Under the pieces are notes generated by a model. The model saw only the letters and a list, made by a program, of their open reading frames with translations. It had not been told where the DNA came from and did no database searches. DNA of 32,636 nucleotides. Origin: Chitinophagales bacterium (GTDB taxonomy: Bacteria > Bacteroidota > Bacteroidia > Chitinophagales > Chitinophagaceae). The stretch lies in NCBI GenBank assembly GCA_017303395.1, contig JAFLBN010000028.1, positions 1 through 32,636 on the forward strand, in the 5' to 3' direction. Below, in pieces: positions 1-32,636 of this stretch (position 1 is the stretch's first letter; each line of letters starts with the position of its first letter). The translations under genes and the position numbers were made by a program.

Positions 1-3000
1 TTACAAAACCACTACCTGTGTTTTCCTGCCACTGATATGTAAGGCCTGCTCCGGTTGCTGCTACAGAGAAGGTAGCAGTTGCACCGGCACATAATGTAAC
101 ATTTGAAGGATGTGTAGCAATTGCTGGAAGTGTGCGTACTGTAAGTGTTGCAGCACTGCTCGTTACTGAAGGTGTACATGTTCCACTCACTACACAACGG
201 TAGCTATAACCTGTCATTGCAGCGGTTGCTGCTGTCAGATTCAGTGTTGCTGTTGTGGCATTGCTATACACACCTCCATTGGTGATATTTGCAAAACCGC
301 TGCCTGTATTTACCTGCCATTGATATGTAAGGCCTGTACCGGTTGCTGTTACGCCGAATGCTGTATTGCCACCATCGCAAATAGTAGAGGCTACAGGAGC
401 GTTATATATTATTGGTAAAGAATAAACAGTAAGAGAAGCTGTACCTGTAGCGACTACAGTAGGCAAACATGAAGTGCCTGTAGTTATGCGACATTCGTAA
501 ACAGAGCCATTGATACCTGGGTTAGCACTTGTAACAGTAAGTGTGTTTGTAGTAACACCACTGTATTGTGAACTGTTTGTCAGCACCACGAAACCACTAC
601 CATAGTTTGCGTACCATTGATACGTAAGATTAGTACCTATTGCCGTAGTTGTGAATGTTGCATTGCCACCATCACAAACTGTTTGTGGCAATGGTTGTGC
701 TGTTACAATAGCAGGAGAATTTACTACTAATGTAACAGGTGTACCAGTTACAGAAGGGCTGCAAGTACCGCTCACCACACAACGATATTGATATCCGTTC
801 AGGCTGTAAGGGGCTGCTGTAATATTCAGTGTTGCGGCTGTAGCATTACTATACACACCACCATTAGTGATGTTTGCAAAACCACTACCAGCATCTACCT
901 GCCATTGATATGTAAGTGCGGTACCAGATGCTCCAATTGTGAAGCTTGGATTATCGCCAGCACATACTGTAACACCAGATGCCTGTGTATTAATAACAGG
1001 GGAAGTATTAACTGTAAGGGTTACAACATTTGATGTAAGTGAAGGTGTACATGTACCACTTACTAAACAACGGTATTGATAACCATTCATACTTGCAGGT
1101 GGGTTGGTAAATGTAAGACCACCGAAACCATTATTTGTAATAACGGGATTAAGACCCAGATTATTCCAGCCGCTACCAGTATTTTCCTGCCATTGGAAGC
1201 TAACACCTGTACCTGTTGCTACTGTAGAACAGCTTGCTGTACCTGCGAGTGCACATACTGTCATACTGCTATTATCAGGTTGTGTAACAATTGATGGCAA
1301 TGTATTAACCGTAAGTGTAGCAGCAGAACTTGTAACAGAGCCACATGGAGTATTTGACAATACAACACAACGATATTGATATCCGCCCATACCGATAGTA
1401 GCACCTGTAATGGTAAGTGTACTTGTTGTAGCACCGCTATAAACACCAACGTTTGAAATATTTACATAACCACTACCTGTATTTTCCTGCCATTGATAGC
1501 CATTAGCATTTGATGCAGTAACAGAGAATGTAGCATTGCTGCCTACGCAAGTTGGGGTACTTGAAGGCTGTGTATTAATTACAGCCAATGGCACTACCGT
1601 AAGCGTAACGGTGTTAGTTTCTACTGTAGAACATGGTGTATTTGCAGATGCAGCACATTTATACAAGTAACCGTTCATTGAAGATGAAGGAGATGTAATA
1701 GTAAGTGTATTGGTAGTAGCACCGCTATATACTGCATTGTTTGTGATGGCAGTGAAACCACTACCTGTATTTACAAACCACTGATAACCTGTGGCATTAG
1801 AAACCGCTGTAGTGAAAGATACGTTTGGAGCATTGTTACATACCACCTGATTAAGCGGCTGTGTATTAACTACCGGAGCAGCAACAACAGTTAGTGTTGC
1901 ACCGGCAGATGTTGCTGCTGGAGTACAAGTACCTGTTACAACGCAACGATATTGATAACCGTTCATAGCGTTGGTAGCACTAGTAATATTTAATGTAGCT
2001 GCAGTAGCATTACTATACACACCACCATTTGAAATATTAGAGTACCCACCACCATTATCTACCTGCCATTGATAACCAAGGCCTGCACCGGTTGCTACAA
2101 CAGAGAAACTAGTGTTTGTTGAAGAACATATGGTGCTGTTAGACGGACTGGTACCTATTGCAGGAGGTGTGTTTACCGTAAGCGTAGCTGCTGCAGACGG
2201 AGCAGATGACCCACTTGGATTAGTAGCAATTACACGATACAAATAACCATTCATACCTGTAGTGGCACCTGTAATATTCAATGTTGCGGTTGTAGCATTG
2301 CTGTAAACACCGCCGTTTGATATATCTGTATAACCACTACCAGAATTTACCTGCCATGTATAGCTTGTAGGCGTATTAGTTGCAGCAGTTGTAAAACTTG
2401 TGTTTGCACCATTACAAATGGCAGCATTCACAGGATCTGTGCTAATTACAGGAGGAGTTGATAAAACAGTAAGTGTTGCAGGATTGCTATTAGCAACAGG
2501 GGTACAAGTGCCTGAAATTACACAACGATACTGATAACTGTTCATAGCCAGTGTAACCGCAGTAAGATTTAATGTAGCAGTAGTGGCATTACTATAAATA
2601 CCACCATTTGTAATATTTGCCCATCCACTACCTGTATTTTCTTGCCATTGATATGCTATACCTGTAGCAGTACCTGTAACTGAAAAAGAGGTATTAGCTC
2701 CTACACTTACAGAACTATTAGAAGGGTGAGAAGAAACGGATGGTGAAGTATATAAGCTGAGTGCTACAGCGCTTCTCGATAATCCCGTACAAGATGTTGT
2801 ACTATAGTCGATAGTACAGTTGATAGACCTGAAACTATTAGTTCCCGCAAAAGGATATCCTTTACCAACACCTGAATATACAGTAAGATCGCTATTACTA
2901 CCAATTGATACACCTGAAGCTCCGACGTTAGTATATCTAACACTCCCGGTAGACATTTTATCAGTTATATAAAATGCATACACCTGACCTGCAGATAAAG

Positions 3001-4330
3001 GGAAAGATAGATTCAACCCAAGAGGCGTTGCGACACCTGTGCCTAATGATACAACAGAACTACTGGTTGCCAGCAATGTCCATGCAGCACTGTTAGTTTC
3101 ACTACCCACATAAGTACCTAATTTATAATATACCTCATAAGTACCTGTTCCTGTTAAGTTGCACTTAAAATCATTCAATACTATATTATTAGATACGAGC
3201 ACATCAAACATCGCTCCTGCATTTCCATTATTAGCATTATAAGGAGTTGAAACTGAATTACCACCAATAAACACTACAGGCTCTGCATAGTAAGTGCCTG
3301 CAGATGAAACAGGATTAATTGTTAGTGTAGTACCAGAACCCAAATAATTGCCAGCAGAAGCTGCATCATACCATTTAATAATACCACCAGAAGAAACTGT
3401 GGCACCAACAGCACCCGAACCACCAACACATGCTACACCGGGTGTAGTACCTGTAATTGTTGGCAATGCAACTGTTGTGAGTGTTGCACTTGCAGATGCA
3501 GACGATGTTCCACATGCATTTGTTGCTGTAGCACGATACAAATAACCATCCATACCTGCCGTAGCACCAGTAATGTTAACCGTTGCTGTAGTAGCATTGC
3601 TGTATACACCACCATTAGAAATATTTGTGAAACCACTGCCTGTATTCACCTGCCATTGGTAACTTGTAGGTGTATTACTTGCCGCTACAGTGAAAGTTGT
3701 ATTACTACCGACACAAACAGTTTTGTTAGTAGGGTCAGTAGATATAGCAGGTACTGCACCTATACTAAGCGTTGCTGCCGTTGATGCAGCAGATGTGCCA
3801 CAAGAATTAGTAGCTGTAGCTCTGTATAGATAGCCTGCCATACCCGCAGTAACACCAGTGATATTCAGAGTAGCAGTAGTAACATTGCTATACACACCAC
3901 CATTAGTAAGGTTTGTAAAACCGGAGCCGTTATCTACCTGCCACTGGTATGATGTTGGCGAACCACTTGCAGCTGCCGTAAAGCTGGTATTACCACCCGC
4001 ACAAGCAGAGGCATTATTAGGATTTGTTGTTATAGACGGTGCACTATTAACTGTAAGGGTAGCGCCTGAAGATGGTGATGATGTACCTGTACCGTTGGTA
4101 GCGGTAGCGCGATACAAATAACCATTCATACCAGCAGTAGCACCAGTAATAGATAGTGTAGCACTTGTAGCACCACTATATACGCCACCATTGCTGATGT
4201 TTGAATAACCACTACCGGTATTTACCTGCCATTGATATGATGTTGGGGTATTGTTTGCGGCAACTGTGAAGCTTGTATTACCACCTGAACAAACTGATGC
4301 ACTTGATGGATTGCTTGTTATAGTTGGGGC
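1..4330 (-). repeat. Thirteen tandem Ig-like repeat units, about 290 bp each
   Basis: The Trp-containing core (QWQ, antisense of tgccattg) recurs near 30, 317, 614, 904, 1193, 1492, 1781, 2067, 2354, 2645, then 3654, 3943 and 4232. Spacing is 286-300 bp, about 96 codons. Units 10 and 11 are separated by roughly 1 kb holding two other domains. Units differ by many substitutions, so this is an old protein-level array, not a recent DNA expansion. Confidence 0.85.
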
Positions 4331-4813
4331 TGCTGCTGTAGCAGTAGCAGCATACGTTATCGTCCATGTAGTACCGATAGAAAAATCTACTGCCACCATA
4401 ATCTGGCTATAGGTACCGGCACTTAACGGGAGTGACAGACCTATATTGCCACTGCTACCACCACCCCAAGTAGGGTTTGCCAAACCGCCCCAGTTGATTT
4501 GACCACCAATGGGGCCACCGCCACCACCCGGACCGATAGCATAAGTAGCTGACGTAAGCTGTAAGCCACTGTTAATTACAAGTGTATGTCTATCCTGCGC
4601 ATCGGAACCCGACGTAACAGTACCACTGACAGTATAAGTACCGGCGGCTGTAATAGTAAGAGTTGTACCATTGCCGGTATTGGGCAAATCTCCGTTGACA
4701 CTTTCATTGTGTAAGCTGGTTTGTGCTTGCGATGACAGTGACAGTAACATTAGAAATGCCATCATCGCATTTCTGAATGCTGTTGGTTTGTTTTTAAGTC
4801 TAAATGTGACCAT
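1..4813 (-). CDS. Giant secreted Ig-like repeat protein (3' end off the left edge)
   Basis: An open frame runs from ATG at 4813 to the left edge, 1604 codons with no stop, so the C-terminus is missing. The N-terminus has a signal peptide (hydrophobic FLMLLSLSSQAQ, cut near residue 25). Next come a Gly-rich region with beta-structure (about residues 30-150), three Ig-like repeats, a WYDAA...YYAEP Ig-like module, a unique beta-rich domain (about residues 520-690) with an EVYYKLGTYVGSE segment, and then at least ten more Ig repeats of about 96 residues. Each repeat has YQWQxNTGSGF, NGGVYxNATTATL and GYxYRC, with a likely Cys pair. It is probably an extracellular adhesin or matrix protein. Domain style and neighbours suggest T9SS export, but the sorting tail would lie outside the window. 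Codon and base use look like the rest of the window. The ORF is certain; the function is inferred. Confidence 0.85.
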   Translation of the reverse strand, partial: MVTFRLKNKPTAFRNAMMAFLMLLSLSSQAQTSLHNESVNGDLPNTGNGTTLTITAAGTYTVSGTVTSGSDAQDRHTLVINSGLQLTSATYAIGPGGGGGPIGGQINWGGLANPTWGGGSSGNIGLSLPLSAGTYSQIMVAVDFSIGTTWTITYAATATAAAPTITSNPSSASVCSGGNTSFTVAANNTPTSYQWQVNTGSGYSNISNGGVYSGATSATLSITGATAGMNGYLYRATATNGTGTSSPSSGATLTVNSAPSITTNPNNASACAGGNTSFTAAASGSPTSYQWQVDNGSGFTNLTNGGVYSNVTTATLNITGVTAGMAGYLYRATATNSCGTSAASTAATLSIGAVPAISTDPTNKTVCVGSNTTFTVAASNTPTSYQWQVNTGSGFTNISNGGVYSNATTATVNITGATAGMDGYLYRATATNACGTSSASASATLTTVALPTITGTTPGVACVGGSGAVGATVSSGGIIKWYDAASAGNYLGSGTTLTINPVSSAGTYYAEPVVFIGGNSVSTPYNANNGNAGAMFDVLVSNNIVLNDFKCNLTGTGTYEVYYKLGTYVGSETNSAAWTLLATSSSVVSLGTGVATPLGLNLSFPLSAGQVYAFYITDKMSTGSVRYTNVGASGVSIGSNSDLTVYSGVGKGYPFAGTNSFRSINCTIDYSTTSCTGLSRSAVALSLYTSPSVSSHPSNSSVSVGANTSFSVTGTATGIAYQWQENTGSGWANITNGGIYSNATTATLNLTAVTLAMNSYQYRCVISGTCTPVANSNPATLTVLSTPPVISTDPVNAAICNGANTSFTTAATNTPTSYTWQVNSGSGYTDISNGGVYSNATTATLNITGATTGMNGYLYRVIATNPSGSSAPSAAATLTVNTPPAIGTSPSNSTICSSTNTSFSVVATGAGLGYQWQVDNGGGYSNISNGGVYSNATAATLNITSATNAMNGYQYRCVVTGTCTPAATSAGATLTVVAAPVVNTQPLNQVVCNNAPNVSFTTAVSNATGYQWFVNTGSGFTAITNNAVYSGATTNTLTITSPSSSMNGYLYKCAASANTPCSTVETNTVTLTVVPLAVINTQPSSTPTCVGSNATFSVTASNANGYQWQENTGSGYVNISNVGVYSGATTSTLTITGATIGMGGYQYRCVVLSNTPCGSVTSSAATLTVNTLPSIVTQPDNSSMTVCALAGTASCSTVATGTGVSFQWQENTGSGWNNLGLNPVITNNGFGGLTFTNPPASMNGYQYRCLVSGTCTPSLTSNVVTLTVNTSPVINTQASGVTVCAGDNPSFTIGASGTALTYQWQVDAGSGFANITNGGVYSNATAATLNITAAPYSLNGYQYRCVVSGTCSPSVTGTPVTLVVNSPAIVTAQPLPQTVCDGGNATFTTTAIGTNLTYQWYANYGSGFVVLTNSSQYSGVTTNTLTVTSANPGINGSVYECRITTGTSCLPTVVATGTASLTVYSLPIIYNAPVASTICDGGNTAFGVTATGTGLTYQWQVNTGSGFANITNGGVYSNATTATLNLTAATAAMTGYSYRCVVSGTCTPSVTSSAATLTVRTLPAIATHPSNVTLCAGATATFSVAATGAGLTYQWQENTGSGFV

Positions 4814-5119
4814 ATATGGGGTTTTAACTTTTTTACTTTACAATAGTATTCTGTTCAATCAAATATTAGTTGATTAAACTAAGCGTACACTAAGAGTATT
4901 TTTTATGCTAAATTGAGTAAACGGATAATCCGTATAAAAATACGATGTGATACCCGTTTTTTCAACATATTCAATTAAATTAACTTGGCATGCTAACACT
5001 TTGATATACAATTGATTCATAGCGTGTAAAAAGTTTAACCAATAGTTATATATTTGATATGATAAAACAAAAAAGGATGGCAATAGCCATCCTTGTAATC
5101 ATAATTTAAGATTTGTTAT
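4814..5119. other. AT-rich intergenic region between two minus-strand genes
   Basis: About 306 bp without a gene. It holds the leader and probable promoter of the giant Ig gene at its left end: a near-consensus -7 box (AATATTTG on the minus strand, 4860-4867, 7 of 8 to TAnnTTTG, 46 bp before the ATG, with no clear -33 box). It holds the terminator of the receptor operon at its right end. I see nothing else in 4870-5060. Confidence 0.5.
5061..5094 (-). terminator. Intrinsic terminator of the receptor operon
   Basis: A perfect 9-bp stem (5073-5081 with 5086-5094, loop aata) is followed on the minus strand by a T-rich tract at 5072-5061. It starts 26 bp after the stop of the last operon gene. 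Confidence 0.8.
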
Positions 5120-6028
5120 TTACTTCACTTCAGCAGCATCGTAGCTAAGTACACTGAAAACACCATATCCATTTTTCACGTTCGTGTGTATGTTTGTCGG
5201 CTCAGAAAAAGGATTATCTCCGTTCTCTGTAGCAAACTGGTATGTCTTTCTGTATTTAAAATAATCTTCTGTAACGTGTTGCAGTGCTGCTATTACCCTA
5301 TATATTACACCACCGTTGTTGTACGGTTCTAAATAAGCACTGTTAATAAACACCCTCAGCTCTTTTGTAGTACCATTAAATAAAGCATCTCTGATGAAAA
5401 TAGCATTTCCGCTAAGGCAGGTATTCTGGTCTATCTGTTCATTCGATACACTTTCAATACTTGCATCTACCGTATTGATACAAGAGCTGTAATACATGGT
5501 TGTATCGCCCGAAGTATTGTCTTTTGTGAAACTCAGTATGTAATAGTCGCCCGGCGTTACAGGGTCTTTAAATGTTATACGTAATTCATCCTGCGGTAAG
5601 CCATCCATATCTAACCTTGCTTTCGGTATGCGTTGGATATTCTCAATCTTTACAAAAGATGGCACTATAGTAGCAGCACTGGCTTCCTGATAGCCTGGGG
5701 CATTTACCTTCACCTCGTACCTTCCACCATCTTCGGCAATGGTCTTAGAGTTGTAGTTATTGAGTGTGGCATCATACTTCATAGTATCTACCACTTTCCC
5801 GCTTTTTAACAAGAGCACTTGTGCATCTCTTATCGAAAGGTCTTGCCCTTTTTTAAATTTCAGGATGCTGATAGACTTACCAACACTTACACGCATGGTA
5901 TCCCCTACTTCAGTATCGCTGTTTACTACCAGTAGCGGGGTGTATTCAGGTACTTTTACAGTTATTTCTTTTTCGCAGGATGCTAATGCCACCGTGGCAA
6001 ACAAAGCTGTTATATAATGACGTTTCAT
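5120..6028 (-). CDS. DUF4249-family outer-membrane lipoprotein (second copy)
   Basis: 302 aa. The signal peptide ends in a lipobox (LASC, Cys18), so the protein should be lipidated. After the Cys comes E-K-E, resembling the Bacteroidota lipoprotein export signal (Lys plus acidic residues next to the Cys) that sends lipoproteins to the cell surface. The remainder looks like the DUF4249 family: an early ...VxVPEYTPLLVVNS strand, DTMRVSVGKS, a beta-sandwich-like middle and a C-terminal DYFKYRKTY and NPFSEPTNIHTNV segment. Such proteins are usually encoded next to a TonB-dependent receptor, as here (23 bp after the receptor stop). By analogy with SusD it may cap or feed that receptor; the substrate is unknown. 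It is the last gene of the operon. Confidence 0.85.
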   Translation of the reverse strand: MKRHYITALFATVALASCEKEITVKVPEYTPLLVVNSDTEVGDTMRVSVGKSISILKFKKGQDLSIRDAQVLLLKSGKVVDTMKYDATLNNYNSKTIAEDGGRYEVKVNAPGYQEASAATIVPSFVKIENIQRIPKARLDMDGLPQDELRITFKDPVTPGDYYILSFTKDNTSGDTTMYYSSCINTVDASIESVSNEQIDQNTCLSGNAIFIRDALFNGTTKELRVFINSAYLEPYNNGGVIYRVIAALQHVTEDYFKYRKTYQFATENGDNPFSEPTNIHTNVKNGYGVFSVLSYDAAEVK

Positions 6029-6051
6029 ATTATATGCTATATATGTGGTGA

Positions 6052-8349
6052 TTAAAATTTGAATTGATAACTGATAGAAGGAATAATTGGGAACAGGCTC
6101 ATTTGTTTGAATACCGCATTACCCTGATTGTTTGTAGAACTGTATATATAGAACGGATTGCGACGGTTGTAAACGTTATAAGCACTTATCACCCATGCGC
6201 GTTCCCAGTTTTTGCGTTGCTTAGAAAACTTGATGCTTACATCGGCACGGTGGTAAGATGGCATACGATAACCATTCCGCTCACCATATACCTGCACATT
6301 ACTACCATCAGGTCCCGTATAGTAACCAACAGGCAGTGTGATGGCATTACCTGTACCATAAATCCATTCAGCACTTACTTCTACATTCTTAGCCAATTCA
6401 TATATCGCGGCTATTTTAAAATCATGCCTTCTATCGTAACGATAAGGGAATTCTTTACCACCATTCAGGTTATCGAACTGACGCTTTGTCCATGATAGTG
6501 TGTAGCCCATCAGACCTGTTACCCTACCCTTCTTTTTCTGAAAGAACAGTTCGCCACCGTAGCTTTTACCCTTCCCTATTTCTACTTTGTCTTCCCAGTT
6601 GCTGCCCGGATTGAAGAAGCTAGCGCCTTCTTTATACTCCAGTACATTATCCATTGTTTTATAATAACCTTCCAAAGACACTTCGATACCTGTAAAGTGT
6701 GTGTATGCAAGCCCTGCAGCACCCTGATAAGACTTCTGCATCGGAACCCTTGCCGTAACAGGCACCCACAAATCTGTTGGCAGGCCTATTGATGAGTTTG
6801 TAAGCAAGTGTATAAACTGATTCATTTGCACAAAAGATGCTTTAGCACTCAGCTTATCGTTTATCAGATATCGAGCTGCAACACGTGGCTGTATGGAATG
6901 GTAAAACTTATCCTGCACCATGAAGCCTGTCCAGTGTACGCCGAGGTTTGCCTTCAGCTTTGATGATATTTTGATATCGTCTTCTATATATGCATCTATC
7001 TCTCCTGCGTTTATATCCTTAGTAGCAATGGTAGTATCTTGTTTGAAGCCTGCAGCTGCGACCCTTGTTTGTTGTGCACCTGGCTTGTAGGTATGATTCA
7101 CATAACCAACGCCTGCTTTCACATAGTGATTGGGATGCGGAATATAGTCGAAATCGTATTTTATCGCTTTGTCATTGATGCCTGAAGAATACTTCAGGTA
7201 AAACTCATCATTAGAGCCAGAGAATGTACTCTTAGTTTGTGTTGATACAATAAACCTGTACTGGCTGTAATATGCCGTAAGATTACCAAAGAGTTTATTG
7301 TTGTATTGGTGATTCCAACGTGCAACGGTTGTAATATTACCCCACTTCAGGTCGGTATTGAAAGATGATGAGAGCGAACTACCATCCTCTTGTTTTTGCT
7401 TTGCATAAAACTTATCGTCGCCCAGATAACCACTGATGTACAAGTGGTCTTTCTTAGTCAGTTTGAAGTTTACTTTACCATTCAGGTCGTAGAAATAATA
7501 TCCGCCTTTGAAGTTGCCCCTAATGAAAGGCTTCGCGATGATATCGTAATAAGTGCGCCTGCCCGAAATCATGAAAGATGACTTGCCTTTTTGTATGGGG
7601 CCTTCCAGGGTAAGCCTTGAAGCTATGAGCCCTATACCGCCTTCACCATGTAGTTTATTCTTGTTACCTTCTTTCATGTTAATATCTAACACAGAAGAAA
7701 GGCGTCCACCATAACGCGCAGGAAACCCTCCCTTTACCAATTCTACACTGCGGATGGCATCTGCATTGAACACGCTGAAGAAACCAAACAGGTGGCTGGC
7801 ATTATATACAGGCACACCATCCAGCAATATCAGGTTCTGATCAGGGCCACCGCCACGTACATAGAAACCAGAAGAGCCTTCATTACCTGCCTGTACACCG
7901 GGAAGTAGTTGTATCGCCTTCAACACATCTACCTCTCCTAGAAAAGCAGGCAACGATTTGATGGTTTGTATTGGCAGGTCGATAGTACTCATTTGCGTAC
8001 GTTCCTGTATTGCATCTTTCTTGCCTGTGATGACTACCTCTTTCATCTCTTTGGCAGATTCCAATTCGATGTTCAGTGTAGTGTTTTGTTTCAGGCTGAT
8101 GTCTTGAGAGAAAGTAGCATAACCGATATAAGAAGCTTTCAGCTTTATATCATCGGCCTGCATGGTAATAGAATAGAAGCCAAAAGCATTGGTAGCCGTA
8201 CCAATATTTTTTTCAGGAATAAAAACCGTGGCTCCTATCAGGCGTTCACCACTTTTCTTTTCCGTTACATACCCGCTGATGGTAACTTGTTGTGCCCATA
8301 CAGCCAGTGGCATCAGGAAAGTAAGTAGCAATAAAATGCGTTGTTTCAT
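6052..8349 (-). CDS. TonB-dependent outer-membrane receptor, no STN domain
   Basis: 765 aa. A signal peptide (cut after AVWAQ, about residue 20) is followed by a carboxypeptidase-regulatory-like beta-sandwich (about 22-95; ISGYVTEKKSGERLIGATV), a plug domain (about 120-235; LPGVQAGNEGSSGFYVRGGG, ILLDGVPVYN, GGFPARYGGRLSSVLDI) and a 22-strand-type barrel ending in a terminal Phe (SYQFKF), the usual outer-membrane insertion signal. It imports an unidentified ligand using TonB energy. Unlike the upstream receptor it lacks an STN signalling domain, so it should transport but not talk to FecR. It sits 50 bp after the first DUF4249 gene and 23 bp before the second, as the second receptor/lipoprotein pair of the operon. 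The plug closely resembles that of the first receptor, suggesting duplication. Confidence 0.92.
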   Translation of the reverse strand: MKQRILLLLTFLMPLAVWAQQVTISGYVTEKKSGERLIGATVFIPEKNIGTATNAFGFYSITMQADDIKLKASYIGYATFSQDISLKQNTTLNIELESAKEMKEVVITGKKDAIQERTQMSTIDLPIQTIKSLPAFLGEVDVLKAIQLLPGVQAGNEGSSGFYVRGGGPDQNLILLDGVPVYNASHLFGFFSVFNADAIRSVELVKGGFPARYGGRLSSVLDINMKEGNKNKLHGEGGIGLIASRLTLEGPIQKGKSSFMISGRRTYYDIIAKPFIRGNFKGGYYFYDLNGKVNFKLTKKDHLYISGYLGDDKFYAKQKQEDGSSLSSSFNTDLKWGNITTVARWNHQYNNKLFGNLTAYYSQYRFIVSTQTKSTFSGSNDEFYLKYSSGINDKAIKYDFDYIPHPNHYVKAGVGYVNHTYKPGAQQTRVAAAGFKQDTTIATKDINAGEIDAYIEDDIKISSKLKANLGVHWTGFMVQDKFYHSIQPRVAARYLINDKLSAKASFVQMNQFIHLLTNSSIGLPTDLWVPVTARVPMQKSYQGAAGLAYTHFTGIEVSLEGYYKTMDNVLEYKEGASFFNPGSNWEDKVEIGKGKSYGGELFFQKKKGRVTGLMGYTLSWTKRQFDNLNGGKEFPYRYDRRHDFKIAAIYELAKNVEVSAEWIYGTGNAITLPVGYYTGPDGSNVQVYGERNGYRMPSYHRADVSIKFSKQRKNWERAWVISAYNVYNRRNPFYIYSSTNNQGNAVFKQMSLFPIIPSISYQFKF

Positions 8350-8399
8350 GAACTATCGTCTTGTGTTTGATAGTAGAACGCATAAAAACTGATTTACCC

Positions 8400-9464
8400 C
8401 TATTCCAGCAGTAACCACCAAGGGCCTGTGAGATACGAATATGTAATTTGAGATACACCGCCCACTACACCCATACCATTATTTACATTGCCTTGTATCT
8501 TGACTGGCTGCTGGAAAGAGTTGTATCCTGAAGACGGGTCGTAGGTTTCGTAGGCTTTCAGAAAATCGAAATAATCTTTTGATACTGATTTTACATACAC
8601 TATTATCTTGCCCAAAGAAGAGTCCGGCGAAAAGAGATTTTCAGGAGTTTTTACAATGAATATGGTAGTTTCATAATCATTACCATTGAAGCGAAGGTCT
8701 TTCAGCAAGACCCTTTTACTGCGTGTAAAAGAACCCACATCGTATATATTTTCAGAATACGGGTCTGCAGTATAAACAGCCTGCCTTACATAATCTCTGT
8801 AATAAACGGTATCTACCTTCGTAACTACATTGCCCATAGAGCGCAGCGACTCATAAGCATCTCTTGCATCACTAATCTTGACCCAACTTCCATTGTACAA
8901 AAAGTATGGCGTAGCTACCGCTTTTTGTTTCAATGCTTCTATAACATAATAATCAGTAGAAGAAAACGGGTCATTTATTTTCACTTTTACCCTCAGTGTA
9001 CTATCCTGACCATACTTAACAGAAGCAGTATCTGTAACAGTAGCTTTTATCTGCTGAGGCATATCTACAACTGCCGTAGCAGTGCCAAGTGAGTTGTGTA
9101 TGGCAGTAATCGTATATCGCTGCCCGGCAGCCGTTGCAATACCATTGCTGAATGGCAAAGTGTACATGCGCTGTGCAAAGCTGTCTGCATAGCCATTCAA
9201 TGGGAAAGTTTTACCGAAGCTGTCTTTTACCGAAATGGTAAGGTCTTGCAACAACTGAAAACGCAATGTACTATTGGCAGAAAGCGCAATGCTTTGTCCC
9301 GCCCTCAGGAAGAAGCTGTCACCCACTACCAACTCACCAAGCATTGTAATCTTTTTACTGCCTCCTACAGGTGGCAGTTCCAAATCTTTATTGCAGGAAG
9401 AAGACCATATCATCGTAAAGATGATGCCAACTACAAATGTGATATGTAATATTGACTTCTTCAT
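8400..9464 (-). CDS. DUF4249-family outer-membrane lipoprotein (first copy)
   Basis: 354 aa. A lipoprotein signal ends at SSSC (Cys24), followed by N-K-D-L-E, again a Lys-acidic motif like the surface lipoprotein export signal. The DUF4249-like body shares landmarks with the 302-aa paralogue: an early VGDSFFLRAGQSI strand (compare VGDTMRVSVGKSI), QxLTISVKD, DYYVIEA (compare DYYILSF), KDYFDFLKAYETY (compare EDYFKYRKTYQF) and a C-terminal NxFxxPVKIQGNVNNGMGV. The start lies 3 bp past the stop of the STN receptor, so the two are translationally close-coupled. Likely role: cell-surface partner of that receptor. Substrate unknown. Confidence 0.83.
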   Translation of the reverse strand: MKKSILHITFVVGIIFTMIWSSSCNKDLELPPVGGSKKITMLGELVVGDSFFLRAGQSIALSANSTLRFQLLQDLTISVKDSFGKTFPLNGYADSFAQRMYTLPFSNGIATAAGQRYTITAIHNSLGTATAVVDMPQQIKATVTDTASVKYGQDSTLRVKVKINDPFSSTDYYVIEALKQKAVATPYFLYNGSWVKISDARDAYESLRSMGNVVTKVDTVYYRDYVRQAVYTADPYSENIYDVGSFTRSKRVLLKDLRFNGNDYETTIFIVKTPENLFSPDSSLGKIIVYVKSVSKDYFDFLKAYETYDPSSGYNSFQQPVKIQGNVNNGMGVVGGVSQITYSYLTGPWWLLLE

Positions 9465-9467
9465 GTA

Positions 9468-12050
9468 CTAAAATGCAAGTTTATAACTGAGGTAAGGAAT
9501 AAATTGCAGGAAGCTCATGCCTCTTAACTTAAAGTCTCCGTTTGATGCATCGCCGGTTTCGTTTACCAGTTCTACATACATGATATTTCGCCTTGCATAA
9601 GCATTGAACACCCCCAGCGACCATGTGCGTTCATAGTGCTTACCCTTTCTTTTAGTGAAATTCATACCAATATCCAACCTGTGTATGGCAGGCAGTCTAT
9701 AGTTATTCCATTCAACATAATTGTAGGTGTAGTTAGCACTGTTAACAGCATTGGTAGATGTAATGTGCAGGTTGTTGTCCAGATCAGGATATATCTGGTC
9801 GGGTAGTGTAATGGCTTCGCCTGTCATATAAGACCATGAAGCCGCAACATCAAACCTTTCAGACGGATGGTATTCAAGTGTAGTTTTCAGGTTGTGCCTT
9901 CTGTCGAAACGATACGGGAATGGCTTGCCTTCATTCAGTTGTGCAAATTTCCTCCACGTCCATAAGAGTGTATATGCTGCCGCCCATGTAAAGCTGCCAA
10001 GTTTCTTTTTGAAGGATGCTTCCGCACCATAGCTCCAACCTGTACCCTGAATAATTTTTTCATCCCACTTCAATGAATTATCAAAGAGGTTTTTACCCAT
10101 GTTATAGGTCGTGGTATTTGTGATGTCTTTGTAATAACCTTCTATATTGTAAGTGAGCCCGATTTTTGAAGGCCTGCCCATGTATCCTACGGTATATAGT
10201 GTTGCCTCTTCAGGTTCTATGCGCGATGAACTGGGTATCCAGAAATCTGTTGGCAAGCCAAATGTTGTATTGCTGATGAGATGCAGAAACTGTGCCATCT
10301 CTGTGTAAGACGCATATACGGTATGTGCTTTAGCAAGTTTGTAAGAAGTATAAAAACGTGGCTGCACACTCGAATAATTAAAACGTTCGCTGAACCAGTT
10401 GGCGAAGTGAATACCCGGGCGTATCATCCAGCGTTTGTTGATGCGCACTTCATCTTCTATGAAAACAGAGTATTCATTAGACTGAAACTTATCTGCAGGC
10501 ACTAATGATGTAGGCAGTAATTGCTGAGAATTGATAGTAAGCATTTCTGCAGGTATAAATGACGCAGTGCTGAAGTGTGCACCAAACTCTATACGTTGCG
10601 TAGCGGTAGCATACCAATTGGCATGCAGCCTTAATGCCCAATCGGTAATAGACGAATTGCCCTGATAAGTGCCTGTTGTAGTCTTACCATCTTTGTCTAT
10701 CTGCTCTTTCTTATCAATCAGTGAATATTTAAACTGACTGAACGTGACTATTGTGTTTACAAACAATTTGGGGTTGACAATGGTGTTCCACTTTGCACTG
10801 GCAACAGTATTTCCCCAACGGGCTTTAGAACCAGAGCCTTCAAAATCGAGCATGATGCCGTCCCTGCCATTGTATACACTCAGGTACAGCCTGTTGTTCT
10901 TATTCAGTATATAATTGGCCTTGCCGTTGATATCGTAAAAATTGAAGCCTGCATCTTTTGTAAATGGCTTCCACAACAAATCGAACCAGGTACGCCTGCC
11001 CGATACCATAATGGATGCTTTATCTTTTACAAGCGGTCCTTCCAGATTGATGCTTCCTTTTACTAACCCCATGGTAAACTGTCCGCCCCAGCGTTGCATG
11101 TCTCCGTCTTTGGTATTTACATCGATTACAGAAGACAACCTGCCACCGTAACGGGATGGGAAAGCTCCTTTGTGAAAATCTACCGACTTTATGGCCTCTG
11201 CATTGTAGATAGATGTGAACCCGAAAAAGTGGTCGGTATAATATAATGGCACACCATCTAACAGATTGAGGTTTTGCCCGGGATCTCCGCCCCTTACCAT
11301 TACGGCATTTGTACCATCTGTCCCGGATTGCACACCCGATATATGCTGCAATGCACGCATCACATCATTTTCGCCCAACACTGTAGGACGGCTTTTAATA
11401 TCTGCATAGGTAAGATGCAGATGCTCTGCAGATGTTTCTTTTTCCGAAACTACTTTTACTTCTTTCAACTGCGAAAGCGAAGACAGCATAATATCTTTCC
11501 TGCCACCAACCAGACCATCGCTACTGAAGGAATCTGTACCATAACCAATATACGAGCACATTACTTTGTATTTGCCCGCAGGAATTGTAAGGCTGTAGAA
11601 ACCATAGCTGTTGGTAGTAGTACCTAAACCCAACTCCGGCACATACACTACGGCGCCAATCAGCACTTCTCTATTCTGCAATTCCTTTACATAACCGTTA
11701 ACTGTAATTTTTCCTGAAGCAGCAGGCCTACCTTCTGCACCCGAAATAAGCAGTATTTTATCACCACTTTGCTGCCATGTTACCTGCTGGCCTGCAAGAA
11801 TAATATTTAATGCCTCTGCAATGGTTACTTCCGTTTCGGGCAATTGTACCACGCGCCTCACATCTACATAACCATTACTATACGAAACAGGGATATGAGT
11901 TTGTTGCTCAATATCCCTGATATATTTTTTTACGGAACCTTTAGCAAAAGACGGCTTGTATCTTGTCTGCAAAGCACTACCCTGCGCACCCGCATCAAAA
12001 GATGCCAGCACTACTGATAATGTCAATAGCAGCGTATAGATGTAGCGCAT
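9468..12050 (-). CDS. STN-domain TonB-dependent receptor/transducer
   Basis: 860 aa. Order: signal peptide (cut after about residue 22, DAGAQ); STN (secretin/TonB N-terminal) domain about 32-105 (SFAKGSVKKYIRDIEQQTHI, TIAEALNIILAGQQVTW); carboxypeptidase-regulatory-like domain about 117-195; plug about 205-325 (GVQSGTDGTNAVMVRGGDPG, LLDGVPLYY, GAFPSRYGGRLSSVIDV); and a beta-barrel ending in Phe (LSYKLAF). The STN domain is the periplasmic element that contacts a FecR-type anti-sigma factor, as in FecA-like transducers. The gene starts 3 bp after the fecR-like gene. It should both import a ligand and signal its presence to the sigma factor. The ligand cannot be read from sequence. Confidence 0.93.
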   Translation of the reverse strand: MRYIYTLLLTLSVVLASFDAGAQGSALQTRYKPSFAKGSVKKYIRDIEQQTHIPVSYSNGYVDVRRVVQLPETEVTIAEALNIILAGQQVTWQQSGDKILLISGAEGRPAASGKITVNGYVKELQNREVLIGAVVYVPELGLGTTTNSYGFYSLTIPAGKYKVMCSYIGYGTDSFSSDGLVGGRKDIMLSSLSQLKEVKVVSEKETSAEHLHLTYADIKSRPTVLGENDVMRALQHISGVQSGTDGTNAVMVRGGDPGQNLNLLDGVPLYYTDHFFGFTSIYNAEAIKSVDFHKGAFPSRYGGRLSSVIDVNTKDGDMQRWGGQFTMGLVKGSINLEGPLVKDKASIMVSGRRTWFDLLWKPFTKDAGFNFYDINGKANYILNKNNRLYLSVYNGRDGIMLDFEGSGSKARWGNTVASAKWNTIVNPKLFVNTIVTFSQFKYSLIDKKEQIDKDGKTTTGTYQGNSSITDWALRLHANWYATATQRIEFGAHFSTASFIPAEMLTINSQQLLPTSLVPADKFQSNEYSVFIEDEVRINKRWMIRPGIHFANWFSERFNYSSVQPRFYTSYKLAKAHTVYASYTEMAQFLHLISNTTFGLPTDFWIPSSSRIEPEEATLYTVGYMGRPSKIGLTYNIEGYYKDITNTTTYNMGKNLFDNSLKWDEKIIQGTGWSYGAEASFKKKLGSFTWAAAYTLLWTWRKFAQLNEGKPFPYRFDRRHNLKTTLEYHPSERFDVAASWSYMTGEAITLPDQIYPDLDNNLHITSTNAVNSANYTYNYVEWNNYRLPAIHRLDIGMNFTKRKGKHYERTWSLGVFNAYARRNIMYVELVNETGDASNGDFKLRGMSFLQFIPYLSYKLAF

Positions 12051-12053
12051 AGA

Positions 12054-13034
12054 TTACTTTGCCAATATAACGTAGTTGTTATCAGTTTGTTGCCATTTGC
12101 ATTGGGCAACAAGGCAAAGTTCGTTAAGAATTTCTTCAATAGATTGATTATTGAAGCTGATATTTATTAATTGTTGGCGTATATCCGGTGTCATAGTGGC
12201 ATCAAGTGTTATCTGCGCAGCGTATAACTGCGATAACTCGTTGGTAATATATTCAAGACTCTTGTTCTCGTATATCAGTTTACCCGTTTTCCAGAACAGG
12301 TAGTTAGTACCTTCTATGGTAGTTTCTGTAAGCTGCTGCTGTTTGTAGATACCATGCTCGCCTGGCGTCAGTATCACGTAATTACCTGCTTTTTGCTTGG
12401 CAGTCATCTGCACCTTGCCTGTTCCTACTGTAACGGTGGCATCATTTTCATTGCAGGTAACATCGAAAGACGTTCCCAGTACCCTTACATCTACAGACTG
12501 TGCATCTATAATAAATGGCTTTGTTACATCTCTGTGTACTTCAAAAAATGCTTCCCCTTCAAGGCTTACGTTACGTGTATTACCTGCAAAAGTTTTAGGA
12601 TAGGTAAGCTTACTACCCTTACGCAGTGTTATGTGCGAATTATCGGGCAGTACCACATCAACATTACCCGCTTCGGCTATCATAGTAACCATACCGCTGT
12701 CTGCACCAGGGCGCATAATGATGAGCCCCACCAGCAAAATAGCCGCAATACCCGATGCATACTTCACCCATAAAGGCATTACCCTGCCCTTTTTCACCTC
12801 TGCCGGGGCAACAGCTATTCGAGAAGCTACTTTGTCCCATGCAGCTGTTTTATTGAAAGAACTGCCATTCAGCAATTCTTCAGAACGCTGCCAAGCCTTA
12901 GCCACCTGCTCGTATGCGGTTTTATTACCCGCATCGGCAGCCAGCCACTCGTCCAGCAGGCGCACATCCTCATCAGAGGCTTCTCCTGCCAGCTTTTTGG
13001 CTATGATTATGTCTATCTGCTCGTTCATCTGCAT
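12054..13034 (-). CDS. FecR-family anti-sigma factor
   Basis: 326 aa. A cytoplasmic N-terminal helical region (about 1-85) should bind the sigma factor. One membrane helix spans about 88-107 (LWVKYASGIAAILLVGLIIM). A periplasmic FecR domain (about 120-235) has DNSHITLRKGSKLTYP, RNVSLEGEAFFEVHRD and VLGTSFDVT. The C-terminal domain (about 250-326) has LEYITNELSQLYA and SIEEILNELCLVAQCKW and is of the DUF4974/STN-like type that docks to the receptor. The gene lies 40 bp after the sigma gene and 3 bp before the STN receptor, the standard order of a surface-signalling cascade. The start could also be Met3 (13028). Confidence 0.93.
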   Translation of the reverse strand: MQMNEQIDIIIAKKLAGEASDEDVRLLDEWLAADAGNKTAYEQVAKAWQRSEELLNGSSFNKTAAWDKVASRIAVAPAEVKKGRVMPLWVKYASGIAAILLVGLIIMRPGADSGMVTMIAEAGNVDVVLPDNSHITLRKGSKLTYPKTFAGNTRNVSLEGEAFFEVHRDVTKPFIIDAQSVDVRVLGTSFDVTCNENDATVTVGTGKVQMTAKQKAGNYVILTPGEHGIYKQQQLTETTIEGTNYLFWKTGKLIYENKSLEYITNELSQLYAAQITLDATMTPDIRQQLINISFNNQSIEEILNELCLVAQCKWQQTDNNYVILAK

Positions 13035-13074
13035 GGTTACTCAACTATTATAACGCATGATTAATAAATAACCC

Positions 13075-13635
13075 CTACGCCTGAAATATATTTTTTAATA
13101 ACAATATCAAAGTTAATCCTGCCATTGCACCGCTCTGCACAAAATCCCGTAGGGTTTTAATGGCCTTACCCATCTGATTTTCAACGGTTTTCACTGAAAT
13201 ATCCAGCGATTCTGCGGTTTGCTTATAGCTCATCCCGTGCATTTTCACCATCAGGAATACTTCCTTGCACTTGGGCGGCAGTTGGTTCAGTGCTTCTGCT
13301 ATCTTTTTAGATTGTTCGTCCGCATCTTCGCGCATCTGCCTGCCTGTTATAAATGGTTCGGGGTCTGTTTCGGGTGTAGTATCTGTAAACCTGACACCTG
13401 AACTTGCCTGTTTCCGCAGTGCGGTGATACAGTTATTTCTGGTGGCTGTTATCAGGTAAAATTTGGCTTCTTTGCTTTCTATCAGGTCTTTTCGCTGCTC
13501 CCAAAACTTTACTAAGGTATCCTGTACCACATCTTCGGCAAGATGGCTGTCTTCGAGAAAAGACATGGCATACCTACAGAGGTTGTCATACTCTCTGTCA
13601 AACAAATCTTTAAATGCTCTTTCTTCGGCAGTCAT
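13075..13635 (-). CDS. ECF RNA polymerase sigma-70 factor
   Basis: 186 aa. Region 2 is at about 8-75 (LFDREYDNLCRYAMSFLED, AEDVVQDTLVKFWEQR). Region 4 is at about 110-165 (LNQLPPKCKEVFLMVKMHGM, SYKQTAESLDISVKTVENQM), a helix-turn-helix that reads the -35 element. It belongs to the Bacteroidota FecI-like group paired with FecR. As the first gene of the operon it probably drives its own operon when the receptor senses ligand. The last 18 residues (AMAGLTLILLLKNIFQA) are strongly hydrophobic after the region 4 helix, an odd tail for a soluble factor that may anchor it near the membrane or FecR. Confidence 0.95.
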   Translation of the reverse strand: MTAEERAFKDLFDREYDNLCRYAMSFLEDSHLAEDVVQDTLVKFWEQRKDLIESKEAKFYLITATRNNCITALRKQASSGVRFTDTTPETDPEPFITGRQMREDADEQSKKIAEALNQLPPKCKEVFLMVKMHGMSYKQTAESLDISVKTVENQMGKAIKTLRDFVQSGAMAGLTLILLLKNIFQA

Positions 13636-13665
13636 TTTGGGGTGGCAATCCTATTACAAAGAAAC

Positions 13666-13695
13666 TAAAACTATACTATAAATCCCTAATGGCAA
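13666..13695 (-). promoter_or_regulatory. Candidate promoter of the sigma/FecR/receptor operon
   Basis: On the minus strand a TTG (-33, 13693-13695) is followed after 19 bp by TAGTTTTA (13666-13673, 7 of 8 to TAnnTTTG), 30 bp before the sigma ATG. This is the housekeeping-type Bacteroidota pattern. An ECF-specific site, if present, is not recognisable. Confidence 0.35.
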
Positions 13696-13706
13696 CCAGG
13701 GGGATA

Positions 13707-14300
13707 TTATGCGTTATTATTTCTGCTTTTATCTGTTATTCGTTTTCTGATGCGGCTGAGCGATTCTGGCTTTACACCTATATAACTGGCAATCTGGTAT
13801 AAAGGCGCTCTTTGCATCAGGCCGGGATTGGTAGCCATCAGCCTTTCGTATCGTTGTGAGGGGCTATCGGTAATGTAGGTGGCCTGTAGCTTTTGCTGGT
13901 CTCGTACTATCTGTTCCAGTATCATACGTGCCATGGTTTCAAACTTGCGGTTCTTTTCGTACATATCCTGTTCACGAGCGGCATTGCCGATAACCAATAC
14001 AGTATCTTCAAGACATTGAAAAAACCTGTCGGACTGCACCTGTACCATCAAACCACCGGGTGGTATAATCCAATCATCTTCCGTAAAAAAATTGCTCGTA
14101 CGTTCTTCTCCGTCAACTATATAATATTCGCGCACACATCCCTTCAATACAAAATAACATGCTGTTGGTATCTCCCCTTCTTTCAGTAAATGTTCTCCTT
14201 TAAGGTAGGTGTGGGTTACAATACTCTGCCTGATAGCATCTGCCTCTTGTGGTGTAAGTGGCATTATTCTTGAAAAATAGTCTATCAGTTTTTCTTCCAT
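13707..14300 (-). CDS. Crp/Fnr-family transcriptional regulator
   Basis: 197 aa. The N-terminal cyclic-nucleotide-binding-like beta-roll spans about 10-120 (TYLKGEHLLKEGEIPTACYF, VLKGCVREYYIVDGEERTSN, then FFTEDDWI). After a dimerisation helix a winged HTH of Crp type spans about 145-190 (RYERLMATNPGLMQRAPLYQ, then IASYIGVKPESLSRIRKRI, the recognition helix). No Cys cluster suggests an Fe-S sensor, and the canonical cAMP-binding Arg-Ser-Ala motif is not obvious, so the ligand is unknown. The gene lies directly upstream of the sigma gene on the same strand (71 bp gap), so it may act on the neighbouring operon or be independent. Confidence 0.9.
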   Translation of the reverse strand: MEEKLIDYFSRIMPLTPQEADAIRQSIVTHTYLKGEHLLKEGEIPTACYFVLKGCVREYYIVDGEERTSNFFTEDDWIIPPGGLMVQVQSDRFFQCLEDTVLVIGNAAREQDMYEKNRKFETMARMILEQIVRDQQKLQATYITDSPSQRYERLMATNPGLMQRAPLYQIASYIGVKPESLSRIRKRITDKSRNNNA

Positions 14301-14348
14301 ATTAACAAAGGGATGTTATAAAGATACAACCCGATTGCCAAAGGGTGA

Positions 14349-14376
14349 GTAGCAAAGCCGGGAACGGCTCTGCTAC
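14349..14376. terminator. Hairpin between the T9SS cargo gene and the Crp-like gene
   Basis: An inverted repeat, gtagca-a-agcc with ggct-c-tgctac around a 6-nt loop, gives a 10-bp stem with one mismatch. It lies 37 bp after the stop of the 14413 gene. No strong T-run follows on the minus strand, so it is either a weak terminator or an operator-like palindrome upstream of the Crp-like gene. Confidence 0.4.
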
Positions 14377-14412
14377 CTTGCGTCAAAACCACCCTTTTCT
14401 TCTATTTACTAA

Positions 14413-15396
14413 CTATTGTTTTATCAGCTTGTAAGATGCAGCTGCGTCGCCGTCTATAAGTGTCAGCACATACATCCCCGCAGGCGCTATGCTTACATCT
14501 ATTGTATTAGTACCCGCTGTTACTGTGCCTTTGGCTAATACACTGCCTGAAAGTGACAACAACTGATAAGCCATTTCTTTAGTGCCTTTGTTGGCTACAT
14601 TTACTTTATCTGTACAAACAGTAGGGAACACTTTAATATTTTCTGCTTCTTTAAATGCCGCTATGCCTGTAGACTTCAATGCAAAGCGATATACCGTACC
14701 ACTGGCAGGAAAGCTTGTAAGGTAAGGGAATATAGTACTGCTCATTGTTGCGCTATCGATTGTTGGTGCCGTAGGGCTACCTTTCAAAAGATATAATTTA
14801 TCAAAGCTCTGGTCTTCCACGTTCAAATTGCTGGTATAACCCACCAATGGCCCACCCAATGTAAAGTAGTCTGTCAATTGTGTAATCTTAGCGCTACCGT
14901 ACCTCATTTCCACCACATCCGTACCTTCATAAAGCCATACCTGCAGATTTACTGAGTCGTTAAGCGTGCTGTGTGTATTCAATTCATCCATAAAACCTGC
15001 GTTAAACAATTCAAGTTTAAAGATGCGGCTACCTGCAGTACCAGAAATAGTATAGCGGATTGGCGATTTAGATTTACCACCAACAATTCCTCTGTCAACT
15101 ATTGATGTTCCTAAAAAATTGAAAGCGGCAACTGTACCTGTAGTATCTGTGCTGATGCCTGACATCTCCAACAAATTCAGTTTATTGATAGTTTTTGTAC
15201 CCATCTTAAAGTTGAAACCCAGTGGTACAACGTAAGATGTACTGTCTGTCCAGGCAGTCGTATCATTTATTGTTGTAGCACCGGCAAGCGGTGTATATGC
15301 CTGATTTTGCACAGTAACCTTATATGGCATCTGGGCTTTTGCACACGTAGCTGCAAGGATAGCAGCAGTTGTCAATACTGTTATAAACTGTTTCAT
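14413..15396 (-). CDS. Secreted protein with T9SS type A sorting domain
   Basis: 327 aa. The signal peptide is cut near residue 21 (AATCAKAQ). The middle (about 25-245) is a beta-rich module of unknown family, with segments such as YVVPLGFNFKMG, GSRIFKLELFNAGFM and VNLQVWLYEGTDVVEMRYGS that recall domains seen in other secreted Bacteroidota proteins. The last ~75 residues (KVFPTVCTDKVNVANKG, YQLLSLSGSVLAKGTV, APAGMYVLTLIDGDAAASYK) match the T9SS type A C-terminal sorting domain pattern, so the protein should be exported across the outer membrane and anchored or released. It stands alone, divergent from the AsmA-like gene. The function of the cargo domain is not known. Confidence 0.88.
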   Translation of the reverse strand: MKQFITVLTTAAILAATCAKAQMPYKVTVQNQAYTPLAGATTINDTTAWTDSTSYVVPLGFNFKMGTKTINKLNLLEMSGISTDTTGTVAAFNFLGTSIVDRGIVGGKSKSPIRYTISGTAGSRIFKLELFNAGFMDELNTHSTLNDSVNLQVWLYEGTDVVEMRYGSAKITQLTDYFTLGGPLVGYTSNLNVEDQSFDKLYLLKGSPTAPTIDSATMSSTIFPYLTSFPASGTVYRFALKSTGIAAFKEAENIKVFPTVCTDKVNVANKGTKEMAYQLLSLSGSVLAKGTVTAGTNTIDVSIAPAGMYVLTLIDGDAAASYKLIKQ

Positions 15397-15512
15397 AATG
15401 TATCTCTTTGTGTTTTACAGTATCAAAACACAGAACCGGTTTCTTACCCCTATGCATAACAAAAAAGTTTTTCCTACAACAGAAATTAACATAGTGTACA
15501 ATGAATAATACA

Positions 15513-15540
15513 TTGCAGCGTTTATGTTTTGCTATATTTA
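15513..15540 (+). promoter_or_regulatory. Candidate promoter of the AsmA-like gene
   Basis: TTG (15513-15515), a 17-bp spacer and TATATTTA (15533-15540, 7 of 8 to the -7 consensus), 21 bp before the ATG. Confidence 0.3.
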
Positions 15541-15561
15541 TAAACAATTACATACTCCCTC

Positions 15562-17994
15562 ATGCCCCGTTGGTTACGCATATCATTAAAAATATCGGCA
15601 ATACTGCTAGGACTATTTGCAATAGCATGGATAGTAATAGCAGTATATGTGAGCCGCAATAAAGACACCATCCTGAAAAAAGTAGCCGAAAAACTGAATA
15701 ATAAAGTAAAAGGCGAATTACGCATCGGGAAGATGGACATCGTATTGTTCAGCAACTTTCCAAGCCTGTCTGTATCACTACAAAATGTATCGTTGCAGGA
15801 TAGCCTGTGGCAAGAACACAAACACGACCTGCTGAAAGCAGAAAGCATCTATGCAGACATCAGCCTGACATCGCTGATAAGTGGCAAGCCACACCTACAC
15901 CAACTGCGTATACAACATGGAGAACTCTATCTATATACAGACAGCAATGGCTACAGCAATACATGGGCGCTGCAACCCAAAGAGGTGAAAAAGAAAAAGA
16001 AAGGCAATGCAGATGCAGAAAAGATATTATTGTCTGATATAAAATTCATTATCGAAAACAAAACGAAGTTTAAATACTTCAACATAGAAATAAAACATGC
16101 TTCGGCACACATCAAGAATAATGATGCAGAGCTGAAAGCCACCATACAAACAGAAGCATTGGTAAAACAATTTTGCTTCAACACCACGCGTGGCAGCTTT
16201 CTGCAAAACAAAACTATTGAGGGTACGCTGATTGCGGAATACAATAAAACAACCAAAATACTGACACTGCCCGTACAAGGCATACATATTGGTGATAATC
16301 CTGTAAAGCTGAATGGCAAATTCAACTTTGCAGAGCAGCCTGCAGCATTCAATCTTACCTTCTCTACAAATAGGATAAAGTTGAAAGACGCAACTGCATT
16401 GTTGACAAAACCTATCTCTTCAAAAATTGCCCTGGTAGATCTTGAAAAACCTTTGAGTGTAAAAACTACACTGATAGGCAAAATGAAATTCAGGGATACT
16501 CCGTGGGTGCGTACATACTGGACGGTTACTAAAAACACATTGCATACGCCTGTAGGCATTGTAAACGAAGCCAACTTCACGGGTATGTATACCAACCAAG
16601 TAGTGCGCGGGGGAACTTATGGCGACCCGAACTCTGCCATATATCTTTACAAAGTGAAAGGCAAACTCTTTGATATACCTTTCACTTTCGATACCGCTGC
16701 AGTAACCAACCTGAAACGCCCTGTACTGAGCGGACGCATACGTAGCAATATAGACCTGCAAAAGATAAACCAGATAACAGAGGGTAATACATTCGACTTT
16801 AAGTCTGGCACAGCAAATGTGAACCTGATATACAAAGGCGGACTGAGCGAAAACGACACTACCATACCATACATATATGGATATGTAAGACTGAACAATG
16901 CTGAGATAAACTATACACCGCGCAATATCTCCTTTACCAATTGCAATGGTATACTCAACTTTAATGGCAGCGACCTGAGTGTGCCTACTATGCAACTAAC
17001 CCGCAACAAAACAACCGTACAAATGCGTGGTGGCGTAAAGGACTTCCTGAACCTGTTCTATACATCGCCCGACAAAGCCGTTATAGACTGGCATATAACA
17101 AGCAATCAGATAAATATAAACGACTATCTGGCATTTGTAAGCAAAGCAAAGTACAGCCCTGCTACCAGCGGTAAGAAACACAAAACAACCAGCCGCTATA
17201 TAGCCCGCCTGAATCGCTTTCTGGAGCTAAGCACTGCACATCTGGATGTAAACCTGTCGAGGCTATACTTCAGAAAATTCAACGCTACGAATGTAAAAGC
17301 TGACATATTACTTCGCAAAAACGATATCAGCATCAACAGCATAAAACTGAACCATGCAGAGGGCACATTGCAAATGAAAGCAGAGCTTTTGCCATCTGCC
17401 AATGCAACACCATTCAACATGAATGTAGATGTTGCCCATGTGAATGTGCAACAACTATTTGCAGCTTTTGAAAATTTCGGACAAGAGGCTATAGAAGAGA
17501 AGAACATTCGCGGCACACTGAGTGCTACCATCAATATGGCTGGTAGTTTGCAAAGCGGTGGCGGGCTGGCCCCGTACTCGCTCAATGGCAACTGTGACTT
17601 CCACCTTGTAAACGGGGCATTGGTAAATTTTGAACCATTGGAAAAAGTAGGTAAGATTGTTTTCCGCAGAAGAAACCTTTCAAATATCACATTCAAAAAA
17701 ATAGCCAACAATCTGCAGGTGCAGGGCAGCAAAGTTTACATCAAGCCGATGGCTATAGAATCGAGTGTGCTGAATATCTTTTTGCAAGGTGTGTACAGCC
17801 TTACCAAAGGCACTAACATAGAGATGGAAATACCAGTCCGCAATCCACAAAAAGATGAGCTGATAGAAGACAAAGAACTGAAAGACAAACGCAGCCGCAG
17901 GGGCATAATCCTGTACCTGAAAGCCGAGGATGGAGAAGATGGCAAAGTACACATCAAATGGAATAAGGATGGCAAGAAGATAATAGCTGAATAA
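15562..17994 (+). CDS. AsmA-like inner-membrane-anchored envelope protein
   Basis: 810 aa. One N-terminal membrane helix (about 8-30, ISAILLGLFAIAWIVIAVYV) is followed by a long periplasmic beta-rich region. The N-terminal part has the AsmA pattern: residues 31-75 with NKDTILKKVAEKLNNKVKGE and SNFPSLSVSLQNVSLQDS. The C-terminal part (about 600-770) has repeated beta segments of the AsmA C-terminal type (LNGNCDFHLVNGALVNFEPL, EKVGKIVFRR, IKPMAIESSVLNIFLQGVYS). AsmA/TamB-like proteins form lipid-transfer bridges between the membranes; this one may do likewise. It is the first gene of a two-gene plus-strand unit with the small membrane protein at 18019. Confidence 0.85.
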   Translation: MPRWLRISLKISAILLGLFAIAWIVIAVYVSRNKDTILKKVAEKLNNKVKGELRIGKMDIVLFSNFPSLSVSLQNVSLQDSLWQEHKHDLLKAESIYADISLTSLISGKPHLHQLRIQHGELYLYTDSNGYSNTWALQPKEVKKKKKGNADAEKILLSDIKFIIENKTKFKYFNIEIKHASAHIKNNDAELKATIQTEALVKQFCFNTTRGSFLQNKTIEGTLIAEYNKTTKILTLPVQGIHIGDNPVKLNGKFNFAEQPAAFNLTFSTNRIKLKDATALLTKPISSKIALVDLEKPLSVKTTLIGKMKFRDTPWVRTYWTVTKNTLHTPVGIVNEANFTGMYTNQVVRGGTYGDPNSAIYLYKVKGKLFDIPFTFDTAAVTNLKRPVLSGRIRSNIDLQKINQITEGNTFDFKSGTANVNLIYKGGLSENDTTIPYIYGYVRLNNAEINYTPRNISFTNCNGILNFNGSDLSVPTMQLTRNKTTVQMRGGVKDFLNLFYTSPDKAVIDWHITSNQININDYLAFVSKAKYSPATSGKKHKTTSRYIARLNRFLELSTAHLDVNLSRLYFRKFNATNVKADILLRKNDISINSIKLNHAEGTLQMKAELLPSANATPFNMNVDVAHVNVQQLFAAFENFGQEAIEEKNIRGTLSATINMAGSLQSGGGLAPYSLNGNCDFHLVNGALVNFEPLEKVGKIVFRRRNLSNITFKKIANNLQVQGSKVYIKPMAIESSVLNIFLQGVYSLTKGTNIEMEIPVRNPQKDELIEDKELKDKRSRRGIILYLKAEDGEDGKVHIKWNKDGKKIIAE

Positions 17995-18018
17995 TCTTTA
18001 ATCCTTTAGATTTGTTGC

Positions 18019-18462
18019 ATGAAAAGGCGTATTCCTGTTTTCCTTTTATTAGCAGTTATATCAGTAGTATGTGGCTACCTGTTTCATAAAATATCGTGGG
18101 TAGGCAGGCTGGGCATCAATCTGGCTTACAAAGAATATACAATATTCAAAAGCTGGTGGCAAAGCTCGTTGGCGGTGTTTGGTGTGTATCTGGTGCTATT
18201 CATGATACACTATTTCATTTCTAAAGACAAAGGAAAAACAAGGGTAACAGTTATCAATATAGTAAGTATGCTGATAGCCCTTGCAGGACTTTATTATACG
18301 TACAACGATTTCAGAACAGATTTTTCGCACCGCATTGCAGGCGAGCGTTTCCATCTTGGTTTTTATCTTTTCTGGGCAGGATGGATAGTTATCAATCTGC
18401 ACTTCATCATGTACAAGCCAGCCATCAAAGCTTCAGATAAAAAGGCTGCAACAACTGTGTAA
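18019..18462 (+). CDS. Conserved small integral membrane protein
   Basis: 147 aa with four predicted membrane helices: about 5-22, 48-68 (SLAVFGVYLVLFMIHYFIS), 77-95 (VTVINIVSMLIALAGLYYTY) and 113-133 (LGFYLFWAGWIVINLHFIMY). Conserved-looking polar motifs lie between helices: YKEYTIFKSWW, YNDFRTDFSHR and GERFHLGFY. I do not recognise a defined family; homologues in this group are usually called hypothetical. It starts 24 bp after the AsmA-like stop, so is probably cotranscribed. Its last 38 bp overlap, tail to tail, the end of the trmN6-like gene. Confidence 0.75.
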   Translation: MKRRIPVFLLLAVISVVCGYLFHKISWVGRLGINLAYKEYTIFKSWWQSSLAVFGVYLVLFMIHYFISKDKGKTRVTVINIVSMLIALAGLYYTYNDFRTDFSHRIAGERFHLGFYLFWAGWIVINLHFIMYKPAIKASDKKAATTV

Positions 18463-19138
18463 AGGCCTCCGTATATCCGCCACCTTGTTTGTATATCTGT
18501 AGCTTTTCAATTTCAGCTTCGGCCATTGGCTGTTTGCTGCACAGACTAACTACACGGTTATACCCACCTTTTTCTTTTGGATGCACCTGTAAGAACCTTG
18601 TTATACCCCATCCGTTTTTCAACAATAGATTTTGCCATACATCATGCTCAGCCGCAGGCAACAGTACGGCTGCATATCCTGTAGGCTTCAATACATTTTG
18701 CAACACTGCAAGCAAAGCATCGTAAGACAAACTGATAGTATGGCGCACGCTATTGCGTTGTGCATCATCGCCCAAAAGGCTGTTATTAAAAAACGGAGGA
18801 TTGCAGATGACCATATCATACTGCTTCGTAAACTGATGTGTTGTAACATCGCCCTGCATCATTTGTACCCTATCTGCCCACGGAGATGCAGATACGTTTT
18901 CCTTTGCCTGTATGGCAGCATCTGCGTCCAGCTCTATAGCATCTATATGAATACTGCTATTGCGCTGCGCCAGCATAAGAGATAGCACCCCTGTGCCAGT
19001 GCCGATATCCAAGACATCAACAACATCATCTGCGATGGGTGCCCATGCACCTTCTATGCAGGCATCGGTAGATACCTTCATGGCGCACTTGTCCTGATGA
19101 ATGGTAAATTGTTTGAACTGAAAGTAATGGTTGCTCAT
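18425..19138 (-). CDS. trmN6: tRNA1(Val) (adenine(37)-N6)-methyltransferase
   Basis: 237 aa. A class I SAM-dependent methyltransferase: motif I is VLDIGTGTGVLSLMLAQR (about residues 44-61), an acidic residue follows in DAIELDADAA, and the catalytic motif IV is NPPF (about 113-116), typical of N6-adenine methyltransferases. The N-terminal FKQFTIHQDKCAMKVSTDA is characteristic of the YfiC/TrmN6 group that methylates A37 of tRNA-Val. I choose ATG 19138 because it overlaps the tsaD stop as ATGA, which implies coupling; ATG 19144 (two codons longer) is possible. Both this and TsaD modify tRNA around position 37, a sensible operon. The 3' end overlaps the convergent gene by 38 bp. Confidence 0.88.
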   Translation of the reverse strand: MSNHYFQFKQFTIHQDKCAMKVSTDACIEGAWAPIADDVVDVLDIGTGTGVLSLMLAQRNSSIHIDAIELDADAAIQAKENVSASPWADRVQMMQGDVTTHQFTKQYDMVICNPPFFNNSLLGDDAQRNSVRHTISLSYDALLAVLQNVLKPTGYAAVLLPAAEHDVWQNLLLKNGWGITRFLQVHPKEKGGYNRVVSLCSKQPMAEAEIEKLQIYKQGGGYTEAFTQLLQPFYLKL

Positions 19139-20151
19139 GACCATACTGCCCTTGCGGTAGGGCTCACGCTTAAATCGGCAAACTTGCCTTGCAGGTATTT
19201 GTAGTAACCTGTAATACCAATCATGGCAGCATTATCGGTACAGTATTCAAACTTTGGAATATATACCTGCCAGCCAAGTTGCGCGCCTGTTTCTGTAAGC
19301 GCAGTTCGCAATCCGCTGTTGGCAGATACGCCACCTGCTATACCTACATGGTTTATTTTCAATTCTTTGGCTGCCTTCTTCAATTTCTTTAGCAGCATGG
19401 TAATGATGGTATGCTGCACCGAAGCGCAGATATCGTTCAGATTGTTGGCTACGAAATCAGGGTCTTTCTTCTTTTCGTTTTGAAGGAAGTAGAGCACCGC
19501 CGTCTTCAAACCGCTGAAGCTGAAATCGTAATCCTTCATATCACTCAGCGGGAAGCTGAATTTTGTAGGGTCGCCTTCTTTGGCAAGTTTATCTACCATT
19601 GGCCCACCGGGATATGGCAGCCCCAACATCTTGGCTACTTTATCAAAAGCTTCGCCTGCAGCATCGTCTATTGTTTCGCCCAGTACTTCCATATCCAGAT
19701 GGCTGCGACACAGTACTATCTGCGTATGGCCACCAGATACAGTCAGGCAGAGGAACGGAAATTCGGGTTTAGGGTCTTCTATAAAATGTGCGAGTACGTG
19801 TGCTTGCATGTGATGCACATCTATCAACGGCACATTCAAAGCCTGCGCAAAAGATTTGGCAAAGCATGCACCTACCAACAAAGAACCTATCAGACCCGGC
19901 GCTTGTGTAAAAGCCACTGCATGAATATCCTTTTTATCGACACCTGCGTTTTTCAGTGCCACATCTACAACAGGTACTATCTTCTGCATGTGCGCACGCG
20001 ATGCCATCTCTGGCACCACACCGCCGTACTGCTCGTGTACCTTTTGTGTAGCAATCAGGTTGCTCAGTACTACCCCATCCTGTATCACCGCTGCGCTTGT
20101 GTCATCGCAAGACGATTCTATTGCCAGTATATTCAGTTTTTGCTGTGCCAT
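19135..20151 (-). CDS. tsaD: tRNA threonylcarbamoyladenosine transferase TsaD
   Basis: 338 aa, the normal length. TsaD (Gcp/Kae1) transfers the threonylcarbamoyl group to A37 of ANN-decoding tRNAs with TsaB and TsaE. Family motifs are clear: IESSCDDTSAAV near the N-terminus; VVPEMASRAHM; the metal-binding HHMQAH about 110-115; SGGHTQI about 137-143; GEAFDKVAKMLGLPYPGG; and GGVSANSGLR near residue 275. It forms an ATGA overlap with the downstream methyltransferase gene and is divergent from the DUF6263-like gene. Confidence 0.98.
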   Translation of the reverse strand: MAQQKLNILAIESSCDDTSAAVIQDGVVLSNLIATQKVHEQYGGVVPEMASRAHMQKIVPVVDVALKNAGVDKKDIHAVAFTQAPGLIGSLLVGACFAKSFAQALNVPLIDVHHMQAHVLAHFIEDPKPEFPFLCLTVSGGHTQIVLCRSHLDMEVLGETIDDAAGEAFDKVAKMLGLPYPGGPMVDKLAKEGDPTKFSFPLSDMKDYDFSFSGLKTAVLYFLQNEKKKDPDFVANNLNDICASVQHTIITMLLKKLKKAAKELKINHVGIAGGVSANSGLRTALTETGAQLGWQVYIPKFEYCTDNAAMIGITGYYKYLQGKFADLSVSPTARAVWS

Positions 20152-20161
20152 AAACAGGTGG

Positions 20162-20193
20162 CAAAATTCGTTAATCGGAGGCTGAATATCAAA
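20162..20193 (-). promoter_or_regulatory. Candidate promoter of tsaD-trmN6
   Basis: On the minus strand TTTG (20190-20193), a 20-bp spacer and GAATTTTG (20162-20169, 7 of 8 to TAnnTTTG). The box ends only 10 bp before the ATG, so the mRNA leader would be a few bases at most. Confidence 0.4.
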
Positions 20194-20231
20194 AAATCTG
20201 CCTTATTGCAGAAAACAGGTTGCCCAAATGC

Positions 20232-20261
20232 TTTCAGAGCTTAGAATGATTTATATTTTTG
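20232..20261 (+). promoter_or_regulatory. Candidate promoter of the DUF6263-like lipoprotein gene
   Basis: TTTC (20232-20235), an 18-bp spacer and a perfect -7 box TATTTTTG (20254-20261). Transcription would start near 20266-20268, which rules out a start codon at 20259 and supports TTG at 20280. Confidence 0.5.
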
Positions 20262-20279
20262 TTGTACAACACAGCGGGT

Positions 20280-21149
20280 TTGTCAATTGCCAGATACTAT
20301 ATCGCAGCCGTAATACTCATGTTCTCCATTGCACTATGGGGATGCGATGACAACGGGCTACCCGAACAAAACAATGGCCCTATCAGCCTGCAATTCAACT
20401 TTACCAAAGACAGCAGCTACCAATACATACTGGATAGCAAAATGACGCTGGAACCAGTGGTGAATGGTAAAACGCTCACCATCACCCAGCAGATGAAGCT
20501 ATTGTCTAACTACATCGTTACAACATCCAGCGGAGATAATAAGAATGTGGCTGTTACGTACAACCGCATCACGATGAGTTCCAGCAACGGGATAACGACC
20601 AATGAATATGACTCTGAAGACACCGTAGATCAGAACCCGATGTTTGCCTCTGTAGGTGCTATGATGAAGCGCACCTTCAACATCTCGGTATCTAAAAGCG
20701 GCATTACAGGTGTACAAAACCTGTTTGACGAAGAGCAACTGAACGACAGCAGTGCTGCCAACTACGGCGATAGTTCGCTACGCAAAGCCATGCTGCAATT
20801 CCTGACTATGTATCCTGCCGAAGCCATCAAGCCGGGAGATACATGGAAGAAAGAATTTCATACTTCTAACGGCTTTATCCATATGAAGCTGGAAAATACC
20901 TATACGCTGAAAAGCATTGACGGCAACATAGCCCATCTGGAACTGCAAGGCAAAATAACCCCCGAAGACACCACACAAGCCATGATATTCAGCGGTATAC
21001 AATCGGGAGGGCTGGATGTAGACATTAAAACGGGTCTTATAACCATCGGGCTGATAACCCAACACCTGAGTGGCAAAATAAGCAGTGGCGGAAAAACATC
21101 GGAAGTAAGTGCTACTTCTGAGATAAACCTGATTGGTAATAAGCTATAA
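20280..21149 (+). CDS. Lipoprotein of DUF6263-like family
   Basis: About 290 aa from TTG 20280. The frame also opens with TTG at 20259, but a perfect -7 box overlaps that codon; ATG 20319 would leave too short a signal. From 20280 the protein has a positively charged start, a hydrophobic core and a lipobox (LWGC, Cys22) followed by D-D-N. The mature part is beta-rich: ISLQFNFTKDSSYQYILDSK, a PMFASVGAMMKRTFNISVSK region, YPAEAIKPGDTWKK, and a C-terminal ITPEDTTQAMIFSG and GGLDVDIKTGLI. This fits the DUF6263 pattern as I recall it; no function is known. It is monocistronic and convergent with scpA. Confidence 0.75.
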   Translation: MSIARYYIAAVILMFSIALWGCDDNGLPEQNNGPISLQFNFTKDSSYQYILDSKMTLEPVVNGKTLTITQQMKLLSNYIVTTSSGDNKNVAVTYNRITMSSSNGITTNEYDSEDTVDQNPMFASVGAMMKRTFNISVSKSGITGVQNLFDEEQLNDSSAANYGDSSLRKAMLQFLTMYPAEAIKPGDTWKKEFHTSNGFIHMKLENTYTLKSIDGNIAHLELQGKITPEDTTQAMIFSGIQSGGLDVDIKTGLITIGLITQHLSGKISSGGKTSEVSATSEINLIGNKL

Positions 21150-21154
21150 ATCAA

Positions 21155-21196
21155 AAATTCCCCTATCCTCTGTCCGACAGCGATTTGGGGAAATTT
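21155..21196. terminator. Structured hairpin between convergent genes
   Basis: An outer stem, ttcccc with ggggaa, extended by aaa/ttt around a one-base bulge, encloses a small inner hairpin (ctgtc-c-gacag). It lies 5 bp past the lipoprotein stop and 41 bp past the scpA stop. Flanking A and T tracts allow termination from either side. Confidence 0.45.
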
Positions 21197-21237
21197 CTCC
21201 AGGCAGTTTGTATTGCCTTCAATTATCTATAGTACAA

Positions 21238-22110
21238 TTACTGTGCCATATCATCTGTTGCAGTGTCATCTGCAGGTAAATCGTCACTTTCGCTATTTGC
21301 GCTTTCTCCCTCACCTTCAACAGGTTGCTGATTTTCATTATCTATGTTGTGGGCTATATCCTGCTCGTAGTTATTATTCCATTCGATGATGAAATTGTTT
21401 CGGCCTGTACCAATCAATAATGTCAAAAAGCGTTGCTGTGTCAGTTCCAGCATTGCCAGGAAGGTAAAGATGGCATGTATTCTGTTTTCGCATTGAGAAA
21501 ACACGGCTTCAAAAGCAGCACGGCCATTAGCCTTCATATAATCCTGCAGATGGGCACGCTGACCTTCCAGACTATAGTTATACTTTACAACTACGTGTTG
21601 CGGTTTGTTTTCCCTGTCCTGAAAACGCTTCATCACCTTCTCAAAAGCCTGCATCAGTTTGAACATAGATACGGTTTGTATCTCTGTGCCCTCACTGTAG
21701 GTTTCGCTCAGTGCTTCCAGTTCCTGCTTAATGTTACCACGTTTCTGCTGCAACAGGCGCTCTGCTTCCATGATAACCATTTGTTCAGATGCCTCTTTGA
21801 AACGCTTGTATTCCAATATCTTATCTACCAGTTCCTGACGCGGATCTATCTCATTACCATGCGCATCCACCTCTCGACGAGGCAGCAGCATCTTGGCCTT
21901 AATACGCATCAGGGTAGATACGAAGAGTATAAACTCGCTGGCAAGCTCAATGTTCAGGTTTTCCAGCTCGTGTATATACTTCAGAAAGTCTTTGGTAATG
22001 TTATGTATGGGAATATTGTATATATCCAGCTCGTCGCGTTCTATAAAGAACAGCAACAGGTCAAACGGCCCTTCGAACTGGGGTAATTTTATCTGATACG
22101 ACGTGGACAT
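21238..22110 (-). CDS. scpA: Segregation and condensation protein A
   Basis: 290 aa. ScpA is the kleisin subunit of the SMC-ScpAB condensin that compacts and segregates the chromosome. The N-terminal domain has the family signature IKLPQFEGPFDLLLFFIERD, then LDIYNIPIHNITKDFLKYI and LASEFILFVSTLMRIKAKML, which bind the SMC neck. The C-terminal region (about 190-245) is the winged-helix part that binds the SMC head. The tail (about 250-290) is acidic and low-complexity (EGEGESANSESDDLPADD). scpB is not in the window. The ATG lies 4 bp downstream of a perfect -7 box. Confidence 0.96.
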   Translation of the reverse strand: MSTSYQIKLPQFEGPFDLLLFFIERDELDIYNIPIHNITKDFLKYIHELENLNIELASEFILFVSTLMRIKAKMLLPRREVDAHGNEIDPRQELVDKILEYKRFKEASEQMVIMEAERLLQQKRGNIKQELEALSETYSEGTEIQTVSMFKLMQAFEKVMKRFQDRENKPQHVVVKYNYSLEGQRAHLQDYMKANGRAAFEAVFSQCENRIHAIFTFLAMLELTQQRFLTLLIGTGRNNFIIEWNNNYEQDIAHNIDNENQQPVEGEGESANSESDDLPADDTATDDMAQ

Positions 22111-22114
22111 TAAT

Positions 22115-22145
22115 CAAATCTATTATTAAAGAAGCGCACCTGCAA
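22115..22145 (-). promoter_or_regulatory. Candidate promoter of scpA
   Basis: On the minus strand TTG (22143-22145), a 20-bp spacer and a perfect -7 box TAGATTTG (22115-22122). The box ends 4 bp before the scpA ATG, implying a leaderless message. The -33 element lies within the hairpin of the upstream gene's terminator. Confidence 0.45.
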
Positions 22146-22156
22146 GGGTGCGCTTC
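22131..22156 (-). terminator. Terminator of the gldB-DUF3078 unit
   Basis: A perfect 10-bp GC-rich stem (gaagcgcacc with ggtgcgcttc) has a 6-nt loop and is followed on the minus strand by TTTAATAAT. It lies 33 bp past the DUF3078 stop. Confidence 0.7.
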
Positions 22157-22188
22157 AAAAGTACTCTTTTCCGTTCAGAAATAGGACA

Positions 22189-23211
22189 CTAAAACTTATA
22201 TGCAAAGCCTAATGTGAATATCTGTTTTGTCTGGAACCAGCCCATAAACTCGCCCGGTTCGTCTTTGCTTACATCTTTACCAGTTGTAGGATCTACCGTA
22301 GTACCTACATAAGGGATATCGTTATCATACATCAGCGTAAAGCCCAGTGAAACTGTCAGGAATCTATTGGCTTTATACATCAGCAAGTTGTCCCACAACC
22401 AGTCTATATTACCGGGGTTATCCTTCTTCACCACTTTGCCGCTAGCGTCTTTTACATCTTTAGCCAGGTAGTTGGTATAGAAGTCCAACCTTGTACGCCA
22501 TGCCAATGGTTTGCTCAGGTCTGTATTATAACGGCCTGTAAAGTATGCGCCCAATTCAAAACGAGATGTTTTACCATTTTCTACACCAAAAGCACCTGCA
22601 GGGTCGCGCATTGTATAGTATTTATCTACCAGCGTCATACGTGCAGCTACCGGAGAGAAGAACAAGCTTAGGTTGCTCCCCTTTCTGTATTCAAGACCTA
22701 ATGCAAGCGTCAGGTATGCAGGAGAAAGGAAGTTGGAAACAGAGAATGTATCCCAGTTGTTTGCTTTATAGTCGTAGCCCTTTGTGAATTGTGATTTGAA
22801 GTTGAACAATGCTGTCAGGTAGAAATCTTTTGCAGTATCCAGACGCACACCATATTTAGATGTAAAGTCGATACGGTCATCTGCCTTGCGAGGAACGAAA
22901 CTGTTTGAATATGCGTAAAATAGTGCATAGTTCAGGTCCAGATTGTTTGTCCATACCTGCCTGTGGTACAAGCGTGTCAGGTAACCATTGAAGAGGCCAT
23001 TAACTGTCAACGATGCTAATTCACCACCGGCAGCCCAGTTGTGCAGAAAGCCCTGATTGAGGCCTACATTCAACTGTCCGCCTTTCAGCCAGGCAACTGT
23101 GTCTTTGTTTTCAGTGGTAAGGCTTTTTTTCACATCATCTGTTTTTGCCAACTGTGCATTGGCAGTAAACAGTGATGCAGTAAGTGTAACTGCGAGTAAT
23201 AAACGCTTCAT
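22189..23211 (-). CDS. DUF3078 outer-membrane beta-barrel-like protein
   Basis: 340 aa. A cleavable signal peptide (cut after about residue 19, TANAQ) is followed by a region with alternating aromatic beta strands (WLKGGQLNVGLNQGFLHNWA near residue 41, YRKGSNLSLFFSPVAARMTL, LDFYTNYL) and a C-terminal FTLGFAYKF, the terminal-Phe pattern of outer-membrane barrels. This matches the Bacteroidota DUF3078 family, of unknown function. It starts 23 bp after the gldB stop on the same strand and is followed by a terminator, so it is probably cotranscribed with gldB. Confidence 0.85.
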   Translation of the reverse strand: MKRLLLAVTLTASLFTANAQLAKTDDVKKSLTTENKDTVAWLKGGQLNVGLNQGFLHNWAAGGELASLTVNGLFNGYLTRLYHRQVWTNNLDLNYALFYAYSNSFVPRKADDRIDFTSKYGVRLDTAKDFYLTALFNFKSQFTKGYDYKANNWDTFSVSNFLSPAYLTLALGLEYRKGSNLSLFFSPVAARMTLVDKYYTMRDPAGAFGVENGKTSRFELGAYFTGRYNTDLSKPLAWRTRLDFYTNYLAKDVKDASGKVVKKDNPGNIDWLWDNLLMYKANRFLTVSLGFTLMYDNDIPYVGTTVDPTTGKDVSKDEPGEFMGWFQTKQIFTLGFAYKF

Positions 23212-23234
23212 AAACTATATGTTTGGTTTGATAT

Positions 23235-24314
23235 TTATTTTGGTTTATACTTAGACTCCTGCAATATTTTCTGTTCGTCTATCTGCATAGCTATCAGCTT
23301 ATCCAGTGTCATTTCAGGATGCTGTGCCATGTAGCCTTTTACTATCTGCAAACCCATCCATGTACCCACTTCGCCCGGGCTCTCATTGCTCATACCTGCT
23401 GCACTAGGACCTTCCAGCACGTAACGTACTACTTTTTGCAAACTCTTTTCGTAGAGGAAATTCTGCGTGATAAAGAAATTATATATGCCCGCTTCGTTGT
23501 CCTCGCACCACTTTAGTTGCTTTTCTGTGTAGGCAAGGCGAATGTGTTTAGGTACAAATGGCAATACTTTTTCCAGATAATACGCTTCTATACCACGCTG
23601 TATCATCATGTTCAGTAAAGTACGGTCTTCCATTATAAAAGGCGTAATATCTTGATACATAGCCCTGAATGCTACTACAGGAATATATTCTTTTACAAGC
23701 TGGGTGCTTTTGTATTCAGGAATACCTACAGCCTTATAGTATGGATAAGAAGCCCCGAGAAACATATCCAGACCTATACCGAGTATGGTGCTATCGTATG
23801 TAAAAGCAGCCCAGTTGTTCAACCACGATATCATGTAAACAACTTTGCGTTCCTTAGCATTCGGGAAATAATGTTTGTGATACTGAAAGCCTTGTTGCAA
23901 CCAGCCATCCACTTCTTTGGTATCAGGATAGTGCTTAGCAACGGTATCCAGCAGGCCTCGATAATCCTTATGCGTCAGGAAGCTGTGCATACCCAAACGA
24001 ATACCCTGAACAGTATCGCTGTAATTGCCCTGTATACCCAAACCCATCAGCGTATCGAGGAAGAAAGGCAAGAAATCGGGGTATTTTGTTTGCAGATTTT
24101 GCAAACCAGCAGCTATGTTATTGGTATCAATCGCAGTAATATCCTGATCTAACCTGCGGGTATCGAGTGCTACTTTCACGTCCGATACGTCAGGCGCTTT
24201 CTCGCTATTGCCGCTACAAGCAGCCAAAACAGCTACAGGAACTGCGAAAAGCAGAGATTTAACAGTCCTTTTATTAACAAAAGCAGGCTTTGCTGTGGAT
24301 AACCAGTTTAACAT
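23235..24314 (-). CDS. gldB: Gliding motility lipoprotein GldB
   Basis: 359 aa from ATG 24314. The frame opens 18 codons earlier (24368), but a perfect -7 box at 24343-24350 lies inside that extension, so the inner start is preferred. A lipobox LAAC (Cys33) follows a hydrophobic stretch. Body segments are typical of GldB as I know it: LDQDITAIDTNNIAAGLQNL, KYPDFLPFFLDTLMGLG, GIGLDMFLGASYPYYKAVG and YIPVVAFRAMY. GldB is a lipoprotein needed for gliding in Flavobacterium and is linked to the GldK-N/type 9 machinery. nadE nearby is a common partner in this phylum. GldC is not seen. Confidence 0.85.
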   Translation of the reverse strand: MLNWLSTAKPAFVNKRTVKSLLFAVPVAVLAACSGNSEKAPDVSDVKVALDTRRLDQDITAIDTNNIAAGLQNLQTKYPDFLPFFLDTLMGLGIQGNYSDTVQGIRLGMHSFLTHKDYRGLLDTVAKHYPDTKEVDGWLQQGFQYHKHYFPNAKERKVVYMISWLNNWAAFTYDSTILGIGLDMFLGASYPYYKAVGIPEYKSTQLVKEYIPVVAFRAMYQDITPFIMEDRTLLNMMIQRGIEAYYLEKVLPFVPKHIRLAYTEKQLKWCEDNEAGIYNFFITQNFLYEKSLQKVVRYVLEGPSAAGMSNESPGEVGTWMGLQIVKGYMAQHPEMTLDKLIAMQIDEQKILQESKYKPK

Positions 24315-24342
24315 AGGTAAATCAGCTTTATTTTTACGGCGG

Positions 24343-24350
24343 CAAAAATA
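24343..24350 (-). promoter_or_regulatory. Candidate -7 box of gldB
   Basis: A perfect TATTTTTG on the minus strand, 28 bp before ATG 24314. A TTG lies 22 bp further upstream, slightly long for a -33. It decides the start choice for gldB. Confidence 0.4.
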
Positions 24351-24405
24351 CGGCTTATTTTTTGCCATATCACAATCAGTATTAACATACTAACCCATAG
24401 TATAT

Positions 24406-25242
24406 ATGAAAAAAATATCCGTTTTAGCTGCAATGCTCCTGATGTCTGCATCTTCTTTTGCCCAACGCTATGAATATGGTGAACCTGTACCCATGAATGA
24501 GGGTAAGAAACACCGTAAAAGCAAAGGTGGCAATGTAGAGATGAAGCAAGTGCGTTACGGTGCATTTCTTGCCCCAACATCTTCATGGATGAAACCTACT
24601 GCCAATAAGAGCGACGACAAACTATACCTTATAGACAAGGGGAGCTCGCAGGTAGGCTTTGCCTGGGGCTTGATGGTAGATTATTTCTTCGCAGAGAATT
24701 ATGGTATTGCTACAGGCTTCCAGATAAACAGGATGAGTGGTCAGGTAAATGCAACATGGAACCCTGCTATGACACAACCTGCAGGCGCAGGCACTGTTCA
24801 GTCTGCAGACTTTACTTACAAAGTTCAATATCTGGAAATACCATTCGGGCTGAAACTGCGCAGTGATGACTTGGGGGGCGGTGTTCGCATATTCGGTCAA
24901 TTGGGTGTTTCGCTGGGCGTTACCCTCAGCAAAAAAGCCAGCTACGATGTTACATTTACCGACACAGTAAATGGTGTAACAGTAGTAAAAACAGCCAGTG
25001 GCGATAATGAAAAACTAACAGGTCTAGGTGTTACGCCTATCCTGTTTCAGATGAATGTAGGTGGTGGTGTTGAGTATGCTATCAGCAATAAGATGAATAT
25101 CTATGCGGCGTTGCTTTTCAATAATGGCTTTGCACCCGATGTTACCAATCCTAAAGAACTGGATCTTGACTACAAAGGCAAATTCAGCGATGGTAATGTA
25201 AGAATGAATAATATAGCATTGAGGCTGGGTTTATTTTTCTAA
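24406..25242 (+). CDS. PorT-like outer-membrane beta-barrel protein
   Basis: 278 aa. The signal peptide is cut near residue 20 (SSFAQ). A short basic linker (GKKHRKSKGG) precedes strands typical of the eight-stranded OMP_b-brl_2/PorT type: YGAFLAPTSSWMKP, FAWGLMVDYFFAENYGIATG, YKVQYLEIPFGLKLR, IFGQLGVSLGV and a terminal IALRLGLFF. PorT-family proteins are integral outer-membrane components linked to type 9 secretion, but this fold is widespread, so a specific role is not assured. The gene is divergent from gldB and ends at its own terminator before nadE. Confidence 0.8.
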   Translation: MKKISVLAAMLLMSASSFAQRYEYGEPVPMNEGKKHRKSKGGNVEMKQVRYGAFLAPTSSWMKPTANKSDDKLYLIDKGSSQVGFAWGLMVDYFFAENYGIATGFQINRMSGQVNATWNPAMTQPAGAGTVQSADFTYKVQYLEIPFGLKLRSDDLGGGVRIFGQLGVSLGVTLSKKASYDVTFTDTVNGVTVVKTASGDNEKLTGLGVTPILFQMNVGGGVEYAISNKMNIYAALLFNNGFAPDVTNPKELDLDYKGKFSDGNVRMNNIALRLGLFF

Positions 25243-25271
25243 TACTCCTATCATTTAACTATAAGATTTAC

Positions 25272-25305
25272 AAGCCTGCGCACCTGTGCAGGCTTTGTTT
25301 TTTCT
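25272..25305 (+). terminator. Intrinsic terminator after the PorT-like gene
   Basis: An 8-bp stem aagcctgc/gcaggctt (25272-25279, 25288-25295) has an 8-nt loop and is followed by a T-rich run to 25305. It lies 30 bp after the stop. Confidence 0.75.
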
Positions 25306-25328
25306 CGCTGCATTAACATTACGATTAT

Positions 25329-25336
25329 TACTTTTG
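25329..25336 (+). promoter_or_regulatory. Candidate -7 box of nadE
   Basis: A perfect TACTTTTG whose end is 7 bp before the nadE ATG, implying a message with almost no leader. No good -33 element is seen; a CTG lies at about the right distance. Confidence 0.35.
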
Positions 25337-25343
25337 ACATAGG

Positions 25344-27026
25344 ATGAAAATATTTCTTGCACAGCAGAATTATCACATAGGCAACTTCGAGGCGAATACG
25401 GCAAAAATCATTGATGCCATCAGACAGGCGAAGCTGCAAGGGGGAGATTTGATTGTATTTTCTGAATTATCGGTATGCGGCTACCCTCCCCGCGACTTTC
25501 TGGAGTTTAATGATTTCATAGAGCAGTGTGAAAAAGCGGTTGATGCCATCCGTAAAGAGGCGGATATAATTGGTGTGATAATTGGCGCACCTACACGCAA
25601 TAAAGAAACGCTGGGCAAAGACCTGCACAACAGTGCTTACCTGCTATATAATGAAGAGATAATTGGCATAGCACATAAAACGCTGCTGCCTACCTACGAT
25701 ATATTTGATGAGTACCGCTATTTTGAACCTGCTGACAGTTGGAATGTGATAGAGTTTAAAGGCAGACGTATAGCGCTTACCGTGTGCGAAGACATCTGGA
25801 ATCTGGGCAACAATCCTTTGTATAAAATATGCCCGATGGATAAGCTGATGGAACAGCGTCCTGACATCATGATAAACATCAGCGCATCTCCATTCGATTA
25901 TCTGCATGCAGAAGGCAGGATGAGCATGATAAAACAGAATGTTGCCAAATACAAATTGCCGATGGTGTATTGCAATACTGTTGGCTCTCAAACCGAGATT
26001 GTATTTGACGGTGGTTCTGTAGTGATGGATACACACCAGAACCTGATAGCAGAGCTACCCTACTTTGCAGAAGCGTTGCAAAGTGTAACACTGAAAGACG
26101 ATAAGACTTTTGCAGAAGCACCCGTAAAACACGCTGCTGAAATACCTACCGCAGAACTACTGCCTGACGGTTTTGATGACGACTACGACATCGACGAAAT
26201 ACACAAAGCACTGATACTTGGCATCAGAGATTATTTTGGCAAAATGGGCTTTACAAAAGCCATCGTTGCATCATCGGGGGGTATTGATAGTGCTGTAGTA
26301 TTGGCACTGGCATGCGAAGCGCTAGGAGCAGAAAATGTGCGTGCACTGCTGATGCCATCGCACTACTCTACCAGCCACTCAGTAACTGATGCAGAACAGC
26401 TTTCAAAAAACCTGAACAATCATTACGACATACTACCAATAAAGGACATCTTCAATACCTACGAGCATACACTTGAACCTGTGTTTAAAGACCTGCCGTT
26501 TAACGTAGCAGAAGAAAACCTACAATCGCGCATACGTGGTGCTTTGGTAATGGCGCTCTCCAATAAGTTTGGTTCTATACTGCTGAATACATCTAACAAG
26601 AGCGAACTATCTACTGGCTATGGTACTTTGTATGGAGATATGGCTGGCGGGCTTGGCGTATTGGGCGACCTCTACAAAATGCAGGTATATGCGCTGGCAC
26701 GCTACATCAACAGAAACGGCGAAATCATTCCACAAAACATAATAGACAAAGCACCATCTGCAGAGTTGCGTCCCGACCAGAAAGACAGCGACAGCCTGCC
26801 TGAGTACAATGTGCTTGACCCGATTCTGTATCAATACATAGAGAATCGTAAAGGGCCTAAAGAGATAATAGCCATGGGCTTTGATGCAGCATTGGTAAAC
26901 CGCATACTGCGACTGGTGAATATGAACGAGTATAAGCGCAATCAATTCTGCCCTATCATACGCGTATCTCCCAAAGCATTTGGTATTGGGCGCAGGGTAC
27001 CTATTGTTGGTAAATATTTATCCTAA
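25344..27026 (+). CDS. nadE: NAD+ synthase, glutamine-hydrolysing
   Basis: 560 aa. It makes NAD+ from nicotinate adenine dinucleotide, ATP and glutamine, the last step of NAD synthesis. The N-terminal nitrilase-type glutaminase carries the Glu-Lys-Cys triad: E41 (FSELSVCGYPPRDF), K112 (AHKTLLP) and C148 (ALTVCEDIWN). The C-terminal synthetase has the PP-loop SSGGIDS at 310-316, then LLMPSHYSTSHS and NKSELSTGYGTLYGDMAGGL. Both domains are intact. It has its own candidate promoter and a strong bidirectional terminator. Confidence 0.98.
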   Translation: MKIFLAQQNYHIGNFEANTAKIIDAIRQAKLQGGDLIVFSELSVCGYPPRDFLEFNDFIEQCEKAVDAIRKEADIIGVIIGAPTRNKETLGKDLHNSAYLLYNEEIIGIAHKTLLPTYDIFDEYRYFEPADSWNVIEFKGRRIALTVCEDIWNLGNNPLYKICPMDKLMEQRPDIMINISASPFDYLHAEGRMSMIKQNVAKYKLPMVYCNTVGSQTEIVFDGGSVVMDTHQNLIAELPYFAEALQSVTLKDDKTFAEAPVKHAAEIPTAELLPDGFDDDYDIDEIHKALILGIRDYFGKMGFTKAIVASSGGIDSAVVLALACEALGAENVRALLMPSHYSTSHSVTDAEQLSKNLNNHYDILPIKDIFNTYEHTLEPVFKDLPFNVAEENLQSRIRGALVMALSNKFGSILLNTSNKSELSTGYGTLYGDMAGGLGVLGDLYKMQVYALARYINRNGEIIPQNIIDKAPSAELRPDQKDSDSLPEYNVLDPILYQYIENRKGPKEIIAMGFDAALVNRILRLVNMNEYKRNQFCPIIRVSPKAFGIGRRVPIVGKYLS

Positions 27027-27036
27027 ATACTTATTA

Positions 27037-27084
27037 ATAATAAAAGATAAAGCGTCCTTACGGGGACGCTTTATCTTTTATTAT
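27037..27084. terminator. Strong bidirectional terminator (21-bp stem)
   Basis: A perfect 21-bp stem (27037-27057 with 27064-27084) has a 6-nt loop. The GC core gcgtcc/ggacgc is flanked by A/T-rich arms that give a T-run in either direction. It lies between the convergent nadE (10 bp past its stop) and the gene at 27109. Confidence 0.9.
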
Positions 27085-27108
27085 GCTTATGAAAATCTTA
27101 CTGATTGA

Positions 27109-27657
27109 TTACAGTTGAGTAGCAGTGTAAACTACATCTACAGTATAAGTACCTGCAGGGTAAGCGAAACCAGGTGTAGCATTGTATTGGATGCTGAATG
27201 TTTGGTTGCCACCGTTATTACAGTTTGTCAACAGGTTTTGTGCAGTTGCACTCAGGTCAGCATAGCTAGATGCGCTGAACGGAGAAGCGATAGCACCACC
27301 GGTTGCGTTTGCAGGAACACGCAGATCAAGAACACCAGCTACAGGCATTACAGGAGCAGGAGTTGTTGTACCTGTATATGAGAAGTTAGCATTGTTAGTT
27401 TTTACTGTTACGCCGAATTTTTTGTTAGAGCGTACTTTCAATTCCTGGTTAGAAGAGCTAACACCGTTTGCATAATCGTTAACAGTGTTGAAAGCCAGGT
27501 TAACAGCAGCACCTGTAGCAGTTCCTGATCCTGTGAAAGTCAGTTCGATTGCGTTGCTCAGGTTCAGGTTAACTGTTTGAGTAGCTGTAGAAGCAACTTG
27601 TGCTTTTGCTGCGAAACCTGTTACTGCCAGTGCGATGATTGCGATTACTTTTTTCAT
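27109..27657 (-). CDS. Small secreted beta-sandwich protein of unknown function
   Basis: 182 aa. The signal peptide is cut after about residue 19 (FAAKAQ). The mature chain is rich in Ala, Thr, Asn, Val and Ser with short beta strands: QTVNLNLSNAIELTF near the N-terminus, AVNLAFNTVNDYANGV, QELKVRSNKKFGVTVKTNN and the end PAGTYTVDVVYTATQ. The layout and last strand resemble fimbrial-adhesin-like or DUF4402-like secreted proteins, but I cannot assign a family surely. There is one Cys and no T9SS tail. It is monocistronic, with a long G-free leader and a strong terminator, which suggests high expression. Confidence 0.8.
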   Translation of the reverse strand: MKKVIAIIALAVTGFAAKAQVASTATQTVNLNLSNAIELTFTGSGTATGAAVNLAFNTVNDYANGVSSSNQELKVRSNKKFGVTVKTNNANFSYTGTTTPAPVMPVAGVLDLRVPANATGGAIASPFSASSYADLSATAQNLLTNCNNGGNQTFSIQYNATPGFAYPAGTYTVDVVYTATQL

Positions 27658-27750
27658 TTTAAATGTGTTTTGTTTGAGTTATTTGATTAATGTTTGTGTT
27701 TGTTTGTTATTGTGATACAAAGATGCAACGGGAAAGGGCCTATTGCCAAA
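27658..27750 (-). promoter_or_regulatory. Promoter and G-free leader of the 27109 gene
   Basis: On the minus strand TTTG (27747-27750), a 21-bp spacer and CATCTTTG (27718-27725, 7 of 8 to the -7 consensus). The predicted leader, from about 27712 to the ATG, contains no G at all (no C on the plus strand from 27658 to 27717) and is mostly A, C and T, hence unstructured. There is no Shine-Dalgarno sequence. Confidence 0.45.
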
Positions 27751-27760
27751 AAATCGAGGC

Positions 27761-27803
27761 TTGTTAACCCTGCCTTTACAACCGGTTAACGGCTGATTAA
27801 CAA
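27761..27803. promoter_or_regulatory. Paired GTTAAC palindromes, possible operator
   Basis: GTTAAC occurs at 27763-27768 and 27785-27790 (22 bp apart, about two helical turns). TTGTTAA at 27761 and TTAACAA at 27797 form an outer inverted repeat. The cluster starts about 11 bp upstream of the -33 box of the 27109 gene, a position suited to an activator. The binding protein is unknown. Confidence 0.35.
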
Positions 27804-27881
27804 ACAACACATAACGCATTGATTATCAATTAAAATCTACAAGAGATAAAACCACGTATATTTATAAAAAATCACCGCTAA

Positions 27882-28358
27882 ATGCCCCAAATTTATTCAT
27901 TCATCAGCCGATGGCAGGTAACAGCGCCTATAGAAGATGTGTGGAAGCTGATATACGACTCTGAAAAATGGCCGGAATGGTGGCATAGTGTGGTAGAAGT
28001 GAGAGAAATACATACAGGAGATAGCAAAGGTATAGGCAGCATACGGGTGTACAAAATGCGTAGCCCTATGTTATATACGCTATCATTCAACATGACACTA
28101 ACAGACCGTGAAGACTTAAAACATTTGAAAGGAAATGCAAGTGGCGATCTGGAAGGTACGGGAGCATGGTATGTAAGCGAAAAAGAAGGTGTAACAGACA
28201 TACAATGCCACTGGAGGGTGAGCACTACCAAATGGTGGATGAATAGCTTTGCATTTGTATTAAAGCCCTTATTCCGCTACAACCATTCGGCTGTTATGAA
28301 AGACGGCGGACTAAGCCTTGGGAAACAACTAAACACTCCTGTTACAATCATATCTTAG
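27882..28358 (+). CDS. SRPBCC-superfamily (polyketide cyclase-like) protein
   Basis: 158 aa. The START/Bet v1-like fold is suggested by the opening strand FISRWQVTAPIEDVWKLIYD, then SEKWPEWWHSVVEVREI, GIGSIRVYKM, LSFNMTLTDRED and the late WRVSTTKWWMNSFAFVLKPL helix. Such proteins hold hydrophobic ligands in a cavity; the ligand here is unknown. There is no signal peptide, so it is cytoplasmic. It is 5 bp from the downstream GNAT gene, so the two form an operon. The ATG at 27882 begins the SRPBCC pattern directly. Confidence 0.85.
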   Translation: MPQIYSFISRWQVTAPIEDVWKLIYDSEKWPEWWHSVVEVREIHTGDSKGIGSIRVYKMRSPMLYTLSFNMTLTDREDLKHLKGNASGDLEGTGAWYVSEKEGVTDIQCHWRVSTTKWWMNSFAFVLKPLFRYNHSAVMKDGGLSLGKQLNTPVTIIS

Positions 28359-28363
28359 CGCAT

Positions 28364-28783
28364 ATGTATATCATCAGACTATTAAACACAGACGAACTAC
28401 ATACCATCCTACCCTTTCTACAGATGCTGAATGAAAATACTTATGCTGATATTATAGAAAGCAGGTTGAAGGAAATGGAGGCAAATAACTATCGCTGTGT
28501 AGGTGTATATGATGCAGACAAACTGATTGGCATTAGTGGCTTATGGATACTTACCAAACACTACGTAGGTAAACATATTGAACCTGATAATGTCATCATA
28601 CACCCCGACTACAGAAACAAAAAAATCGGAGAACAGCTATTTCAGTGGATATTCGACTATGCACGAGAAGTAGGTTGTGTAGCATCAGAGCTCAACTGTT
28701 ATGTACAAAATCATAAAGGAGTTCGATTCTGGATAAATCAGGGATACAGGATAATAGGTTATCACATGCAGAAACTCTTATAA
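28364..28783 (+). CDS. GNAT-family N-acetyltransferase
   Basis: 139 aa, the size of a single GNAT domain. It has YRCVGVYDADKLIGISGLWI (strands 2-4), then DNVIIHPDYRNKKIGEQLFQ, which includes the acetyl-CoA pyrophosphate-binding motif A (R/Q-x-x-G-x-G/A, here RNKKIG), followed by the C-terminal AREVGCVASELNCYVQNHKG and FWINQGYRIIGYHM. The acceptor substrate is unknown. It follows the SRPBCC gene by 5 bp. A bidirectional terminator lies 12 bp after the stop. Confidence 0.9.
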   Translation: MYIIRLLNTDELHTILPFLQMLNENTYADIIESRLKEMEANNYRCVGVYDADKLIGISGLWILTKHYVGKHIEPDNVIIHPDYRNKKIGEQLFQWIFDYAREVGCVASELNCYVQNHKGVRFWINQGYRIIGYHMQKLL

Positions 28784-28794
28784 TGCTAGAAAAG

Positions 28795-28821
28795 AAAATC
28801 CCCGCTACTTAGCGGGGATTT
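28795..28821. terminator. Bidirectional terminator between GNAT and T9SS cargo genes
   Basis: A perfect 10-bp stem aaatccccgc/gcggggattt has a tactta loop (28796-28821). On the minus strand it is followed by TTTTCTTTT. It serves both the plus-strand GNAT gene and the minus-strand gene ending at 28841. The identical hairpin recurs at 32170-32195. Confidence 0.85.
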
Positions 28822-29262
28822 GTATGTTGATTCTGATTTCTTATCTCACAAGTGTCACATCACCCTTGTAGGTTTCTACAAACCCGTCAGGATATGCTAC
28901 TCGTATCAGGTACTGATAGTTACCTATCTCCTGTGGTACACCTTTCCATGTGCCATCCCAACCTTTGCGGCCGTCTGTACCATTGTACACTTCCTGACCC
29001 CAACGGTTGAACACCCTGAACTCTACATAACGTTGTACTGTCATGTTGCTAACACGGAACACATCATTCTTACCATCTGCATTCGGACTGAAGGCTGTTG
29101 GAACAATCAGGTTGGAACGATAATCTACACCAACGCGAACTGTATCAAATGAACGACAACCATTGCTTGCTATACCCGCTACTACATACATGGTAGATTC
29201 TGTAGGTGTGGCTATCGGGTAAGAAATGTTCGGATTGTTCAGCGATGCTACAGGGCTCCAGT
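28796..29262. repeat. Direct repeat copy A: CTD and terminator block
   Basis: 467 bp aligned without gaps to 32170-32636 (offset 3374), with nine substitutions, about 98% identity. It covers the terminator hairpin, 3' untranslated sequence and the last 140 codons of the CHU_C-type gene. Identity stops at the outer edge of the hairpin; on the other side copy B runs off the window. Confidence 0.95.
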
Positions 29263-32065
29263 TATACAACCTTGCACCATTTACCATCAACTGAAGGCTT
29301 TGTCCTGCTTTCACCATTGTATCCGGTGTCAGGATTTTTACTACAGGCAATGGTTTTACTGTTATGTATGCATCTATTGTATCAAAACAGAATACTTCGT
29401 CACCTACAGCTATTTTGTAGTGTGTTGTTTTCTTTGGTTTTGCTACCGGACTAGCACACAAATCGCAGCTCAGAGACTGATGTGCAGATTTGTACTGGCC
29501 ATTTTCATACTCATACCATTTGTAGTATGTACCATTGCGAATTTCAAGCGGTGCTGTTTCTCCAAAACATATGGCTGTGTCTTTTGGCAATGCGTAGAAA
29601 TCGTGTTGTGGTACAAAGATATCCAGCGTATCTCTTTCATAACAACCACTAGTACCTATCGTTTCAACGGAATACCTTGTAGATTTATTTACGTACGCCA
29701 ATGGTTGTTTAACGCTTGAATCTGATAGGTATTCACCAGGGAACCATTTGAATTCAAATGGTAATGCAGGTGCATCATCAAACAGCATTTTCAATACAGG
29801 ACGTCCTTTATACTCTTTAATGTTCGGACTGGTATTAACGCCACATACAGTCGTTGTTAATGCATCAGGCGCTTTCAGCTCGAGCATTGATACATACGTA
29901 GTTGGCATATACCTAACAAGTGGTGGTTGGTTAGTACCTGTAGTACTTGAACATCCACCAAGTATATCATTATCACTATAACAAATTTCAATCACCAGGT
30001 TTTTAGTAGAATCCAAATCGAACGGAGTGTCCAGCTTGAATTTCTGTTCTCCATTAGGGAAGAATGTAGGACCCGTAGCAGTATAAACCGGTATCAGCCC
30101 TGTTTCGAAACCTAATGTCGGGTTTAACTCTGTTTTGTTAGTACACTTTACAGATATTCTGAAGTTTCTGTATTCGTATGTATTAGGCGAAGTAGATTTT
30201 GTCGTTTCAAATGACAAGCCTCTTAATACCAATGAACGCATACCAAACTCTCTCAATTCATCTTTTTTGATGAGATATTGTTGTTTAGTACTATGTGCAT
30301 TATTATGCAGTAATGGAGATATAGTACCTACAGTATCGAAAGAGAAACCATAACCGAATATAGATGACCCATATACATAAGCTGAATCCAGTATACCTTC
30401 AGGGATAATAGATGGTCCACATGGCAAGTTATTTCTAGGACCTTTACCTTTTAAATCAACATCCAGCTGTAAATAATCAGGCCTACACATAACAAAGTTA
30501 TCTGTGTGCGGGAAGATATCAATAGCATTTGTTGTGTCTTCAAATATGGTAACTGTATCCTTCAATCGACAGTTACCTACCAATTCGGGAGCAGTTACGA
30601 TATAACTAGTTGTAGTTTTAGGACTAGCAATAGGATTGTGTATAGTGCTTGAAGACAAATCCTTTGCAGGACCACCATTAATATCTGTCCATACAAGTGA
30701 ATTCAAATTATCATATCCCCTCACAAATAATTGTTGTGGTAGAGGTGACAACTTACATATAGGCCTGTCTGGTCCAACATCAATACCAGCTACTACTTTT
30801 ATTTTAACTACAACAAAGTTCTTCTGTACTATAATTGTACCGGTACTGTTACATGTAGAATCTTTAGACACAAATGTCATTGAATGCTCTCCTATATCTC
30901 CTGCAGTTGGTATCCATGAAAAAGTACCGACAGGAGAAGATGTACCTTGTCCTGCTACAGTGTATGTAGCACCAGGTATAATATTTAACACGTCTAAATA
31001 AACATTACTAAGTGCATTCAGAGATTTACCGTTAATAGTAAATGTCAGATTATTACCTGGACATGTGATAACTCTTTTCTGCGATGCCTGTAGTGTACCA
31101 CCTGTAATAGTAAGTGGTGTGGTATCGATAGTTGGCGGTGGATATGAACAGTTAAGAATATTTACCTCACAAGTCCTTCTGATATAACCAGTCAGGACTT
31201 TAGTTTTGGGATCATACTCATCACATTGAAAATCGAATGTGTACCTGCCAGCATTTTGTGGAGTAAAATATGCAGCACCAGTCATTGTATCCATCCTGTA
31301 CGGATTAGAAGATGCTGACCCCATAGGATCGGCCAATGAATAACCCGGATTGAATGCCAACCAAGTAGGGGCAGCTATTGGCGACATGTGTGTATAGTGG
31401 AAAATATTGTATGTTCTGAGAGAATCGCCGTTTACATCTGAAGGTCCATTCAAAAATACGCTTGCATTGCCATTGCAGATATATGGCAGCGGAGTTACAT
31501 TGAAACGGGGTGTACTGTTATTATACTTAACTACGTTATTCAACATAGTTTCCAGATAGAAAGGCTCGTAAGACGGTACGTTTATCAAATTGTTTGATGT
31601 ACAGCAGCTCCAGAAATAAAACGTCCAGTCTGGTTGAGGATATGGTAATGTTACAGTACCCATTACCCTTACCCTATCGAAACCAATAGGAGCTGTAACA
31701 CTATTAACATAGCATGAGTTTTGGTTATGGTAAACCTCACATAGCTGATCCAATGTATCCTGAGATACAAAATTACAAACAACATTACCAGTAGCACCTG
31801 GCAAGCCAGCGGCGGCGGCAGTAGCACTACGATACTGAATATTTACAGTAGTAGCCAACGTAGCCGCGTTAACAGGGTTTCTATCGCAAGCTTTGTACTG
31901 ATCAAAGTACACTTCGTACTTATACTCGGTAGTACCCGTGCAACCATCAAGACCCGCACCTACATAAACCACGTACAAATCGCCCGCGGCAAAGTGATCG
32001 GCCTTAGCTTTTCCGGCAAATAATAACAAAAACAGTAAGAGTATTCTTACGTAACCGTTTCTCAT
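28841..32065 (-). CDS. Large secreted protein with gliding-associated (CHU_C) C-terminal domain
   Basis: 1074 aa from ATG 32065 (MRNGYVRILLLFLLLFAGKA, a good signal peptide). The frame opens 14 codons earlier at 32107, but a promoter-like TTTG-N20-TATATTTA lies there, so the inner start is chosen. The N-terminal ~300 residues (DHFAAGDLYVVYVG, YEVYFDQYKACDRNP, Cys-rich later) form the module common in such cargo. The middle has Ig/PKD-like beta domains with many Cys. The last ~90 residues (LIVPTAFSPNADGKNDVFRV, VEFRVFNRWGQEVYNG, GWDGTWKG, YQYLIRVAYPDG) form the gliding-motility-associated C-terminal domain, a type B T9SS signal. It is probably a surface adhesin; the exact role is unknown. Confidence 0.93.
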   Translation of the reverse strand: MRNGYVRILLLFLLLFAGKAKADHFAAGDLYVVYVGAGLDGCTGTTEYKYEVYFDQYKACDRNPVNAATLATTVNIQYRSATAAAAGLPGATGNVVCNFVSQDTLDQLCEVYHNQNSCYVNSVTAPIGFDRVRVMGTVTLPYPQPDWTFYFWSCCTSNNLINVPSYEPFYLETMLNNVVKYNNSTPRFNVTPLPYICNGNASVFLNGPSDVNGDSLRTYNIFHYTHMSPIAAPTWLAFNPGYSLADPMGSASSNPYRMDTMTGAAYFTPQNAGRYTFDFQCDEYDPKTKVLTGYIRRTCEVNILNCSYPPPTIDTTPLTITGGTLQASQKRVITCPGNNLTFTINGKSLNALSNVYLDVLNIIPGATYTVAGQGTSSPVGTFSWIPTAGDIGEHSMTFVSKDSTCNSTGTIIVQKNFVVVKIKVVAGIDVGPDRPICKLSPLPQQLFVRGYDNLNSLVWTDINGGPAKDLSSSTIHNPIASPKTTTSYIVTAPELVGNCRLKDTVTIFEDTTNAIDIFPHTDNFVMCRPDYLQLDVDLKGKGPRNNLPCGPSIIPEGILDSAYVYGSSIFGYGFSFDTVGTISPLLHNNAHSTKQQYLIKKDELREFGMRSLVLRGLSFETTKSTSPNTYEYRNFRISVKCTNKTELNPTLGFETGLIPVYTATGPTFFPNGEQKFKLDTPFDLDSTKNLVIEICYSDNDILGGCSSTTGTNQPPLVRYMPTTYVSMLELKAPDALTTTVCGVNTSPNIKEYKGRPVLKMLFDDAPALPFEFKWFPGEYLSDSSVKQPLAYVNKSTRYSVETIGTSGCYERDTLDIFVPQHDFYALPKDTAICFGETAPLEIRNGTYYKWYEYENGQYKSAHQSLSCDLCASPVAKPKKTTHYKIAVGDEVFCFDTIDAYITVKPLPVVKILTPDTMVKAGQSLQLMVNGARLYNWSPVASLNNPNISYPIATPTESTMYVVAGIASNGCRSFDTVRVGVDYRSNLIVPTAFSPNADGKNDVFRVSNMTVQRYVEFRVFNRWGQEVYNGTDGRKGWDGTWKGVPQEIGNYQYLIRVAYPDGFVETYKGDVTLVR

Positions 32066-32087
32066 GCTTACAGATTTTATCGCTTGA

Positions 32088-32119
32088 TAAATATATGACA
32101 TTAACACTTTATTGTCAAA
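32088..32119 (-). promoter_or_regulatory. Candidate promoter of the large CHU_C gene
   Basis: On the minus strand TTTG (32116-32119), a 20-bp spacer and TATATTTA (32088-32095, 7 of 8). Transcription would begin about 18 bp before ATG 32065. Confidence 0.45.
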
Positions 32120-32169
32120 TCTTGTTTAATAGACATCAGCAATCTGAGAAGTGTTGGGTATTCAAACAA

Positions 32170-32195
32170 AAATCCCCGCTACTTAGCGGGGATTT
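32170..32195 (-). terminator. Terminator of the right-edge CHU_C gene
   Basis: The same 10-bp aaatccccgc/gcggggattt stem and tactta loop as at 28796, followed on the minus strand by TTTTTGTTTG. It lies 19 bp past the stop of the partial gene. Confidence 0.85.
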
Positions 32196-32214
32196 GTATG
32201 TTGATTCTGATTTC

Positions 32215-32636
32215 TTATCTCACAAGTGTCACATCACCTTTGTAGGTTTCTACAAACCCGTCAGGATATGCTACTCGTATCAGGTACTGATAGTTACCTA
32301 TCTCCTGTGGTACGCCTTTCCATGTACCATCCCAGCCTTTGCGGCCGTCTGTACCATTGTACACTTCCTGACCCCAACGATTGAACACGCGGAACTCTAC
32401 ATAACGTTGTACTGTCATGTTGCTAACACGGAACACATCATTCTTACCATCTGCATTTGGACTGAAGGCTGTTGGAACAATCAGGTTGGAACGATAATCT
32501 ACACCAACACGAACTGTATCAAATGAACGACAACCATTGCTTGCTATACCCGCTACTACATACATGGTAGATTCTGTAGGTGTGGCTATCGGGTAAGAAA
32601 TGTTCGGATTGTTCAGCGATGCTACAGGGCTCCAGT
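32215..32636 (-). CDS. 3' end of a second CHU_C-type T9SS cargo gene (5' end off the right edge)
   Basis: Partial: 140 codons are visible, open to the window end. The frame passes through the internal Met at 32565 without interruption (WSPVASLNNPNISYPIATPT precedes it), so this is the tail of a longer gene, not a small one. The product is residue-for-residue identical to the last 140 residues of the protein at 28841-32065: part of an Ig-like module and the full gliding-associated C-terminal domain (PTAFSPNADGKNDVFRVSN, FNRWGQEVYNGTDG). It is therefore another T9SS-exported protein, probably a tandem paralogue. Its N-terminal part cannot be judged here. Confidence 0.92.
   Translation of the reverse strand, partial: WSPVASLNNPNISYPIATPTESTMYVVAGIASNGCRSFDTVRVGVDYRSNLIVPTAFSPNADGKNDVFRVSNMTVQRYVEFRVFNRWGQEVYNGTDGRKGWDGTWKGVPQEIGNYQYLIRVAYPDGFVETYKGDVTLVR

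Follow-up and report, generated by a model that had tools for sequence, protein, structure and literature searches.

Homogenised sorting tails and diverged heads in a family of type IX secretion surface-protein genes

In a family of type IX secretion system (T9SS) type B surface proteins of about 1,070 amino acids, the tails of paralogous genes are homogenised within many of the genomes compared, the heads are diverged, the loci are conserved, and the head and tail trees are in conflict. It is very probable that the sorting tail undergoes concerted evolution by intragenomic gene conversion between paralogs, and that the heads evolve separately with occasional relocation. Recombination, with RecA, would be the mechanism. 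The family occupies a few chromosomal loci, of which two are conserved in much of the genus, and sometimes forms tandem pairs. A 3' module of about 257 codons, made up of the type B sorting domain and a stretch upstream of it, and sometimes including the terminator, appears to evolve in concert in many genomes, presumably through homologous recombination (gene conversion, with perhaps an occasional crossover) that copies it between paralogs, distant loci included. The heads seem mostly to have diverged beyond recombining homology and would have histories of their own, with an occasional move between loci.

The repeat in the window and its copies

The window is the whole of contig C21 (32,636 bp) of a 3.76-Mb assembly, G000, and its right edge is therefore an assembly break inside the repeat. 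Its features are as follows.

28841..32065, minus strand: gene A, a 1,074-aa T9SS type B surface protein with an ATG start
28844..29104, minus strand: T9SS type B sorting domain of A (TIGR04131 / CHU_C)
28844..29614, minus strand: homogenised tail of A (257 codons, VPQHDFYALP to C-terminus), with near-identical counterparts in paralogs B and C
29615..32065, minus strand: diverged head of A, which groups with the heads of G004_a, G006_a and G011_a
28796..28821, minus strand: intrinsic terminator hairpin after A, part of the A/B repeat
32129..32157, minus strand: ECF-type promoter-like element CCAAC-N18-GTCTAT, upstream of A
32170..32195, minus strand: identical terminator hairpin after B
32215..32636, minus strand: 3' end of gene B, 139 tail codons and the stop codon, cut by the contig end
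32218..32478, minus strand: T9SS type B sorting domain of B

The sequence-only reading of this DNA had described a repeat of at least 467 bp with 98% identity and nine silent changes, and direct comparison bears this out: 28796-29262 and 32170-32636 are colinear over 467 bp, up to the window end, and differ at 9 of 467 positions, spread over 8 codons and all silent (one Arg codon being AGG in one copy and CGC in the other). The complete surface-protein gene proposed to lie between the repeats is gene A, open from ATG 32065 or GTG 32107, both possible starts, to the stop codon at 28841-28843. Identity was also correctly said to cease just outside the hairpin, as 49 bases from the stop codon onward are the same in A and B and end 1 base beyond it. 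Both sorting domains score above the curated TIGR04131 cut-off of 35 bits (A, 52.7; the B fragment, 56.8), and the N-terminus of A is hydrophobic as read by eye. A structure of A predicted from six sequences (mean pLDDT 46, pTM 0.35) was too poor for a fold search.

The hairpin folds at -19.4 kcal/mol (z -5.7), and both copies score as minus-strand terminators, among 3 terminator-like sites in the window where shuffles predict 2.2. The same reading had suggested a search for further copies. With up to 3 mismatches allowed, the 3.76-Mb assembly has no third copy of this hairpin. The repeat DNA is found at 5 places in its own genome, two in the window and the others at C12:235803-236230 (96%), on C23 (71%) and on C19, the last over 39 bases only. 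Extension of the identity to the right stops with the contig; copy C, however, carries the shared block to about 29614, beyond the 467 bp visible for A and B. In another genome, G004, genes a and c lie at different loci; counted from the stop codon, 75 bases are the same in both, and these take in the hairpin.

Tails and heads within and between genomes

In G000 the tail of about 257 codons is common to A, B and C at 96-98% DNA identity, and their heads are 47-56% identical as protein with near-saturated silent sites. Gene B is known as two contig-end pieces, on C22 and C21; its head most likely lies on C22:1-2736, and the A/B head figures rest on that assignment. If the two contigs adjoin, the tail alignment leaves 21 codons between them. 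Near-identity along the full length, which according to the sequence-only reading would mark a plain duplication, is absent, since A and the inferred B share only 47% identity in their heads. Head pS and tail dS are 0.74 and 0.13 for A/C, and 0.69 and 0.16 for A/B (97 tail codons on C22). The longest runs of identical codons reach 62 in A/C and 42 in A/B, where 2000 shuffles give at most 14 and 11, and in three between-species ortholog pairs no run exceeds its shuffles. Paralog D of the same genome has an unconverted tail (A/D tail pS 0.75). The tandem layout and near-identical 3' ends could suggest a recent duplication whose heads then diverged quickly under positive selection, but such a duplication could not have saturated silent sites and is thereby refuted, with very little probability left to it: within-genome head pS is 0.69-0.79, and for A, B and D the head has closer relatives in other species than among the paralogs beside it in the genome.

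Pairwise identity was compared among 34 hand-chosen family sequences, with one genome per species. Two pieces from G002 were compared only with each other. The following stood outside all comparisons: the two-frame gene G001:C108, the tail piece G001:C158, G003:C80, a 47-aa piece of G003:C74, pieces of G009:C2 and of G009:C20, and G014:C8. A pair with at least 94% tail DNA identity is present in six of the eight genomes having two or more comparable tails, and homogenised within-genome pairs have tail dS of 0.03-0.23 with heads at or near saturation. In single-contig G004, four of five paralogs (a-d), at three loci, have tail dS of 0.03-0.13 and head pS of 0.73-0.79, so that the pattern is no draft artefact. 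Homogenisation is only partial for the tails of G004_e (dS 0.54-0.56), G013 (0.55-1.51) and G001 (0.64), and among three paralogs of Taibaiella soli the rise in DNA identity from head to tail is small (79 to 84%, 69 to 72% and 69 to 73%). An adjacent type B family of 990 aa shows near-identity in none of 11 within-genome pairs.

Purifying selection, codon choice included, might be thought to hold the tail constant without recombination, given that even the unconverted pair A/D has a better conserved protein sequence in the tail (75% amino acid identity) than in the head (46%). Tail silent sites are nonetheless free to change, since ortholog tails differ between species at 63-77% of synonymous sites (pS 0.63-0.77) in seven of eight computed pairs, the close pair G010/G011 differing at 22% (0.22), and this explanation is scarcely credible. 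Collapse of the copies during assembly is just as improbable a source of the likeness. Fifteen head-bearing family ORFs in drafts do run off contig edges, 12 of them within the tail, but the pattern recurs in single-contig G004 and two-contig G006, and the copies carry distinct silent substitutions.

Identity rises at about ORF residue 838 in many pairs, and the same window is the most conserved in unconverted A/D. The rise comes earlier, at about 780-818, in G010, G011 b/c, G003, G005 and partly G006, and in G002 two partial genes already have several windows of 92-98% identity beyond alignment column 380, deep in the head, separated by stretches of 77-80%. Given this variable start, a fixed module border is not favoured: the limit of the tail is taken to mark where recombining homology ends, and not to be a designed cassette edge.

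Trees, loci and the cassette question

The 22-gene trees omit 12 of the 34 sequences (head-only and tail-only pieces). On the tail DNA tree, which carries a long-branch warning, genome labels change 8 times, the minimum possible and as low as in none of 200 shuffles; on the head tree they change 14 times, against a shuffled mean of 15.6. In the protein tail tree G000, G001, G011 and G013 each fail to form one group, and some heads pair within their own genome (G003 a/b, G013 b/c, G005 a/b). Three clades, named once the trees had been seen, were put to AU tests on quick trees: the heads reject G004 as a clade (2.8e-49) as well as A+C (1.3e-5), and the tails reject the clade of A orthologs (5.5e-5). 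Two tails in the AU-test set are identical. Sorted by locus, the heads of a 31-sequence tree change label 14 times, against a shuffled mean of 17.5, with 2 of 200 shuffles that low.

Recombination, which the sequence-only reading had suggested for the conserved tail and possibly variable heads, is thus upheld as the best cause: silent divergence within genomes is low in the homogenised tails and at or near saturation in heads, and grouping by genome is much stronger in tails than in heads. Reassortment is favoured by the A-type head, which changes locus between species, at locus 2 in G000 and G011 and at locus 1 in G004 and G006. The cassette part of that proposal fares worse. In such a system the tail would serve as a docking repeat at which heads are deleted, gained or swapped, varying the displayed protein within a population. 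Tandem copies that repeat tail and terminator, and head types whose locus varies from species to species, agree with it, as does a junction in G010 and G011. These two genomes have 8.9 kb in common, up to and including the stop codon of a family gene, and diverge beyond it, where G011 has another family gene followed by the usual locus-2 flank, and G010 has the locus-1 flank. A tail-to-tail crossover would fit, but the G010 join may be a misassembly at a repeat that breaks draft assemblies. In G006 different genes come after the locus-2 upstream genes and the family gene, and the NAD synthetase lies about 115 kb from them, an order compatible with ordinary rearrangement, and no crossover is therefore claimed there. 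Incomplete donor copies are absent among the scored candidates: all tail-type matches in G004 (5 of 5) and G006 (2 of 2) lie in full-length frames, and those in G000 are full-length A, C and D and the two contig-end pieces of B. Heads also follow their locus beyond chance although their silent sites are saturated, which makes relocation slow, and a cassette system is unlikely. Gene conversion of the tail between paralogs remains the preferred reading.

Secretion and comparison with known systems

The tail would stay conserved enough to recombine because it may hold the complete signal for secretion and targeting, which a shared PorP/SprF-type shuttle would read. A further proposal, less likely than not, sees in the tail a sorting address specific to each genome: recombination would keep several strongly diverged heads on a single current version of the type B signal, suited to one unlinked PorP/SprF shuttle, and the heads would be interchangeable passengers that move between tail-marked loci through tail-to-tail recombination; the unlinked shuttle gene has the same ECF-type promoter-like element upstream as A. 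These findings extend 3'-end concerted evolution of surface-protein genes, already known from Helicobacter pylori, to T9SS cargo, with the single-contig genome as a clean case. Gene conversion or concerted evolution of T9SS cargo tails was not found by searches of an open-access collection, outside which most subscription papers lie. A practical warning is that contigs in drafts of these genomes end, and may be wrongly joined, precisely at genes of this family.

In Flavobacterium johnsoniae, three orphan type B CTD substrates are reported to use the shuttle Fjoh_1677, with a type B signal of 150-235 aa (PMC12618676). As there, the proteins described here are type B CTD proteins without an adjoining porP/sprF gene, and the reported signal is near the tail length of about 257 aa, so the homogenised block offers a natural test of tail-shuttle coevolution. 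The three F. johnsoniae CTDs are given as >44% identical, against near-identical tails here, and the main text of that study makes no mention of paralogs, evolution or recombination (PMC12618676). The gingipains and hagA of Porphyromonas gingivalis are likewise T9SS cargo, with repeats, identical within and between genes, at which short-read assemblies break, as at the repeats here; rearrangement of domains was proposed (PMC5266723). By that account the repeat units are adhesin domains, unlike the sorting tails of this family, and concerted evolution of head versus tail does not figure in it (PMC5266723).

A close parallel is in H. pylori, although its Bab and Hom proteins are unrelated to this family and use a different secretion route. 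Concerted evolution in that species is described in accounts that cite Pride and Blaser (2002). In accounts of babA/babB and homA/homB, genes at several loci have 3' segments that are alike within a strain and other segments that are not, through intragenomic gene conversion, and chimeric genes and altered binding are reported (PMC3960876, PMC2795765). As with babA/babB, a T9SS tail resembles the other tails of its genome more closely than its orthologs elsewhere (D excepted, and G004_e, G001 and G013 only in part), and the heads diverge independently and follow their orthologs, some pairing within genomes. Unlike the H. pylori case, up to five paralogs are involved here, species rather than strains were compared, and the homogenised part covers the T9SS sorting signal.

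The Shared 3' Ends of A and B and Other Copies of the Tail

The window is the complete contig C21 (32,636 bases) of an assembly of 3.76 Mb in 44 contigs (genome G000), and its right end carries two members of the family:

28841-32065, minus strand: gene A, whose 1,074-aa product has a T9SS sorting domain of type B (52.7 bits against a cut-off of 35)
upstream of A, minus strand: 3' end of gene B, the last 139 codons of a type B gene like A

The sequence-only reading had described a block shared by A and B that ends at the terminator hairpin, and this was borne out: the 3' ends, stop codon and hairpin included, differ at nine positions in 467 bp, all silent. The genome search suggested with that reading found the hairpin at A and B, with no further place in the assembly, and the block itself, or tail (a module of ~257 codons starting at VPQHDFYALP), also in gene C (contig C12; 96% over 428 bp) and gene D (contig C23; 71%). 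The heads of A and C are 35-72% identical per 40-column block, to column 840; identity in the tails, which begin at about the VPQHDFYALP motif, is 99% for protein and 97.1% for DNA. Scoring of all candidates gave no additional tail-type match in G000 or the relatives G004 and G006, the next best (38-40% identity) being other type B genes.

The head of B is most likely that found at the end of contig C22, where a family gene reaches tail residues 1-97 before the contig ends; C21 has tail residues 119-257. In G004 and G011 gene clusters c3, c4 and c1, found here on C22, stand before the tandem pair, and c13 and c6, found here on C21, stand after it; the order C22 then C21 was inferred from this gene order. 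Elsewhere in the window, an inverted repeat (27037-27084) with perfectly matching 21-bp arms around a 6-base loop, perhaps a terminator, lies directly 3' of a 560-aa NAD synthetase-like gene.

Among 39 genomes searched, including G000, 14 are of the same genus, and at least 13 of these have family members, with none for G008 among the matches listed. Two or more tails or tail pieces could be compared in eight genomes. Six of these (G000, G003, G004, G006, G011 and G014, the last by tail pieces only, its heads not being comparable) have a tail pair of at least 94% DNA identity; G001 and G013 tails are at 81-90%.

Old Heads and Young Tails

Synonymous differences (Nei-Gojobori) showed that heads are old and tails young. 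Head pS is 0.74 for A/C and 0.69 for A/B, against tail dS of 0.13 and 0.16 (the latter over 97 codons). For A/D, tail pS (0.75) is close to head pS (0.77), and the D tail is therefore unconverted. G004, a single contig, has tail dS of 0.03-0.13 and head pS of 0.73-0.79 in four of five paralogs, and 0.54-0.56 for the tail of the fifth, G004_e (two pairs computed). Tail dS is 0.09 in G006, 0.15 in G011 and 0.23 for G003 a/b; homogenisation is weaker in G013 (b/c 0.55, a/b 1.51) and G001 (0.64). Between species, tail pS is 0.63-0.77 in seven of eight pairs, the eighth being the close pair G010/G011 (head 0.34, tail 0.22), and the head-tail contrast is never as large as within genomes. The longest identical codon runs of six homogenised pairs (42-221) exceeded all 2000 shuffles; those of four control pairs (A/D and three between species) did not exceed theirs.

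Trees were made from the 22 genes having both parts. The head tree needs 14 genome-label changes, where shuffles average 15.6 and 21 of 200 are equally low. The G004 genes need five, and head data reject a clade of the G004 genes as well as one of A and C; heads pair inside their own genome in G003 a/b and G013 b/c. The tail DNA tree needs eight, the minimum for the whole label set, with no shuffle of 200 as low and a long-branch warning for G001/G013 and G003; counted singly, G000 (owing to D) and G013 need two changes. The tail protein tree needs nine.

Borders, Junctions and Chromosomal Loci

Counted from the stop codon, just 2-11 bases are shared in 21 of 23 within-genome pairs. A and B have 49 bases in common from the stop codon on, terminator included, in keeping with the sharp end of identity claimed just outside the hairpin, and G004 a and c, which sit at separate loci, have 75, likewise with the terminator. 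Thus copying sometimes takes the terminator along, halting just past it; in other pairs it halts close to the stop codon, at the limit of homology. The border of the homogenised tail is not at a fixed position. In the adjacent 990-aa type B family, tandem in places, none of 11 within-genome pairs has near-identical last 255 columns (63.5-81.9% DNA identity, versus 56.8-77.9% before them), and three family genes of Taibaiella soli have a small tail excess only, so that homogenisation requires more than tandem position or a type B domain.

Settings of the family, from gene order, with gene names read from the sequences without family search

Locus 1: peptidase, ABC genes, oxidoreductase, family gene, 990-aa genes, then often protease
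Locus 2, upstream side: purB, LysM, glycosyltransferase, 990-aa gene, then one or two family genes
Locus 2, downstream side: often GNAT, SRPBCC, small secreted protein, NAD synthetase
Third setting: behind a kelch-type gene (G000_D, G004_d, G004_e)

Loci 1 and 2 are widely kept among the genomes compared. The A-type head clade (SH-aLRT 100) occupies the second position of locus 2 in G000 (inferred) and G011 and locus 1 in G004 and G006, so head type is not strictly tied to locus. Scored by locus, the head tree needs 14 label changes, where shuffles average 17.5 and 2 of 200 are equally low; locus explains head type beyond chance, and relocation of heads is therefore slow. The small secreted-protein gene of locus 2 at L098 2017-2772 has many partial DNA matches (about 64-94%) elsewhere in G010 and G011 and belongs to a repeated gene family; G010 contig C36 breaks off within such a gene, and window 27109-27657 is a likely relative.

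G010 and G011 are 93% identical over 8.9 kb as far as the stop codon of one family gene; immediately beyond it they differ:

L122 (G011:C140): second family gene and locus-2 flank
L119/L120 (G010:C39): 990-aa family genes and locus-1 flank

A tail-to-tail crossover would give such a junction. A mis-join would produce it as easily: both genomes are drafts, and in each another family gene is cut inside the tail. Across the drafts, contig ends truncate 15 family ORFs that have a head, 12 of them inside the tail. At L076 (G001:C108, reverse strand 3251-6546) one family gene appears as an ORF of 447 aa and another of 686 aa, overlapping and in different frames, through a frameshift or an assembly error.

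A Promoter-like Element, Sorting Shuttles and Known Systems

Element CCAAC-N18-GTCTAT in G000

Window 32129-32157, minus strand: upstream of A
Other exact matches: C12:236299, C12:169172, C44:45638, C6:30331, C12:365764, C1:28765

When the longest frame within 350 bases is taken, all seven lie upstream of genes that would fit one regulon: three type B and one Por_Secre_tail cargo genes, two ECF sigma factors and an unlinked PorP/SprF gene. Like gene kinds, judged by eye, follow 7 of 11 matches inspected in G004, 6 of 11 in G006 and 2 of 8 in G013 (12, 12 and 8 matches in total; reversed-pattern control 2, 7 and 2, and 6 in G000). The element looks like the mark of an ECF regulon for T9SS cargo that is autoregulated. 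In P. gingivalis, T9SS genes are known to be under PorXY-SigP control (excerpts of PMC8265659, in which no promoter motif is given).

In the unconverted pair A/D the tail is 75% identical in amino acids versus 46% for the head; being more conserved without conversion, the tail probably keeps enough similarity for homologous recombination after heads diverge. Recombination between paralog tails would then maintain their likeness, and the process would feed itself. The tail may be conserved because its type B signal is read by a specific PorP/SprF shuttle. Type B signals of 150-235 aa, exceeding the conserved domain, are described as read by such shuttles, with one orphan shuttle common to three orphan type B substrates in F. 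johnsoniae (excerpts of PMC12618676), and PorP-like proteins hold type B proteins in P. gingivalis (excerpts of PMC9143113). G000 has 23 type B domains above cut-off and seven PorP/SprF-like genes, one borderline; four adjoin a type B gene, none of the seven neighbours A, B, C or D, and the unlinked shuttle gene C44:45972 sits behind the same element as A.

The open-access literature searched gave no report of such 3'-end homogenisation for T9SS cargo. The family tails match the 3'-segment pattern reported for babA/babB and homA/homB of H. pylori (PMC3960876, PMC2795765); that case includes conversion at strain level, and the tails here were compared within genomes and between species.
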